Source: Tsuneonella troitsensis (lineage in GTDB: Bacteria > Pseudomonadota > Alphaproteobacteria > Sphingomonadales > Sphingomonadaceae). From it: 64,000 bases of DNA. Positions 1 to 64,000 of the stretch are shown here, in pieces (the first letter of the stretch is position 1; the number at the start of each line of letters is the position of its first letter). The notes under the pieces are model-generated. The model made no database searches and had not been told where the DNA came from. It worked only from the letters and a program-made list of their open reading frames with translations. The DNA lies in NCBI RefSeq assembly GCF_001441535.1, contig NZ_LMAU01000001.1, forward strand, positions 1-64,000. Direction: 5' to 3'. Both the position numbers and the translations under genes were made by a program.

Positions 1-23
1 GAATTCCGCCATTTCCTGATGCC

Positions 24-50
24 AATTCCCTGCGCCCGGAACAGGGAATT
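24..50. repeat. Inverted repeat AATTCCCTG / CAGGGAATT
   Basis: Perfect 9-bp arms at 24-32 and 42-50 around a 9-base loop. It stands just before a set of direct repeats and upstream of the methyltransferase gene. Function unknown; it resembles a recombination or protein-binding site more than a terminator because no T run follows. Confidence 0.6.
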
Positions 51-59
51 CACCCACCT

Positions 60-111
60 CGAACAGCGACCGGTTGCGCGCGAACAGCGAACGTTCCGCA
101 GCGAACAGCGA
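60..111. repeat. Three direct repeats CGAACAGCGA, 21-bp period
   Basis: Identical 10-mers begin at 60, 81 and 102, exactly 21 bp apart (two helical turns), so bound proteins would lie on one face of the helix. The rest of 112-263 upstream of the methyltransferase gene shows nothing else recognisable. Iteron-like or recombinase-binding function is inference. Confidence 0.6.
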
Positions 112-279
112 TCGGGCGTCGGTTGCTGAACGATGGCTACAAGGCAGTGAGCTCGAGACCATTGCTCCTATTCTTGGCACCGGGCAAAGCGGTCCTGTTC
201 CCCCTTCGTTCTTGACATTCCAGCCCAGTTGTGATAAGGGTCGCACTCCATCGCTGGATAGCCGAAGGAGACAACAATA

Positions 280-1610
280 ATGAACTACCCTGCCCAGCAG
301 GTGATCGAACTGTCGATCGACCTATTGAAGCCTTACCCGCGCAACGCGCGCACCCATTCCAGAAAACAGATCAAGCAGATCGCGGCGTCGATCGAACGGT
401 TCGGGTTCACTAACCCGGTCCTCGTGTCGGACGGCGGCGAGATCATTGCCGGCCATGGCCGCGTCGAGGCAGCACGGCTGCTGGGACGCAGGACCGTGCC
501 CACGCTGGCGTTGTCCCATCTCTCCGAGGTCGAGCGGCGCGCCTACGTACTGGCGGACACAAGCTCGCGCTCAATGCCGGCTGGGACAAGGAGATCCTCG
601 CGATCGAGCTGCAGGCGCTGGTCGATCTCGAGTTCGACGTCGAGATCACCGGGTTCAGCCTGGCGGAGGTCGACCTTGCGATCGACGAGGCCAGCGAAGC
701 GAGCACCGATGGTCCGCTTTCGCCCGAGGACGCAGTACCGACGGTCTCGGGAGAACCGGTTACCTGCATGGGTGACCTCTGGGAGCTCGGACGACATCGA
801 CTGCTATGCGGCGATACGCGCGATGCAGCCGGGATGGACCGGCTGATGGCAGGCCAGCGGGCCGACCTCGTGTTCACCGATCCGCCCTACAACGTCGCGA
901 TCGACGGCAACGTCTGCGGGTTGGGCTCGGTCAAGCACCGGGAGTTCGCGTTTGCATCGGGCGAGATGAGCGAGAGCCAGTTCACCGGCTTCCTGGCAGA
1001 CACACTGGGCAACATCGCGCGGGTCATGCGCGACGGGGCGATAGCCTATGTCTGTATGGACTGGCGCCACATGGGCGAGCTGGTCGCCGCCGGGGAGCAG
1101 TGCTTCACCGCGCTCAAGAACCTGGTGGTCTGGAACAAGACCAACGGCGGGATGGGCGCCTTCTATCGCTCGAAGCACGAGCTCGTGTTCGTGTTCAAGC
1201 AAGGCACCGCCGCTCACACCAACAGCTTCGGGCTCGGCGAGACCGGTCGCTACCGGACCAACGTGTGGGACTATGCCGGTATCAGCTCGCTCGGGGCGAG
1301 CCGCTCGGACGAGCTCGCGATGCATCCCACGGTCAAGCCGGTTGCGCTCATCGCCGATGCGATCCGCGACTGCTCGCGCCGCGGCGAGATCGTGCTCGAC
1401 GGGTTCGGCGGCTCGGGCAGCACGCTGATCGCAGCCGAGAAGACCGGGCGCTCGGCGCGGTTGATCGAGTACGATCCGATCTACTGCGACACCATCATCC
1501 GGCGCTGGCAGGATTACACCGGCAAGCGGGCATGCCTTGCCGGGACCAGCGACTGCTTCGAGGACGTTGCCGAGGAACGGCGGGGCCTTGGGCGGGAGGC
1601 CGCGGAATGA
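280..1610 (+). pseudogene. ParB-like nuclease domain / DNA methyltransferase, frameshifted
   Basis: Two-domain DNA modification enzyme of the kind carried by phages and integrative elements. The N-terminal ParB-like domain has the GHGRVEAARLLG motif; the C-terminal N4/N6-type methylase has DPPYN (about 885) and FGGSGS near its end, the SAM-binding and catalytic motifs. The reading frame changes at about 558-560: family-like LAD-N-KLALNAGWDKE is recovered if one A is restored, so a single base is missing. Start ATG 280 has AAGGAG at 265. As given, translation from 280 yields a 188-residue truncated product; the methylase half could only be made separately from an ATG at 768 that lacks an obvious ribosome site. 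The stop overlaps the next start (ATGA). Confidence 0.8.
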
Positions 1611-2434
1611 GCGCGGCCGAAGATCAGGATGACAAGGGCGAGGTGCTCCCCGTCCCCTACAAGGTGGGATACGGGCGTCCGCCGACCGAGCACCGGTTCC
1701 GCAAGGGTTACTCGGGCAACCCGCGGGGCCGTCCGCGCGGCGCGCGCAACAAGCCGAAGATAGATACCGGTATCGGCATGCGCGGCGCCGAGGCGTACCT
1801 GCGCGCCGAAGCCTACCGGATGGTCACGCTGCGCGAGGGGGACAATGTCATCGAGCTGCCGGCCATCCAGGCGGTGTTCCGGGCGATGGGCGTGGCAGCA
1901 ATGAAGGGCAACCGGTTTGCCCAGCGCACGCTGGCCGACATGATCACCAGGGTCGAGCACGAGGACTTCACTTCGCGGCTCGATGCGTTCGGGAAGTGGG
2001 CCGAGTACAAGCACGAATGGGGCGAAGCGATTGAACGGGCCAAGCTAGCGGGCAGGGAGCCCCCACGCCCGATCCCCCATCCCGATGATGTGCTGCTTGA
2101 TCCACACACCGGAGATGTGAAGTTCGCTGGCCCGCTGACGAAGGAAGCCCGCGACCGGCTCGACCAGGCGCTCATGCGCAGGGCCGACGCGCAGGAGGAG
2201 GTGACATACTTTTCGCAGAAGTATCGCGAGACCAGCGATGAGCAGTTGAAGGCCCGCTACCTCGAAGACTGGCACTGGGAGCAGCGCATGTTCGACATCA
2301 TCAACGATACCGTCTCCGAGCGCTACAAGGTCAAGCTCGAGAACCGGTCCTACAAGCAGGGGGCCTCTCGAACAGGCGAAGCGCTCGAGGAAATGAGGGT
2401 GAACAAGCGGCTCAGGGACGAGTATGTGGAGTGA
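1607..2434 (+). CDS. DUF5681 domain protein
   Basis: 275-residue soluble protein. Residues about 30-50 hold the DUF5681 signature (RKGYSGNPRGRPRGARN), a short basic motif found in proteins that accompany phage-type methylases and terminases; the rest is charged and helical with no domain I recognise. The ATG overlaps the methyltransferase stop in ATGA, so the two are translationally coupled, and the pair is likely a remnant of a phage or integrative element. The molecular function of the family is not known. No frameshift is visible here. Confidence 0.75.
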   Translation: MSAAEDQDDKGEVLPVPYKVGYGRPPTEHRFRKGYSGNPRGRPRGARNKPKIDTGIGMRGAEAYLRAEAYRMVTLREGDNVIELPAIQAVFRAMGVAAMKGNRFAQRTLADMITRVEHEDFTSRLDAFGKWAEYKHEWGEAIERAKLAGREPPRPIPHPDDVLLDPHTGDVKFAGPLTKEARDRLDQALMRRADAQEEVTYFSQKYRETSDEQLKARYLEDWHWEQRMFDIINDTVSERYKVKLENRSYKQGASRTGEALEEMRVNKRLRDEYVE

Positions 2435-2459
2435 GGTCTGCTTTGCGCCACATCAGCGG

Positions 2460-2615
2460 TCATCCCGGCAACTGTTTCGTCGTCCCGATAGCGGTCGTTT
2501 GACGGCGAAGATCGTTATGACCTGCTCGCCTGCTCCCGCGTCGCGAACGCGGTGCGCAATTGCGGATGTCGAGTCGGCCAGGAAAGATCGGCTCTCCGCA
2601 GTCAGGACAGAACAT
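2460..2615 (-). CDS. Possible small zinc-ribbon protein or remnant (51 aa)
   Basis: Short minus-strand frame whose start reads MFCPDCGEPIFPGRL, similar in style to the CxxCGExI zinc finger of DksA/TraR proteins, but the second pair of cysteines is absent and the C-terminal half is basic and featureless. It may be a decayed finger gene or chance. The 207-base gap between the DUF5681 gene and the next gene holds nothing else. Confidence 0.25.
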   Translation of the reverse strand: MFCPDCGEPIFPGRLDIRNCAPRSRRGSRRAGHNDLRRQTTAIGTTKQLPG

Positions 2616-2641
2616 GGCTGTTTCTTCTCATCGCAGTTCTC

Positions 2642-3103
2642 TCACATGACCGTCGCGCTGATGATTGCGATCGCTATTCCGAAGAACGCAACGGCTACGG
2701 GCACGACCAGTACCTGGCCGTAGACTTCGCTGCGGGTGAGGGGGCCGAACGCGGTCTGGAGGACGGCTCCGGTGCGCTGCAACGGACTGTCGGGTTGGGC
2801 GGGACCCTGGCGCAGGAGGGCCCGCGCAGTTCCGAAGAACATCGCGACATAGAACGCAGAAATCGCAATCGCGAACGCCGCACTTGCTCCGCCGGTCGCA
2901 CCGAGCAGGGCGAGCAAAAAGACCACGTAGGAACCGATCATCGTAATCCAGACGGCGGAGGAAAGCTCGAATAGCCGCGCTTCCGGCGTAAGCACTCGCA
3001 CGTTATCGTTCGCTTCGGTTTCGACGACGAGCGACGGACCCGGCGTACCGGTGCGAATGTCCCGAACCGGGTCAAGCTGCGAGCGGAGAAGTGCTTCAGG
3101 CAT
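2642..3103 (-). CDS. Small integral membrane protein, unknown function
   Basis: 153 residues, not a family I recognise. About 45 polar N-terminal residues precede four predicted membrane segments arranged as two hairpins (about 50-70, 75-95 and two near the C-terminus, VVPVAVAFFGIAIAI). Its start overlaps the 3' end of the truncated haemoglobin gene by 8 bases, so it is the last gene of the alternative oxidase operon and is probably produced with it. A role in respiratory or NO physiology is only inferred from position. Confidence 0.6.
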   Translation of the reverse strand: MPEALLRSQLDPVRDIRTGTPGPSLVVETEANDNVRVLTPEARLFELSSAVWITMIGSYVVFLLALLGATGGASAAFAIAISAFYVAMFFGTARALLRQGPAQPDSPLQRTGAVLQTAFGPLTRSEVYGQVLVVPVAVAFFGIAIAIISATVM

Positions 3104-3596
3104 GAGGTAGGTCCTTTCCTGCGCGCCCGGCGGCCAATCCGTCGCGGCGCATTGCGATCGCTGTCAGAAGGCTGTCGGCGATCATCCGGGCGCGTCCCCC
3201 GACGAGTTGGGTCGCCTCGCGGTCACCCTCTGCCTCGCGGAGCGTTTCGTAGAAGAGTTCAAGCCAACGAGCGAAGTGTTGCAGTTCGAGGCCCGGGATC
3301 GCGAGGTGCTTGAGCATCGGGTTGCCCGAGAACTCGCCGCTGTTGTGCAGGACCGAACGCCAGAAGGTCTTCATGCGCGCCAGGTGCGGAGGCCAGTCGG
3401 CAATCCGCTCGGCGAAGATCGGACCGAGCAGGTCGTCCTCGCGGATCTTTCCGTAGAAATTCTCCACCAGATCATCGATGAATTCGGCATCCACTCCGAT
3501 GGATTCAGCAGCTTCGCGCTTCTCGGCACGCTTGAGCGCTGCAATCTCGCGGGTGTCGGGTCGCTCCTCTTCCGGAAGCGCAGACTGCATGGTCAT
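3096..3596 (-). CDS. Group III truncated haemoglobin
   Basis: 166 residues, a haem protein that binds O2/NO in the cytoplasm. The globin core spans about 35-155: FYGKIREDDLLGPIF (B/C region), WPPHLARMKTFW, and NPMLKHLAIPG, in which His97 matches the proximal F8 histidine of Campylobacter Ctb; HFARWLELFYE follows. A polar N-terminal extension of about 30 residues is present. The ATG overlaps the stop of the DUF1971 gene (ATGA), with an in-frame alternative ATG two codons on. Lying in an operon with alternative oxidase and a YeaR-like protein, it probably takes part in NO or low-oxygen protection. Confidence 0.88.
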   Translation of the reverse strand: MTMQSALPEEERPDTREIAALKRAEKREAAESIGVDAEFIDDLVENFYGKIREDDLLGPIFAERIADWPPHLARMKTFWRSVLHNSGEFSGNPMLKHLAIPGLELQHFARWLELFYETLREAEGDREATQLVGGRARMIADSLLTAIAMRRDGLAAGRAGKDLPHA

Positions 3597-3931
3597 GCCC
3601 CGTCCCCTTCAGGGCGTTCGTCGGCTTGTAGTGGACCGGTCGGCTCCCGCAGGAACCGGACGTGGAAGCGCACCTCGCCAACGGGTTCGACACGGTGCAG
3701 GATCGTGGGCTCGACGATACCCGCGTCACCGCCAGCCACGAGAGTCTGTCCGCGATCCGCCCGGCGGGGGTCGGTCACCAGGTAGCGGAGCTGACCGCTC
3801 TCGATTTCGATCAGGCCCCAGACTCCTTCTTTCGTCGAGTGATCGCTCAGCAACCCTGCGGGAACGGTCGTTTCGGTGAAAGTCGCGGTTTGTTTGTAGT
3901 CCTCTAGGCCGGGGGGAAGCGCGGGTTTCAT
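3593..3931 (-). CDS. DUF1971 (YeaR/TehB-like) protein
   Basis: 112 residues. The sequence YKQTATFTETTVPAGLL followed by DHSTKEGVWG is the signature of DUF1971, a small cupin-like fold; E. coli YeaR, a member, is induced by nitrate and NO. It is sometimes labelled tellurite-resistance related, which I would not rely on. Start chosen at ATG 3931, one base after the receiver gene stop and matching the family's usual start; a longer frame opens at 4033 but overlaps that gene. Third gene of the oxidase operon. Confidence 0.8.
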   Translation of the reverse strand: MKPALPPGLEDYKQTATFTETTVPAGLLSDHSTKEGVWGLIEIESGQLRYLVTDPRRADRGQTLVAGGDAGIVEPTILHRVEPVGEVRFHVRFLREPTGPLQADERPEGDGA

Positions 3932-3932
3932 G

Positions 3933-4292
3933 TCATGCTGCCTTCTGTTGTCCGAGCAAGGCCGAAATCGCGTCGCTGAGCTCGTCCCCGAGCAGGGGCT
4001 TCTCGATGATGTGCGCCCCAAGCGCTCCTGCACGCGTTCGAAACAGCGGGTTCGGATTCGTCACGAGGATGATGGCCAGGGCCGCGCATCCTCTTTCCCG
4101 AAGCTCCGCAAGGAAGCGGAGACCGTCGTCCTGATAGCTCTGGTCGATGACCAGAAGACCCTCTGCCGGGATTCCGCTGCTCGCTCGGTCGCCTTCGATA
4201 GTCGTCAACCCTTCGGTGGCGAGCGAGAACTGCAGGGAGGAAAGGACCGGTGCATCGTCGATGAACAATCCGATCACGTTCGAGCGGTCCAT
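3933..4292 (-). CDS. Stand-alone response-regulator receiver protein
   Basis: 119 residues, a single receiver-like domain with no output domain. FIDD near the N-terminus gives the acidic pair, VID (about residue 48) the likely phospho-acceptor Asp, ILVTN the Thr switch and EKP the conserved Lys-Pro. The domain is divergent, with a shortened loop after the acceptor. Start ATG 4292 lies 30 bases after the oxidase stop. Its place between alternative oxidase and DUF1971, opposite fixLJ, suggests a phosphate sink or modulator in the same circuit; this is inference. Confidence 0.7.
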   Translation of the reverse strand: MDRSNVIGLFIDDAPVLSSLQFSLATEGLTTIEGDRASSGIPAEGLLVIDQSYQDDGLRFLAELRERGCAALAIILVTNPNPLFRTRAGALGAHIIEKPLLGDELSDAISALLGQQKAA

Positions 4293-4321
4293 GTCCGTTG
4301 CTCCTTGCTCGCGGCCCTCGA

Positions 4322-5011
4322 TCAGGCCGCCTTCTTCCAGTTGGGTTCGAGAGCGACGTGCGGCGGGCACTCGGCCACCTGGGCCACCGGCAGGCCGGCG
4401 AGTTCGTTGGCGAAGCCGTGGTTCACATCGCGGTGGTGTGCCTCATCGGCCCGGACCACGAGGACGACGTCGCGTAGGGTCGCGTCGTCGGGCAGCCCCC
4501 AGTAGCGCTTGGCAATCTCTGGTGCCGGTACGTTCTCGCTGCGTCCCTCGTCGATTTCGGAGAGGTAATGGGTGTAGCTGATCACCGCCTCTTCCTCGAA
4601 GTAGCCGACGACCCGGTGCGCGGTCTTGCTGCTGACCAGGTAGAGCCCGAAGAAAAACAGGTAAAACACCCACTGGACGCCGATGATGACCGCTCGCTCG
4701 AACAGCGTAGGCTTGGAAATCTCGATGAAGGTCATCAGGTGCATGCGCTCATTCTCGGCTTCGTCCATGAGCGTCTTGATCCAGCCCTTGTCGTCGCACA
4801 TGCGGCGCAGGCAGGCGAGGTGGTTGATCGTCGCCCCGACCATTCCGGGTACGGCAGCTACCGTCTCGAGCACGACGGCGCGGTGGCCGTAACGCTCGGC
4901 AAAGAAGGTATCGGCGCACCAGCGAAGCGCCTTGGTGAAACCGAATGCGATCCGGTCCGACATCCCGCGAGGGTTGTGGTGAACGCCCAGATCGATGAAG
5001 GGTGCAGTCAT
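4322..5011 (-). CDS. aox: Alternative oxidase (cyanide-insensitive ubiquinol oxidase)
   Basis: 229 residues. Diiron ubiquinol oxidase passing electrons from quinol to O2 without proton pumping, bound to the inner face of the membrane. All iron ligands are visible: Glu49 (LET), Glu88 and His91 (NERMHL), Glu140 in FEEEA, and Glu190/His193 in RADEAHHRD; a hydrophobic stretch at 107-127 is the membrane-contact region. Start ATG 5011 has GGAGAAG upstream; a longer frame to 5035 lacks such a site. First gene of a five-gene operon, divergent from fixL. Bacterial AOX is uncommon and known from Novosphingobium and other marine alphaproteobacteria; it tolerates NO and cyanide. Confidence 0.95.
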
Positions 5012-5094
5012 TGAAACTTCTCCGCATGGCGGCACGTTGAACTGAAAGCGCCGCTGCTGGAGTTGATCTAGGCCTTTGAACAGGGACGCGAAAT

Positions 5095-6641
5095 TTGGAT
5101 GATAACCCTACGGAGGGCGCCCTAAGGGCCTTACCGGAGCCTCCCCCCGCAAATCTTATGAGCCGGTTCCTGCCGCGCCTGTCGTTTGCGGCCGCTCTGT
5201 TGCTGGCACTCGTCGCGATCGGCGCCGGCGCGGGGATCCGGCTGCTCTTTGCCGAAGAACTGGCGCAGCGCGCGACGTTCATCTTCTTCGTCCCGGGCGT
5301 GGTCCTAGCCAGTGCCATGTCGGGCCTGCGCGCAGGCGCCGTTGCTGCCGTCGCCGGAGCGGCCGCGGGCTTGTGGTGCGACGCCCTCGCGGGACCGATT
5401 ACCGAGGGCAGCTACATCGCGGCGGTCGCGTTCGTGGTCATCGGCGTTTCGGTCGCTTTCGGAGGCGAGTGGTTCCAGCGAGCAAGGGTTGAAACCGAAG
5501 CATCGGCATCGATCCTGGCGCGCCGGGAAGCGCACTTGCAGTCGATCCTCGACACGGTGCCCGATGCCATGGTCGTGATCGACGAGGCCGGAGCGATCAG
5601 CGAGTTCAGCCCGACTGCCGAGCGCATGTTCGGCTGGAAGGCGTCCGAAGTGGCTGGCCGCAATGTCGCCTTGCTGATGCCCGAGCCCTATCGCAGCGCG
5701 CACGACGGCTATCTCGCGCGATACTATCGCACCGGCGAGAAGAGGATCATCGCAAGGGCAGGATTGTGGTGGGATCACGGCGGGACGGTTCCACTTTCCC
5801 GATCGAACTCGCCGTCGGGGAAATGGCTGCGGACGGACAGCGCTTTTTCACCGGGTTCATCCGCGACCTGACCGAGCGGCAGCAGGCCGAGGCGAGGCTG
5901 CAGGAACTGCAGACCGAGCTGGTCCATATCTCGCGTCTGACCGCCCTGGGTGAGATGGCCTCTGCGCTCGCACACGAAATCAACCAGCCGCTGTCGGCGA
6001 TTGCGAACTACCTGAAGGGCACGCGCCTCCTCCTAGGGCGCGACGAGGTCCCGCACGAGCGCGTGGCCGAGGCAGTGGAAAGGGCCGCGACCGAAGCCTT
6101 GCGCGCCGGAGAGATCATCCGCCGGTTGCGGGATTTCGTGGCGCGGGGCGAGACAGAGCGGACCATCGAAAGCCTGCCCAAGCTGGTCGAAGAGGCGAGC
6201 GCACTCGCCCTGGTCGGCGCAAAGGAGCACGGCATTCGAGTGCAATACGCATTCAATCCGGCAGTCGATCTTGTCCTCGCCGACAAGGTGCAGATCCAGC
6301 AGGTGGTTCTTAATCTCGTGCGCAACGCGGTCGATTCGCTTGCGGAATCGGAAGCGGGTGAGCGCCACCTGACAATCGGGATAGAGGCGGCGGACGAGGG
6401 AATGGCGCTTGTCCGGATAAGCGACACCGGGCCGGGCATCGAGCCCGACGTGGCCGAGAAACTGTTCCAGCCCTTCATCACGACCAAGCGAACCGGCATG
6501 GGCGTGGGCCTCTCCATTTCGCGCACGATCGTCGAAGCGCACGGCGGCAGGATATGGGGAAAGCGAGCGCCGGATGGCGGCGCCGAATTCGGCTTTACTC
6601 TGCAGGCAGTCGCAGATGAGGAACTCTACGATGGAGAATGA
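5095..6641 (+). pseudogene. fixL: FixL-type haem-PAS sensor histidine kinase, frameshifted
   Basis: Oxygen-sensing kinase: N-terminal membrane part like DUF4118 (several hydrophobic segments, residues 27-125), haem PAS domain (about 150-260), then HisKA (H in LAHEINQP) and HATPase (DTGPGI, GMGVGLS). The PAS keeps the haem His (SAHDGY, residue 203) and, 20 residues later, the Arg matching Arg220 of Bradyrhizobium FixL. The frame breaks at about 5752 in what should be RIIGKGRIVVG: one G is missing, so the kinase half is out of frame with the sensor half. It could be a sequencing error or a real defect. Start is TTG 5095 (AGGGA upstream) or ATG 5158. The 3' end overlaps fixJ by 11 bases. Confidence 0.82.
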
Positions 6642-7254
6642 GGCGGTGAAGGACGCGATCGTTTACGTGATCGATGATGATGAGGGCGCACGTCAGTCGC
6701 TGGAGTTCCTGATCGACGTCGCCGGGATACGGGTGCGCTCGTTTTCGTCTGCGGACGCCTTCCTGCAATCCGCACCGCCGCTCGCTCGCGCCTGCATCGT
6801 TACGGACGTTCGGATGCCCGGCATGAGCGGGATCGATCTCGCCACCAGGATGTCGGAGCGGGATGGCGGGGCTCCCGTTATCGTCATCACCGGCCATGCC
6901 GACGTTCCGCTGGCGATTCAAGCGATGAAGGCCGGTGCCGCCGATTTCATCGAAAAGCCCTTCGACGACGAAACGATCCTATCCGCTATCCGCACGGCGC
7001 TGGCGCGAAGCGGAGAAGAGGAGGAGGTGCAATCGCGGCGGCGCGAAGTTCTTTCCCGGATCGAGACCCTGTCCGGCCGAGAACGCGAAGTCGTCGACGG
7101 CCTCGTCGAAGGCAAGGCCAACAAGGTCATCGCGATCGACCTCGACATCAGTCCACGGACGGTCGAGGTCTACCGGGCGAACGCGATGATGAAGATGCAG
7201 GCGAAGACGCTCTCCGACCTGGTAAGGATGATGACGATCGCGACGATCGTCTGA
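6631..7254 (+). CDS. fixJ: FixJ-family two-component response regulator
   Basis: 207 residues. Receiver domain at 1-120: VIDDDEG acidic pair, phospho-acceptor Asp in [10 protein letters not shown], Thr in VIVITGH, Lys in EKPFDD. A linker leads to a LuxR-type helix-turn-helix ([19 protein letters not shown] ... [10 protein letters not shown]). Start ATG 6631 is chosen because the receiver begins just after it; an in-frame ATG at 6616 is possible. It overlaps fixL, so the pair is co-produced. In rhizobia FixJ-P activates fixK and microaerobic genes; here the divergent oxidase operon is the natural nearby target, but no binding site could be assigned with confidence. Confidence 0.9.
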
Positions 7255-7356
7255 TTAGGGCTGAGGCCGAATTACCAGAGTCGGCTTCGGCTGAATGCTG
7301 ATCAGAAGCTGACAGTCCGTAACCGGCTCAAAAGCATCCACACTCTGCGTTCTGTA

Positions 7357-7376
7357 CTCGGCCAATCATGGCCGAG
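7357..7376. repeat. Palindrome CTCGGCCA-ATCA-TGGCCGAG before integrase
   Basis: Perfect 8-bp arms with a 4-base spacer ending 10 bases before the integrase start, covering its ribosome-binding region. It could hide the start in an mRNA hairpin, or be an operator or recombinase site. The rest of 7255-7386 shows nothing further. Confidence 0.55.
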
Positions 7377-7386
7377 GAGATGAACC

Positions 7387-8019
7387 ATGGGATACTCTCG
7401 ATTTGACACCGCCATCCAGGCACGCGCGGCATGGAACGCCGGCAAGACCGTCGGCACCAAGCGACCGCTGACGCAGAAGCAGATTTGGGCGATCCGCTTT
7501 CACTTAGATCGCGAAGGGCGACTACGGGACAAGGCGCTCTTCGACCTCGCAATCGACAGCAAGCTGCGTGGCTGCGATCTGGTGAAGATCAAAATTGGTG
7601 ACGTGGTAGCCGGCGCGGATGTTCGAAACCGTGCGATCGTCATCCAGCAAAAGACCAATCGTCCAGTCCAGTTCGAGCTAACTGCGGATGTCCGCGCGAC
7701 CCTGATCGCTTGGCTGGAGCGCCGAAAAGGTTCGACGCATGAATATCTGTTTCCGAGCCGAATTGATCACCATGGCCATATGAGCACACGCCAGTATGCC
7801 AGGCTGGTCGATGAATGGGTAACGGCCATTGGCCTGCGCAAGTCTGAGTACGGCACGCATTCGCTGCGGCGGACCAAAGCTGCGATGATCTACAGGGCCA
7901 CAGGCAATATCAGGGCAATTCAAATCCTGCTCGGTCACACCAAGATCGAGAACACGGTCCGTTACCTTGGCGTCGACGTCGAAGATGCATTGCTGTTGGC
8001 AGAGCGGACCGAAATCTGA
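7387..8019 (+). CDS. Tyrosine recombinase / integrase family protein
   Basis: 210 residues, DNA strand-exchange enzyme. Catalytic residues are all present: Arg61 (KLRGCD), Lys89 (QQKT), His158-x-x-Arg161 (HSLRR), His184 (LLGHTK) and Tyr193 (VRYLG). The usual N-terminal arm-binding and SAM-like domains are reduced to about 45 residues, so it is a short-form recombinase like those widely found in alphaproteobacteria, not a full phage integrase. ATG 7387 is preceded by GAGGAG. No att site or excisionase is visible beside it. It marks the start of a section (to about 10.7 kb) that reads as lower in GC than the rest. Confidence 0.85.
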   Translation: MGYSRFDTAIQARAAWNAGKTVGTKRPLTQKQIWAIRFHLDREGRLRDKALFDLAIDSKLRGCDLVKIKIGDVVAGADVRNRAIVIQQKTNRPVQFELTADVRATLIAWLERRKGSTHEYLFPSRIDHHGHMSTRQYARLVDEWVTAIGLRKSEYGTHSLRRTKAAMIYRATGNIRAIQILLGHTKIENTVRYLGVDVEDALLLAERTEI

Positions 8020-8024
8020 CTTTC

Positions 8025-8057
8025 AAGCGGCCGGCCGGTCACCTCGGCCGGCTGCTT
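8025..8057 (+). terminator. Probable terminator after integrase
   Basis: Stem of about 13 bp (AAGCGGCCGGCCG paired with CGGCCGGCTGCTT, one G-T pair) with a 7-base loop, starting 5 bases after the integrase stop. There is no long T run, so strength is uncertain. Confidence 0.5.
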
Positions 8058-8147
8058 CAGGGTAAAGGCTGAGTTGCGCTGATCGACTGACTTAGGGTGG
8101 AAAGCAGACGTTGCGCATGGCGCTGCACTATTGCACCTTGGGCTTCG

Positions 8148-9626
8148 ATGACCGCACCTTTTAGCCGTCGTGACTTCATTCGGTTGTCGGCTGTGGGAGC
8201 CGCACTGCCGCTGATAGCAGCATCGCCCGTTGCCGACCCGACCTTTGCCGCCGTGCGACGACAAGCCGTCAAATACATTAAGGACGGGCAGGCACCGTCG
8301 CTTTCAGTAGCTGTCTTTCGCGCCGGTCGCCCTATCTGGGTGGAAGCGTTCGGCTTTGCCGACCGAGTTCGGCGCGTGACGGCGAGTGCTGGCACTCGTT
8401 ATGCCATCGCTTCAGCCTCCAAGGCCTTTACTGGAACTGCAGTCGCGCAGTTGATTGTCTCGGGGAAGTTCGTTCTCGACGAGCCGATCCGGCGACATCT
8501 TGGCAACATTGAAATCGCAGAGGAAGGAAGCCCAATAACCGTTCGGGAGGCGCTCCAGCACCGATCGGGAATACCGAAGCACTGGCGCAATTTCTTCAAG
8601 GGTCAGGGACGTCCGCCGCCATTTTCCAGGGTCACTCGGGATCACGCTTTCATCACATCAGCGAAGGGCAGGCGCTACCTCTACAGCAACATGAACTATG
8701 GCCTGCTCGCCGAGACAATCGAGCGAACCAGCGGCGGCTTTCACCGTTATCTGCGGAGGAACATCTTCCAACCCGCGGGCCTCGCTAGCGCCGGTTTCCT
8801 CAACGACCACTTCGAAGACTGGGAAGCCGCTGTCCCATACGAGGACGACGGTAGACCCATCCCACCATACCTCGTTGATGAGATGGGCGCCCGTGACATG
8901 GTGATGACCGCGACCGACCTCGCCCGGTTCGGCGTCGCCCATCTCGAAGGTCGCTTCGGCGAGGCGGCTCGCCTGATGCTGTCAGAACGGGCGCCGATTG
9001 GTTCAAACGGGCTCGCAAGAGCCTCTTATGGCCTCGGTTGGGTTGTTGAAGAAGACACGCCCGCGGCACTATTCAGCTATGGGCATACAGGCGAAGGGCC
9101 TGGCGGCGCGTCGAGTCTTACGATTGTTCCCGAGGAACGGCTGGTGGTCGCAACCATAGCGAACGCACAGGGTCCGCCCGCCTATGTGCTGAACGAGTCG
9201 ATCGTCGATGCGATAAGCGAGAAGTTCGCAACGCGCCGCCTAGCGCACCCCTTCCAAGAGCCTGTCTCTAACGACAACGCCACTCAGGCATTTGCTGGTA
9301 GCTGGGCAGGTCAAGTTCGACTTCCGAGCGGCTGGCATCCCGTCGCCCTCAAATTAGGCTCACCAGCCGACTGTATGATTAGTCTGGGGTCCGGGGACGG
9401 CAAGAGCGAGCTGACGCAAGTCAAGGTAAGCGCGGATTTTCTGACTGCGCGAGCCACGATGACGTTGCCTGCAGAGGATGCGCTGCAATGGCCGCATCAC
9501 GTTCGGCTTAGCCTTGAACGGGTCGGCGACGGACTGGACGGGTCGATTGGCGCCTATGCACAACGTGGGAGCATTCCGCACGATCAGTTCTGGCTAAGCT
9601 ATCGTTTGCGCCTTCACCGAGATTGA
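8148..9626 (+). CDS. Serine hydrolase, beta-lactamase/PBP-like family, Tat-exported
   Basis: 492 residues. A Tat-type signal (SRRDFIRLSA) at the N-terminus and a class C beta-lactamase fold at about 35-380: SxxK is SASK at 89-92, YSN in RYLYSNMNYG, and the third motif is HTG in YGHTGEGPGG. A C-terminal domain of about 110 residues follows. Such proteins are esterases, D-amino-acid peptidases or peptidoglycan enzymes; there is no reason to call this one a resistance enzyme. Start ATG 8148 is set by the Tat motif; the frame is open to 8097. Neighbours suggest an acquired segment. Confidence 0.82.
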   Translation: MTAPFSRRDFIRLSAVGAALPLIAASPVADPTFAAVRRQAVKYIKDGQAPSLSVAVFRAGRPIWVEAFGFADRVRRVTASAGTRYAIASASKAFTGTAVAQLIVSGKFVLDEPIRRHLGNIEIAEEGSPITVREALQHRSGIPKHWRNFFKGQGRPPPFSRVTRDHAFITSAKGRRYLYSNMNYGLLAETIERTSGGFHRYLRRNIFQPAGLASAGFLNDHFEDWEAAVPYEDDGRPIPPYLVDEMGARDMVMTATDLARFGVAHLEGRFGEAARLMLSERAPIGSNGLARASYGLGWVVEEDTPAALFSYGHTGEGPGGASSLTIVPEERLVVATIANAQGPPAYVLNESIVDAISEKFATRRLAHPFQEPVSNDNATQAFAGSWAGQVRLPSGWHPVALKLGSPADCMISLGSGDGKSELTQVKVSADFLTARATMTLPAEDALQWPHHVRLSLERVGDGLDGSIGAYAQRGSIPHDQFWLSYRLRLHRD

Positions 9627-10058
9627 GCGCCGCTCGTCAAATTTGCGAGCAGGGCAGGTCGACCGAACGTCCGCTATTGGGCCGCTACCTGACTGTCCGC
9701 TTTCAGCTAGGTAATCTGGCAAAACCGACCTTCAGCTAAAGCCCGCTTAGCGAATAAGGGCGCCACATATTCTGCGACTCTAATCTGAGCCCTTGGAGGT
9801 TGCTCCGTTGCTGTAAGTCAGCTTTAGCTCCGGTCTCTTGCTTATCATTGGCTAATGGCGCACTTTCTCAGCGGCACTCTCGAAATGACGAGTCGCAATC
9901 GAAGGCAAGTGAAAGTTCCAAAAGGGACGATACCTTCAAAATTGAAAAATGACATTGAGATGCCGACTCGTAGGCGCCTTCCGCAGCACGCGGGGGATCC
10001 CCCCATGCGGCTATCGAGCAAGGCGTCGGCTTCGACTTTGGTCAAAGGAGCGAATGTC
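9627..10058. other. Intergenic stretch, no gene recognised
   Basis: About 430 bases, relatively AT-rich, between the hydrolase and the secreted protein. The frame of the downstream gene is open back to 9855, but a good ribosome-binding site at 10044 argues that translation begins at 10059. No RNA gene or convincing promoter seen. Confidence 0.5.
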
Positions 10059-10733
10059 ATGCTAAGATTGGCTAGGAACCTGTTATTCAATTCTTGCGGC
10101 AACTCGGTCAGACTTTCGCAGCGGAAGCGCGTGAAACGGCAGACTGTTAGGTTCGCACTCGGTCTCTCTAGTGTTCTGATCGCACCTGCTGCGCTTGCCG
10201 AGGTGCCACGCACTCAGCCCGATCAGGCACTGCAAGAACTGGCAAGGCAACTCGAACCATTCAAGGATGTCGCTTACGCGGAGAGCCAAGGTTACGTGCG
10301 GTCATCGCCTTGTGAGTCTCATCCCACGCTTGGGACCATGGGCTACCACTACTCAAATCCACGGCTTCTCGGCATAACCGGTGTCGTGAACGGCCGAGTG
10401 AACGGCAATGGCACCTACACAGGCGTCAACCCTCCTGCCGTTCTACTTTATGTTCCCGACGGACACGGCGGAGTGAAGCTGGCGGGAATAGAACTGCTCG
10501 TTTTTGCAGAAGCTTGGCACGCCGAAAACAAGCGTCCGCCAATGTATCGTGGACGGGAGTATAATTACATGGCGGACGATCCCGCGACGCCGCAGGATGA
10601 GGCGCACAACTTCATGCCGCATTACGACCTTCACATCTGGCTGTTTGAGAATAATCCGAGCGGTTTGTATGCGCCGTGGAACCCAGCGCTAAGTTGCAAC
10701 AACGTTGGCATCGTCGATTTTCCAGACCATTGA
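10059..10733 (+). CDS. Secreted protein of unknown function
   Basis: 224 residues. An N-terminal signal with a long basic n-region and a hydrophobic core ending in APAALA gives a likely cleavage near residue 47. The mature part has PCESHPTLGTMGYHY, VLLYVPDGHGGVKLAG and the C-terminal HYDLHIWLFENNPSGLYAPWNPALSC, rich in His, Trp and aromatic residues; similar hypothetical proteins occur in other alphaproteobacteria as far as I recall, but no function is known. Start ATG 10059 has AAAGGAG at a good distance. Two cysteines could form a disulfide. It stands alone at the edge of the apparently transferred section. Confidence 0.65.
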   Translation: MLRLARNLLFNSCGNSVRLSQRKRVKRQTVRFALGLSSVLIAPAALAEVPRTQPDQALQELARQLEPFKDVAYAESQGYVRSSPCESHPTLGTMGYHYSNPRLLGITGVVNGRVNGNGTYTGVNPPAVLLYVPDGHGGVKLAGIELLVFAEAWHAENKRPPMYRGREYNYMADDPATPQDEAHNFMPHYDLHIWLFENNPSGLYAPWNPALSCNNVGIVDFPDH

Positions 10734-10808
10734 ATTGGTGTCTTCCAACGGGCATCTTTGCCTCGGCCCGGGTAAGATTGGTCTTCACTCTTGCAGTTAT
10801 CTGGGTGC

Positions 10809-10843
10809 GTCTCGGCAGGTCTCCAAGGAAACCCTGCCGAGAC
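10809..10843. repeat. Inverted repeat GTCTCGGCAG / CTGCCGAGAC
   Basis: Ten-base perfect arms with a 15-base loop between the convergent secreted-protein gene and the DUF305 gene. It may act as a two-way transcription stop, though no T run follows on either strand. The remainder of 10734-10944 shows nothing. Confidence 0.45.
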
Positions 10844-10944
10844 GACCTATAAAGCGGGCGACTACATGCGGCCGCATCTGAAAGCTTATCCTCCCGGTCA
10901 TGGATGAGGAAAGGCGACGCACTCGCCGATGCCATCAACCAGGA

Positions 10945-11742
10945 TCAGCAGTGGCCTGCCGCGCGGTGTTCAGGCGCGCAGGTAGGCGCATCGTCGGCCT
11001 CCGCCGTAGGTTCGGGCGAAGCCTTGGGGGCCGCAGCCCTGACGGGAGCCGGTTTCGCCGCAGTGGTCTTCGTAGCGTCAGGCTTTGCGGTGGCGGTCGG
11101 AGCAGCGACTGCGTTCTTCGTTTGCGTAGCCGGCGTCGGCTCGCCCTTCAGCATCGCTTCCACAAGGGCGATTTCCTCCAGCTGCTTTGCACGCGTCTGT
11201 TCGATCTGCGCCCGCACGGCGCCAGTCGCGCCGCTCGCAAGCGCGATGTCCGACATCGCGACGGCGCCGCGATGGTGCGCCAGCATCTTGGTAAGGTAGG
11301 TCTCTGAAGGCGTCGCGCCCGATGCCGCCATCATGTCAGAGTTCATTTCGGTCATCGCAGCTTCGTAGAGCTTGGCGCTGGCGGGATTAGCCGCACCATT
11401 GCGGGCCAGCGCCTTGAGCGCTTCGATCTCGGCGCCCTGCTTTTCGATCGTCATCTGCGCCATTTTCGCGAGATCGGCTGTGGGCTCTAGGCCCAGCGCG
11501 ATCCGCGACATGTTGATCGCGCCTTCATGGTGCGCGATCATTTTCTTGACCCAGGTGTCGGCGGCATCGACGCCGACAGCGTCCTTCATGGCCTTGTCCA
11601 TCGCCATCTCGGACTCAGCGTAGGGGCCGTCCATCGTCATCGCAGCATCTGGGGCGGTGTCTTCGGCAGGCTGTTCGACGCTTCCGCAGGCGCCCAGAGA
11701 TGCGAGCAGCGCAAGTGCGGCAATTCCGGTGAGTTTGGTCAT
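10945..11742 (-). CDS. DUF305 lipoprotein with two DUF305 repeats and C-terminal Cys-His motif
   Basis: 265 residues. Lipobox LGAC gives Cys19 as the lipidated residue. Two ferritin-like DUF305 units follow, each with the core MIAHHEGAI (about 69) and MLAHHRGAV (about 153), metal-associated helical repeats common in copper-resistance loci. An Ala/Pro/Thr linker of about 55 residues leads to CAPEHRAAGHC, the very last residues, which matches the five C-x-x-HAAMGHC repeats of the CopB protein in the same operon. Last gene of the copper operon; a periplasmic metal-binding role is inferred. Confidence 0.85.
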   Translation of the reverse strand: MTKLTGIAALALLASLGACGSVEQPAEDTAPDAAMTMDGPYAESEMAMDKAMKDAVGVDAADTWVKKMIAHHEGAINMSRIALGLEPTADLAKMAQMTIEKQGAEIEALKALARNGAANPASAKLYEAAMTEMNSDMMAASGATPSETYLTKMLAHHRGAVAMSDIALASGATGAVRAQIEQTRAKQLEEIALVEAMLKGEPTPATQTKNAVAAPTATAKPDATKTTAAKPAPVRAAAPKASPEPTAEADDAPTCAPEHRAAGHC

Positions 11743-11774
11743 TGTGTATCTCCGTGATCCTAGGGCGTATCGGG

Positions 11775-12257
11775 TCAGAGGCGGTCCATGATCCGCTTCA
11801 TCTCGGCAATTTCATCTTTCTGAGCCTGGATGATCTCGCGGCAGAGCCGGCGTATCTCAGGGTCGGTAAGCCTGGCTTCCTCGCACATCAGAATAGCCCC
11901 TGAGTGGTGCGGGATCATCGAACGCAGGAACTGGTCATCGCCAACGAGGCTCTGTTGCCGGATGCCGACGAGCGACAGGACAAAGATCGCTGCAAACGCC
12001 ACATAGAGCGCGGCGTTGAGCTTCCGACTGCGATACATACCTCCCATTGTCGCAAGCATGATCGCGCCCATCGGCGCCCACATCACGAGGGCCATATAGA
12101 AGAAATTCACGTTCTGGATGAACTCGCCCCAGGTCCAGATCATCGCGAACATGGCGACGTACATCACCAGCAGGCTGAGGCCGAGATTGACGGCCAGCAT
12201 CATATAAGGCTTCGAGCCGCCGCCACCGGAATGCGCGGACTTCGCGTGGTCTTCCAT
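11775..12257 (-). CDS. DUF305 membrane protein
   Basis: 160 residues. A Gly/His N-terminus (HAKSAHSGGGG) is followed by three membrane segments (about 19-43, 52-72, 82-100) and a C-terminal DUF305 unit with MIPHHSGAILMCEEA, then a helix rich in charged residues. The His-His-x-Gly motif is the supposed metal site. It starts 12 bases after the DUF2231 gene and belongs to the copper operon. Function of the family is not established; metal handling is inferred from context. Confidence 0.85.
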   Translation of the reverse strand: MEDHAKSAHSGGGGSKPYMMLAVNLGLSLLVMYVAMFAMIWTWGEFIQNVNFFYMALVMWAPMGAIMLATMGGMYRSRKLNAALYVAFAAIFVLSLVGIRQQSLVGDDQFLRSMIPHHSGAILMCEEARLTDPEIRRLCREIIQAQKDEIAEMKRIMDRL

Positions 12258-12269
12258 CGGTCGTTCTCC

Positions 12270-12959
12270 TTACCAGTTCAGGTGGTCGATGCCGTGCACC
12301 AGCGCGCCGCCGAACCATCCCTGCACGAGGATCGCTGCCGTTAGGATCGACAGCCCTACGATCATGGCTGAGCCGCGGTCCTGCTCGGGGCGTCTCAGCG
12401 CAAACACTCCCAAGGCAAACGCGCCGATCCCGATCCCGGTCCCAAGCCAGCGGTGGCTCTGCATGACCCAATCGTCGAGGCCGAGTACGAAGCCGCCGCT
12501 CAGCCAGCCGGAAAGAAGGGCGAACGGTGCGGTCACCCCCGCAGTCACCACGAGGAACTGGACGGGCTTGGCAAACCCCGGCCGCTTGCGGCCAACGATG
12601 GCGGTGAAGAGCGCCGCAGGGATAAAAGCGATCGGGAAATGCACTAGCATCGGATGGAAGCGGCCAAACCAGTCGAGCAGTCGCACACCAAAGCTCTGGG
12701 GTGGCTCCTCGGCATTGGCCATGCCAGTCATGGCCGCGGCATGGCCTGGCATCGACATGTCGTGATCCATGGGAGGCGCCTGTGCCGATCCACCCGCCAC
12801 CGCACGCTTCGCCTCGCGTTGCGCTGCCTCCTGCTTGGCCTTGTGATCCTTGTGCGCCGAGGCGGGCGCTACCGGCATGGAAAGGATGGCGGTCGCTGCC
12901 AATAACGCCAACACCGACCGCGCCAGCAATGCATGCGACCATCGGATGACTGAGATCAT
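12270..12959 (-). CDS. DUF2231 membrane protein with His/Met-rich exported segment
   Basis: 229 residues. An N-terminal signal ends near PASA; a short His/Met-rich stretch (HKDHK, MDHDMSMPGHAAAMTGM) could hold metal in the periplasm; four membrane helices with HPMLVHFPIAF are the DUF2231 core (about 95-225), ending HGIDHLNW. The ATG overlaps the stop of a possible 29-residue upstream peptide (ATGA). DUF2231 proteins are often found beside copper and cytochrome genes; biochemical role unknown. Confidence 0.82.
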   Translation of the reverse strand: MISVIRWSHALLARSVLALLAATAILSMPVAPASAHKDHKAKQEAAQREAKRAVAGGSAQAPPMDHDMSMPGHAAAMTGMANAEEPPQSFGVRLLDWFGRFHPMLVHFPIAFIPAALFTAIVGRKRPGFAKPVQFLVVTAGVTAPFALLSGWLSGGFVLGLDDWVMQSHRWLGTGIGIGAFALGVFALRRPEQDRGSAMIVGLSILTAAILVQGWFGGALVHGIDHLNW

Positions 12960-13045
12960 CCCATGCCTCCGTGGGCCTGCGCGCCGGATTGTGCATGACC
13001 AGGATCTCCCAGCGATCTTCGATCCGCGTAAGGACGCATCAGCAT
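12956..13045 (-). CDS. Possible 29-aa leader peptide
   Basis: ATG 13045 is preceded by a very good ribosome site (GGGGAGAAG). The peptide begins MLMRPYADRR and ends HAQSGAQAHGGMG, with His and Met near the end; its stop overlaps the DUF2231 start (ATGA), so translation would be coupled. It may be a true small protein or merely a device to carry ribosomes into the next gene. Coding status is uncertain because it is short. Confidence 0.35.
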   Translation of the reverse strand: MLMRPYADRRSLGDPGHAQSGAQAHGGMG

Positions 13046-13058
13046 TGTTCTTCTCCCC

Positions 13059-14330
13059 TCAGAACCAGAAGCGAATGCCCGCTAGGAAGCTGAAGCCTCC
13101 GGGCGATTCGCCTTCTTCACGCAGGAAATCACGCGTCATCCCGAAGGCGCGCTCATATTGGACGCCAACGTAAGGGGCGAACTCGCGGGCGATGTCGTAG
13201 CGCACCCGGACGCCGATCTCGGCATCGGTCAGCCCCGCGCCGACCCCGATGTCCTCGCTGCTTTGCGCCGCGAAATTGAGTTCGGCGCGCGGTTGCAGGA
13301 TAAGCTTCTGGGTGATGCGCTGGTCGTAATAGCCTTCCAACCGTCCTATCAGCTCGCCCCGGTCCGACAGGAACATCGCGCCTTCGACGTCGAAGAAGCC
13401 CGGTGCGAGACCCTCGAATCCGATGGTGGCGTAAACGCGCGACGGGTTGGGCTCGAAATCGTAGCGGATACCGGTCTGGAGATCGAAATAGGGTCCGATG
13501 GCGCGGCTGTAGAGCGCCTGGACTTCGGCAGATTCGACGCCAGCGCCAAACTCACCTTCTCCTTCGGTCTTGACGACCAGGCGGTTGATGTCGCCGCCAT
13601 ACCAGGCCTCGCCGCCCCATTCGTAGGCATCGCGCCCATCCTTGACCTTCACCTCGGCGATGTTGAGTATCGCCATGAAGAAGTTCTGGCCGCCGTGATG
13701 CAGCGAGAGATGGTGTCGCCCCATCGCCATCGCGGACGGTCCGTAGATCGCATCTGCCGCGTAGTCGGTGGGCACCGGCGGAGCCGATCCCGAGCCCGCT
13801 GGCAAGTCCGTTCCCTCGGCGCCGATAGTCGCGGCCGGGGTGCAATGCCCCATAGCCGCGTGTTCCGGAGAACATGCAGCCGGCTGCGCGGGTTGCGGCG
13901 CCGGAAGCGAGCAATGCCCCATCGCCGCATGCTCCGGTGTACATGTCGACTGGCTAGGCTGCACCTGCTGCGGTGTCGCCGGGGCAGGCGAGGGAAGCGT
14001 ACAGTGACCCATAGCGGCATGCTCGGGCGTGCAGGCCGGTTGAGCCTGAGGCGTCGCCTCGGGAGCCGTGGGTGGCGCCGCCGCGGCCGTGCAATGCCCC
14101 ATCGCCGCGTGGTCCGGAGAGCACGCAGGTTGGCTCTGTCGGGCCGGTTCCGACGTTGCTGCGGGCAAAGGCTTGGGCAGCGTGCAATGGCCCATGGCGG
14201 CGTGTTGGGGCGTGCAGGTCAGCGCCGCCGGAGCGGACTGCTTGGGCGCCGCGGCCTGGTCCTGGGCGAGTGCAGGCACGCCGGCGAAGGCCGCCAGCGC
14301 AAGGAGCGGAAGTCTGTGAAGCGAGATCAT
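13059..14330 (-). CDS. copB: Copper resistance protein CopB with five Cys-His repeats
   Basis: 423 residues. Signal peptide to about residue 22 (ends PALAQ), then a low-complexity Pro/Ala region with five units of C-[ST]-P-[QDE]-HAAMGHC at about 39-49, 70-80, 100-110, 130-140 and 153-163, followed by the CopB beta-barrel domain (about 190-423: GRHHLSLHHGGQNFF, EVKVKDGRDAYEWGGEAWYGGD, ending FLAGIRFWF, an outer-membrane type terminus). CopB sits in the outer membrane and takes part in periplasmic copper sequestration. The repeats are not the Met-rich type of Pseudomonas CopB. Start ATG 14330 lies one base after the copA stop, with GGAG upstream. Confidence 0.9.
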   Translation of the reverse strand: MISLHRLPLLALAAFAGVPALAQDQAAAPKQSAPAALTCTPQHAAMGHCTLPKPLPAATSEPARQSQPACSPDHAAMGHCTAAAAPPTAPEATPQAQPACTPEHAAMGHCTLPSPAPATPQQVQPSQSTCTPEHAAMGHCSLPAPQPAQPAACSPEHAAMGHCTPAATIGAEGTDLPAGSGSAPPVPTDYAADAIYGPSAMAMGRHHLSLHHGGQNFFMAILNIAEVKVKDGRDAYEWGGEAWYGGDINRLVVKTEGEGEFGAGVESAEVQALYSRAIGPYFDLQTGIRYDFEPNPSRVYATIGFEGLAPGFFDVEGAMFLSDRGELIGRLEGYYDQRITQKLILQPRAELNFAAQSSEDIGVGAGLTDAEIGVRVRYDIAREFAPYVGVQYERAFGMTRDFLREEGESPGGFSFLAGIRFWF

Positions 14331-14331
14331 C

Positions 14332-16338
14332 TTACGCGTCTCCATTGTCGGGACGCACGGTGACGACACGCATCATCCCGGCAGTCATGTGATAGAGATT
14401 GTGACAGTGGAACGCCCAGTCGCCCTGTGCGTCGAGGGTGACGTCGAAGGTCGCCGTCCCGCCGGGCTGAACGTTCACCGTGTGCTTGCGAGGGCTAAGG
14501 GCGCCGTGCCCGGTCACCAGCTCGAAGAAGTGGCCGTGCAGGTGGATGGGGTGCTGCATCATCGTGTCGTTGACCAGCCGCACCCGCACGCGCTCGTTAT
14601 GGCGGAACGGGATCGGCTCGGCCGGCTCGCTCATTTTCACCCCGTCGAACGACCACATGTAGCGTTCCATGTTGCCGGTGAGGTGGATGTCGAGCTTACG
14701 CGACGGCGCGCGCACGTCGGGATTGCGATCGAGCGCAATGAGATCGCGGTAGGTCAGTACCCGATGGCCGACGTCTTCCAGGCCCGTTCCCGGATCGCCC
14801 ATCCGGTCGACCGGCATCGGCGAGATCGTCTGCACGCCCGGGTTCCTGTCGACCTGCGGCGCGTTGGCGAAGTCGCGCATGCCCATCGAGCCGTGGTCCA
14901 TCGGAGCGGCAGCATGGCCTGCTGACGCTGGCGCGGGCATCGAACGGCCCCTCGCGGCGTGATCGACGGGAGTGACGGCTGTGGCCGGGTCGGCGCTCGG
15001 GCCGTGCCCCATCGCCGCGTGATCCATGCCCGCCATGCCCGCTGCCGTTGCCGTTGCCGCCGCGGCGCCTGTCTCTTTCCAGCCGGTCAGCTTCCACAAC
15101 TCGCCGGAGGCGTTCTGTCGGGCAGTCGGATCGACGCCGCGCGTCTTCGCAGGGGCAGTTGATCCAATGCCTATCGCGCCATGATCCATTCCGCCATGTC
15201 CCATGCCGGAATGATCCATGTCGCCCATGCCCATGTCCTTCATGGTGAGCAGCGGGCGCGGGCGCAGCGGCGGAACCGGCGCACTCATACCCTCGCGCGG
15301 GGCAAGCGTGGCCCGGCCCAGGCCTGACCGGTCGCTCGCCTCGCTGACGAAGCTGTAGGCCCGATCTTCGGGAGTAATGACGACGTCGTAGGTCTCCGCG
15401 GTGCCGATCTGGAACTCTTCCACGGTCACGGGCCGCACATTGAGGCCGTCGGCCTGCACGACCGTTATTGGGAGGCCGGGTATGCGGATGTTGAAGGTCG
15501 TCTGCGCCGAGGCGTTGATGACGCGGAGCCTTACCCGCTCACCTGGCGTGAACAGGCCGGTCCAGTTGTCGTAAGGTCCGAACCCGTTGATGGTGAACGC
15601 GTAGGTCGAGCCGGTGACGTCCGCGATGTCCGCCGCGTCCATCCGCATTTGCGCCCATTCCCACCGCTCCTGCGCGGTAAGGTCCTTGCCGGCCATCAGA
15701 CCCGACAGCGTCATCCGCTGGCGGTTGAAATAGGGCCCGCCCATCTGCTTGAGCTTGCGGTAGATCGTCGCGCCTGCAAGCGGACTGTGGTCCGACAGAA
15801 CCAGCACATGTTCGCGGTCATAGGCCACCGGATCGGGCCCGGCAGGATCGATCACGATCGGACCGTAGACGCCGTCCTCTTCCTGATAGGCGCTGTGGCT
15901 GTGGTACCAGTAGGTCCCCGCGTGGCTGAGGTCGAACTCGTAGTCGAAGGTCGAGCGCGGCATGATGCCGGGAAAGCTGACGCCTGGCACACCGTCCATC
16001 TCGAACGGCACCAGGAGGCCGTGCCAGTGGATCGAGCTGTCTTCGTCGAGCGTGTTCTGCACGCGCAGGCGGACGCGCTGGCCTTCCTTCAGGCGGATCA
16101 GCGGTCCCGGCACGGTGCCGTTGATGCCGATCGCACGGCTGACCTTGCCGTCGACCTCGACGCTGACCTGGCCGATGGCGAGCGAGATGTCGTTGCCACT
16201 GACGGTAGCCAGGGGCCGGACCAGACCTATCGAGAGAGGTTGGGCCCAGGCGGGCAGGGCCTGCGCCAGGCCGAAGCCTGCGCCGGAGACGGCGGCGGCG
16301 CGTAGCAGCGCACGCCGACCGAGGACGAGTTCATTCAT
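14332..16338 (-). CDS. copA: CopA-type multicopper oxidase (copper resistance)
   Basis: 668 residues. Periplasmic Cu(I) oxidase with a Tat-like signal (GRRALLRAAAVSG). Copper ligands: SIHWHG, YWYHSHSA, HPIHLHGHF and WAFHCHNLYHMTAGM, i.e. complete type 1-3 sites. Between the second and third cupredoxin domains lies a Met/His-rich insert (MKDMGMGDMDHSGMGH, MAGMDHAAMGHG, MDHGSMGMRD), typical of PcoA/CopA Cu(I)-binding loops. Start ATG 16338 is chosen for the AAGGA site; a frame extends to 16359. Directly followed by copB. Confidence 0.95.
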   Translation of the reverse strand: MNELVLGRRALLRAAAVSGAGFGLAQALPAWAQPLSIGLVRPLATVSGNDISLAIGQVSVEVDGKVSRAIGINGTVPGPLIRLKEGQRVRLRVQNTLDEDSSIHWHGLLVPFEMDGVPGVSFPGIMPRSTFDYEFDLSHAGTYWYHSHSAYQEEDGVYGPIVIDPAGPDPVAYDREHVLVLSDHSPLAGATIYRKLKQMGGPYFNRQRMTLSGLMAGKDLTAQERWEWAQMRMDAADIADVTGSTYAFTINGFGPYDNWTGLFTPGERVRLRVINASAQTTFNIRIPGLPITVVQADGLNVRPVTVEEFQIGTAETYDVVITPEDRAYSFVSEASDRSGLGRATLAPREGMSAPVPPLRPRPLLTMKDMGMGDMDHSGMGHGGMDHGAIGIGSTAPAKTRGVDPTARQNASGELWKLTGWKETGAAAATATAAGMAGMDHAAMGHGPSADPATAVTPVDHAARGRSMPAPASAGHAAAPMDHGSMGMRDFANAPQVDRNPGVQTISPMPVDRMGDPGTGLEDVGHRVLTYRDLIALDRNPDVRAPSRKLDIHLTGNMERYMWSFDGVKMSEPAEPIPFRHNERVRVRLVNDTMMQHPIHLHGHFFELVTGHGALSPRKHTVNVQPGGTATFDVTLDAQGDWAFHCHNLYHMTAGMMRVVTVRPDNGDA

Positions 16339-16415
16339 CGATGGATTCCTTGGGCTCACTGACAGCGACGACCGTCTTCCGACGGAGCAATGCCCCGCCG
16401 GAAGTCCAGTGCCGC

Positions 16416-16655
16416 TTAGTGGTGCGCGTGCCCGTCGGCCGGAGCCGCGGACTTCATATTATGGCCTGCGTGCGGGTCAGCCGAAGGTGCCGAAGTGCCG
16501 CCGGCGGGCTTGCCCGACATCTTGTCGCAGCACGCGCACTTCTCCTTCATCTTCTCGCAGCATTCCATCTTTGGCTTTTCAGCGGGAGCAGCCTGGGCGT
16601 GCGCGACGCCGGGAAGAGCGATCGCCAGTGCGACCGCGGTCATCAACTTGTTCAT
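16416..16655 (-). CDS. Small Cys/His-rich secreted metal-binding protein
   Basis: 79 residues: signal peptide (ends GVAHA), then KMECCEKMKEKCACCDKM with five cysteines in 13 residues, and a His-rich tail (DPHAGHNMK, DGHAHH). This is a probable periplasmic copper scavenger or chaperone. It lies 77 bases upstream of copA in the same direction. No named family recognised. Confidence 0.75.
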   Translation of the reverse strand: MNKLMTAVALAIALPGVAHAQAAPAEKPKMECCEKMKEKCACCDKMSGKPAGGTSAPSADPHAGHNMKSAAPADGHAHH

Positions 16656-16691
16656 GATCCTAAACTCCGTGAAATCTAAAAAAGAGCGATT

Positions 16692-17021
16692 TCACGCAAG
16701 TCTGGGAGGTGGAGTGGGCAGCTTTGCCAGGAAAGCGCGATGTTCGGACGAACGAAAGCCCGCAAGGATCGGTGCGTGAAAGGCTAGTCGCTCGACCGGG
16801 GCGGCACCGAGCGGCGTCACTGCAGAACACATCGCGATACAGCACTGCGTCATCGCGCCGGACCTGTCTTCGTCACCGGCATCCTCGTCGCCGCAATGCC
16901 CGGTTTGCGCCATCTCGCCATGATCCATCGGCATCGCCGCCATGGCCATGCCCGACTGCATCGCCAGCGGGGCGACCAGCATGGCAAGCGCAGCCAGGAG
17001 GAGATGGAGTCGGCGAAGCAT
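16692..17021 (-). CDS. Small secreted Met/His/Cys-containing protein of copper loci
   Basis: 109 residues. Hydrophobic signal sequence, then MAAMPMDHGEMAQTGHCGDED and TQCCIAMCSAV, and a Pro-rich end (LPTPPPRLA). Similar short proteins accompany copper operons in sphingomonads, from memory; no assigned function. Its GHC and MDHG pieces resemble those in CopA and CopB. It lies between the glutaredoxin-MauE gene (48-base gap) and the 79-residue protein. Confidence 0.7.
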   Translation of the reverse strand: MLRRLHLLLAALAMLVAPLAMQSGMAMAAMPMDHGEMAQTGHCGDEDAGDEDRSGAMTQCCIAMCSAVTPLGAAPVERLAFHAPILAGFRSSEHRAFLAKLPTPPPRLA

Positions 17022-17069
17022 CAGGGGGTGTCCTAGGCGTAGGCAAAAGAAGGGTCAAATTTCGTGCGG

Positions 17070-17843
17070 TCAATGCGTGACTAGCAACGCGGGCTTGGCA
17101 AGCATCCACACAGCCATGGCCACCATCATTACGTTCTCGGTTAGGGACACAAAGCCCAGCGGCACGCGGCTGTCGCCACCGACGCAGGCGCATTTGAGTT
17201 CGCGCTTATCGATATAGACCGCCTTGAACACCGAGACTGCGCCGATCGCGCCGATGAAGAGCGCAATGGGGATCGAGAGCCACATCAGAGCGCCCGCGAG
17301 CATCAAAACGCCGGCCGCCCCTTCCGCGAAGGGGTAGATGCGCCCGTAAGGAACCCATCTTGCAGCGAGCAGATCGTAGTTCAGGAACATGGTCGCAAAG
17401 GAATCGATGTCCTTGAGCTTTTGTAGTGCCAGCAAACACATCGAGATTGCGATGAACCATTCGGCGGCGCGAATTGTGAATAGTTCGCCGAGCGAGGCCC
17501 AGCTTCCAGCCAGTGCCATCGCCGCCGCCATCGCGAAAAGCGCGATCACCGGCGTATAGGTAACGGCATCCTTGTCCTTTACTTGGCCGCCCAGGTAGCG
17601 AACGAGGTCGTCGTGCCCCCCGATACGCTCACCGCCGATGAATATCTGCGGTGTCGTAGCGACGCCATGCTTGGCCTTGAACGCGTCGGTCTCTTCACGT
17701 GTGGCGAGGTGGTGATCCTCGACGGAGAAGCCCTTTCGCTTCAGCAAATCGAGAGCCTTGAGTCCGTAGGGACAGACATGATCGGCCTGAACCATTCGAT
17801 AGAGAACCGCCGCCTTTGTAGGATGACCACTCTTATCCGACAT
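17070..17843 (-). CDS. Glutaredoxin-MauE/DoxX-like fusion membrane protein
   Basis: 257 residues. Residues 10-85 are a glutaredoxin fold with CPYG (a single active-site Cys, monothiol type) and TPQIFIGGERIGGHDDL; 95-257 form a MauE-like membrane domain of about five helices with a conserved CACVGG pair of cysteines (ELKCACVGGDS). The combination suggests thiol transfer across the membrane during metal stress. Start ATG 17843 has AAGGAGTG at ideal spacing; the longer frame to 17876 would run through the promoter. First gene of the operon divergent from the MerR regulator. Confidence 0.85.
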   Translation of the reverse strand: MSDKSGHPTKAAVLYRMVQADHVCPYGLKALDLLKRKGFSVEDHHLATREETDAFKAKHGVATTPQIFIGGERIGGHDDLVRYLGGQVKDKDAVTYTPVIALFAMAAAMALAGSWASLGELFTIRAAEWFIAISMCLLALQKLKDIDSFATMFLNYDLLAARWVPYGRIYPFAEGAAGVLMLAGALMWLSIPIALFIGAIGAVSVFKAVYIDKRELKCACVGGDSRVPLGFVSLTENVMMVAMAVWMLAKPALLVTH

Positions 17844-17873
17844 TACATCACTCCTTGTGATCGGGTCGGCACT

Positions 17874-17905
17874 CATATAGGTTCTGTACTATGGTACAGA
17901 GTCAA
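17874..17905 (-). promoter_or_regulatory. MerR-type promoter and operator of the metal operon
   Basis: On the minus strand: -35 TTGACT (17905-17900), then a 19-base spacer holding the dyad TCTGTAC-CATA-GTACAGA (17883-17900), then CTATAT (17880-17875; or TATATG with 20 bases). The long spacer and central dyad are the hallmark of MerR-family activation, and -35 plus CNGTAC-N4-GTACNG closely match the Tn501 mer promoter as I remember it. It would drive the eight-gene cluster leftward. The divergent regulator's own ATG lies inside the dyad. Confidence 0.82.
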
Positions 17906-18295
17906 GCGCCAAATTCGCTCACCATCTCGAAACTCGCCGCCGGCGGAGGTGTGGGGGTCGAGACGATCCGTTTTTATCAGCGCAAAGGGCTGCTTGAGAC
18001 CCCAACGCGCGAGAGCGGTATACGGCGTTACGGATCAGAGGACCTGCGGAGGCTGCGGTTCATACGGCAAGCGCAGGCGGCGGGATTCACTTTGGAAGAG
18101 ATCAAAGAGTTGATCGAGTTGGACGCCGGTCACGATCGCGCGCGAGCTCGAGAACTGGCCCGGCTTCGCATCGAGGCCTTGGATACAAAAATGTCTGAAC
18201 TGAGCCGGGCTCGGGAGGCGTTGCAGAAACTCGCCAAGCAATGTGCAAAGGGCGCGAAAGGACCGTGCCCAATTCTCGCATCCTTTGGCATCTGA
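17891..18295 (+). CDS. MerR-family metal-responsive regulator
   Basis: 134 residues. N-terminal winged helix (TISKLAAGGGVGVETIRFYQRKGLL, IRRYGSEDL), dimer helix, and C-terminal metal loop CAKGAKGPCPIL. The two Cys are spaced C-x7-C as in the Cu(I) sensor CueR, while the third Cys required by mercury MerR (after HC) is Asp here, so a copper/silver sensor is more likely than a mercury one despite a mer-like operator. The only in-frame ATG is 17891, inside the operator and without a ribosome site, hinting at a leaderless or near-leaderless mRNA. Confidence 0.88.
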   Translation: MVQSQAPNSLTISKLAAGGGVGVETIRFYQRKGLLETPTRESGIRRYGSEDLRRLRFIRQAQAAGFTLEEIKELIELDAGHDRARARELARLRIEALDTKMSELSRAREALQKLAKQCAKGAKGPCPILASFGI

Positions 18296-18488
18296 CGATG
18301 GACCGTATTTGGCGCGTCTGCTTTCGGGACCCGCTTCCGGATCGTTCTATGACCTAATTTAGGGCGCAAAGCAGACACCCCTGAAAGCTGGTTATCGACT
18401 TCCCCAGCCTTCCGAGCATGGTCAGCTCATGCCCTCTGAAGCCAGCCTGCTCTTCGTTCAGCATCTCTGCCTCCAGGCAGGGAGCATT

Positions 18489-18767
18489 ATGGAGAACGCA
18501 AGCGTTCACTTGGCCCACGCGCTTCCAGCCGACCTGGATGAGAGGGCCGCGCGCCTCTTGCGGATTCAAAGGGCCGCAGCCGACATCTCTTCCCTGATGA
18601 ACGCCGCCGAGGCGTTGAACCGTCGAGGCAACGGACCGACTAGGTCACCCCGCCTTGGGCTTCCTGGCACCGCGGGGAGCCGAAGCAGCGCCCTTTCGCG
18701 CGCCGGGCCTCTCGCCCGGCTTTCGGCCAAGCCCGATCTTCTTCGCCATGTCGCGACGGACCTGTGA
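18489..18767 (+). CDS. Possible small protein, 3' overlap with mucR
   Basis: 92 residues from ATG 18489 (GGGAG upstream). The first 50 residues (ALPADLDERAARLLRIQRAAADI) look like a genuine amphipathic coding segment; the last 40 are Arg/Ser/Pro-rich and lie antisense to the mucR 3' end, so the natural gene may have lost its original end. No family recognised. Confidence 0.3.
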   Translation: MENASVHLAHALPADLDERAARLLRIQRAAADISSLMNAAEALNRRGNGPTRSPRLGLPGTAGSRSSALSRAGPLARLSAKPDLLRHVATDL

Positions 18768-19136
18768 GTAGCTCTCGGACACCATCGGGTAGTCTACCTT
18801 GAGGCCGTAGCGCTCGCGGTATTGCTCCGGTGTCATGCCATGCGTCGATAGATGCCGACGCAGCGTCTTGTACGGCTTGCCGTCTATCATCGAGATGATG
18901 TGGTCTTTCGAGGCGAGCGATTTCCGGACCGAGACGGCCGGCTTATACTCAGGTTCATCGGGTGCCCCGTCGGATTCAGTTCCCGAACCAAGACTGGTGA
19001 GCGCGCCGTAGACCTTCTGGAGAAAGGCGGGGACTTCGTCAGCCGAAGCATTCGTATTCGGGTTGGACAACCACGCGATCGCCAGATCAGTCGCGAGCTC
19101 AAGCGGGCTGGACAGATCGTTCTCTTCGGCCACCAT
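18645..19136 (-). CDS. mucR: MucR/Ros family transcriptional regulator
   Basis: 163 residues. The Ros/MucR domain covers about 70-145: KPAVSVRKSLASKDHI, IDGKPYKTLRRHLSTHGMTPEQYRERYGLK and YPMVSESYSQVRRDMAKKIGLG. The first zinc-ligand Cys pair typical of Ros is missing, as in many paralogues in which the finger is altered (Ser-Val-x-Lys here). A basic tail follows. Members silence AT-rich acquired DNA and control surface polysaccharide genes. A copy within an island-like region may control that island; this is inference. Confidence 0.9.
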   Translation of the reverse strand: MVAEENDLSSPLELATDLAIAWLSNPNTNASADEVPAFLQKVYGALTSLGSGTESDGAPDEPEYKPAVSVRKSLASKDHIISMIDGKPYKTLRRHLSTHGMTPEQYRERYGLKVDYPMVSESYSQVRRDMAKKIGLGRKPGERPGARKGAASAPRGARKPKAG

Positions 19137-19371
19137 CGTTCTCCTTATTAAGATCTGCGATCCGAACTAGCATCACGCTGCCTTGCGTCAATCACCGCGA
19201 AATATTCGCAGCGGTTAGGACATTCCATTCGACTTCGTTGGCAGACGAAGCATTGGTGTCTTTACTGAATCGCAGCCGACCCGGTTGGCTGAGCCCCCCG
19301 ACGACACGCTCGGTCGGGGCTGTGGGTGGTGGGAGCAGCGAAGGTCGCTGCCCGCATCAGGAGCGTCACCC

Positions 19372-19758
19372 ATGACCAGCATCACCACAACCAAGCCCTC
19401 GACCAAGAACCCACGTCGCATGGCGCGCGCACCGCAGGAAAAGGTCGAAGTTGCCCAGTCTCCAGGCGGGCTGCCTGGCCAAGCTGCTGACGCTCCTCTT
19501 CCGGATGGAGATGCTGCGAAGCCTGCGACGAAGTCCGCCATCGTTATCGAGCTGCTGATGCGCAGAGAGGGCGCAACACTCGAGGCGATGGTCGCAGCCA
19601 CCGGCTGGCTGCCCCACACGACACGCGCCGCGCTGACCGGCCTCAAGAAGAAGGGCATGACGATCAGCAGCGAGAAGGTGGACGGCGTCCGTAGGTACAG
19701 CGCGGACCTGCCCGACAAAAAGGTGGAGGTGGAGGTTGGCGAGGTAGCAGGATCGTGA
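19372..19758 (+). CDS. DUF3489 domain protein
   Basis: 128 residues. A disordered, basic N-terminal half is followed by a winged-helix-like DUF3489 domain (KSAIVIELLMRREGATLEAMVAATGWLPHTTR in two parts, ALTGLKKKGMTISSEKVDGVRRY), likely DNA-binding. ATG 19372 has AGGAG upstream. The stop overlaps the next start. This gene, the DUF2924 gene and a serine recombinase form a recurring three-gene set in alphaproteobacterial integrative elements; DUF3489 could be its regulator or directionality factor, which is unproven. Confidence 0.85.
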   Translation: MTSITTTKPSTKNPRRMARAPQEKVEVAQSPGGLPGQAADAPLPDGDAAKPATKSAIVIELLMRREGATLEAMVAATGWLPHTTRAALTGLKKKGMTISSEKVDGVRRYSADLPDKKVEVEVGEVAGS

Positions 19759-20210
19759 ACCTCGCAGCTCGGATGCAAGCTATCGAGGCCATGTCCGGCA
19801 AGGAACTCAAGGCGGAGTGGGAACAGTTGATGAAGTCGCCTGCTCCACCAGCATTCGGCAAGGGACTGCTCACCCGTGCCCTAACTTACCATCTACAGGA
19901 GAAGGCATTCGGCGGATTGCCGGGTGCAGACCGCAGACGCATCCGGTCGCTCGCAGCCCGTCCCGATGGCTCGCCGACTGATGCCGGGCAGCAGCAACTT
20001 CGCCCCGGAACCTGGCTGTCGCGGACGTGGCACGGCGAAGTCCATCAGGTCGTGGTGCTCGAACACGGCGTCGATTACCGCGGCGCAAGATATTCCTCGC
20101 TCAGCGCCGTCGCCCGCGAGATTACCGGCGCGCACTGGTCGGGCCCGCGCTTCTTCGGGCTGCACTCTCCACGGCTCGGCCCGCTCGGGGTCACCGCCAA
20201 TGCGCAGTGA
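19755..20210 (+). CDS. DUF2924 domain protein
   Basis: 151 residues. Typical DUF2924: an N-terminal helix with MSGKELKAEWEQLMKSPAPP, LLTRALTYHLQEKAFGGL, then GTWLSRTWHGEVHQVVVLEHGVDYRGARYSSLSAVAREITGAHWSGPRFFGL (given here only to identify the Trp-Ser-Gly-Pro signature). GTG start overlaps the upstream stop (GTGA). It is nearly always found just before a large serine recombinase and may bind DNA or assist recombination; function unproven. Confidence 0.85.
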   Translation: MNLAARMQAIEAMSGKELKAEWEQLMKSPAPPAFGKGLLTRALTYHLQEKAFGGLPGADRRRIRSLAARPDGSPTDAGQQQLRPGTWLSRTWHGEVHQVVVLEHGVDYRGARYSSLSAVAREITGAHWSGPRFFGLHSPRLGPLGVTANAQ

Positions 20211-21867
20211 CACGAGGATGCTGCGCTGCGCGGTCTACACCCGCAAGTCGACAGACGAGGGACTCGAGAAGGACTTCAACAGCCTCGATGCCCAGCGTGA
20301 AGCGTGCGAAGCCTACATCCTGAGCCAGCAGCACGAGGGCTGGTCGCCGATCGCCGAGCATTACGATGATGGCGGGTTCTCGGGTGGTGACATGGAGCGC
20401 CCTGCCTTGCGGCGGCTTCTTGCCGCGGTGAAGGCCGGACAGATCGACGTTATCGTCGTGTACAAGATCGACCGCCTGACCCGGAGCCTTTCCGACTTTG
20501 CCAGGATCGTCGACATCCTCGACGCTGGAGATTGCTCGTTCGTCAGCGTGACCCAGTCGTTCAACACCACCAGTTCGATGGGTCGCCTCACACTCAACGT
20601 CCTGCTCTCCTTTGCCCAGTTCGAGCGTGAAGTCGCGGCCGAACGCATCCGGGACAAGATTGCGGCCTCCAAGAAGCGCGGCATGTGGATGGGTGGGCCG
20701 CTGCCGCTCGGCTATGAAGCCATCGATCGCAAGCTCGTAGTCGTACCGGAAGAGGCCGAGACCGTTCGCGATATCATGCGGCGCTATCTTGCAGCCGATG
20801 GCGTCCCCTCGCTCGTCGAGGAACTCGAACGCAACGGTATCTTCAGCAAGCGGAGGAAGATGCGGGACGGCTCCATTGCCGGAGGGATACCATTCCGACG
20901 CGGTGCGCTCGCGCATCTGCTCTCCAATCGCGTGTACCTCGGGCTCACCACGCACAAGGGACAGGCGTACGAGGGGCAGCATAAGGCCATCGTCGACCGC
21001 GAGTTGTTCGATGCCGTGCAGGCGAAACTCGAAAGGCGCGAACATGACCGCTGGAGCGATCAGGACTCCGAAGCCATCAGCGTACTGGCGGGGCGCATCC
21101 GTGACCAGCATGGGCGTCCGATGGTCCCGACCCACACGCGCAATCATAGCCGGCGGTATCGCTACTATGCTTCGATTCCTCGCGATGGCAGCAACGAGCC
21201 TGCAGTGCGGATGCCCGCGATTGAACTCGAGCATGCGGTGACCAAGGCCATTGTCCAGAAGCTGGAGAACCCTTGGTCGCTTCGGGAGCAATTCGACCGG
21301 CTGCCTGATGACGTCCGGACCAGCGCTGCATCCGCGGTCGTCAGATTTGCCCGCGAGCTTAAAGCGTCCAGCGGTATCGATCGCAAGCGGATGCTTGCAA
21401 AACTCAACCTGGAAGTCTGCGTATCCTCGAAGTCCATCGAGGCCGCGATTGAGCTGAACAGCCTATTCCCATCTCACTCTGACGAGATGCCCGCCAAGCT
21501 CCGGGCAACAATCAGTGTTCCCGGCTCCCTTGTTCGCTGCGGTCACGAGCTCAGGTTGAAGCTTGAACCGCCTGCAGGTGATCCATCACGTCAGCAGTCA
21601 GCACTGGTCGATCTCATCACCCGGGCGTTCGAAGCGCGGGAGCAACTGATCTCCATGGATGACGGCGAGGTTGCGTCCATGCCGAATCGGCAGCGGCGGC
21701 ATCTCGAGCGCACGGCACGGCTCAGCTATCTTGCCCCTGATATCATCAGGGGCATCCTCGATGGCAAACAGGGGCCAAACCTGGCAGCGCGCAACATGGT
21801 GCGCATGGCGTCGCTCCCGCTCGACTGGGCGGCGCAGCGCCGGGCCCTGCAGCTCGAGCCTAACTGA
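20200..21867 (+). CDS. Large serine recombinase
   Basis: 555 residues. Site-specific recombinase: resolvase catalytic domain at 7-160 (CAVYTRKSTDEG with the nucleophile Ser in RKS, YKIDRLTRSL, FAQFEREVAAERIRDK), recombinase domain with the LLSNRVYLGL segment, and a C-terminal DNA-binding region. The zinc ribbon seems reduced: no clear CxxC pairs. ATG 20200 overlaps the DUF2924 gene; ATG 20218 is also possible. It ends about 190 bases from the 3' end of tRNA-Lys, its probable attachment site. Confidence 0.9.
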   Translation: MRSDTRMLRCAVYTRKSTDEGLEKDFNSLDAQREACEAYILSQQHEGWSPIAEHYDDGGFSGGDMERPALRRLLAAVKAGQIDVIVVYKIDRLTRSLSDFARIVDILDAGDCSFVSVTQSFNTTSSMGRLTLNVLLSFAQFEREVAAERIRDKIAASKKRGMWMGGPLPLGYEAIDRKLVVVPEEAETVRDIMRRYLAADGVPSLVEELERNGIFSKRRKMRDGSIAGGIPFRRGALAHLLSNRVYLGLTTHKGQAYEGQHKAIVDRELFDAVQAKLERREHDRWSDQDSEAISVLAGRIRDQHGRPMVPTHTRNHSRRYRYYASIPRDGSNEPAVRMPAIELEHAVTKAIVQKLENPWSLREQFDRLPDDVRTSAASAVVRFARELKASSGIDRKRMLAKLNLEVCVSSKSIEAAIELNSLFPSHSDEMPAKLRATISVPGSLVRCGHELRLKLEPPAGDPSRQQSALVDLITRAFEAREQLISMDDGEVASMPNRQRRHLERTARLSYLAPDIIRGILDGKQGPNLAARNMVRMASLPLDWAAQRRALQLEPN

Positions 21868-21954
21868 CCCAATCCATTCGTAGGACAGGTTTTCAGCCCG
21901 AGAGACGCTTGGACCGGAATCTCGGTTGGTTTCGCCAAGCGAGACCGCTTCGTA

Positions 21955-21978
21955 GAGCGGCCGCTGAATCGGCCGCTC
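21955..21978. repeat. Inverted repeat GAGCGGCCG / CGGCCGCTC
   Basis: Nine-base perfect arms with a 6-base loop between the recombinase gene and tRNA-Lys. It may be a stop signal or recombinase site. The remainder of 21868-22053 has AGAGAATTGCC/GGCAATC-type short repeats but no gene. Confidence 0.45.
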
Positions 21979-22053
21979 CAAAGTCGCGGAAATGCGGGCG
22001 AAATTTGGCACAGTCAGAGAATTGCCGGCAATCGCGGAAAACTCTGGACTGCG

Positions 22054-22129
22054 TGGTGAGCCCTGCTGGGTTCGAACCAGCGACCTACTGATTAAAAGTC
22101 AGTTGCTCTACCGACTGAGCTAAGGGCCC
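22054..22129 (-). tRNA. tRNA-Lys (anticodon TTT)
   Basis: 76 bases with encoded CCA. Acceptor stem GGGCCCT pairs with AGGGCTC (one G-T), the D arm has AGCTCAGTCGGTAGAGC, the anticodon loop is CTTTTAA, and the T arm has GGTTCGAACC. The 3' end points toward the serine recombinase module, the usual arrangement when a mobile element has entered a tRNA gene. Its promoter overlaps the folK stop. Confidence 0.96.
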
Positions 22130-22154
22130 AAACGCGTGGCTTGGCGCGTGGGCG

Positions 22155-22183
22155 CCCTAGGCCAGCGGATCCGCGCGGGTCAA
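22155..22183 (-). promoter_or_regulatory. tRNA-Lys promoter
   Basis: TTGACC (22183-22178), 17-base spacer, CTAGGG (22160-22155), about 25 bases upstream of the tRNA 5' end. The -10 box covers the folK stop codon. Confidence 0.65.
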
Positions 22184-22648
22184 GCGTGCTTGGAGTTGGG
22201 CGAGAGTCAGGCCGGTGATCGGGTCGCGCCAGTCCGATGCGATTTGCGTTGCGGGGGCGAGCACGAAGGTGCGGGCGCGGAATTGCGGATGCGGGACGAT
22301 TAGCCGCGGTTCGGCCCACGCGCCGCCGCTCCACAGCACGATATCGAGGTCCAGCACCCGCGCCCCCCACCGTGCGCCGCGGCGGATACGGCCGAAGGCG
22401 CTCTCTATGTCCTGCAACAGATCCAGCAACTCCGGTGGATCGAGCGAGGATTCCAGCACGGCGGCGGCGTTGGCGTAGCGGCGGCGCGATGGCCCGAGCG
22501 GCGGGGTTTCGATCACGCGCGAGACCGCTTCCACGTCCAGCCCCGCGTCCTGCAGCGCCTCGATCGCAGCCGCCAGGACTTCTCGCGGCGGGCCGAACCG
22601 CGGGTGGCGGACGTTGGAACCCAGCGCGATCAGGTACCTGTGGGTCAG
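22157..22648 (-). CDS. folK: HPPK, 6-hydroxymethyl-dihydropterin pyrophosphokinase
   Basis: 163 residues. Folate synthesis: transfers pyrophosphate from ATP to hydroxymethyl-dihydropterin. Signatures: YLIALGSNVRHP, ETPPLGPSRRRYANAA, and GARVLDLDIVLW followed by LIVPHPQ. No ATG, GTG or TTG precedes the conserved start; the protein should begin (M)THRYLIALGSN, and the codon at that place is CTG (22648-22646), overlapping the aguB stop as CTGA where ATGA would be expected. Either a CTG start or a base error. Confidence 0.85.
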   Translation of the reverse strand: MTHRYLIALGSNVRHPRFGPPREVLAAAIEALQDAGLDVEAVSRVIETPPLGPSRRRYANAAAVLESSLDPPELLDLLQDIESAFGRIRRGARWGARVLDLDIVLWSGGAWAEPRLIVPHPQFRARTFVLAPATQIASDWRDPITGLTLAQLQARLTRADPLA

Positions 22649-23511
22649 ATATCCTCGCAGATCCGGCCGTAGAGTTGCGGACGGCGATCGCGAAAGAAGC
22701 CCATGCCGGCGCGGTGCTTTGCCGCACGATCGAGATCGATCGCGGCGACCAGAACGCCGGTTTCGCCTGCGCCGAATTCGGCCAGGTAATCGCCCCACTC
22801 GTCCGCGATGAAGCTGTGGCCGTAGAAGCGCTGGCCGTCGCCTCCGCACTCCTTTTCGGTGCCGATCCGGTTGGCGGCGATCACCGGCATGCAGTTCGAT
22901 ACGGCATGGCCCAGCATCGCCCGGCGCCACATCCGGCTGGTGTCGAGCTCCGCGTCGTAGGGTTCGGAGCCGATGGCGGTGGGATAGAACAGCAGCTCTG
23001 CGCCCATCAGCGCCATGACGCGCGCTGTTTCGGGATACCACTGGTCCCAGCAGATGCCGACGCCGATGCGGGTGCCGGCGACGTCCCACACCTTGAACCC
23101 GTCGTTGCCGGGGCGGAAATAGTACTTCTCCTCGTAGCCCGGCCCATCGGGAATGTGGCTCTTGCGATAGGTGCCGAGGATCTCGCCCCGCTCGTCGATC
23201 ATCGCCAGCGTGTTGTAATAGTGGTGCCCGTCGCGCTCGAAAAAGCTCGTCGGGATCGCGACCTTCAACCTTGCGGCGAGCGCCTGCATCGCCGCGACCG
23301 AGGGATGCTCGGCGGTCGGCCGGGCGAGCGCGAACAGCTCCTCGTCCTCGACCTTGCAGAAGTAGGGACCGGAGAACAATTCGGGCGGCAACACGATGCG
23401 GGCGCCCTTCCCGGCGGCCTCTTCGACGAGGGCCGAAACGGCGGCGATGTTCGCCTGCTCGTCCTGCGAGGACAAGTCGAGCTGAAGCGCGGCGACGGTG
23501 ACGATAGCCAT
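22645..23511 (-). CDS. aguB: N-carbamoylputrescine amidase
   Basis: 288 residues, nitrilase superfamily. Converts N-carbamoylputrescine to putrescine, CO2 and ammonia in the arginine/agmatine route. Catalytic triad Glu44 (LPPELF), Lys117 (TYRKSHIP) and Cys154 (GICWDQWYPE); LDTSRMWRRAMLGHAVSNCMPV and FRDRRPQLYGR are as in AguB proteins. No agmatine deiminase gene is in the window. It overlaps folK. Confidence 0.9.
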   Translation of the reverse strand: MAIVTVAALQLDLSSQDEQANIAAVSALVEEAAGKGARIVLPPELFSGPYFCKVEDEELFALARPTAEHPSVAAMQALAARLKVAIPTSFFERDGHHYYNTLAMIDERGEILGTYRKSHIPDGPGYEEKYYFRPGNDGFKVWDVAGTRIGVGICWDQWYPETARVMALMGAELLFYPTAIGSEPYDAELDTSRMWRRAMLGHAVSNCMPVIAANRIGTEKECGGDGQRFYGHSFIADEWGDYLAEFGAGETGVLVAAIDLDRAAKHRAGMGFFRDRRPQLYGRICEDI

Positions 23512-23521
23512 GCGGCGCGGA

Positions 23522-24290
23522 CTATTTCGCTCGCAGCGCGAAGTCCACCTGAATGAACACGTCGGAGGCCGTGGTGCCGAGCATCACGCGCGGCGGCATC
23601 ACCGCCGGCGGAGGGGGCTGCGCCACCGGCACTGCCATCCGTGGAGACGACGACTGCTCGGTCTGGATCGCCATCGCATCGGCGCCGCGCAGGTAGGTCT
23701 GCCCCTGCTGTCCGCCTGCGTCACGGATGTAGATCACCCGCGCGATCTCCATGTCGGCGGCTTCGGCATAGGCTTCGGCACGATTGCGCGCCGCCTTGTA
23801 CGCGTTGGCATAGGCGACATTCGCGACGGCCTCGGGATCGGTCATCGACAGGTTCGGCCCGGACAAGACGTTCGCCCCGGCCTCGGTCACGGCGGTAACC
23901 GCTTCGCTTACCCGGTCGGCCCGACGCATGGTGACGTTGACCACGTTCGACGCCTGGTATTGCCCGCGGCGCGCTCCGTATTCGACGCGGCTCACGCTGA
24001 CGGCACGGGTCTGGATGTCCTTTTCGTCAACCCCGACCTTTTCCAGCGCGGTCACGATCTCGGCGATCTTTGTTGCATTCGCGGCGCTTGCGGCGGTGGC
24101 GGACGCGGCGAACGTCTCGATCCCGGCCTGGAATTCGGCCTTGTCGGGCCGACTTTCGGCATGGCCCGACGCGCTGACCGAAAGCAGGGTTTCATTTCGG
24201 TCGATACCGCGCGGATCGGGGGGGCGTTTCGCCGCAAGCCGCAAGGGCAAGCGGAAGCGCCGTAGCGGCTAACAGGGTACGGATCGGCAT
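23522..24290 (-). pseudogene. SIMPL (DUF541) lipoprotein, frameshift at G7/C7 run
   Basis: Periplasmic SIMPL-domain protein. ATG 24290 starts MPIRTLLAATA with lipobox LALAAC, then reads into a C7 run (plus strand G7 at 24228-24234) and stops; the SIMPL domain (ETLLSVSASGHAESRPDKAEF ... QVDFALRAK) is in the next frame. With six C the two join as CGETPPDPRG, so one extra C has been added. An error or a slippage-prone tract are equally possible. A shorter frame from TTG 24250 would lack the signal. Ten bases separate it from aguB. Confidence 0.78.
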
Positions 24291-24360
24291 GGCGGCTCTC
24301 CCGGGCGGCCCAATTGCCACCCGGTCGCCTTATTTTCGCCGCAATGTGAACCCGCTGTGA

Positions 24361-24377
24361 ATGTTACCTTGTAACAT
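24361..24377. promoter_or_regulatory. Palindrome ATGTTAC-CTT-GTAACAT
   Basis: Perfect 7-bp arms with a 3-base centre, in the gap between the methyltransferase-like gene and the SIMPL gene start. It looks like a repressor operator for the SIMPL-aguB-folK group; the protein that binds it is unknown. Confidence 0.45.
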
Positions 24378-24387
24378 GCATCTGCCG

Positions 24388-25236
24388 TCAAGCGCGCTTG
24401 CGGAACAACAGGGTCATCCGGTCGGTCTCGCCCAGGTTTTCGAGTTCTGGGCGCTTCGTCCGCCACGACGGCTTCATCTCCCACACGCCCTCGGCGTGGT
24501 TGGCCGGGTCGTTCGGGTTGGCATTGGTGTCCGCGCTGCCGACGAATTCGAAGCCGTTCACTTCCATGAACTTGATCACGTCCGCCTCGCGCAGATAGCC
24601 CTTGCTTCCGTCGGCGTAGCTGTACGGCGCATCGGGCTTCGCACGGTGCTGTTCGATGCCGATCATGCCGCCGGGCTTGAGCAGTTCGCGCATCGCCTTG
24701 ATCTCGCTATCGGCGATGTTCCAGCGCATCAGGTTGTGCATCATCCGCATCACGAGGATGCGGTCGAACGTGCCCTTCTCGGCTTCGGGCAGGTTCTCGA
24801 GCGTCATGCCGGCAAAGCGGTCTGCCGGAATGCCGGACCAGCCGGCGATATCCGCCGGATACTTTGCCGCGCCGTCGCGGATGCCCTGCTGCGACTGGGC
24901 GTTGAACGGGCCCGATGTGGGATTGAAATAGAGCCCGACGAGCTTGCCCTTCGGCCCGAGGTAAAGGCCAAGGAGGCGTGAGTACCATTCGCCGCCGGGT
25001 GCATATTCGCCCACCTTCATGTCGGGCGCGACCTGGAAGAACGTCAGCGTCTCGCCGGGCTTGCGCCACTGGTCGCGCGCGCGGTCGGCATCGCGTTTCG
25101 GATCGGCGACCGCTGCGGCAAGTACGGGGTCGACCGTGATCGCGGCCGAATTGGTCACCGGCTTTGCGTGATGGTCGGCGGCAGCAGGTACGGCAAGTGC
25201 GAGCAAGGGGATCGTGCAAAAGGCGAGCAGGCGCAT
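24388..25236 (-). CDS. Exported methyltransferase-like protein
   Basis: 282 residues. N-terminal signal (LLAFCTIPLLALAVPAAA), then a class I SAM methyltransferase-like fold lacking a clear GxGxG: FFQVAPDMKVGEYAPGGEWYSRLLG, FDRILVMRMMHNLMRW, RELLKPGGMIGIEQHRA, YLREADVIKFMEVNGFEF, MTLLFRKR. Homologues are annotated as methyltransferases in many proteobacteria, but a periplasmic location argues against SAM use. Start ATG 25236 has GGGAGA. Confidence 0.7.
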   Translation of the reverse strand: MRLLAFCTIPLLALAVPAAADHHAKPVTNSAAITVDPVLAAAVADPKRDADRARDQWRKPGETLTFFQVAPDMKVGEYAPGGEWYSRLLGLYLGPKGKLVGLYFNPTSGPFNAQSQQGIRDGAAKYPADIAGWSGIPADRFAGMTLENLPEAEKGTFDRILVMRMMHNLMRWNIADSEIKAMRELLKPGGMIGIEQHRAKPDAPYSYADGSKGYLREADVIKFMEVNGFEFVGSADTNANPNDPANHAEGVWEMKPSWRTKRPELENLGETDRMTLLFRKRA

Positions 25237-25338
25237 GGAAGTCTCCCGGGTTTCGTTGCGAGCAGCTTTATCGGCATGGCGAGCGATGACAAGCGCCGCC
25301 GCCATTCCTATCTGGATGGCCGAAGGAGATTTTCGAAG

Positions 25339-25881
25339 ATGAGCGAACAGGCGATCGTTGCCGGCGGGTGCTTCTGGTGCACCGAGGCGGTATTCCGCGA
25401 CATTGTAGGCGTAAGCCAGGTCGAGAGCGGATATATCGGCGGGCACACGGCGAACCCCACCTACAAGGAAGTCTGCTCGGGCAGCACCGGCCATGCCGAG
25501 GCGATCCGCGTCACCTTCGATTCCGCGATCATCACCCTGCCCGAGATCTTCGACGTGTTCCTGGGCACCCACGATCCGACCCAGCTCAACCGCCAGGGCA
25601 ACGACGTCGGCACCCAGTACCGCTCGGCGATCTTCCCGACGGACGACGCGCAGCGCGCCGAGGCCGAGGCGGCGATCGCCCGCTGGAACGCCGATCATTC
25701 GGGCCAGCAGGCCGTGACCGCGATCGAAGGTCCGGCCGAATGGTATCCAGCCGAGGACTATCACCAGGAATACTGGGAAGGCGAAGGCCAGCGGAACCCC
25801 TATTGCCTCGCGGTGATCCCGCCCAAGCTGATGAAGCTTCGCAAGAGCTTCCAGGACAAGGTGAAGGGCGAGACCGCCTAG
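25339..25881 (+). CDS. msrA: Peptide-methionine (S)-S-oxide reductase
   Basis: 180 residues, repairs oxidised methionine. Active-site GGCFWCTEAVF at residues 9-19 (Cys11 or neighbour the nucleophile), SGYIGGHTANPTYKEVCSGSTGHAEAI, and YQEYWEGEGQRNPYC with the recycling Cys near the end. ATG 25339 follows GAAGGAGA. It is divergent from the methyltransferase-like gene. msrB lies 14 kb away, so the two are not an operon here. The gap to 26135 holds no gene. Confidence 0.94.
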   Translation: MSEQAIVAGGCFWCTEAVFRDIVGVSQVESGYIGGHTANPTYKEVCSGSTGHAEAIRVTFDSAIITLPEIFDVFLGTHDPTQLNRQGNDVGTQYRSAIFPTDDAQRAEAEAAIARWNADHSGQQAVTAIEGPAEWYPAEDYHQEYWEGEGQRNPYCLAVIPPKLMKLRKSFQDKVKGETA

Positions 25882-26135
25882 CGGTTCGCCTTCGCCCTGC
25901 GGGCGTGGCCATCGGAGCATTTTCCTACTCGCGCGCCGTGTGGCAGCGTGCTCCGTATGGATTGCGCCGGGAGAACAGTTGACGGACGAGGTTGCTGCGT
26001 CGGGTCGGCGGAGAAATGGAAAGTCACGCCTAATGCGGTGAGAAGCGCCTCAACCCGTTGTGATAACGATAGAAAATCTCTCGGGCGAGTTTCAAAAAGA
26101 GCCGCAAATCCGTGACATGCCAGCGAGAATCGCGT

Positions 26136-27377
26136 TCAGTCCGGATGGCGCCAACGGGCCACGAAGAACCCGTCGAGGCCGCCGGCGTCGGCCAGCATCG
26201 ACGGCTCGGTCCGGAGCCAGCCCTCGGTCGTCGGGAGGAGGCCGGCGGGCAGTTCACCCGGGGCGATGGGCAACGGTTCGAGGTCTACGCCGGCGACTTG
26301 CGCCTCGCCTTCTTCGGGTTCGAGAGAGCAGGTGGCGTAGACCAGCGTCCCGCCGGGCGCGAGCCAGCCTTGCGCGCGGCCCAGCAAGGCGGCCTGCAGG
26401 TCGGCCATTTCTTCGATCTGGCGCGCGCCGATGCGGTGCAGCACGTCGGGATGGCGGCGGCAGGTGCCCGTGGCGGTGCACGGCGCATCCAGCAGGATCG
26501 CATCGTACGGGCGCGCCGGTTCCCACGTCAGCGCATCGGCGGCCACGACTTCGGCGGACAGGCCCGTGCGTTCGAGGTTCTCGACCAGCCGGTCGAGGCG
26601 TTTCAGACTCTTGTCGAAGCTCGTCACCTGCCAGCCCGCGGCTGCGAGCTGCAGCGTCTTGCCACCTGGCGCGGCGCAAAGGTCGAGAACGCGGCGCCCC
26701 TCCCCCTTTCCCAGCAGCCGGGCGGGAATGGTCGCGGCAAGGTCCTGCACCCACCATGCGCCTTCATCGAAGCCCGCCAGCCGCTCGACCGCCGTGCCGC
26801 GGGGCAGGCGAACATGGCCCGGGGCAAGCGACACTCCGCCGAGTTCTTCGGCCCAGCGCGCGGTGGCGATCCAATCGGCCAGCGCGAGGTCGAGCGGCGG
26901 AGGCTCGGCCAGCGCGGCGGCGATGCGCGCGGCCTTTTCACCCCAGCGCGCGATGACTGCGGCCGGAAGCGTCGGCACTTCGGGCAACGCCGCGTCCTGC
27001 TTCGTCAGCGCGGAGAAGACGCCGTGCGCAAGGCGCCGCGGGCCACCGCTCAGCAGCTCGAGCCCGGTCGCGATCGCGGCGTGCGGCGGAGTGTCCAGCC
27101 TGTACACCTGGGCCAGCATCATCCGCAGCACGGTGCGCGGTTTCGCATCGTCGGGCAGGACCTGCTTGGTCGCGCTGTCGATCAGCGCGTCGAGATCGAC
27201 CAGCCAGCGCAGGCTCTCTCCGGCGATCGCCCGGGCAAGGCCGCGGTCGGACGGGGTCAGGCCCTTGGCGAAGCTTCGCTCGGCCAGGTCCAGCGTCTCG
27301 CCCCGGCGCAGAACCGCGTCGAGCATCCGCAACGCCGCGGCGCGCGCCGCCAATCCCTGAACTTTTGCCTGAGCCAT
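26136..27377 (-). CDS. rsmB: 16S rRNA m5C967 methyltransferase RsmB-like
   Basis: 413 residues. N-terminal NusB-like RNA-binding domain (to about 140), then the NOL1/NOP2/Sun methyltransferase: DLCAAPGGKTLQLA (SAM site), LLDAPCTATGTCRRHPD (first Cys) and YATCSLEPEEGE (catalytic Cys). Start ATG 27377 is preferred over an upstream ATG at 27404 from conservation of the MAQAKVQGLAARAAAL opening. It is divergent from the small DUF1674 gene. Confidence 0.9.
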   Translation of the reverse strand: MAQAKVQGLAARAAALRMLDAVLRRGETLDLAERSFAKGLTPSDRGLARAIAGESLRWLVDLDALIDSATKQVLPDDAKPRTVLRMMLAQVYRLDTPPHAAIATGLELLSGGPRRLAHGVFSALTKQDAALPEVPTLPAAVIARWGEKAARIAAALAEPPPLDLALADWIATARWAEELGGVSLAPGHVRLPRGTAVERLAGFDEGAWWVQDLAATIPARLLGKGEGRRVLDLCAAPGGKTLQLAAAGWQVTSFDKSLKRLDRLVENLERTGLSAEVVAADALTWEPARPYDAILLDAPCTATGTCRRHPDVLHRIGARQIEEMADLQAALLGRAQGWLAPGGTLVYATCSLEPEEGEAQVAGVDLEPLPIAPGELPAGLLPTTEGWLRTEPSMLADAGGLDGFFVARWRHPD

Positions 27378-27434
27378 CGCGCACGCCCCTATCGGCGATT
27401 GCACTCCGGCGCCAGCGCGCCCATCTCATGGGAC

Positions 27435-27605
27435 ATGACCAAGCGTGCCACCCAGCGTCCCGCTCAGTTCGTCAAGCCTGCCCACTGGTCGAACGACCCG
27501 CCGCCGGCTCCCGCCGAGCCTCCCGCACCGACCGGGGCGGAGGAGGAGCTGAGCCCCACCCGCTACGGCGACTGGGTCCGCAACGGCATCGCGGTGGATT
27601 TCTAG
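27435..27605 (+). CDS. DUF1674 (SDHAF4-like) small protein
   Basis: 56 residues ending PTRYGDWVRNGIAVDF, the DUF1674 signature shared with SDHAF4, a succinate dehydrogenase flavoprotein assembly factor. The N-terminal half is Pro/Ala-rich. It is divergent from rsmB, with stops 4 bases from the P450 stop on the other strand. Function in bacteria is inferred from the eukaryotic homologue. Confidence 0.8.
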   Translation: MTKRATQRPAQFVKPAHWSNDPPPAPAEPPAPTGAEEELSPTRYGDWVRNGIAVDF

Positions 27606-27609
27606 GAAG

Positions 27610-29028
27610 TCAGAGCGGCTTCAGGGTGATCCTGAGACCGTCCCTGGGCTTGGGTATCGGCCACGGTTGCCACTCGGGCACGTAGCCGTCCTCGACCTCG
27701 ATCCGGTAGCGCTGGAGCATCTGCGCCATGAGGATCTTCACCTGCATGTAGGCGAAGTGCAGGCCCAGGCACATGTGCGCGCCGCCGCCGAAGGGCACCC
27801 AGGCGTACTTGTGCCGCGCCTTCACCTTGTCCGGCGTGAACCGCATCGGATCGAAGGTTTCCGGGCTGTCCCAGTAGTCCTCCATGTGATGCGTCAAGTG
27901 GACGTTGAATCCGCACGCCGCGCCCGCCGGGATCCGCACGCCCTTGAACTCGAAACTGCGCAGCGCGCGGCGCGGGATCGAGGGGACCGGCGCGATCAGG
28001 CGCAGCGATTCCTTGAAGGCCATCTCCAGCAGGTCGAACTTCGGCAGGTCGTCGTAAGTCGCGCCGCGTGGATTGCCCTTCGCATCGGGACCGCCGGTGA
28101 CCGCGAACACTTCCTGCCGGACCTTTTCCTGCCACTCCGGGTGCTTGGCGAGCAGCCAGACGAGGCTCGTGGCCGAAGACGTGATCGTGTCATGCGCGGC
28201 CATCATCAAAAAGTTCATGTGATCGACGACCTCGTCGATCGGCAGCATCTTGCCGTCCTCGCTCGTGGCGGTGGCGAACTGGCTGAACATGTCCTGCCCC
28301 AGCCCCTCGCCCGCGCGCCGCTTGAGGGTTTCCTGGGTGAAATAGTCGACGAGAAACTCTCGCCCCTTCACGCCCTTGCGCATCTGGGTGAACGGCAGCG
28401 GCTTGCGGACCGGGGTAATCGAGGCCTGGACCATGTCCACGAAGGCCTGGTTGATCTTCGCCGATTCCGGCCCCCAAGGCACGCCGATGAAACTGTCGGC
28501 AGCCAGTTCGAGAGTGAGTTCCTTGATCGCCGGATAGAACAGCATCGTGCCGTTCCACTTCGCGACCTCGGCCGCGATCCCGCGATCGAGCGCGTCCGCA
28601 TAATGCCGCATCGGCTCGGGCTTGAAGGCGATCGACAGCGCGCGGCGATCCGCGCGGTGCTTGTCGAAGTCGAGCAGCATGAGACCGCGCGGGAACAACT
28701 GGTGCAGCGTCGGGCCCCAGCCCTGTTCGGAAGAAAAGTTCTTGTCGCGATCGAACAGGAGAAGCTCGTTCGCTTCGGCCCCGATCAGCATCACGTGCCA
28801 GTAGCCGATCGTCTTGTTCTTGTAGACCGGCCCGTACTTGCGGAACATGCCCCAGTGGAACCCGTGAGGGTCCTTCAGCATCCGGAACAGGTTGCCGATG
28901 ACCGGCGGACCGGCATCACCCGGGATGTGCGCCAGATCGGCATCGGTAAGCCGCCCCTCGGACCAGTGCGCGGGGGAAACTTCGGCAGGACGGTGCGGCG
29001 CAGTGATCGGTTCGGCGAGCGTCGCCAT
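27610..29028 (-). CDS. Cytochrome P450
   Basis: 472 residues, soluble. Haem-binding FGGGAHMCLG near residue 410, ExxR in KESLRL, I-helix AAHDTITSS, and an N-terminal GPPVIGNLFRML. The sequence resembles the CYP26/CYP120-like group acting on retinoids or other lipophiles; the substrate is not deducible. No ferredoxin gene is beside it. It follows ferrochelatase by 36 bases, which contain a palindrome. Confidence 0.9.
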   Translation of the reverse strand: MATLAEPITAPHRPAEVSPAHWSEGRLTDADLAHIPGDAGPPVIGNLFRMLKDPHGFHWGMFRKYGPVYKNKTIGYWHVMLIGAEANELLLFDRDKNFSSEQGWGPTLHQLFPRGLMLLDFDKHRADRRALSIAFKPEPMRHYADALDRGIAAEVAKWNGTMLFYPAIKELTLELAADSFIGVPWGPESAKINQAFVDMVQASITPVRKPLPFTQMRKGVKGREFLVDYFTQETLKRRAGEGLGQDMFSQFATATSEDGKMLPIDEVVDHMNFLMMAAHDTITSSATSLVWLLAKHPEWQEKVRQEVFAVTGGPDAKGNPRGATYDDLPKFDLLEMAFKESLRLIAPVPSIPRRALRSFEFKGVRIPAGAACGFNVHLTHHMEDYWDSPETFDPMRFTPDKVKARHKYAWVPFGGGAHMCLGLHFAYMQVKILMAQMLQRYRIEVEDGYVPEWQPWPIPKPRDGLRITLKPL

Positions 29029-29043
29029 GGGTGGCTCCTTGAA

Positions 29044-29061
29044 ACTTACCCTGTTGTAAGT
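29044..29061. promoter_or_regulatory. Palindrome ACTTAC-CCTGTT-GTAAGT before P450
   Basis: Six-base perfect arms, 6-base centre, 16 bases upstream of the P450 start in the hemH-P450 gap. It is probably a repressor operator of TetR type. No TetR gene is nearby in the window. Confidence 0.5.
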
Positions 29062-29064
29062 GGG

Positions 29065-30087
29065 CTAGAGCCAGCCCGCAAGCTCCCGCCGTACAAGCGT
29101 TTCGAGCATCGCCATTCCGTGCTCGCCGGCGTTCAGGCACGTCAACGCGGTGAAGTGCGTTCCGCCTGCGTCGGTGAACTGTTCGAGACCGCGGATGGCC
29201 AGTTCCTCGAGCGTTTCGAGGCAATCCGCAGAGAAACCCGGCGCGGCCACCGCGAGCCGGCGGGTGCCCGCCTTCGCCTCTTCCTCGAGCATGTCGTCGG
29301 TCGCCGGTTCGAGCCACTTGGCCCGGCCGAACCGGCTCTGGAACGTGGTGACGATCCGAAGGCCCGGTCGGGCTAGGGCGCCCTCCAGCAATCTTGCCGT
29401 CTTGCGGCACTGGCAATGGTACGGATCGCCGAGGTGGAGCGTCCGCTCGGGCATGCCGTGAAAGCTGAGCAACAGCACCTCGGGCTCGAAGTCGAGCGCA
29501 TCGAGCTGCGCGCCGAGGTCGGCGGCGAGCGCATCTATGTGAACCGGATCGTCATGGTAGGGGGGCAAAGTGCGGATCGCAGGTTGCCAACGCATCGTCC
29601 GCAGTTTGTCCGCAGCCTTGTCCACAACGGTCGCCGTCGTCGCACCGCTGTATTGCGGATAGAGCGGGGCGAGCAAGATCCGCTCGCACCCTTCGTCCAT
29701 CAGCGCCTGCATCTCGTCGCCGATTTCCGGCCTGCCATAGCGCATCGCGTGGCGCACGCGGACGCCCGGCCCCAACCGGTCCTGCAAGCGCATCGCCTGC
29801 TCCGCGGTGATCGCGGCGAGCGGGGAACCCTTGTCGGTCCAGACCTGCGAATAGGCTTCCGCACTCTTCTTGGGGCGCGTGTTGAGGATGATGCCGCGCA
29901 GGATCGGTTGCCAGATGAGCGGCGGGATTTCGACCACGCGCCGATCCGAGAGAAACTCCGCGAGATAGCGCTTCACCGACTTGGTATCGGGCGCATCGGG
30001 CGTGCCCAGGTTCACCAGGAGTACGCCGATGCCTCCGCTCCTGACAGGCGGGTGATCGGCAGGCAGCGATGGCGGTTGCCAGGTCAT
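29065..30087 (-). CDS. hemH: Ferrochelatase
   Basis: 340 residues, inserts Fe2+ into protoporphyrin IX, the last haem step. GVLLVNLGTPDAPD near the start, LLSFHGMPERTL with the catalytic His, and CLETLEELA with the conserved Glu. The ATG overlaps the stop of the molybdopterin oxidoreductase gene (ATGA). A P450, a haem consumer, follows. Confidence 0.95.
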   Translation of the reverse strand: MTWQPPSLPADHPPVRSGGIGVLLVNLGTPDAPDTKSVKRYLAEFLSDRRVVEIPPLIWQPILRGIILNTRPKKSAEAYSQVWTDKGSPLAAITAEQAMRLQDRLGPGVRVRHAMRYGRPEIGDEMQALMDEGCERILLAPLYPQYSGATTATVVDKAADKLRTMRWQPAIRTLPPYHDDPVHIDALAADLGAQLDALDFEPEVLLLSFHGMPERTLHLGDPYHCQCRKTARLLEGALARPGLRIVTTFQSRFGRAKWLEPATDDMLEEEAKAGTRRLAVAAPGFSADCLETLEELAIRGLEQFTDAGGTHFTALTCLNAGEHGMAMLETLVRRELAGWL

Positions 30088-32363
30088 AGGCCCTCGGAGA
30101 GCAGGGGAAGGCGGCGCAGGCGCAAGCCGGTCGCCGAGTGGAGTGCATTGGCGATGGCCGGAGGCGCGACCGCGACCCCGATCTCGCCCGGGTCGGCCGG
30201 CGGCCCGTCGCCCGGCACTATCTCGATTGCGATCTCGGGACAATCCGCAAGCGTCGGCAGATTGAGGCTGGCGAGGCGCCCGCTTGTGGGGAGACCCGCC
30301 GCGTATTGCAGCGCCGAACCGGTCGCGAGGCTGGCTCCGAACACCAGTCCGCCCTCGATCTGCTGGCGAGCCATGTCGAGATTGACCACGCGCCCCAGAT
30401 CGACGGCGACCGAGAGCCTTTCGACCCGGACGCCGCCCTCGCCCGCGCGCGCGGTCGCCACGCAGGCGATCCTGGCGACCGGGCCGCCGCCCGCCGGGTC
30501 GCCAATGCGCCAGCAGGCGATCCCGTTGCCGCTCTGCCCCGCCCCGCCGTCCCACTGACCGAGCCGCGCGGCCCGCTGGAGGCATTCGGCCAGTCGCGGG
30601 TCGGCGCCGAGCATCGCCATGCGAAAGCTCAGCGGCTCTCGGCCGACGCGCGCTGCCAGTTCATCGATGAAGCTTTCGATCAGGAAGGCGAGGTAGCCGT
30701 CGGCATTGCCTCGCAGCCGCCCGCTCGGGAGGCCGACATCGACCGGAACGTGGTCGATCGCCACATCGGGTATCGCGTAAGCCGGAAGGGCGCCCGCGAA
30801 CGCGAGCGGATCGGGGCCTGCGTCCGCCGCCCGGCGCGCCGCGAGAGCGGTCTTGTTGCCGAACAGCCGCGCCCCGAACTCGGTCGTCGTCGCGGGCATC
30901 GCGACCCGCAGACGCAAGGCCGTGGGCGTTCCGTCTTCGATCGCGGTCCAGGCGCTCGCCAGGCAGGCGAGGGGTGCGCGCGGACGCCCCGCGACATGCT
31001 CCTGCCAGCGCGACCAGACAAGCTGGACCGGCGCGCCCACCCTGGCGGCAATCACCGCTGCCTGGATCACGTGGTCGTGCTCGAGCCGCCGGTCGAAGCT
31101 TCCCCCGGCGGCCACCGGGTAGAGCACGGTGTCCTCCGCGCTCAGTCCTACGGCCTTGGCGGCAGCGGCCTTCGCCTGGGCAGGCGCCTGCGTGGCGGCC
31201 CACAGTTCCAGCCTCCCATCCGTAATTCGGGCCGTGACACTGGCCGTTTCCAGCGTTGCGTGGGTCGCGGGCGCGATTTCGTAACGATAGGTGGCTTGCG
31301 GTTCGTCCCGGTCGGCATCGCCGCCACCCCGGGTCGCGATCCTTTTCGCATCGCCCTGTGTCAGCGCCTGGTCGAGGGCGGTTGCGATACGCTCGCTGCT
31401 GGCACGCCCTGTGGTGCGCCAGACCGGGCTCATGGCCGACAGCGCCTTTTCGGCCGACCACCAGGTATCCGCGACCGCCGCGATCCAGCCGCGCGCCTTC
31501 ACGACGTGCCGCAATCCGGAAACGCGTGCACCCGCTTTCTCGTCGAAGCCGAGAAGCTCGGTATCGCCGATCGGACCGTGCCGGATGGCGGCGTAGAGCA
31601 TGCCCGGCATCCGGACGTCACCGGCAAACGTGAACGAACCGTCCACCTTCGCGGGCAGATCGAGGCGCGGGAAGCGCACGCCCTCCGCTTCCGCTACCGG
31701 GTCGGGCACCTCGCCATAGGCTGCGGACTTGAGCGGCGGCGGATCGGGCGGTTCGTAAGCCGCCGCATCTTCGGCGAGCGCGGCGAACGACAGGTATTTC
31801 TCTCCATGGAAAACAAGGCCGCCGCGCACCTCGCATTCCTCCCACGACACGCCCCAGCGATCGGCGGCGGCCATGCAGAGCATCGCCCGCGCCGCTGCGC
31901 CGGCCTTGCGCGCGGGCGCTTCGTAGGCCGCCAGCGCCGTGCCTTCGGCGGTCGCGGTGAACCCGGTCATCCCCGCCCAGCGTTCGGTGACGAGCGCATC
32001 GGGATCGTCGGCCAGGCCGGCGGCGAACGGCATCCACAACGGAGCCCATTTCGCCGCAAGCGGGAGATTCGGGTATGCCCCCGATACGGGCGCGGGCTCC
32101 ACCGCCACCGTGCGCCAGTCCGCGCCCATTTCGGCGGCGACGACCTGCGGTATCAGCGTGGTAATGCCCTGCCCCATCTCGAGCTGCGGGACGGCGACGG
32201 TCAGTACCCCGTCGCGCGCCAGCTTGAGCCAGGCGGAATAGGCCCACTCGCCGCGTCCGGGAGTGAGCGGTGTGCCATAGTCGCGCGGCCACAGCCCCCA
32301 GGCGACGAGCAAGCCGCCGCCGACCGCGGCTCCTGCAAGGATGCCCCGGCGGCTGAGGTGCAT
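30084..32363 (-). CDS. Xanthine-dehydrogenase-family molybdopterin subunit (IorB-like), exported
   Basis: 759 residues. A Tat-type signal (LSRRGILAGAA) and a hydrophobic anchor, then the molybdopterin-binding domains of the isoquinoline 1-oxidoreductase type: PQLEMGQGITTL, LPAKVDGSFTFAGDVRMPGMLYAA, and PGEIGVAVAPPAIANAL with the catalytic Glu. The two-[2Fe-2S] partner subunit usually encoded beside it is absent from the window. Two bases follow the mrp stop; coupled to hemH downstream. Substrate unknown. Confidence 0.88.
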   Translation of the reverse strand: MHLSRRGILAGAAVGGGLLVAWGLWPRDYGTPLTPGRGEWAYSAWLKLARDGVLTVAVPQLEMGQGITTLIPQVVAAEMGADWRTVAVEPAPVSGAYPNLPLAAKWAPLWMPFAAGLADDPDALVTERWAGMTGFTATAEGTALAAYEAPARKAGAAARAMLCMAAADRWGVSWEECEVRGGLVFHGEKYLSFAALAEDAAAYEPPDPPPLKSAAYGEVPDPVAEAEGVRFPRLDLPAKVDGSFTFAGDVRMPGMLYAAIRHGPIGDTELLGFDEKAGARVSGLRHVVKARGWIAAVADTWWSAEKALSAMSPVWRTTGRASSERIATALDQALTQGDAKRIATRGGGDADRDEPQATYRYEIAPATHATLETASVTARITDGRLELWAATQAPAQAKAAAAKAVGLSAEDTVLYPVAAGGSFDRRLEHDHVIQAAVIAARVGAPVQLVWSRWQEHVAGRPRAPLACLASAWTAIEDGTPTALRLRVAMPATTTEFGARLFGNKTALAARRAADAGPDPLAFAGALPAYAIPDVAIDHVPVDVGLPSGRLRGNADGYLAFLIESFIDELAARVGREPLSFRMAMLGADPRLAECLQRAARLGQWDGGAGQSGNGIACWRIGDPAGGGPVARIACVATARAGEGGVRVERLSVAVDLGRVVNLDMARQQIEGGLVFGASLATGSALQYAAGLPTSGRLASLNLPTLADCPEIAIEIVPGDGPPADPGEIGVAVAPPAIANALHSATGLRLRRLPLLSEGL

Positions 32364-32365
32364 CG

Positions 32366-33334
32366 CTACCCGGCCCTCTTGTCTAGCCAGTCCGACACCT
32401 GCCCGCCGATGCCGGCGAACAGGTTGGCGACCTCGCCCTCGCCTGCAGCGGGCGGCTCTCCCGCGTCGCTGGCCTCGCGCAAGCTGAGCGTGAGCGGTAT
32501 GCGTCCGAGGAACGGCAGACCGGCGGCTGCGGCTGCCGCCTCGACCCCGCCCCGCCCGAACGGATCGCTGACCTCGCCGCAGTGTGGACAGGCGTATCCG
32601 GCCATGTTCTCGACCAGACCGATGACCGGGATCGAGCCTTTGGAAAAGAGCTCGGCGGCGCGCTGCGCGTCGATCAGCGCCAGATCCTGCGGCGTCGATA
32701 CGATGACCGCGCCCGCGGGCTTGTGCTTTTGCAGCATCGTGATCTGCACGTCGCCGGTGCCCGGCGGGAGATCGAGAAGCAGCAACTCGACCCCGTCCCA
32801 GTGCGCGTCGATCAACTGGCCGAGCGCGCCGCTCGCCATCGGACCCCGCCAAGCCAGGGCCCGTCCCGGCTCCACGAGGTGCCCCATCGACAGCATCGGC
32901 ACGCCGAAGCGGCTCTGCACCGGCACCAGCTTGTCGTCGCGCGCTTCGGGCCGCTGCCCCAGCGTATCGAGCAGTGTCGGCTGGCTGGGCCCGTAAATGT
33001 CGGCATCGACGAGGCCTACCTTGCGCCCAATCCGCGCCAGCGCGACCGCCAGGTTGGCGGTAAGCGTGGACTTCCCCACACCACCCTTGCCGGATCCCAC
33101 GGCAATCATCAGCGGCTTGACCGGCTTGTCAGCCATGACCGCCACCCGCACCTCCGAAACCCCTTCGGATTGGCCGAGCAGGTCCTTGACCGCAGCCTCC
33201 AGATCCGCCCTCGCGCTTGCCGCCAGCCCCGATCCGTCGAGGATCGCGGTGACGATGCCGTCGCGTAGCTTGAGTGACCGGACCCGGGCCGCGACTAGAT
33301 CGGGCAAGCGGGCGGCTAATGTGCTCTCGTCCAT
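32366..33334 (-). CDS. mrp: Mrp/ApbC-type P-loop iron-sulfur carrier ATPase
   Basis: 322 residues. Deviant Walker A GSGKGGVGKST, DADIYGPSQP switch region, LLLDLPPGTGD, and metal-binding CPHC in YACPHCGEVSDPFG. N-terminal about 90 residues correspond to the MIP18/DUF59 domain. It carries [4Fe-4S] clusters to apoproteins. It is followed immediately by the molybdopterin oxidoreductase, and is divergent from hflK. Confidence 0.92.
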   Translation of the reverse strand: MDESTLAARLPDLVAARVRSLKLRDGIVTAILDGSGLAASARADLEAAVKDLLGQSEGVSEVRVAVMADKPVKPLMIAVGSGKGGVGKSTLTANLAVALARIGRKVGLVDADIYGPSQPTLLDTLGQRPEARDDKLVPVQSRFGVPMLSMGHLVEPGRALAWRGPMASGALGQLIDAHWDGVELLLLDLPPGTGDVQITMLQKHKPAGAVIVSTPQDLALIDAQRAAELFSKGSIPVIGLVENMAGYACPHCGEVSDPFGRGGVEAAAAAAGLPFLGRIPLTLSLREASDAGEPPAAGEGEVANLFAGIGGQVSDWLDKRAG

Positions 33335-33409
33335 CCTGACGGGGCACCTAGCAGCAAAATCGAACGTGCCACCCCTGTTTTTCCGCTGGATGGTTCCTAT
33401 AAGTGGCCC

Positions 33410-34621
33410 ATGGACATGAAGGATGGGTTGGGACGCGTGATCGGCCTCGCAATGGCGGGCAAGAGCCCGTGGGGCGGCGGCAAGAAGCCTGGCAGCGAGC
33501 CGGAGCCGGATGTGCCCGCGGGCGACGAGCCTGCCGTGCCGTTCGAACCCGCGGCGGACAAGCCGGCGGACGACAAGCCGGCGGACGACAAGCCCGCGCG
33601 CAAGGGCCCGCGCAATCCGTGGCTGCCTCCCAGCGACGAACCGCGCCGCTCCGCGAGCATCGAGGACATATTCAAGAACCGCGGCCCCGAGGGCCCTCGC
33701 CGCAAGATCGGCGGCGGCGGCGGAGGAGGCCCTGGCTTCCGCATCCCCGAGCGGCCCGGCGGCAAGAGCTGGTTTCCGCTGGCCGTCGGCGCGATCCTCG
33801 TGGTGTGGCTGGGCTTTTCGATGGTCCACCAGGTCGGCCCGAAGGAAGAAGGCATCGTCACGACCTTCGGCAAGTATTCGAGCACGATGAGCCCGGGCCT
33901 CAACGTCTCTCTTCCGTGGCCCATCCAGAATGTCGACATCGAGCCGGTGAGCGAGTTCCGGATCGAACAGATTCCGGAAGGAACCGCACAGAAGCTCATG
34001 CTGACCGGCGACCAGAACCTGGTCGACCTCAGTTATATCGTGCGCTGGTCTATCAAGGATCTGAAGCAGTTCCGCTTCGAGCTCTCCGACCCCGAGGCGA
34101 CCCTGCGCGACGTTGCGGAAGCGGCGATGCGCGCGTCGGTCGCGACCAAGCAGCTCGACGACGTTCTTTCTGGCGCCGGTCGCGCGGACATCGAAGGCTC
34201 GGTCATGACGCGGATGCAGGCCATCCTCGACGCCTATCAATCGGGCATCGCGGTCCAGGGCGTGCAGATCCGCAAGACCGACCCGCCGAAGGAGGTCGAA
34301 GAGGCATTCAAGGACGTTTCGGCGGCGCAGCAGGATGCCGACGCCGAGATCAACAAGGCCGAGCTTTACGCCCAGCAGGTGCTTGCGCGCGCGCAGGGTG
34401 ATGCCGCCTCGTTCGACAAGATCTACGCCGAATACAGGCTCGCGCCCGAAGTCACCCGGCGGCGCCTCTATTACGAGACCATGGAGCGCGTCTTGCGCAA
34501 CACCGACAAGACCGTGATCGAGGCACCCGGCGTGACGCCGTACCTCCCGCTGCAGGAAGTGCGGCGGCGACCGGCGCCGAACACCCCTGCGGGCACCCAG
34601 GCCGGCGAGGGAGCCCAGTGA
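33410..34621 (+). CDS. hflK: HflK, FtsH modulator (band 7 protein)
   Basis: 403 residues. A long disordered N-terminus with a 15-base DNA repeat giving (KPADD)n, a Gly-rich stretch (GGGGGGGP), one membrane helix (about 122-140) and a SPFH/band 7 domain (QVGPKEEGIVTTFGKYSSTMSPGLN, then TDPPKEVEEAFKDVSAAQQDADAEINKAE in pieces). HflK and HflC form the cage that regulates FtsH protease. The stop overlaps the hflC start by one base (TGATG). Confidence 0.94.
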   Translation: MDMKDGLGRVIGLAMAGKSPWGGGKKPGSEPEPDVPAGDEPAVPFEPAADKPADDKPADDKPARKGPRNPWLPPSDEPRRSASIEDIFKNRGPEGPRRKIGGGGGGGPGFRIPERPGGKSWFPLAVGAILVVWLGFSMVHQVGPKEEGIVTTFGKYSSTMSPGLNVSLPWPIQNVDIEPVSEFRIEQIPEGTAQKLMLTGDQNLVDLSYIVRWSIKDLKQFRFELSDPEATLRDVAEAAMRASVATKQLDDVLSGAGRADIEGSVMTRMQAILDAYQSGIAVQGVQIRKTDPPKEVEEAFKDVSAAQQDADAEINKAELYAQQVLARAQGDAASFDKIYAEYRLAPEVTRRRLYYETMERVLRNTDKTVIEAPGVTPYLPLQEVRRRPAPNTPAGTQAGEGAQ

Positions 34622-35469
34622 TGGAAAACTTCTTCGAAACCCACCGCAATTCGCTGATCGCGGTCGCTGTCGCTCTCGTCGCGATGCTGTCCTCGATCGT
34701 GGTCGTCCCCGAGACCGAGGAAGCGGTGATCATCCAGGCGGGCCGGCCCGACCGGGTCGCCAACCGCTTCGTCCCCGATCAGGCCTACGGCGAGACCGGC
34801 GCAGGGATCATCCTGCGCATCCCGTTCTACGAGCGCGTGCAGCGTGTCGACAAGCGCGTGCTGAATGTCGACATGGAGCCGCAGACCGTCCTTTCGACCG
34901 ATCAGCTTCGCCTCAATGTCGATGCCTATGCCCGCTACCGGATCATCGACCCCGTCCTGATGGTGGAGACCGCGGGCACGCTCACCACGGTAGACAGCCA
35001 GTTGGCGGCGGTCCTTTCCTCGGTCGTCCGACAGGAGCTCGGCCGCCGCAGCTTTTCCTCGCTGTTGACCGCCGAGCGGGGCACGACGATGGCGAACATC
35101 CGCGCCAAGCTCGACGATCAGGCGCGCCGTTACGGTGCCCAGGTGATCGACGTGCGGATCAAGCGCGCCGACCTGCCCGATGGCAGCCCGCTCGAGTCCG
35201 CGTTCCGCCGGATGCAGAGCGCCCGGAAGCAGGAGGCCGACACGCTGCGTGCGCAGGGCCTGAAGGAAGCGCAGATCATCCGCGCCACCGCCGAGGCCGA
35301 AGCCGCCAAGATCTATGCCGACGCATATGGCAAGGATCCGGAGTTCTACGACTTCTACCGGGCAATGCAGAGCTACGACACGACCTTTGCCCAGGATTCG
35401 CAATCGGGCAGCTCGATCATCCTGTCGCCCGACAACGAGTATCTGAAGCAGTTCCGCGGACAGCGTTGA
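34621..35469 (+). CDS. hflC: HflC, FtsH modulator
   Basis: 282 residues. N-terminal membrane helix (NSLIAVAVALVAMLSSIVVV), then band 7 domain with ETEEAVIIQAGRP, LRIPFYERVQRVDKRVL, DVRIKRADLP and the QKEADTLRAQGL-like coiled coil, ending FAQDSQSGSSIILSPDNEYLK. ATG 34621 follows the hflK stop; GTG 34618 is a poorer option. Partner of HflK in the inner membrane. Confidence 0.94.
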   Translation: MENFFETHRNSLIAVAVALVAMLSSIVVVPETEEAVIIQAGRPDRVANRFVPDQAYGETGAGIILRIPFYERVQRVDKRVLNVDMEPQTVLSTDQLRLNVDAYARYRIIDPVLMVETAGTLTTVDSQLAAVLSSVVRQELGRRSFSSLLTAERGTTMANIRAKLDDQARRYGAQVIDVRIKRADLPDGSPLESAFRRMQSARKQEADTLRAQGLKEAQIIRATAEAEAAKIYADAYGKDPEFYDFYRAMQSYDTTFAQDSQSGSSIILSPDNEYLKQFRGQR

Positions 35470-35542
35470 CCGTTGGTCGATGCGTTCAATCGCGGTTAAG
35501 CCCCGCAGGCGAGATTCAGGCCACGGGGGACATGGAAACAAG

Positions 35543-37102
35543 ATGCAAGACAAGGAAAACACGCGCGTGCGATATTCCTACGGATTGACTTCTGCGCTGC
35601 TCGTGGGCGGCGCTGCACTGACCCTGGTTACCGGCTTTCCCGCGGGCGCGCAGGTGGCACAGAACGACGAGGGCCAGATGGCCCGTGTGGTGCCCCGCGC
35701 CGGCGCGCCGGAGAGCTTTGCCGACCTGACCGCGCAGCTACAGCCGGCGGTGGTCAACATCTCCACCCGGCAGCGCATCCAGGTAACGTCCGGTGGCAAC
35801 CCGTTCGCCGGAACTCCCTTCGAAGGACTGTTCGGCAATCGCGGAACCCCTGCGCAGCCGCAGACCCGCCAGGCCCAGTCGCTGGGTTCGGGCTTCATCA
35901 TCTCGGCCGACGGCTACATCGTTACCAACAATCACGTCATCGCGCCGCAGGGCCGCGGCGAGGTGGAAGAGATTACAGTGACACTGAGCGACGGCACCGA
36001 GCTGCCGGCAACGCTTGTCGGCAACGATGCCTCCTCGGACCTCGCGGTCCTCAAGGTCGAGCGGCGCGAAGCCTTTCCGTTCGTCAAGTTCGGCGATTCC
36101 AGCCAGGCCCGCGTCGGCGACTGGGTGATCGCCATCGGCAACCCCTTCGCGCTGGGCGGAACTGTGACGTCCGGCATCGTGTCGGCGGTTTATCGCAATA
36201 CCGGGTCGGGCGGAGCGTACGACCGTTACATCCAGACCGACGCCAGCATCAACCGCGGCAATTCCGGCGGCCCGCTGTTCGACATGCAGGGCAACGTGAT
36301 CGGCATCAACAACGCGATCTTCTCTCCTTCGGGCGGCAGCGTCGGCATCGGCTTCGCCATCCCGGCCGAGATCGCCGCGCCGATCGTGCAGAAGCTGCGC
36401 AGCGGTCAGGAGATCGAGCGCGGATATCTGGGCATCCAGATCCAGCCCGTCGCCGGCGATCTCGCCAATTCGCTGGACCTGCCGCAAAACCGGGGCGAAT
36501 TCGTCCAGTCGGTCGAGCCGGGTCAAGCCGCCGATCGTGCCGGCATCAGGCCGGGCGACGTCGTCACCAAGGTCAACAACCAGGACGTGACGAGCGACCA
36601 GACCCTGTCGTTCCTGGTCGCCAACATCGCACCGGGAACGCGCATCCCGATCGAGCTCTACCGCGAGGGCCAACGCCGGACGGTAACGGCTACGGTCGGC
36701 AAGCGCCCGAGCGACGAGGAACTGGCCCAGTCGCAGATCCTCAACGGCGACGGTTCGGACGAAGCCGATCGCCCCGCCCCCGATGCCAACAGCGGCGAAG
36801 CGCTGGCGCAGAGCCTTGGGCTTCAGGTCTCCCCGCTGACGCCGCGCTACGCCCAGCAACTGGGTGTAGCGGCGGATAGCGGCGGCCTCGTGATCCTGGG
36901 AATCGATCCGAACTCGGATTCGGGCCAGAAGGGGCTTCAGCGCGGCGACATCGTGGTCACTGCGAACTATCGCCCGGTGAATACCGTCGCCGATCTGGAA
37001 GGCATCGTCAGCCAGGCCAAGGCCGCAAATCGCGAAAGTGTGCTGCTGCGCATCCAGCGCCGGGGCCGTCCGCTGACCTACGTTCCCATCCGACTGCGCT
37101 GA
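35543..37102 (+). CDS. degP: Do/DegP-family periplasmic serine protease
   Basis: 519 residues. Signal peptide, then a trypsin-like domain with His (TNNHVIAP), Asp (SSDLAVLKV) and Ser (RGNSGGPL), and two PDZ domains (IERGYLGIQIQPV; SGGLVILGIDPNSDSGQKGLQRGDIV). Envelope protein quality control. It is 73 bases after hflC and probably in the same transcript, as is common in alphaproteobacteria. ATG 35543 chosen; a frame extends to 35480. Confidence 0.93.
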   Translation: MQDKENTRVRYSYGLTSALLVGGAALTLVTGFPAGAQVAQNDEGQMARVVPRAGAPESFADLTAQLQPAVVNISTRQRIQVTSGGNPFAGTPFEGLFGNRGTPAQPQTRQAQSLGSGFIISADGYIVTNNHVIAPQGRGEVEEITVTLSDGTELPATLVGNDASSDLAVLKVERREAFPFVKFGDSSQARVGDWVIAIGNPFALGGTVTSGIVSAVYRNTGSGGAYDRYIQTDASINRGNSGGPLFDMQGNVIGINNAIFSPSGGSVGIGFAIPAEIAAPIVQKLRSGQEIERGYLGIQIQPVAGDLANSLDLPQNRGEFVQSVEPGQAADRAGIRPGDVVTKVNNQDVTSDQTLSFLVANIAPGTRIPIELYREGQRRTVTATVGKRPSDEELAQSQILNGDGSDEADRPAPDANSGEALAQSLGLQVSPLTPRYAQQLGVAADSGGLVILGIDPNSDSGQKGLQRGDIVVTANYRPVNTVADLEGIVSQAKAANRESVLLRIQRRGRPLTYVPIRLR

Positions 37103-37126
37103 TCGGCAGCGTCGGTCTGTAGCGAC

Positions 37127-37157
37127 AGCCCCGCCCGGTTTCGACCGCGGCGGGGCT
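37127..37157. terminator. Stem-loop after degP
   Basis: AGCCCCGCC / GGCGGGGCT, perfect 9-bp arms with a 13-base loop, between the convergent degP and PilZ genes. No T run; possibly bidirectional. Confidence 0.45.
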
Positions 37158-37164
37158 TCGCATA

Positions 37165-37608
37165 TCAGGTCGGGCCGCGCAGTATGCGCCGTAGCCAGTG
37201 GGGTAGTTTCCGAGCGGGCGCGATCGGCGGCTCCGGGATATCCTCGATCTCGACCGTCGCGGCCGGCTCTACGCCGAGCGCCGAGGCGAGCGGCCCGGAT
37301 ATCGACTGCGAAAACCGGATTCCTGCCGTACGCGGACCGGACCACATCACCATTCCGGTCAACCGTCGTCCCGGTCCGAACTCGAGATGCACCGTCGATC
37401 CGATCGGCACGGCGATCCCACCTGCGATTCGCACCTGGCAACCGGTTCGCGACACGTCGATCAGAGTGACGCGGTGCGGGCTGGCCGGAATGCGGGCGAT
37501 GGCCGAAGCGCCGGATGCGATGCGATCGGACCGGCGCCGGTCCCGCCCTTCGCCCTGAGGACCAGTCGGGACCGGCTCCTCACTCGTCTGATGTGCTCCG
37601 CTGATCAT
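37165..37608 (-). CDS. PilZ domain protein
   Basis: 147 residues. PilZ (c-di-GMP receptor) domain at about 22-105: GRDRRRSDRIASGASA with the RxxxR-type motif, then LIDVSRTGCQVRI corresponding to DxSxxG. A Pro/Ile-rich C-terminal tail follows. Both halves of the ligand motif are present, so c-di-GMP binding is plausible. Second of two adjacent PilZ genes. Confidence 0.85.
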   Translation of the reverse strand: MISGAHQTSEEPVPTGPQGEGRDRRRSDRIASGASAIARIPASPHRVTLIDVSRTGCQVRIAGGIAVPIGSTVHLEFGPGRRLTGMVMWSGPRTAGIRFSQSISGPLASALGVEPAATVEIEDIPEPPIAPARKLPHWLRRILRGPT

Positions 37609-37626
37609 AAACGCCCCGTTCCGAAC

Positions 37627-37950
37627 CTATTCGTCGTCGACCATGGCGGGGTGCGCGCGGACCACGTGGTCGAGCACTGCAGGATGCAAGGGATGCGAGA
37701 AGCGGAAGCCCGCGCGTTCGGACGCCGTCCAGCAAAGCTCCGCACCCAGACTCTCGAGACCGGGCATCCGTATCGCGAAGCCACTGTCCGCGGTAAGGCC
37801 AGGCTGCGCCATCTCGGCGTTGAAGCCACTAGTCGACAGATCGACGATCTCGACCTTCGATCGCGAGCCGTTGCTGCAATCGAGGATGCCCTTCATCGAT
37901 GTTTCGTGGCGCACTGCCTTTCGGCGCTCCGCGCTGTAACCCTTCGTCAT
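37627..37950 (-). CDS. PilZ domain protein
   Basis: 107 residues, PilZ only: ERRKAVRHETSM (RxxxR) and VEIVDLSTSGFNAEM (DxSxxG), both ligand elements intact. 18 bases upstream of the other PilZ gene. It may control motility or polysaccharide output; no such genes are near. The 124 bases upstream show nothing. Confidence 0.85.
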   Translation of the reverse strand: MTKGYSAERRKAVRHETSMKGILDCSNGSRSKVEIVDLSTSGFNAEMAQPGLTADSGFAIRMPGLESLGAELCWTASERAGFRFSHPLHPAVLDHVVRAHPAMVDDE

Positions 37951-38074
37951 GTGACGCGCTCTTTCGTTGATCAGGGACGAGAGCGACCTTGTGTTATCCG
38001 TACTTTTTCGCAGGAATAACTGAAGAGTGCGTTAATCGGCACGCCGGAAAAACGCTTCCCAGCCTGGGCGACGA

Positions 38075-40243
38075 CTATTGCGGCACCGGCTGCGCCGGCT
38101 GTACGGGCGCACGCTGACGCTGCGGCTGCGGCGCGGGAGGCGGCGGACGATCGCCGATTGCTCGATCGAGGAAATCGTCGCTCGCCGCCTGGGTCGCTTC
38201 GTCGACGGGTGGCGGACGGCGACCGGGTATGGCCTGCGGTTGTTCCCCCTCGACCGGGAAAGGATCGCCCCCGTCAGCCGGACCCGGCCGTTGCGGTTCG
38301 ATCAGGTTACCCGCTTCGTCGATGTAATAGTAATCGTCGGGGTCGCCGCCGAACATGTATTCCTCGTCGGGCTCGAGCTGCCATTCGGGCAGTTCGAGAT
38401 CGGTTTCGAATTCCTCTACCGGGCGGTCCTTCACCGCGTATCGCATATAGGCGGCGAACGCGCGCGCCGGCGCCGTGCCGCCCTGCAGGCCGGCCACCGC
38501 CTTTGCGTCGTCGCGGCCCATCCAGACACCCGTGGTGATCCCGCTGGAGAAGCCGAGGAACCAGCCGTCCTTGTTGGAGGTCGTCGTTCCCGTCTTGCCT
38601 GCCACCGGACGACCGATCTGCGCGGCGCGCCCGGTCCCGGTGCTGACGGCGGTCTGCAAAAGGTCGGTCATCCCCGCCGCCACGTAATCGGGCACCAGGC
38701 GCGTCGTGCGGGTGTCCTCGTGCTGGTAGAGCAACTCGCCGTCGGTGGTCGTCACCTTGACGATGCCGAAAGGCTCCAGGCTGATCCCGCCGGCCGACAC
38801 GCTGGCGAAGGCGCGGGTCATGTCGATCACGCGGGTCTCGCTCGATCCGAGAACCATCGAGGGATAGGTGGAGATCGGGGTGGTTATCCCGAACCTGCGC
38901 GCCATCGACGCGACCGTCCCGAATCCCACTTCGTTGCCGAGCTGGGCCGCAACGGTGTTCTTCGAATAGGCGAATGCCGTTCGCACGTCGATCTCGCCGG
39001 CAAAGCCGCCGCCCGAATTGCGCGGGCTCCAGCCATCGATCGTGACGGGCACGTCCTTGACCCGGTCCTCGGGCTGATAACCGGCCTCGAGCGCGGCGAG
39101 ATAGACGAACAGCTTCCAGGCCGAACCCGGCTGTCGGACCGCTTCGGTCGCCCGGTTGTAGTTGGATGTCACATAATCGGTTCCGCCCACCATCGCGAGG
39201 ATGGCTCCATCGCGGTCCATGCTGACGAGCGCGCCCTGTGCTCCGCCCGGCACGTTCGCCTTGATCGCCGTGGCAGCCGCCTGCTGCATGCCGACGTCCA
39301 GCGTGGTCCAGACCTCGATCGGCTCGAACGTCTCGGGAAGCAATATCTCGAGCTGCGGAAGGGCCCAGTCGGTGAAATAGCGAACCGAGTTCTGGCTGGT
39401 GTCCTTCTTGAGCCGGACCGCACTGGGATCGACCTGGGCCTGGCTCGCGCTGATGCGGCCTTGCTCGCGCATCAACCGCAGCACGACGTTCGCCCGGCCC
39501 ACGGCGGCGTCGACATCGGCAGTGGGCGAATAGCGACTGGGCGCCTTCACCAGGCCGGCGATGATCGCGGCCTCGGCTACCGACAGTTCGGTCGCGTCGT
39601 GGCTGAAGAACTTGCGGCTGGCGCTGTCGACCCCGTACGCGCCGCCGCCGAAATAGACCTTGTTGAGATAGAGCTCGAGGATCTGCTGCTTCGAGAACTT
39701 CGTTTCGAGCGCCATCGCCAGCACGATCTCGCGCAGCTTGCGATCGACCGAGCGGTTGGAATTGAGGAACAGGTTGCGGGCGAGCTGCTGGGTGATCGTC
39801 GACGTGGCGCCAAGGCGGCGATCGCCGGTCAGCCAGACATAGACCGCACGTGTCAGGCCGATCGGGTCGATGCCGGGGTGGGAGAAGAAGCGCCGGTCCT
39901 CGACCGAGATCATCGCGTCCTTCATCACCTCGGGAATCTGCGAACTGTCGAGCCATTTGCCATAGCTCGGCCCCAGCTCGACGAGCTCGGTACCGTCGCG
40001 GGCGCGCACGACGATCGTCTGGCCCGGCTGGGTTGCCTTGAGGGTCGAATATGTGGGCAGCGACCGCGCGGCGAACAGCACCGCGATCGCCAGGAAGATC
40101 ACCGCGAGGATGGTCGCACCGCCGCCCCAGATGACGCCGCGGCGCAGCCACAGCCGCCAGCCGCCCGGCTCGCGCTTCGTTACCGAAGATTGTCGCCGGC
40201 GCTGCGCCTGTCCCGCCGCGCGCCGGCTACCTCGCTCCGCCAT
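38075..40243 (-). CDS. Class A penicillin-binding protein (PBP1A/1C-like)
   Basis: 722 residues. A basic cytoplasmic N-terminus, one membrane anchor (about 35-60), a GT51 transglycosylase (SVEDRRFFSHPGID, GATSTITQQLARNLF, KVYFGGGAYGV) and a transpeptidase with SAWK in PGSAWKLFVY, SKN in YSKNT and AGKTGTT. A Pro/Gln-rich C-terminal tail of about 90 residues ends PVQPAQPVPQ. Start ATG 40243 preferred over 40258. Builds peptidoglycan at the outer face of the inner membrane. Confidence 0.94.
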   Translation of the reverse strand: MAERGSRRAAGQAQRRRQSSVTKREPGGWRLWLRRGVIWGGGATILAVIFLAIAVLFAARSLPTYSTLKATQPGQTIVVRARDGTELVELGPSYGKWLDSSQIPEVMKDAMISVEDRRFFSHPGIDPIGLTRAVYVWLTGDRRLGATSTITQQLARNLFLNSNRSVDRKLREIVLAMALETKFSKQQILELYLNKVYFGGGAYGVDSASRKFFSHDATELSVAEAAIIAGLVKAPSRYSPTADVDAAVGRANVVLRLMREQGRISASQAQVDPSAVRLKKDTSQNSVRYFTDWALPQLEILLPETFEPIEVWTTLDVGMQQAAATAIKANVPGGAQGALVSMDRDGAILAMVGGTDYVTSNYNRATEAVRQPGSAWKLFVYLAALEAGYQPEDRVKDVPVTIDGWSPRNSGGGFAGEIDVRTAFAYSKNTVAAQLGNEVGFGTVASMARRFGITTPISTYPSMVLGSSETRVIDMTRAFASVSAGGISLEPFGIVKVTTTDGELLYQHEDTRTTRLVPDYVAAGMTDLLQTAVSTGTGRAAQIGRPVAGKTGTTTSNKDGWFLGFSSGITTGVWMGRDDAKAVAGLQGGTAPARAFAAYMRYAVKDRPVEEFETDLELPEWQLEPDEEYMFGGDPDDYYYIDEAGNLIEPQRPGPADGGDPFPVEGEQPQAIPGRRPPPVDEATQAASDDFLDRAIGDRPPPPAPQPQRQRAPVQPAQPVPQ

Positions 40244-40315
40244 CTGGCCTTCCCGCACCCTTTGTCCGCGTCATGCGTGGGGGTGCATAGGCGAACAGGA
40301 ACCCGGCGTGAACGG

Positions 40316-40732
40316 CTATTCGCCGTCGCCCGCCGCGGGCTTGAAATCGAGCGAGGCCGAATTGATGCAGTAGCGCAGGCCGCCGGCTTCGCGAGGTCCG
40401 TCGGGGAACACATGGCCCAGGTGTCCGTCGCAGTTGGCGCAGACGACCTCGGTCCGGATCATCCCGTGGCTGACGTCGCGATGCTCTTCGACGGGGGCGC
40501 CGTCCGCCGGAGCGGTGAAGGCGGGCCAGCCGCAGCCGCTATCGTACTTGGCGTCGCTCTCGAACAGGATCTCACCGCACCCGGCGCAGCGGTATTCGCC
40601 TTCGGCCTTGTTCTTGTCGTACTTGCCGGTGAAGGCGCGCTCGGTACCCTTTTCGCGCAGGACGTGAAACTGCTCGGGGCTCAGTTTCTGGCGCCACTGG
40701 TCGTCGGTCAGATATTTGGGGTCGACAGTCAT
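40316..40732 (-). CDS. msrB: Peptide-methionine (R)-S-oxide reductase
   Basis: 138 residues. Zinc site CAGC and CANC pairs, substrate motif SGCGWPAF, and catalytic Cys in [11 protein letters not shown]. Complements msrA at 25.3 kb. Upstream of the PBP gene and after a glutathione transferase gene, same strand. Confidence 0.95.
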
Positions 40733-40778
40733 CGGAAGGTCTCCTTCCCAGGCGATATGGGAAGCGATCGCCTCTCCC

Positions 40779-41450
40779 TCAACCGTCGACCTGCGCGTAG
40801 TGGACCGGCGGCTGGATCACTTCCATCCTTTCGGTCAGCAGCGGGCGGAAGCTCGGCCGGCTCTTGAACACGGCATACCACCCGCGCGACTGTTCGTGCC
40901 CGGTCCAGTCGATCCCGCCCAAGTAGTCCGCGACCGAGATCTGCGCCGCCGCGGCCAGGTCCGCCAGGCTCATCGTCGAACCGGCCAGCCACGCGCGGGT
41001 ATCGACCAGCCAGTCGACGTATTCGAGATGTTCGTGCGCCAGCTTCATCGCTTCGCGCAGGACGCGGCTGTCGGGTGGCTGACGCAGCACGAGGCGCTTC
41101 TTCATCCGCTCGTGCAGCAGCGGGGCGACGACATCGCCGTAGAAATTCTCGTCGAACAGGGCGACCAGCCGGCGGATTTCCGCCCGGTTGGCGGCGGTGC
41201 CGTTGATCATCGCGGCCCGGTCGACCGTTTCCTCGAAATATTCGCAGATCGCGCGGCTATCGGCCAGCACGATGCCCTTGGCCTTGTCTTCGAGCACGGG
41301 CGTACGGCCCGCCGCATTCAGCCGCCAGAACCCCTCGCTTGGCTCCCACGGGTTTTCGCGCCAGAGTTCATAGCCGACGCCCTTCTCGCTCAGCAGCAGG
41401 CGAACCTTGCGGCTGAAAGGGCAGAGCGGGAATTGATAGAGGCGCCACAT
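40779..41450 (-). CDS. Glutathione S-transferase family protein
   Basis: 223 residues. Thioredoxin-like N-terminal domain with [18 protein letters not shown] (CPFS active-site region), RTPVLED and DSRAICEY, and an all-helical C-terminal domain with [12 protein letters not shown]. Substrate unknown; could be a stringent-starvation-like or detoxifying GST. 46 bases upstream of msrB. Confidence 0.85.
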
Positions 41451-41519
41451 CGCCTGCGCTCATGCACCAGCGTCGGCGGCAAATCCACCGATGAAGCGAG
41501 ATTTACGCGGCGAAAACCG

Positions 41520-41951
41520 TCAGTAACGTGGGCTGGCCGCTTCGACGGCGGCGCGCATCCGATCAGCCATTTCGCGCAAGGCCGGAATCATCGCGCCCAT
41601 GCCGCCTGCCATCGAGCCCATCGCCCCCATTACGCGCGGCAGGCTTTCGCGCACCCGATCGGGCGCGTCCTGGGCGTCGGGGGAGACGCTGCGCAGCGTC
41701 ATGTCCGGATCGACATCGTCGGGATTGTCGCCCGCAGCTTCGGCCACCGCCTTGGCGAGCGGGGCCAGCGGAATGTCGAGCAGCGCCTCGCTCGCAGCGG
41801 CCATGCCTTCGGCGATGGCGGCCTGGGCGACCGGATCCTTGAGCGTCGCTTCGACTTCGGCGGTCGCAACCTCGGCATCGCTGACCTGCGCCAATGCGGG
41901 CAGCGGTGCTGCGAGCGCGACAAGCGCGGTGATACGGGTCAGGGTTCGCAT
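41520..41951 (-). CDS. Secreted protein, unknown function
   Basis: 143 residues. Signal peptide (ITALVALAAPLPALAQ), then an acidic, Ala-rich, mainly helical region and a Gly/Met segment (VMGAMGSMAGGMGAMIP). No recognised domain. Start ATG 41951 chosen so that the signal is compact. A similar small secreted gene follows upstream. Confidence 0.65.
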   Translation of the reverse strand: MRTLTRITALVALAAPLPALAQVSDAEVATAEVEATLKDPVAQAAIAEGMAAASEALLDIPLAPLAKAVAEAAGDNPDDVDPDMTLRSVSPDAQDAPDRVRESLPRVMGAMGSMAGGMGAMIPALREMADRMRAAVEAASPRY

Positions 41952-42048
41952 AAGCGTGTCTCCAGCCGGCAAAATTCCGGCGAATCGAACGCAGATTCTA
42001 CCCAGTTTTCAGTTGCCGCGACCTGAACGCCGCCCTCGGCCTGTCGCG

Positions 42049-42414
42049 TCAGAGGCCCGACGCGTCGAGCAGCAGCAGGCACGGAGGCATCGCCGCATCG
42101 AGCGCGCCACGGTTTGCCGCGAGGGGCCGCGCGTACTCTGCGAGCGAACTAGCCACCGCCTCGCGCGTGCGTCCGGTCTCGTCCATCACCTGGGCGGATG
42201 TCCGCACGAAGAATTCGCGCCCGCGCGCGGCGAGCGGCGGCCAGGTCGTCGCTTCCCCACGGGACTGCAGCGCGGCCCCCAGCGCGAAAGCCGCCGAGCA
42301 GCGCAGCGCCGTCGATTGCTGCAGCGAGAGCGGTGTCGGCTCGACCGGCGCGGATTGCGCCGATGCGGGAACTGCGAGGAACAGCGATGCGGCGGCGATG
42401 GCGATGCGGATCAT
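42049..42414 (-). CDS. Small secreted protein, unknown function
   Basis: 121 residues. Signal (IAAASLFLAVPASAQ) and a helical body containing two Cys (ALRCSAAFAL and MPPCLLLLDASGL) that could pair. Similar proteins are annotated as hypothetical in sphingomonads. Divergent from the aldehyde dehydrogenase gene. Confidence 0.65.
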   Translation of the reverse strand: MIRIAIAAASLFLAVPASAQSAPVEPTPLSLQQSTALRCSAAFALGAALQSRGEATTWPPLAARGREFFVRTSAQVMDETGRTREAVASSLAEYARPLAANRGALDAAMPPCLLLLDASGL

Positions 42415-42509
42415 ACCGCGGCTCTAGCGCGCTTCACCTGAACCGCGCCAGACCGCATTGACGCGGGCGCACCCCGTGGGCATCGCATCGGCAACCAAGG
42501 AGATCATGC

Positions 42510-43931
42510 ATGAACGACAGTCACCTTCTCATCGGCGGCAAGACACTGACGGGCGGCGGGCGCGACGATGCGGAAGTGCTCGATCCCGCAACCGGCGTGA
42601 CGGTCGGCCGGGTCACCCATGCCACCCCGGCGGATCTCGACCATGCGCTCGACGCCGCGGAAAAGGGCTTCAAGGCCTGGCGCGATACCAACGCCGATCA
42701 GCGGACTGCCATTCTGCTGAAGGCCGCCGGCCTCATCCGCGAGCGCGCGAAGGACATCGGCACGTCCATCACCCGCGAGCAGGGCAAGCCGCTGAAGGAA
42801 GGCATCGGCGAGACGATCTATTGCGCGATGTTGCTGGAATTCTACGCGCAGGAGATCAAACGCATCTACGGCCGCACGCTGGTTCGACCCGCCGGAAGCC
42901 GCGTCGAGGTGCAGTATCATCCGGTCGGTCCGGTCGCGGGGTTTGCCGCATGGAACTTCCCGGCCCTCAACGTCATGCGCAAGATCGGCGGCGCGCTGGC
43001 TGCCGGCTGCTCGACGATCGTGAAACCGTCCGAGGAAACGCCGTCCGCCGGCCTGGCGCTGGTTCAGGCGCTGATCGATGCGGGCGTTCCCGGCGACGCG
43101 GTGCAATGCGTTTTCGGTGAGCCTGACGCGGTCAGCCGACACCTGCTCGCCAGCCCGGTGATCCGCAAGGTGACCTTCACCGGGTCCACCGCCGTCGGCA
43201 AGCACCTCGCCAAGCTCGCTGCCGAAGACCTCAAGATCGCGACGATGGAACTGGGCGGACACGCTCCGGTGCTGGTCTTCGCCGACGCCGATATCGACAA
43301 GGCGCTCGATACGATGGCCGCCGCCAAATTCCGCAACGCGGGGCAGGTCTGCGTCAGCCCGACCCGGTTCCTGGTCGAGGAGCCGGTGTTCGAGAAATTC
43401 CGCGACGGGTTCGTGGAACGCGCCAAGGCGGTCAAGGTCGGCAACGGCTTCGACGCCGATACCGACATGGGCCCGATGGCCTCGGCCCGCGGGCTGGAGC
43501 GCATGGAAAGCATGATCGGAAATGCGAAGGGCCAGGGCGGCAAGGTGCTCACCGGCGGGGAGCGCATCGGCAACCAGGGCGGATTCCACCAGCCGACGGT
43601 CCTGTCCGAAGTCCCTGTCGATGCCGAGATCATGAACGAGGAGCCGTTCGGCCCGGTCGCGATCATCAACTCGATGAAGGGCGAAGACGCGATGATCGCC
43701 GAAGCCAACCGCCTGCCTTACGGACTGGCGGCATACAGCTGGACATCGAACCCGGCGCGCCGCCGACGCCTTGCCGCGGAGGTCGAAACGGGGATGCTCG
43801 CGATCGATACCGGCGGCGTGTCGGCAGCCGACGCACCGTTCGGCGGCGTAAAATGGTCGGGCTACGGCAGCGAGGACGGACGCGAAGGCGTGCTCGCCTG
43901 CATGGTCACCAAGACAGTTCACGAAGGTTGA
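42510..43931 (+). CDS. NAD(P)-dependent aldehyde dehydrogenase, succinate-semialdehyde type
   Basis: 473 residues. Rossmann motif [12 protein letters not shown], catalytic Glu in MELGGHAP and Cys in [20 protein letters not shown] near the end. Closest in style to succinate-semialdehyde dehydrogenases, but the substrate cannot be fixed. It leads a five-gene plus-strand cluster with formaldehyde detoxification genes 10 bases downstream. Confidence 0.85.
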
Positions 43932-43941
43932 GGATCGTTCG

Positions 43942-45054
43942 ATGAAAACCCGCGCCGCCGTAGCCTTTGCGCCCAAGCAACCGCTCGAAATCGTCGAACT
44001 CGACCTCGAAGGCCCCAGGGCCGGAGAGGTGCTGGTCGAGATCATGGCGACAGGCATCTGCCATACCGACGCCTACACCCTCGATGGCCTGGACAGCGAG
44101 GGCATATTTCCGAGCGTCCTGGGCCATGAAGGCGCGGGGATCGTGCGCGAAGTCGGCGCCGGGGTCACCTCGGTCAAGCCGGGCGATCACGTGATCCCGC
44201 TCTACACGCCGGAATGCCGCCAGTGCAAAAGCTGCCTTTCAGGCAAGACCAACCTGTGCACCGCGATCCGAGCCACGCAGGGGCAGGGCCTGATGCCGGA
44301 CGGCACGTCGCGCTTCTCGTACAAGGGGCAGACGATCCATCACTACATGGGCTGCTCGACGTTCTCGAACTTCACCGTCCTGCCCGAGATCGCGGTGGCC
44401 AAGATTCGCGAGGACGCGCCGTTCCAGTCGAGCTGCTACATCGGCTGCGGCGTGACCACCGGGGTGGGCGCGGTGATAAATACGGCGAAGGTACAGGTCG
44501 GCGACAATGTCGTGGTCTTCGGACTCGGCGGGATCGGCCTCAACGTGATCCAGGGCGCGCGACTGGCCGGGGCGGACAGGATCGTGGGTGTCGACATCAA
44601 TCCGGACCGCGAGGAGTGGGGCCGCCGCTTCGGCATGACCGACTTCCTCAATTCCAAGGGGATGAGCCGCGAGGAGACGGTCGCGAAGATCGTCGAAATG
44701 ACCGACGGGGGGGCCGACTACACCTTCGACGCCACGGGCAATACCGAAGTGATGCGCACCGCGCTGGAAGCCTGCCATCGCGGCTGGGGCACCTCGATCA
44801 TCATCGGTGTCGCCGAAGCGGGGAAGGAGATCGCCACGCGCCCGTTCCAGCTCGTCACCGGTCGCAACTGGCGCGGCACCGCGTTCGGAGGCGCCAAGGG
44901 CCGCACCGACGTTCCCAAGATCGTCGACATGTACATGACCGGCAAGATCGAGATCGATCCCATGATCACGCACGTCATGGGGCTGGAGGAGATCAACACC
45001 GCCTTCGACCTGATGCACGCCGGCAAGAGCATCCGCAGCGTCGTGGTCTATTGA
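43942..45054 (+). CDS. frmA: S-(hydroxymethyl)glutathione dehydrogenase (class III ADH)
   Basis: 370 residues. Oxidises S-hydroxymethylglutathione to S-formylglutathione with NAD. Catalytic zinc Cys in [10 protein letters not shown] and His in GHEGAGIV; structural zinc [15 protein letters not shown]; cofactor [16 protein letters not shown] 43942, 10 bases after the aldehyde dehydrogenase. Followed by a VOC gene, a YbaK-like gene and S-formylglutathione hydrolase. Confidence 0.95.
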
Positions 45055-45113
45055 CGCCTTCGACTGCGCCGATACGGGTAGCAAGTCGCAACGGAAATCA
45101 CGGAGAGAGCCCG

Positions 45114-45488
45114 ATGTACAGCCACATGATGGTCGGATCGAACGACATCGACCGGTCGAAGAAATTCTACGATGCCACGTTCAAGGCGATGGGCGGCCGC
45201 GAAGGCAGCGTCGATCCGAAGGGGCGCCTGGTTTACGTCCACAACGGCGGCGTGTTCCTGGTCACCAAGCCGATCGACGGTAACGGGGCGACCGCCGGTA
45301 ATGGATGCACCGTCGGCTTCGCGATGACGCCCGAGCAGGCCGACGCCTGGCATCAGGCCGGGATCGAGAACGGCGGGACCGCGATCGAGGATCCGCCGGG
45401 CGTTCGCGACGGCGGCGCGGTCAAGATGTACCTCGCCTACCTGCGCGATCCCGACGGCAACAAGCTTTGCGCGCTTCACCGGATGTGA
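45114..45488 (+). CDS. VOC/glyoxalase-family protein
   Basis: 124 residues, one vicinal-oxygen-chelate fold: MMVGSNDIDRSKKFYDATF and YLRDPDGNKLCALHR. Often found between class III ADH and S-formylglutathione hydrolase genes in alphaproteobacteria, so it may help with glutathione adducts. Reaction unknown. Preceded by GGAGAGAG. Confidence 0.85.
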   Translation: MYSHMMVGSNDIDRSKKFYDATFKAMGGREGSVDPKGRLVYVHNGGVFLVTKPIDGNGATAGNGCTVGFAMTPEQADAWHQAGIENGGTAIEDPPGVRDGGAVKMYLAYLRDPDGNKLCALHRM

Positions 45489-46003
45489 CGATAAGCCGGC
45501 GCGGCGAGACTGGCCTCATGGCCGACCTCGCCGCGCTCGGCATATCTTTTGGATCGCACGAGCACGTGGCGGTGTTCACCGTCGCCGAAAGCCAGGCGAT
45601 CGATCGCGACATTCCCGGTGCCCATACCAAGAACCTGTTCCTGAAGGATGCGGCGGGCGACTTCTGGCTCGTCACCGTCCCAGCGGAGGCGCGGGTCGAC
45701 CTCAAGGCATTGCCGGATGCCATCGGGTGCAAGCGGGTAAGCTTCGCCAAGCCCGAGGACATGGTCCGGTTGCTGGGGATCGAACCCGGCTCGGTGACGC
45801 CGCTCGCGATGATCAATGCCGCGCCCGGAAGCGTCGGCGTCGCGCTCGATACCACCCTGGCCGAAGCGCACAGGATCAACGTCCACCCTTTGCGCAACAC
45901 CGGCACGCTCGGCTTGGCGGGCAAGGACGTGGCGAGTCTGCTGAAGCACTGGGGCCACGCGCCGATCATCGCCGCGATCCCGACGAAGGAAACTGCTCCA
46001 TGA
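45485..46003 (+). CDS. YbaK/ProX-type aminoacyl-tRNA deacylase
   Basis: 172 residues. HTKNLFLKDAAGDFWLV and the GSVTPLAMIN motif are typical of ProXp-type proteins that hydrolyse mischarged Ala- or Cys-tRNA(Pro). GTG 45485 overlaps the VOC stop and keeps the conserved RRGETGLMADLAALGI; ATG 45518 is the alternative. Its last codon overlaps the next start (ATGA). Its place in a formaldehyde cluster may be only transcriptional. Confidence 0.85.
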   Translation: MTISRRGETGLMADLAALGISFGSHEHVAVFTVAESQAIDRDIPGAHTKNLFLKDAAGDFWLVTVPAEARVDLKALPDAIGCKRVSFAKPEDMVRLLGIEPGSVTPLAMINAAPGSVGVALDTTLAEAHRINVHPLRNTGTLGLAGKDVASLLKHWGHAPIIAAIPTKETAP

Positions 46004-46845
46004 CAATCGAAACCGTCAGCGAGATCCGCAGTTATGACGGCGTCCAGGGGGTCTACCGCCATCCCTCGACCGCCACGGGCACCGACATGCAGTTCTCGGT
46101 CTTCGTGCCCGACCATGCGCCCGGCACCAAGCTGCCGGTGCTGTGGTTTCTTTCCGGCCTGACCTGCACCCACGCCAACGTGACCGAGAAGGGCGAATAT
46201 CGCGCCGCTTGCGCCGAGCACGGCATCGTCTTCGTCGCGCCGGATACAAGTCCCCGCGGCGAGGGCGTGCCGGATGCCGAGGGTTACGACTTCGGGCAAG
46301 GTGCGGGCTTCTACGTCGACGCGACTTGCAGCCCCTGGGACGAGCATTTCCGGATGCGCAGTTACATCGAAGACGAGCTTCCGGCGCTGGTCGCCGCGCA
46401 TTTCCCGATCGACGTCGATCAACAGGGCATCACGGGGCATTCGATGGGCGGGCATGGCGCATTGACGATCAGCCTGCGCAATCCGGGGCGGTTCGCCTCG
46501 ACCAGCGCATTCGCCCCGATCACCAGCCCGCTGAATTGTCCGTGGGGCGAAAAGGCGCTTGGCGGATACCTCGGGCCCGATCGCGCGGCCTGGCCCCCGT
46601 ACGATGCGTGCGCCTTGATCGCCGACGGCGCGCGGTTGCCTGCGCTTCTGGTCGACCAGGGGACCGCCGACCCGTTCCTCGACGAGCAGTTGAAACCCCA
46701 CTTGCTGGAAAAGGCGTGCCGCGAAGCCGGGATCGATGCGACGATCCGGATGCAAGAAGGCTACGACCACTCGTACTACTTCATTTCGACGTTCATGGCC
46801 GACCACATCGGCTGGCACGCAGAAATCCTCGGCCGAAAACGCTGA
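46000..46845 (+). CDS. fghA: S-formylglutathione hydrolase
   Basis: 281 residues, alpha/beta hydrolase (esterase D). Releases formate and glutathione, completing formaldehyde oxidation. Nucleophile in GHSMGGHGAL, oxyanion region LSGLTCTHANVTEKG, Asp in DQGTADPFLDEQL, His in GYDHSYYFI. Last gene of the cluster; a strong terminator follows. Confidence 0.95.
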   Translation: MTIETVSEIRSYDGVQGVYRHPSTATGTDMQFSVFVPDHAPGTKLPVLWFLSGLTCTHANVTEKGEYRAACAEHGIVFVAPDTSPRGEGVPDAEGYDFGQGAGFYVDATCSPWDEHFRMRSYIEDELPALVAAHFPIDVDQQGITGHSMGGHGALTISLRNPGRFASTSAFAPITSPLNCPWGEKALGGYLGPDRAAWPPYDACALIADGARLPALLVDQGTADPFLDEQLKPHLLEKACREAGIDATIRMQEGYDHSYYFISTFMADHIGWHAEILGRKR

Positions 46846-46867
46846 ATTCATCGCATCCGGAATAGAG

Positions 46868-46897
46868 AAAACCCGCCGGATCGCTCCGGCGGGTTTT
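46868..46897. terminator. Bidirectional intrinsic terminator between fghA and rpoC
   Basis: AAAACCCGCCGGA paired with TCCGGCGGGTTTT, perfect 13-bp arms, 4-base loop, T run on both strands. It lies 23 bases after fghA and 23 before the rpoC stop. Confidence 0.92.
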
Positions 46898-46919
46898 CCT
46901 TTTGTCGCTCGTGAGCGGC

Positions 46920-51245
<4,326 letters not shown>

Positions 51246-51318
51246 GGCTTTAGTCCCTTACGGGTGAATTTCTCTGGGCGGAGTGGGAGGGGACCACGCA
51301 GGCGTGGCCCCCGCCGAT

Positions 51319-55497
<4,179 letters not shown>

Positions 55498-55716
55498 AGG
55501 AGGGATATCGCCTCTTCATCTTCGCCGCGGAGAGCGGCGGTGCCTTGAATCTCGTGCGCGAGCGAGAACCGTGACGCGAAAAGCCCGCAGCACAAACGCA
55601 CCCCTTCCGGAGGCCGGCTGCAGGACTGTGCATCGCGATTATGGAAACGCCGCTTCCATTCCTTGGTCCGTCGCCGCGCAACGACAGACCTTGCCCGAAG
55701 CGAGCGGTCGGGGGCG

Positions 55717-55745
55717 CATATAGGCAGGCGACCCAGACGAGTCAA
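55717..55745 (-). promoter_or_regulatory. Promoter of rpoBC
   Basis: TTGACT (55745-55740), 17-base spacer, TATATG (55722-55717). This gives a 5' leader of about 210 bases before rpoB, which has room for regulation; no conserved structure recognised. The 414-base gap 55498-55911 also holds an AT-rich operator-like tract toward its right side. Confidence 0.7.
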
Positions 55746-55825
55746 ACGAGTCCAAGGCGATTCGCGGGCCTGTTCGACCCTGTCACCCCACGCTCGGCCC
55801 AAAATTTTCGTTTCTCGATCAATCA

Positions 55826-55886
55826 ATTATCGTTTTTCGATATTTATCGATTGACGATAATTTTTAGCGTGTTTATCGATTATCGA
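55826..55886. repeat. AT-rich tract of TTATCG/CGATAA motifs
   Basis: In a GC-rich background, about 60 bases hold ATTATCG at 55826, the perfect inverted repeat TTATCG-ATTGA-CGATAA at 55844-55860, and TTATCGATTATCGA at 55873-55886. It lies just upstream of the small 41-residue gene and the DUF2975-XRE pair and looks like a multi-site operator for the XRE protein. Confidence 0.6.
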
Positions 55887-55911
55887 CATCAACCGTATTG
55901 GAGTTCAACAA

Positions 55912-56037
55912 ATGACGCGCTATTCGAACTACATCCTCGCCATCGCCGCCTCGCTCCTCCTAACTCTGGTGACGTTTCAGCAGGCAGTGTCCGTACCTGG
56001 TGCGCCGGCACCGGTCGGCACAGTCCAACTCGCCTGA
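55912..56037 (+). CDS. 41-aa small membrane or secreted protein
   Basis: ATG 55912 with TGGAG nine bases upstream. MTRYSNYILAIAASLLLTL begins one hydrophobic helix or signal, followed by QQAVSVPGAPAPVGTVQLA. Its clear ribosome site, hydrophobic profile and position directly after the AT-rich operator support a real gene. No family or function known; 38 bases upstream of the DUF2975 gene. Confidence 0.6.
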   Translation: MTRYSNYILAIAASLLLTLVTFQQAVSVPGAPAPVGTVQLA

Positions 56038-56075
56038 TCGCATCGCGAAGCCGACCGGCCAAAGGGGACTTTCTC

Positions 56076-56618
56076 GTGCAGACCATCATTAGGGATCCGC
56101 TGCTTACTGCAGCGCGGCTCATCATCACGTTTTTCATCGGCGTCTTTGCCTTCGTGATCGCGGCGATCGCGATCGGCATACCGGTGATGCTGCTCAACCA
56201 GGAGCGGATCCTGGCTGCGGTTTCCGCAGAAGGGGTCGAAGTAGGGACCGAACTGTTCGGCGCGCTTGGCCTCATGTTTGTCGGACTAGCCGCCTTTCTG
56301 GCGCTAATGATCTGGTTCCTGGTCCTGCTGCGGCGGATCGTGAACACGGTCGGAGAAGGCGACCCCTTCGTACCCGAGAATGCCGATCGGCTTTCGCGCA
56401 TGGGATGGATCGCAGTCGGCACGCAGTTGCTGGCGATACCTATGGGGGCGATGGTCCTCTGGCTGGCAGAGGTTTTCAAGGAAGCCGACGACATCCACGT
56501 CGATGCCGACATGGGAATCGATGGCGGCGCGATCGTCCTTATCCTCGTATTGTTCATCCTGGCGCGCGTGTTCCGTCGCGGTGCCGCGATGCGCGAAGAC
56601 CTTGAAGGAACGGTGTGA
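56076..56618 (+). CDS. DUF2975 membrane protein
   Basis: 180 residues with four membrane helices (about 11-38, 59-85, 112-132, 148-165). DUF2975 proteins are nearly always coupled to a small XRE-type regulator, as here. GTG 56076 has AGGGGA at 7 bases and fits the family start. The contact region RRIVNTVGEGDPFVPENADRL is the family's best conserved segment. Function unknown; membrane sensing with the XRE partner is inferred. Confidence 0.82.
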   Translation: MQTIIRDPLLTAARLIITFFIGVFAFVIAAIAIGIPVMLLNQERILAAVSAEGVEVGTELFGALGLMFVGLAAFLALMIWFLVLLRRIVNTVGEGDPFVPENADRLSRMGWIAVGTQLLAIPMGAMVLWLAEVFKEADDIHVDADMGIDGGAIVLILVLFILARVFRRGAAMREDLEGTV

Positions 56619-56854
56619 TGCCAGCCGAAGAAGGAACCAGCATCGTGGTTACACTCGACGACCTGCTCTACGCCCGGCGGATGACACTCACCGAATTGGC
56701 GGAACGTGTCGGCCTCACTCTCGCCAACTTGTCCATTCTCAAGACCGGCAAGGCCAAGGCGATCCGGTTTTCCACCCTCGAGGCGATCTGCCGCGAACTG
56801 GAATGCCAACCCGGTGACCTGCTTGGGTACCGCCCGACAAGCTCCGCCGAGTGA
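56618..56854 (+). CDS. XRE/Cro-type small regulator
   Basis: 78 residues, single helix-turn-helix: VTLDDLLYARRMTLTELAERVGLTLANLSILKTGKAKAI (written only to show the helix pair), then FSTLEAICRELECQPGDLLGY, typical of YozG-like proteins. ATG overlaps the DUF2975 stop (TGATG). It probably represses its own group through the TTATCG sites upstream. Confidence 0.85.
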   Translation: MPAEEGTSIVVTLDDLLYARRMTLTELAERVGLTLANLSILKTGKAKAIRFSTLEAICRELECQPGDLLGYRPTSSAE

Positions 56855-56911
56855 CCGTCTCTCTCCGGGGATTGTGATACCCGTCCCCACCCCTGGTCCC
56901 CCGGACAGACA

Positions 56912-56946
56912 CCCGCCGGGCCCGCAGCAAGCGCGGGTCCGGCGGG
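56912..56946 (+). terminator. Stem-loop after XRE gene
   Basis: A 14-bp stem (one G-T pair) with a 7-base loop, starting 57 bases after the stop; no T run. The rest of the gap to 56997 shows only the ribosome site of the next gene. Confidence 0.45.
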
Positions 56947-56997
56947 AACCTTGTCAGATTGTGGCGATTGTATGGCGCAGATATCAGGAGAATTCCT

Positions 56998-57327
56998 ATG
57001 AAGAAACTCGCACTTTTCGCCGCCCTTCCGTTCGTTCTCGGCCTCGCAGCCTGTGGTGACAGCACCCCCGAAGTTGCCGAAGGCGACATGACCGCCGCCG
57101 AAGCCACCGACGACGCCATGGCGACCGACACCAGTGCCGTCGGCCCGACCGATACGTCCCCCGCCGGCTCGGCCATGACCGACGCCCAGGAGGCCGAGAT
57201 CGCCGACGAAACTGCCGAAAACCTCGAAGAGCGTGCCGATCGGGTCGAGGACGTGAACGAGGCCGAAGCCGACCGTCTCGAGGCCGAGGCGAAGCGCCTT
57301 CAGGAAGAACGCGACGCCAAGCGCTAA
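56998..57327 (+). CDS. Small acidic lipoprotein
   Basis: 109 residues. Lipobox LGLAAC, Cys19 lipidated; mature protein Ala/Asp/Thr-rich and then a charged helix (EERADRVEDVNEAEADRLEAEAKRLQ in pieces) that may form a coiled coil. No family recognised. ATG 56998 follows CAGGAGAATT. It lies directly upstream of the rplJ leader. Confidence 0.75.
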   Translation: MKKLALFAALPFVLGLAACGDSTPEVAEGDMTAAEATDDAMATDTSAVGPTDTSPAGSAMTDAQEAEIADETAENLEERADRVEDVNEAEADRLEAEAKRLQEERDAKR

Positions 57328-57349
57328 GCGATCGCCAAACGGCGCGCAG

Positions 57350-57377
57350 TTGACTTCGCGCCGCTTTAGTCTAGAGG
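57350..57377 (+). promoter_or_regulatory. Possible rplJL promoter
   Basis: TTGACT at 57350-57355 followed, 16 bases on, by TAGAGG (57372-57377). The -10 is weak, and overlaps the terminator of the upstream gene. Proposed because no better promoter is seen before the rplJ leader. Confidence 0.35.
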
Positions 57378-57403
57378 CCCGCCCCGTCCGGCGGGCCTCT
57401 TTG
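57373..57403 (+). terminator. Intrinsic terminator after lipoprotein gene
   Basis: AGAGGCCCGCC paired with GGCGGGCCTCT, perfect 11-bp arms, 6-base loop, then TTGC. Some 45 bases after the lipoprotein stop. Confidence 0.7.
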
Positions 57404-57420
57404 CATCTGCAAGAGGCGTG

Positions 57421-57486
57421 CAGGGCGTCCGTCCGAGACAGTTGGTGGCCGGGAATCGCCCGGCCTTAATCTCCAGCCTAGACGGG
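57421..57486 (+). promoter_or_regulatory. Ribosomal protein L10 leader (autoregulatory)
   Basis: Core elements of L10 leaders: CCGAGACAG, GGTGG, the hairpin GGCCGGG-AATCG-CCCGGCC (57447-57465), TTAATC, CCAGCC and GACGG. The L10-(L12) complex binds such leaders to repress rplJL translation. The leader region runs on to the rplJ start at 57644; in 57487-57643 no further gene is seen. Confidence 0.6.
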
Positions 57487-57643
57487 GAAACGAGATTTTT
57501 CGCGATCACACTTATGGGTGGTCGCCTGCACGGTGTTCGCACCGCTCCTTCCCCATCGGTGGACTCGCCCATTCGTGCTTCGGCGCGGGTGGCAACGTGA
57601 GCCGGTCGCGGGTCCGCCCGCGGCCATAATGAAGGAGCAAGGC

Positions 57644-58159
57644 ATGGATCGTTCGCAGAAAGCCGACGCGGTCGCCGAGCTGAGCGAAGTCTTCAACGAG
57701 GTCGCTGTGGTGGTCGTCACCCGCAACCTCGGCATGTCGGTGGCCCAGTCCACCGCCCTGCGTACGAAGATGCGCGACGCCGGTGCGACCTACAAGGTAG
57801 CGAAGAACCGTCTGGCCAAGCTGGCACTCAACGATACCCCCTATACGGGCCTGGACGAGTTTCTGTCCGGACCCACGGGCCTCGCCTGGTCGACCGACCC
57901 GGTGGCGGCGGCGAAAGCCGCGGTGGATTTCGCCAAGACGAACGACAAGCTCGAGATCGTCGGCGGATCGATGGGGAGCCAGGTGCTCGACGCGGAAGGT
58001 GTCAAGGCGCTCGCCTCGATGCCCAGCCTCGACGAGCTGCGTGCCAAGCTGATCGGCCTCGTCAACGCGCCGGCGACCAAGGTCGTCCAGCTCGTCAACG
58101 CGCCCGCCAGCAAGCTTGCCCGTGTCTTTGGCGCCTATGCCGCCAAGGACGCTGCGTAA
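57644..58159 (+). CDS. rplJ: 50S ribosomal protein L10
   Basis: 171 residues. MDRSQKADAVAELSEVFNEV, YKVAKNRLAKLAL and LKGPTGLAW-like SGPTGLAWS identify L10, base of the ribosomal stalk that binds L7/L12 dimers through its C-terminal helix. ATG 57644 has AAGGAG at 6 bases; an in-frame ATG at 57629 precedes that site and is rejected. Followed by rplL. Confidence 0.97.
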   Translation: MDRSQKADAVAELSEVFNEVAVVVVTRNLGMSVAQSTALRTKMRDAGATYKVAKNRLAKLALNDTPYTGLDEFLSGPTGLAWSTDPVAAAKAAVDFAKTNDKLEIVGGSMGSQVLDAEGVKALASMPSLDELRAKLIGLVNAPATKVVQLVNAPASKLARVFGAYAAKDAA

Positions 58160-58237
58160 GCGGTTTTTCCCGGAAGCAACAATTCTCGGGCCACGGCAAT
58201 CCAGCCACTGGCCCGGCCCTAATTTGGAGTGAACATC

Positions 58238-58615
58238 ATGGCCGATATCGCCAAGCTTGTTGAAGAACTGTCGAAGCTGACCGTCCTCGAGGCGGCTGAC
58301 CTTGCCAAGGCCCTGGAAGAAGCATGGGGCGTTTCCGCCGCTGCTGCCGTGGCCGTGGCTGCTGCCCCCGCCGGTGGCGACGCCGGTCCGGCTGCCGAAG
58401 AGCAGACCGAATTCGACGTCATCCTGACCGGAGACGGCGGCAAGAAGATTCAGGTGATCAAGGAAGTCCGCGCCATCACCGGCCTCGGTCTGACCGAAGC
58501 CAAGGCGCTGGTCGAAGCCGCGCCGAAGGCCGTCAAGGAAGGCGTCAACAAGGCGGAAGCCGAAGACATCAAGAAGAAGATCGAGGAAGCCGGCGGCACC
58601 GTCGAGCTCAAGTAA
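58238..58615 (+). CDS. rplL: 50S ribosomal protein L7/L12
   Basis: 125 residues. N-terminal dimerisation helix pair ([24 protein letters not shown] in part), Ala/Gly-rich hinge, and C-terminal domain [37 protein letters not shown]. Stalk protein that recruits translation factors. Normally followed by rpoBC; here a terminator and a PAP2 gene follow. Confidence 0.98.
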
Positions 58616-58660
58616 GCCTTTCGCTTACTTACCTCGTCTCTTTCTTCGAGACGTTCGAGA

Positions 58661-58690
58661 GGGCGGCCTGCACCAGCGGGCCGCCCTTTT
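58661..58690. terminator. Intrinsic terminator after rplL
   Basis: GGGCGGCC / GGCCGCCC, 8-bp arms, 10-base loop, then TTTT. About 46 bases after rplL and ending beside the convergent PAP2 stop. Confidence 0.8.
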
Positions 58691-58695
58691 CGCGT

Positions 58696-59292
58696 TCAGG
58701 CGCGCCGCGCGACCAGCCGTGCGGCTTGTCGCCACGCCGCGTTGACGAGCCCGGCTGCGACCGCGCCGATGGCGGCGCCTGCGGCCACATCGGACGGGTA
58801 GTGCGCACAGCCTGGTATCCGCGCGAGTGAGACGCCCGCTGCTGCTGCATTCGCAGCGGCAGCGTGCTGCGGATAGACCGCCGCTGCGGCCCGCGCGACG
58901 GCGACCGCACCCGCGCTGTGTCCCGATGGAAAGCTCGACGCCTCCTTGCGGGTGTCCCGCCCCTTGCGCGGCTTGTGTTCCTTGCCCGCGGCGCTGCGCG
59001 GCCGCGCGCGGATCACGCGTCGCTTGACGAAATCCTTCATCAGCGTGGCGACTTCGTGCGCTATTAGCATGCGGACCCCGGCCCCGATCATGCGCGGATC
59101 GCACCGAACCAGACCAAAAACGACGGTTCCCCCGGCCAAGACCCGCAACTGCGCCTGATCGCCGATCTGGCTGAGCCGGCCGATCGCCTCGACGGGCTTC
59201 GTCTCGCGATACGGTAGCAGCGCCTTGCGGACTTTCTTGTCGATCTCGAACACCGGCTCGGCAGGTTTCGCGGCGCGTTTCTTTTTGCTCAT
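58696..59292 (-). CDS. PAP2-family phosphatase
   Basis: 198 residues. Three phosphatase motifs: KDFVKRRVIRARPR, SSFPSGHSAG and ARIPGCAHYPSDV with the catalytic His residues. Membrane segments are short and Ala-rich. Likely lipid phosphate or undecaprenyl-diphosphate phosphatase; substrate unknown. Start ATG 59292; basic N-terminus MSKKKRAAKP. Confidence 0.85.
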   Translation of the reverse strand: MSKKKRAAKPAEPVFEIDKKVRKALLPYRETKPVEAIGRLSQIGDQAQLRVLAGGTVVFGLVRCDPRMIGAGVRMLIAHEVATLMKDFVKRRVIRARPRSAAGKEHKPRKGRDTRKEASSFPSGHSAGAVAVARAAAAVYPQHAAAANAAAAGVSLARIPGCAHYPSDVAAGAAIGAVAAGLVNAAWRQAARLVARRA

Positions 59293-59358
59293 GGCATGAC
59301 AACCGCCGCCGCCGAGTTCGGTGCCGACCTTTCGAGGGATTTCCGACCTACTGTCCTG

Positions 59359-60702
59359 TCACTCGGAAACGGCAGGGCTCTCCGTCTCGGGCGTCCGGCG
59401 GAATCTTGTCGGCCAGTTTGCATGGTATTTCTGACTGAGCCGGTCGAACGCCGCGGTCACCGTCACGCCGTGCATCACGATCGAGGCAGCGATGATGAGG
59501 CCTAGCGTGCCCCACAGGCTATACTCGTAATCGAAGGTGCCGTGATTGAACCCGTAGCTGAGATAATAGACCGAGCCCAATCCGCGGATGCCGAAGAACG
59601 CGATCACGCCACGCTCGTATGCGGGGCGCTTGAAACCGATCAGGCTGATCCAGCCTGCGAGCGGCCGGATCACCAGAAGCATCGCGGCAGCGAAAGCCGC
59701 TTCCTCCCACCCCACATTCGCCAGCAAGCCGCCGGCGATCATCCCGCCGAACATCAGCAGCATGAACATCGCCAGCAGACGTTCGGCCTCATCGGCGAAA
59801 TCGTGGAGGCGCTTGTTGAAGTCATGGCCCTCGGCCGCACGGCGGATCATGACCCCCGCGACGAACACGGCAAGGAAGCCATAACCGTGCGCGAATTCGG
59901 TGGCCGTGTAGGCGACCAGCGTAACTCCCAAGGCGACAAAGCCATCACCCGTCCGCGACAACCGGGTCGTCGCGGGTAACCGGTACGTCATCCAGCCGAT
60001 CAGCCAGCCGATGCCCGCGCCCATCGCGAGACCGGCGGACAGCTTCCACAGCACGTCCTTAATCAGCCAATCGGTAGCCACCGACTGCGTGAGAGCGCCG
60101 GCGGCAGCAATGGCGATCGCCAGATGGATGAAGGGAAAGGCCAACGCATCGTTGAGCCCCGCTTCGCTGGTCAGCGCGAATTTCGCCTCGGCCTCGCGCT
60201 CGTCTTCGTCATGCTCGATTTGGACGTCCCCGGCCAGCACCGGATCGGTCGGTGCGAGCGCCCCGCCGAGCAGCAACGCAGTGGCAAGGCTCAACCCAAG
60301 CAGCCAGTGGCCCAGCCCCATAACCATCAGGATCGTGAGCGGCATGGCGATACCCAGCAATCGCCATGTCGCGTTCCAGCCCTTCCAGCTCACCTTCCGA
60401 CCCATCTTCAGGCCGGCCCCCATCAGCGAAACGATGACGATCAACTCAGCCGATCGCTCGACCAGTGCAGGAGCCTTGTCGGGATGCGGTGCCCAGCCCG
60501 AAAGCGGAGTGAATGTGAAGATCGCAATGCCGATGAGGACGCAGACCATCGGCAGCGACAACGCCATGCGGTGCAAAGCGATGGGTAGCCATGCGACAAG
60601 GAGGATCAGCGCTCCGAGCGCAAACAGTATCTCGAAATAGTAAGCGCCGATCGTCGGAGCCTGTGCTGCGATCGTCGCGGCCTCTGACAGCACCGTAAGC
60701 AC
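59359..60702 (-). CDS. Cation/proton antiporter, CPA1/NhaP type
   Basis: 447 residues with about twelve membrane helices. APTDPVLAGDVQ holds the TDP signature of NhaP-type exchangers; LTSEAGLNDALAFPF holds the ND pair. GIRGLGSVYYLSY is the conserved late motif. It exchanges Na+ or K+ for H+ at the inner membrane. 45 bases downstream of a Kef-type antiporter gene, probably one transcript. Confidence 0.9.
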   Translation of the reverse strand: MLTVLSEAATIAAQAPTIGAYYFEILFALGALILLVAWLPIALHRMALSLPMVCVLIGIAIFTFTPLSGWAPHPDKAPALVERSAELIVIVSLMGAGLKMGRKVSWKGWNATWRLLGIAMPLTILMVMGLGHWLLGLSLATALLLGGALAPTDPVLAGDVQIEHDEDEREAEAKFALTSEAGLNDALAFPFIHLAIAIAAAGALTQSVATDWLIKDVLWKLSAGLAMGAGIGWLIGWMTYRLPATTRLSRTGDGFVALGVTLVAYTATEFAHGYGFLAVFVAGVMIRRAAEGHDFNKRLHDFADEAERLLAMFMLLMFGGMIAGGLLANVGWEEAAFAAAMLLVIRPLAGWISLIGFKRPAYERGVIAFFGIRGLGSVYYLSYGFNHGTFDYEYSLWGTLGLIIAASIVMHGVTVTAAFDRLSQKYHANWPTRFRRTPETESPAVSE

Positions 60703-60747
60703 GCATGTTCCTCCTCAGGGCGGGGAGGCCCTAGACGCACCAGACGA

Positions 60748-62541
60748 TCACGAGGGGCGTACCGTTCCCGCCGATTGCACGGCATCCCCGCCCTCGCGGC
60801 GACGGCGGGGTCGGATGACCATGTCCCGCGCCGCCCGATAATCGCCTGCCTCGCGCTGCAGATCGAGCCGTTCGCGATCGGCCTTACGGTAGTCCTCCTC
60901 CGCGTCGTCGATGGTCTGGAGCGAGTTGCCGAGCACTTCGAGTGCGGCGCGACCCATCGCGACGGCCGATTCCATGACTTCGCGCACTGCATAGTCATGC
61001 GGCGCGTCGCGCAGATCGATGAGTGTCCGCCGGTCGAACGCCCGAATGAATATTCGTGCGTCGGGAAAGGCCTCGCGCACAGCCTCGAGCGTTCCATCGC
61101 CCAGCTGGCTACCGTCGAGACAGAACAGCAGCACGTCGGCCTCGCCTGCGCCCGCCTGTCGCAACAGGTCGATGCGCGTGCCGTCTCCGAAATAAACCTT
61201 GCTGCCGAACTCGCCGGCGACGTCTATAATTTCGGTGTCGCGATCGATCAGCGTCACGTGGATGTCGCTTGCCATCAGCATTTGCGCGACGGTTTGCCCG
61301 AAACGTCCGTAGCCGATCACGAGCGCGCTTGCGCCGTCTGCGTGCGGGCCCTCGCGCTTCTCACCCTTCTCGGGCGCCCGGCGCAACGGGGTGGTGAGCA
61401 TCATCAGGAACGGTGTCGCAGCCATCGAGATCGTCACGACCGCACCGAACAGGCTGGCGGCTTCGGGCTCGATAAGCAGGCCTTGCTGGGCCTGCGCGAA
61501 CAGCACGAAGCCGAATTCTCCACCTTGGCTCAGCAGCAGGCCCAGCGCCAGCGAAGCGCGCCAGCCCATGCCCATCAGCATTCCCAATCCGCCGATAACG
61601 GCGGCCTTGATCGCGATGAGACCGATGGCGGCGAACAGAACGAAGAACGGTCGCTCGGCAATCGCCTGAAGGTCGAGCATCATCCCGACGGCAAGGAAAA
61701 ACAGGCCGAGCAGGATCGAACGGAACGGCTCGACATCGGTCTCGAGCTCGTGCCGGTAGGGTGAATCGGCGAGCATCACACCGGCGATGAACGCCCCCAG
61801 CGCCGTGGACAAGCCGAGCAGCGCCATCGTCGAGGCGCTGGCGGCGACGGTGAACAGTGCCGCGACCACGAACATTTCGCGTTCGCCAAGCCCGCCGATC
61901 AGCCGGAACATCGGCCGGATAACGAACCGGCCCGCCAGTATCAGCCCCACGATGGCCGCGACGGTCGTGAGGCCGAGCTGCCAGCCCGGAGGACCGGCCG
62001 TGTCGGCCGGGTTGCGGCTGAGCGCTGCTACGACGGTGATCATCGGGATCAGAGCCAGGTCCTGGAACAGCAGGACCGAAAACGCCCGCTCGCCGAACGG
62101 TGTTCGCAGTCGACCCGCGGACTGCAGCATCGGCAGCACCTGCGCGGTCGACGACAGCGCCAATGGCATGCCGAGGGCAACCGCGGCGGGCCAGGAAAAA
62201 CCGGTCGCCAGCCCGATTGCACCGGTCAGCGCGACACCGCACAAGACGACCTGCGCGAGCCCGAGCCCGAAAATTTCCTTCCTCATGCGCCACAGGCGTT
62301 GCGGCGCAAGTTCCAGCCCGACAACGAACAAGAGGAGGACGATGCCCAGCTCGGCAATGGCAATCTTGCTTTCGGCTTCGCCCGTCAGGCCGAGAACCTG
62401 CGGCCCGATGACCGCGCCGGCAACGAGGTAGCCCAGCGTCGCCCCCAGTCCCAGGCGGCGGAACAGCAGCACGAAGCCCAGCGCGAAGCCGAGCATGACA
62501 ACCGCATCGCGCAGGAAATGCGAAGCGGCTTCGTGCTCCAT
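60748..62541 (-). CDS. Kef-type K+/H+ antiporter (CPA2) with TrkA-N domain
   Basis: 597 residues. Residues 1-385: CPA2 exchanger (LGYLVAGAVIGPQVLGL, LFVVGLELAP, GMPLALSSTAQVLPML, SQGGEFGFVLF). Residues about 405-520: TrkA-N/KTN Rossmann domain (ALVIGYGRFGQTVAQ, KVYFGDGTRIDLLRQAGAGEAD). A coiled C-terminal tail follows. Likely K+ efflux gated by a nucleotide or glutathione adducts; whether KefB or KefC type is not decidable. Confidence 0.92.
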   Translation of the reverse strand: MEHEAASHFLRDAVVMLGFALGFVLLFRRLGLGATLGYLVAGAVIGPQVLGLTGEAESKIAIAELGIVLLLFVVGLELAPQRLWRMRKEIFGLGLAQVVLCGVALTGAIGLATGFSWPAAVALGMPLALSSTAQVLPMLQSAGRLRTPFGERAFSVLLFQDLALIPMITVVAALSRNPADTAGPPGWQLGLTTVAAIVGLILAGRFVIRPMFRLIGGLGEREMFVVAALFTVAASASTMALLGLSTALGAFIAGVMLADSPYRHELETDVEPFRSILLGLFFLAVGMMLDLQAIAERPFFVLFAAIGLIAIKAAVIGGLGMLMGMGWRASLALGLLLSQGGEFGFVLFAQAQQGLLIEPEAASLFGAVVTISMAATPFLMMLTTPLRRAPEKGEKREGPHADGASALVIGYGRFGQTVAQMLMASDIHVTLIDRDTEIIDVAGEFGSKVYFGDGTRIDLLRQAGAGEADVLLFCLDGSQLGDGTLEAVREAFPDARIFIRAFDRRTLIDLRDAPHDYAVREVMESAVAMGRAALEVLGNSLQTIDDAEEDYRKADRERLDLQREAGDYRAARDMVIRPRRRREGGDAVQSAGTVRPS

Positions 62542-62639
62542 GGGCAGACTTTCGTGCGGGCGCCCGGCTTGCTTCGAACGGAGCTTGCCGGAGACGCGAG
62601 GTTACGGTCCCGGTGCTTCTACGATTTAGCGCCCCGTGG

Positions 62640-63173
62640 TCAAAGCCTCAGGTTGGCCCGCACACCGATCATGTCGATTCCGGGGTTCTGCTGGCTGTCG
62701 AACAGCCGGGCGTTCGAGATGTGCACCCAGCTGGCTTCGATGCTGAGACGCGGAGCAACCGCCATGCCAATGGCGATCTCGGGCGCGAACAAGACCCTGC
62801 TCCCAAGATCGGTTCGCAAGCCAGTCAGTGGATCGACCCGCAGGTCCGGTGCGTTGTGAACCACCAGGCCGACACCGGGGCGCACGAAGACGCCCCCAAA
62901 GCCAAACTTGCGGCTGACGCCGCCACCCACGAAATCGGTCCCGCCCTGCTCGCTGTTGACCGAACCGAAGACATACGGCTCGATCCGGGCAAGAGGCAGG
63001 ACCGGGTCGAAGCGATAGCCAAGCTGGAGGTCGACACCGTCTTCGCGCGTATCGAGGGTAAACGGCGTGTCGACGGCGTGCTTATAAACGCCCCCATACA
63101 GCTCTCCTGCGAATGCCGGTGCGGCGACTACGAAACTGGTGATGGCCCCTGCGAGCGCGACGATCCTGAACAT
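62640..63173 (-). CDS. PagL-like lipid A 3-O-deacylase
   Basis: 177 residues. Signal peptide (ends AAPAFAG), then an outer-membrane beta-barrel with the PagL signature WVHISNARLFDSQQNPGIDMIG near the end (His and Ser of the catalytic set) and last residues ANLRL. Removes the 3-position acyl chain from lipid A. ATG 63173 is chosen from the signal; divergent from the MATE gene, with 109 bases between. Confidence 0.82.
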   Translation of the reverse strand: MFRIVALAGAITSFVVAAPAFAGELYGGVYKHAVDTPFTLDTREDGVDLQLGYRFDPVLPLARIEPYVFGSVNSEQGGTDFVGGGVSRKFGFGGVFVRPGVGLVVHNAPDLRVDPLTGLRTDLGSRVLFAPEIAIGMAVAPRLSIEASWVHISNARLFDSQQNPGIDMIGVRANLRL

Positions 63174-63282
63174 GGTGCGGCCATACGCTGTGACTTGCTT
63201 GCCGCAAGCTGAAGGGAAAATCCTGCCCCCATCGATCTCCCGCTTTTCGGGATCGAGCGGCGCGACTATCCGGGCCGGCTTT

Positions 63283-64000
63283 ATGTCAGAGACACGCGCC
63301 CTTTCCCCCTGGCGGATCGAGCTTCGCGAGACCCTGCGTCTCGCATGGCCGCTGGCGCTCGCCAACCTTCTCCAGATGCTCGTCCATGCGGTGGACGTGA
63401 TCTTCGTCGCCCGCCTGGGTGAGCGCGAACTGGCCGCCTCGGCGCTCGGCATCGCGCTGTTCGGCCTTCTGATGTGGGCTTTTTCCGGCCTCACCGGAAT
63501 CGTCGCCGCGCTTATCGCCGAGGAGCTCGGTCGCAGACGTCATGCCGTCAGGCAGGTGCGCCGTTCGGTTCGCATGGGGTTGTGGCTGGCGGTCGCTTCG
63601 GGCGTCGTCGGCATGGCGATCTGCTGGCAGGGCGAGGCGCTCATGCTGCTGAGCGGGCAGTCCGCAGAGCTTTCCGCGCGGGCTGGCGATTTCCTGCGGA
63701 TCATCATGTGGGCGATGATCCCGATGGTTCTCGCCAGCGTCCTACGCAATTTCGTGTCCGCGCTCGGCCGGCCGATTTTCGCGACCGCGATCACCGGGCT
63801 GGCGCTGGGCGCGAGCCTGCTGTTCAACTGGATGTTCGTGTTCGGCAACCTCGGCGCGCCGGCCCTTGGCCTCGAGGGATCGGCGCTGGCAAGCGTGCTG
63901 ACTTCGGTGTTCGTCTTGACGAGCTATGTCGTCGCGATCGGTGCCGATCGCCGGCTGCGACGCTATCGCGTCTTCGGCAACTGGTGGCGGCCCGAGTGGT
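63283..64000 (+). CDS. MATE-family efflux transporter, 3' end beyond window
   Basis: First 239 residues visible. ETLRLAWPLALANLLQMLVHAVDVIFVARLGERELAASALG (shown in part only) is the MATE opening, with further helices to FNWMFVFGNLGAPALGLEGSALAS at about 185-205, the NorM-type mid-motif. Exports cationic compounds using Na+ or H+. The frame is open at the window edge; no stop is seen. Upstream 63174-63282 shows no clear promoter. Confidence 0.9.
   Translation, partial: MSETRALSPWRIELRETLRLAWPLALANLLQMLVHAVDVIFVARLGERELAASALGIALFGLLMWAFSGLTGIVAALIAEELGRRRHAVRQVRRSVRMGLWLAVASGVVGMAICWQGEALMLLSGQSAELSARAGDFLRIIMWAMIPMVLASVLRNFVSALGRPIFATAITGLALGASLLFNWMFVFGNLGAPALGLEGSALASVLTSVFVLTSYVVAIGADRRLRRYRVFGNWWRPEW

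Follow-up and report, generated by a model that had tools for sequence, protein, structure and literature searches.

In nitrogen-fixing bacteria the FixL-FixJ pair is a textbook oxygen switch, the classical FixL responding to O2; in Escherichia coli, the DUF1971 protein YeaR is induced by NO and nitrate. A FixL-FixJ-FixT-FixK circuit is described from Sinorhizobium meliloti and Caulobacter crescentus: in one account, Caulobacter FixT blocks the autophosphorylation of FixL, is itself not seen phosphorylated and has a residue, C64, described as broadly conserved (PMC7078487), and another reports the motif CSNAATWT near -33 of fixK promoters (PMC4999443). The alternative oxidase (AOX) gene of Vibrio fischeri is under NsrR control, as cited in a further paper (PMC6472365). 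Here we analyse a 64,000-nucleotide stretch of the Tsuneonella troitsensis genome (contig NZ_LMAU01000001.1, positions 1 to 64,000; hereafter the window), in which fixLJ faces genes for an AOX, a single-domain receiver, a DUF1971 protein, a group III truncated haemoglobin (trHb3) and a membrane protein. Searches of an open-access library listed nothing recognisable as a description of such an AOX-trHb3-DUF1971-receiver set beside fixLJ.

The first arm of the locus lies on the minus strand and begins with aox (4322-5011, 229 aa; PF01786, E=1e-84), whose product covers positions 12-216 of the 216-position profile, i.e. is near full length, and retains the conserved E/EXXH regions: the NERMH, FEEEA and DEAHH/DEANH segments, presumably the diiron ligands, align across six homologues. 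It is followed by the receiver (3933-4292, 119 aa; FixT model NF051882, E=7e-9, 35.7 bits), the DUF1971 protein (3593-3931, 112 aa; PF09313, E=2.9e-22), the truncated haemoglobin (3096-3596, 166 aa; Bac_globin PF01152, E=1.4e-4) and a small membrane protein whose family is uncharacterised (2642-3103, 153 aa). The haemoglobin belongs to group III, its sole PDB match at E<=0.01 being 2ig3 (E=3.8e-17), which we take to be Campylobacter jejuni Ctb. An R. wittichii protein labelled as TatC, Swit_5297, aligns with it at 41% over 127 aa; hence we reject that label and regard the protein as a truncated haemoglobin. The membrane protein has no convincing Pfam family: none of six family members scanned against Pfam gave a match at E<=0.01 (best 0.017, for one member), and a distant relative is found in locus L075 (hhalign 94.8%), with a look-alike of that relative, judged by eye, in L080. 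From aox to the membrane protein, the intergenic distances are 29, 1, -4 and -8 bp; this packing supports the preliminary description of the five as one unit facing fixLJ, and they look like a single operon.

The second arm, on the plus strand, comprises fixL (5158-6641, from a predicted start codon) and fixJ (6631-7254, 207 aa). FixJ is the only one of 29 matches to NF006900 in the genome to exceed the cut-off (283.8 bits against 255). A fixL gene is indeed present opposite aox, as had been stated, but in this genome it is frameshifted: it is split into two open reading frames (5095-5871 and 5766-6641), which match positions 118-197 and 203-483 of NF041777, each under the 850-bit cut-off, and the break falls between about 5745 and 5766, within the haem-PAS domain. 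As the frames are split and the gene is one base short relative to the intact copy in a sister species (genome G295), we conclude that the haem domain is interrupted. The near-identical copies of the sister species are intact: G295 has a 515 aa frame, and an open 520 aa frame is present in both G295 and a second genome, G264. The PAS haem-ligand histidine and pocket arginines (S. meliloti positions 194, 200, 208 and 214) and the kinase His285 are kept in 22/22 intact homologues; in the window these residues are divided between two frames, with the haem-ligand histidine in the first piece and position 214 at the break. Barring a sequencing error, the frameshift should disconnect the sensor.

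Both arms lie within a cassette (2434-7331) that is shared between species. By blastn it is 98.5% identical to a stretch of G295 where the surroundings differ, and positions 3458-7331 are 99.3% identical to G264, whose cassette ends inside the trHb3 gene; both homologies stop at 7331. By comparison, identity between these genomes in the rpoB region is 87-89%. The right end of the cassette has a strong match in only three of seven genomes of the genus, namely the cassette carriers, and comparison of the cassette ends revealed no clear inverted repeat in common. An integrase gene (7387-8019) adjoins the cassette, and site-specific insertion by the integrase was considered. The comparison bears in two ways on the alternative that the window locus is a decaying passenger, in which FixJ has lost its kinase and the operon is silent or misregulated. 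Decay is favoured by the single base by which the PAS-coding region differs in length from copies about 99% identical, and by a G264 cassette that stops inside trHb3; on the other hand, the other six cassette genes of the window are open and 97.6-99.7% identical to their G295 counterparts, and a base-calling error is possible in a single assembly. We regard decay as a serious possibility, if short of an even chance, and one compatible, given the intact copies elsewhere, with the functional interpretation developed below.

The arrangement recurs well beyond these genomes, as the neighbourhood survey called for in the preliminary description brings out. In the family sample, FixLJ faces AOX at 23 of 55 AOX loci, the window included; overall it does so at 56 of 126 loci, plasmid-borne ones among them, once redundancy is removed (of 140 loci, 14 were discarded because their aox matches that of an earlier locus over its first 601 bases). 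With this recurrence in both samples the arrangement is more than chance, and the set is widespread, contrary to the lack of co-occurrence that the preliminary description named as a ground for refutation. Rhizorhabdus wittichii RW1 is an example of a strain whose copy is intact. In Brevundimonas-type loci aox occurs together with fixK and fixT. A further 14 AOX loci have an Rrf2-type gene nearby along with mostly the same effectors (trHb3 in 12/14, DUF1971 in 9/14).

Between the two arms the aligned intergenic regions conserve a FixJ-type box, TAGGGTTATCATCCAAATTT (5091-5110, minus strand), oriented toward aox. This 20-bp element precedes aox by about 90 bp and shares the register of the fixK promoter of S. 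meliloti; its part CCAAATTT matches CSNAATWT, which occurs exactly inside the best site of 26/56 FixLJ loci. Scored with a matrix trained on 21 sites (L038 and L039 are almost identical to the window and were excluded), a box of at least 12 bits precedes aox in 45/56 FixLJ loci, including 22/33 outside the training set, as against 0/14 Rrf2 loci, 0/10 loci with FixL elsewhere nearby and 9/46 other loci. The 11 FixLJ loci below this threshold comprise nine from Phenylobacterium/Caulobacter and two from Alphaproteobacteria MAGs. In the S. meliloti fixLJTK locus the best site lies 71 bp upstream of fixK and scores 8.2 bits, against 7.0 for the best site on the opposite strand. A strict pattern derived from the aox sites finds 23 sites in 22 of 397 genomes, all carrying FixLJ-AOX loci, and its reversed control none; 21 of the 23 precede aox (20 loci and the window), and the window box is the sole zero-mismatch match in its genome. 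Since the pattern was written from them, matches in the genomes that supplied aox sites arise by construction; the genomes new to the analysis are G313, G316, G338, G372 and G386. Given the position of the box between the arms and its co-occurrence with FixLJ, the earlier proposal that a haem sensor system drives the operon is probably right, the predicted box being the likely point of control by FixJ.

Sites of at least 10 bits also point at other genes: the flavohaemoglobin gene hmp (L041, L063, L076 and L133), the membrane-protein family (L036, L037, L075 and L080), the NO-reductase gene norB (L056 and L161) and fixK (L180, L182 and L183). The norB figure refers to two copies encountered as genes behind a box; these match Pfam NorB and no NCBIfam model at 1e-5. 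Altogether 54 box-like sites of this strength lie elsewhere than in an aox promoter; the genes just named account for 13 of them, and 41 have no recognised target. The hmp gene is found beyond fixJ in five FixLJ loci, of which L170 has no box before it; likewise, of four Brevundimonas-type fixK genes, that of L188 lacks one. The FNR/FixK motifs TTGA-N6-TCAA and TTG-N8-CAA are absent from all 23 intergenic regions examined, and we judge FNR/FixK control of the aox promoter unlikely. In 9/56 FixLJ loci a Crp/Fnr-type (FixK-like) gene is nevertheless encoded no more than 3 kb from aox, and five Sphingomonadales loci have one nearby; thus such a regulator sometimes accompanies the circuit. There is no fixK in the window cassette.

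These targets bear on what FixLJ senses here. The locus could be an ordinary low-oxygen FixLJ regulon, with AOX and haemoglobin as microaerobic genes and a signal that does not involve NO. Classical FixL answers O2 and the classical haem-pocket residues are kept in all intact homologues, such that low-oxygen control would explain much; moreover, in placing aox with fixK and fixT the Brevundimonas-type loci resemble standard FixLJ loci. However, hmp and norB, encoding NO enzymes, are among the boxed genes, mostly the same effectors turn up in Rrf2 loci, and AOX is described as the only oxidase whose Km for O2 clearly exceeds the Pasteur point (PMC6431628), which would be odd for low O2. In Sphingopyxis granuli TFA, whatever type of regulator acts there, NO is the main inducer of aox (PMC6472365). 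We therefore hold a purely low-oxygen role to be somewhat doubtful, and the NO/O2 theme suggested at the outset finds support.

All 17 receivers scanned match the FixT model NF051882 (best E=6e-12), far under its 150-bit cut-off, and for this reason we file the window protein (35.7 bits) as FixT-like rather than FixT; a Pfam search gave no match for the window copy. By hhalign, the receiver profile is closer to the FixJ receiver (1.6e-16) than to S. meliloti FixT (3.9e-10). A cysteine ahead of the phospho-Asp strand is present in 15/23 aligned rows and in S. meliloti FixT, and the window protein has leucine in what appears to be the register of C64. FixT-like genes lie within 3 kb in 45/56 FixLJ-AOX loci, 11 having none, against 3/70 other AOX loci. 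The rule that a FixT-like gene occurs exactly where FixLJ does is true of the family sample (22/22 FixLJ loci against 0/31 others) and fails in this wider set.

The preliminary description gave the circuit its own phosphate-accepting receiver; as a conserved role this is not supported, with 12 of the 17 FixT-like proteins being pseudo-receivers that lack a phosphotransfer residue. All five catalytic residues are kept in the window copy, for which phosphotransfer is consequently possible, and in 4/16 others; but with so many pseudo-receivers, glutamate in place of the phospho-Asp in 3/17 and the unphosphorylated, autophosphorylation-blocking FixT of Caulobacter, a phosphate sink or second output taking phosphate from FixL is improbable. 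By analogy with Caulobacter, the FixT-like protein is a likely brake on FixL.

We consider it fairly probable, judging from gene content and promoter elements, that the locus represents a FixLJ-FixT-like circuit, complete in itself, with a direct connection to an operon for NO-resistant respiration and NO removal. In this circuit, the membrane-anchored haem-PAS kinase FixL would phosphorylate FixJ once O2 no longer holds the haem; phosphorylated FixJ would bind the 20-bp box and turn on aox, the fixT-like gene and the genes for the DUF1971, trHb3 and membrane proteins. AOX may then sustain quinol respiration while NO poisons the haem-copper oxidases, and NO would be removed by trHb3 and, elsewhere, also by a flavohaemoglobin, a lone globin or an NO reductase. 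The FixT-like protein, product of the operon's second gene, would return to FixL and damp it. The sequences show the gene content, its conservation, the box, the linkage of box to FixLJ and the near-identity of the cassette between species; binding by FixJ, inhibition by the FixT-like protein and the part played by NO are inferred. More tentatively, and with less than an even chance, the FixL of the cassette may be an aerobic NO sensor: NO would displace the haem O2 and release the kinase from its O2 block, FixJ would induce AOX and O2-dependent NO removal by haemoglobins with O2 still available, and the FixT-like protein would provide the shut-off. If so, the Rrf2 (NsrR-like) and FixLJ AOX operons would be interchangeable NO switches, reading Fe-S damage and haem occupancy, respectively.

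The combination of sensor, brake, oxidase and haemoglobin thus makes it seem that a textbook oxygen switch has been reused against NO. The set appears to be a compact, transferable alphaproteobacterial one, with a haem gas sensor, a likely brake, an NO-resistant oxidase and a haemoglobin, and it is best read as a mobile circuit of the FixLJ-FixT-like kind that drives both respiration in the face of NO and the removal of NO. FixLJ seems rewired here into a small switch for NO-resistant respiration that has plasmid-borne copies and, likely, its own brake; its box is specific enough for pattern searches, and a parallel form of regulation uses an Rrf2-type gene. These features make three questions directly testable: whether FixL can read NO under aerobic conditions, what role FixT-like pseudo-receivers have in genera other than Caulobacter and Sinorhizobium, and how a single effector set comes under a different regulator. 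For the DUF1971 and membrane-protein families, genes of obscure role, the operon context suggests a likely place in NO defence.

The closest known system is the FixL-FixJ-FixT-FixK circuit of S. meliloti and C. crescentus, with which these loci share the His/Arg set of the haem-PAS kinase, FixJ, a FixT-like single-domain receiver and a box in the same register as in the S. meliloti fixK promoter. They differ in having an AOX/haemoglobin operon as output, apparently reached directly, the window cassette being devoid of fixK, and in occurring also on plasmids and in a cassette nearly unchanged between species. The NsrR-aox system of V. fischeri has the link between AOX and NO in common with them, and the Rrf2-type loci reported here pair AOX with trHb3, DUF1971 and Hmp; its regulator, however, is an Rrf2 protein in place of the haem two-component system of the FixLJ loci, and the Rrf2-type loci have neither a FixT-like gene nor a box (0/14). 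At the level of single components, E. coli YeaR has its Pfam domain in common with the window DUF1971 protein, with a different operon and regulator, and the group III globin of PDB 2ig3 is of the same family as the window haemoglobin, whose gene differs in belonging to an AOX operon that faces fixLJ.

The preliminary description had placed five minus-strand genes, for AOX, a receiver, a DUF1971 protein, a truncated haemoglobin and a membrane protein, opposite fixL and fixJ; ORF positions and profile matches bear this arrangement out. The five genes are spaced by 29, 1, -4 and -8 bp, and the sole PDB match of the globin is 2ig3, a group III truncated haemoglobin (trHb3). The closest relatives point to Tsuneonella, the AOX of T. 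rigui being 100% identical. Three genes of the haem-copper oxidase superfamily (PF00115, NO reductases included) are present in the host genome (2.9 Mb in 9 contigs), as are two Rrf2 genes above cut-off, both away from the cassette. The window's fixL consists of two halves in different reading frames: the gene is open in the same-genus genomes G264 and G295, and the window's copy aligns to either with a single gap and is one base short relative to that of G295. With one assembly to go by, this frameshift may be genuine or may reflect a base-calling error. Elsewhere, window 10913-17066 is duplicated in the same genome (C3:121064-127619, 84% identical), and an ORF at 13059-14369 carries repeats of TPEHAAMGHC-like motifs, which we take to resemble copper-resistance proteins.

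Within the family, AOX is present in 54 of 298 genomes (55 loci); fixL and fixJ face aox in 23 of these loci, all 23 with a FixT-like receiver. With 80 named loci, the best 80 of at least 559 confirmed in a single scan of GTDB species genomes, and five plasmid loci, the sample came to 140, or 126 once repeats were removed. These comprise 56 with FixL facing aox (FixLJ loci), 14 with an Rrf2-type gene within 2 kb (Rrf2 loci), 10 with FixL elsewhere nearby and 46 with neither. The set sought beside fixLJ recurs elsewhere: the FixT-like, trHb3 and DUF1971 genes occur together in 21 of the 56 FixLJ loci versus none of the 70 others, and the trHb3-DUF1971 pair in 24/56 FixLJ and 8/14 Rrf2 loci. Going by record titles, named loci of the FixLJ type belong to sphingomonad genera, Brevundimonas, Phenylobacterium and Caulobacter, the others to MAGs named to class or phylum level. 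On the AOX tree all 56 lie inside one supported 82-row group (95/99), together with one Rrf2 locus, and the FixLJ label requires 9 changes versus 41.4 in shuffles. Nine FixLJ loci have a Crp/Fnr (FixK-like) gene no more than 3 kb downstream of aox: four are of the Brevundimonas type, with FixK beside the FixT-like gene, and five are others. In L132, L140, L148, L161 and L170 (FixLJ-AOX loci) such a gene follows the operon, 27-38% identical to S. meliloti FixK, and is possibly an extra control layer.

Alignment of 23 fixL-aox intergenic regions revealed a conserved block with the consensus TAGGGACATCATCCAAATTT. A matrix trained on 21 sites places this box upstream of aox, at 12 bits or more, in 45 of the 56 FixLJ loci (22/33 of those outside the training set), 0/14 Rrf2 loci, 0/10 with FixL nearby and 9/46 of the rest; elsewhere, 32 positions in 3.97 million score as high. 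The box lies 72-109 bp from the aox start, and 87-95 bp in 34 of the 45. Over both strands of the fixLJTK locus on S. meliloti pSymA, the best site (8.2 bits; next 7.0) is 71 bp upstream of fixK, overlapping the end of TAAGTAGTTCCCCTTA near the published FixJ site TAAGTAATTTCCCTTA (PMC4999443). The box is also kept before aox where no fixL was found beside it, in L032 (plasmid pR1b, 78 bp upstream) and eight other loci, as if a FixJ encoded elsewhere worked in trans.

Outside aox promoters 54 sites reach 10 bits. Thirteen precede hmp (4), a membrane-protein family (4), norB (2) or fixK (3), and the six highest-scoring all stand before genes of the first two kinds; for the other 41 no target was recognised, 12 of them lying within the neighbourhoods L050 and L081. 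A strict degenerate pattern derived from the aox sites, run on 397 genomes, matches 23 sites spread over 22 of them; five of these 22 (G313, G316, G338, G372, G386) were new to the analysis, and the reversed control has no match. Of these sites 21 precede aox in FixLJ loci, the window among them; one precedes membrane-protein-like/Nfu genes in G200, which has the FixLJ-AOX locus L075, and one, in G240, sits at the edge of a contig; G240 also has a FixLJ-AOX locus. In L075 (10987-12235) and L080 (4835-6125) a strong box precedes a gene related to that of the membrane protein, with an Nfu-type Fe-S scaffold gene next in line; this uncharacterised family is perhaps linked to NO or Fe-S stress. 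A related pattern has one exact match in the window's genome and one with 3 mismatches; hence, the strain's regulon may consist of the aox operon alone.

All 17 aligned receivers, including the window's, match the FixT model, 12 the FixJ model and 8 Pfam Response_reg; that of the window has no Pfam match, though the FixT model matches. Formal FixT membership does not extend to these receivers. Their profile is closer to FixJ's receiver than to S. meliloti FixT, and descent from a FixJ-like receiver is therefore likely. The first acidic residue is retained in 5/17, the phospho-Asp in 14/17 and all five catalytic residues in 5/17, the window's included; the other 12 are pseudo-receivers as defined in PMC12632262. 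Caulobacter FixT stops FixL autophosphorylation and was not itself seen phosphorylated (PMC7078487).

The window and G295 share one strong blastn match in the fetched 17 kb (2434-7331, 98.5%); with G264 (12 kb fetched) the match is 3458-7331 (99.3%), starting within trHb3. Since the flanks differ and the 4.7-kb rpoB region is only 87.3% (G295) and 89.1% (G264) identical, the simplest reading is that the cassette was recently exchanged among three species. The fixL and fixJ of same-genus G126 and G184 are 73-74% identical to the window's, no more. We infer that the cassette moves as a unit. R. wittichii RW1 and Sphingobium xenophagum carry comparable sets on plasmids that are both predicted to be conjugative; these sets include a lone globin gene but no membrane-protein gene, and no membrane-protein match was found in L031, the R. 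wittichii locus. The near-identical T. rigui cassette (L038/L129, G264) ends within trHb3 at window position 3458, and in the fetched stretch we found neither the remainder of that gene nor the gene for the membrane protein. A short tyrosine integrase gene (PF00589, 7387-8019) to the right of the shared segment and a DNA methylase gene (PF01555, 768-1610) to its left are candidate movers.

NO and O2 compete for the FixL haem, and NO inhibits the kinase less than O2 does. Several lines favour an NO-facing output: NO enzymes stand behind the box, namely flavohaemoglobin (L041, NF009805, 556.7 bits) and NorB (L056 and L161, PF22085; no NCBIfam model matched at 1e-5); the effectors of Rrf2 loci are mostly those of FixLJ loci; AOX is described as having low O2 affinity (PMC6431628); and aox of Sphingopyxis granuli TFA is reported to rise 450-fold in anoxia with nitrate, 17-fold when nitrate was absent or narG was mutated, and 70-fold in anoxia when NO was supplied in place of nitrate (PMC6472365). 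Swit_5297 (L031 9093-9476, pSWIT01) is annotated as TatC, yet aligns to the window's truncated haemoglobin. In TFA, SGRAN_3394, labelled TatC in print, adjoins nsrR in an operon reported among the strongest NO-induced, and by analogy may be a haemoglobin too.

In the titles and abstract openings of open-access journal papers, and in the passages of those cited here, we found nothing that describes AOX together with FixLJ or FixT; the two papers that mention FixJ, alternative oxidase and nitric oxide together both concern, by title, legume symbiosis. The cassette is real and widespread, apparently mobile, and probably a variant of the FixLJ-FixT circuit with a new NO-facing output.
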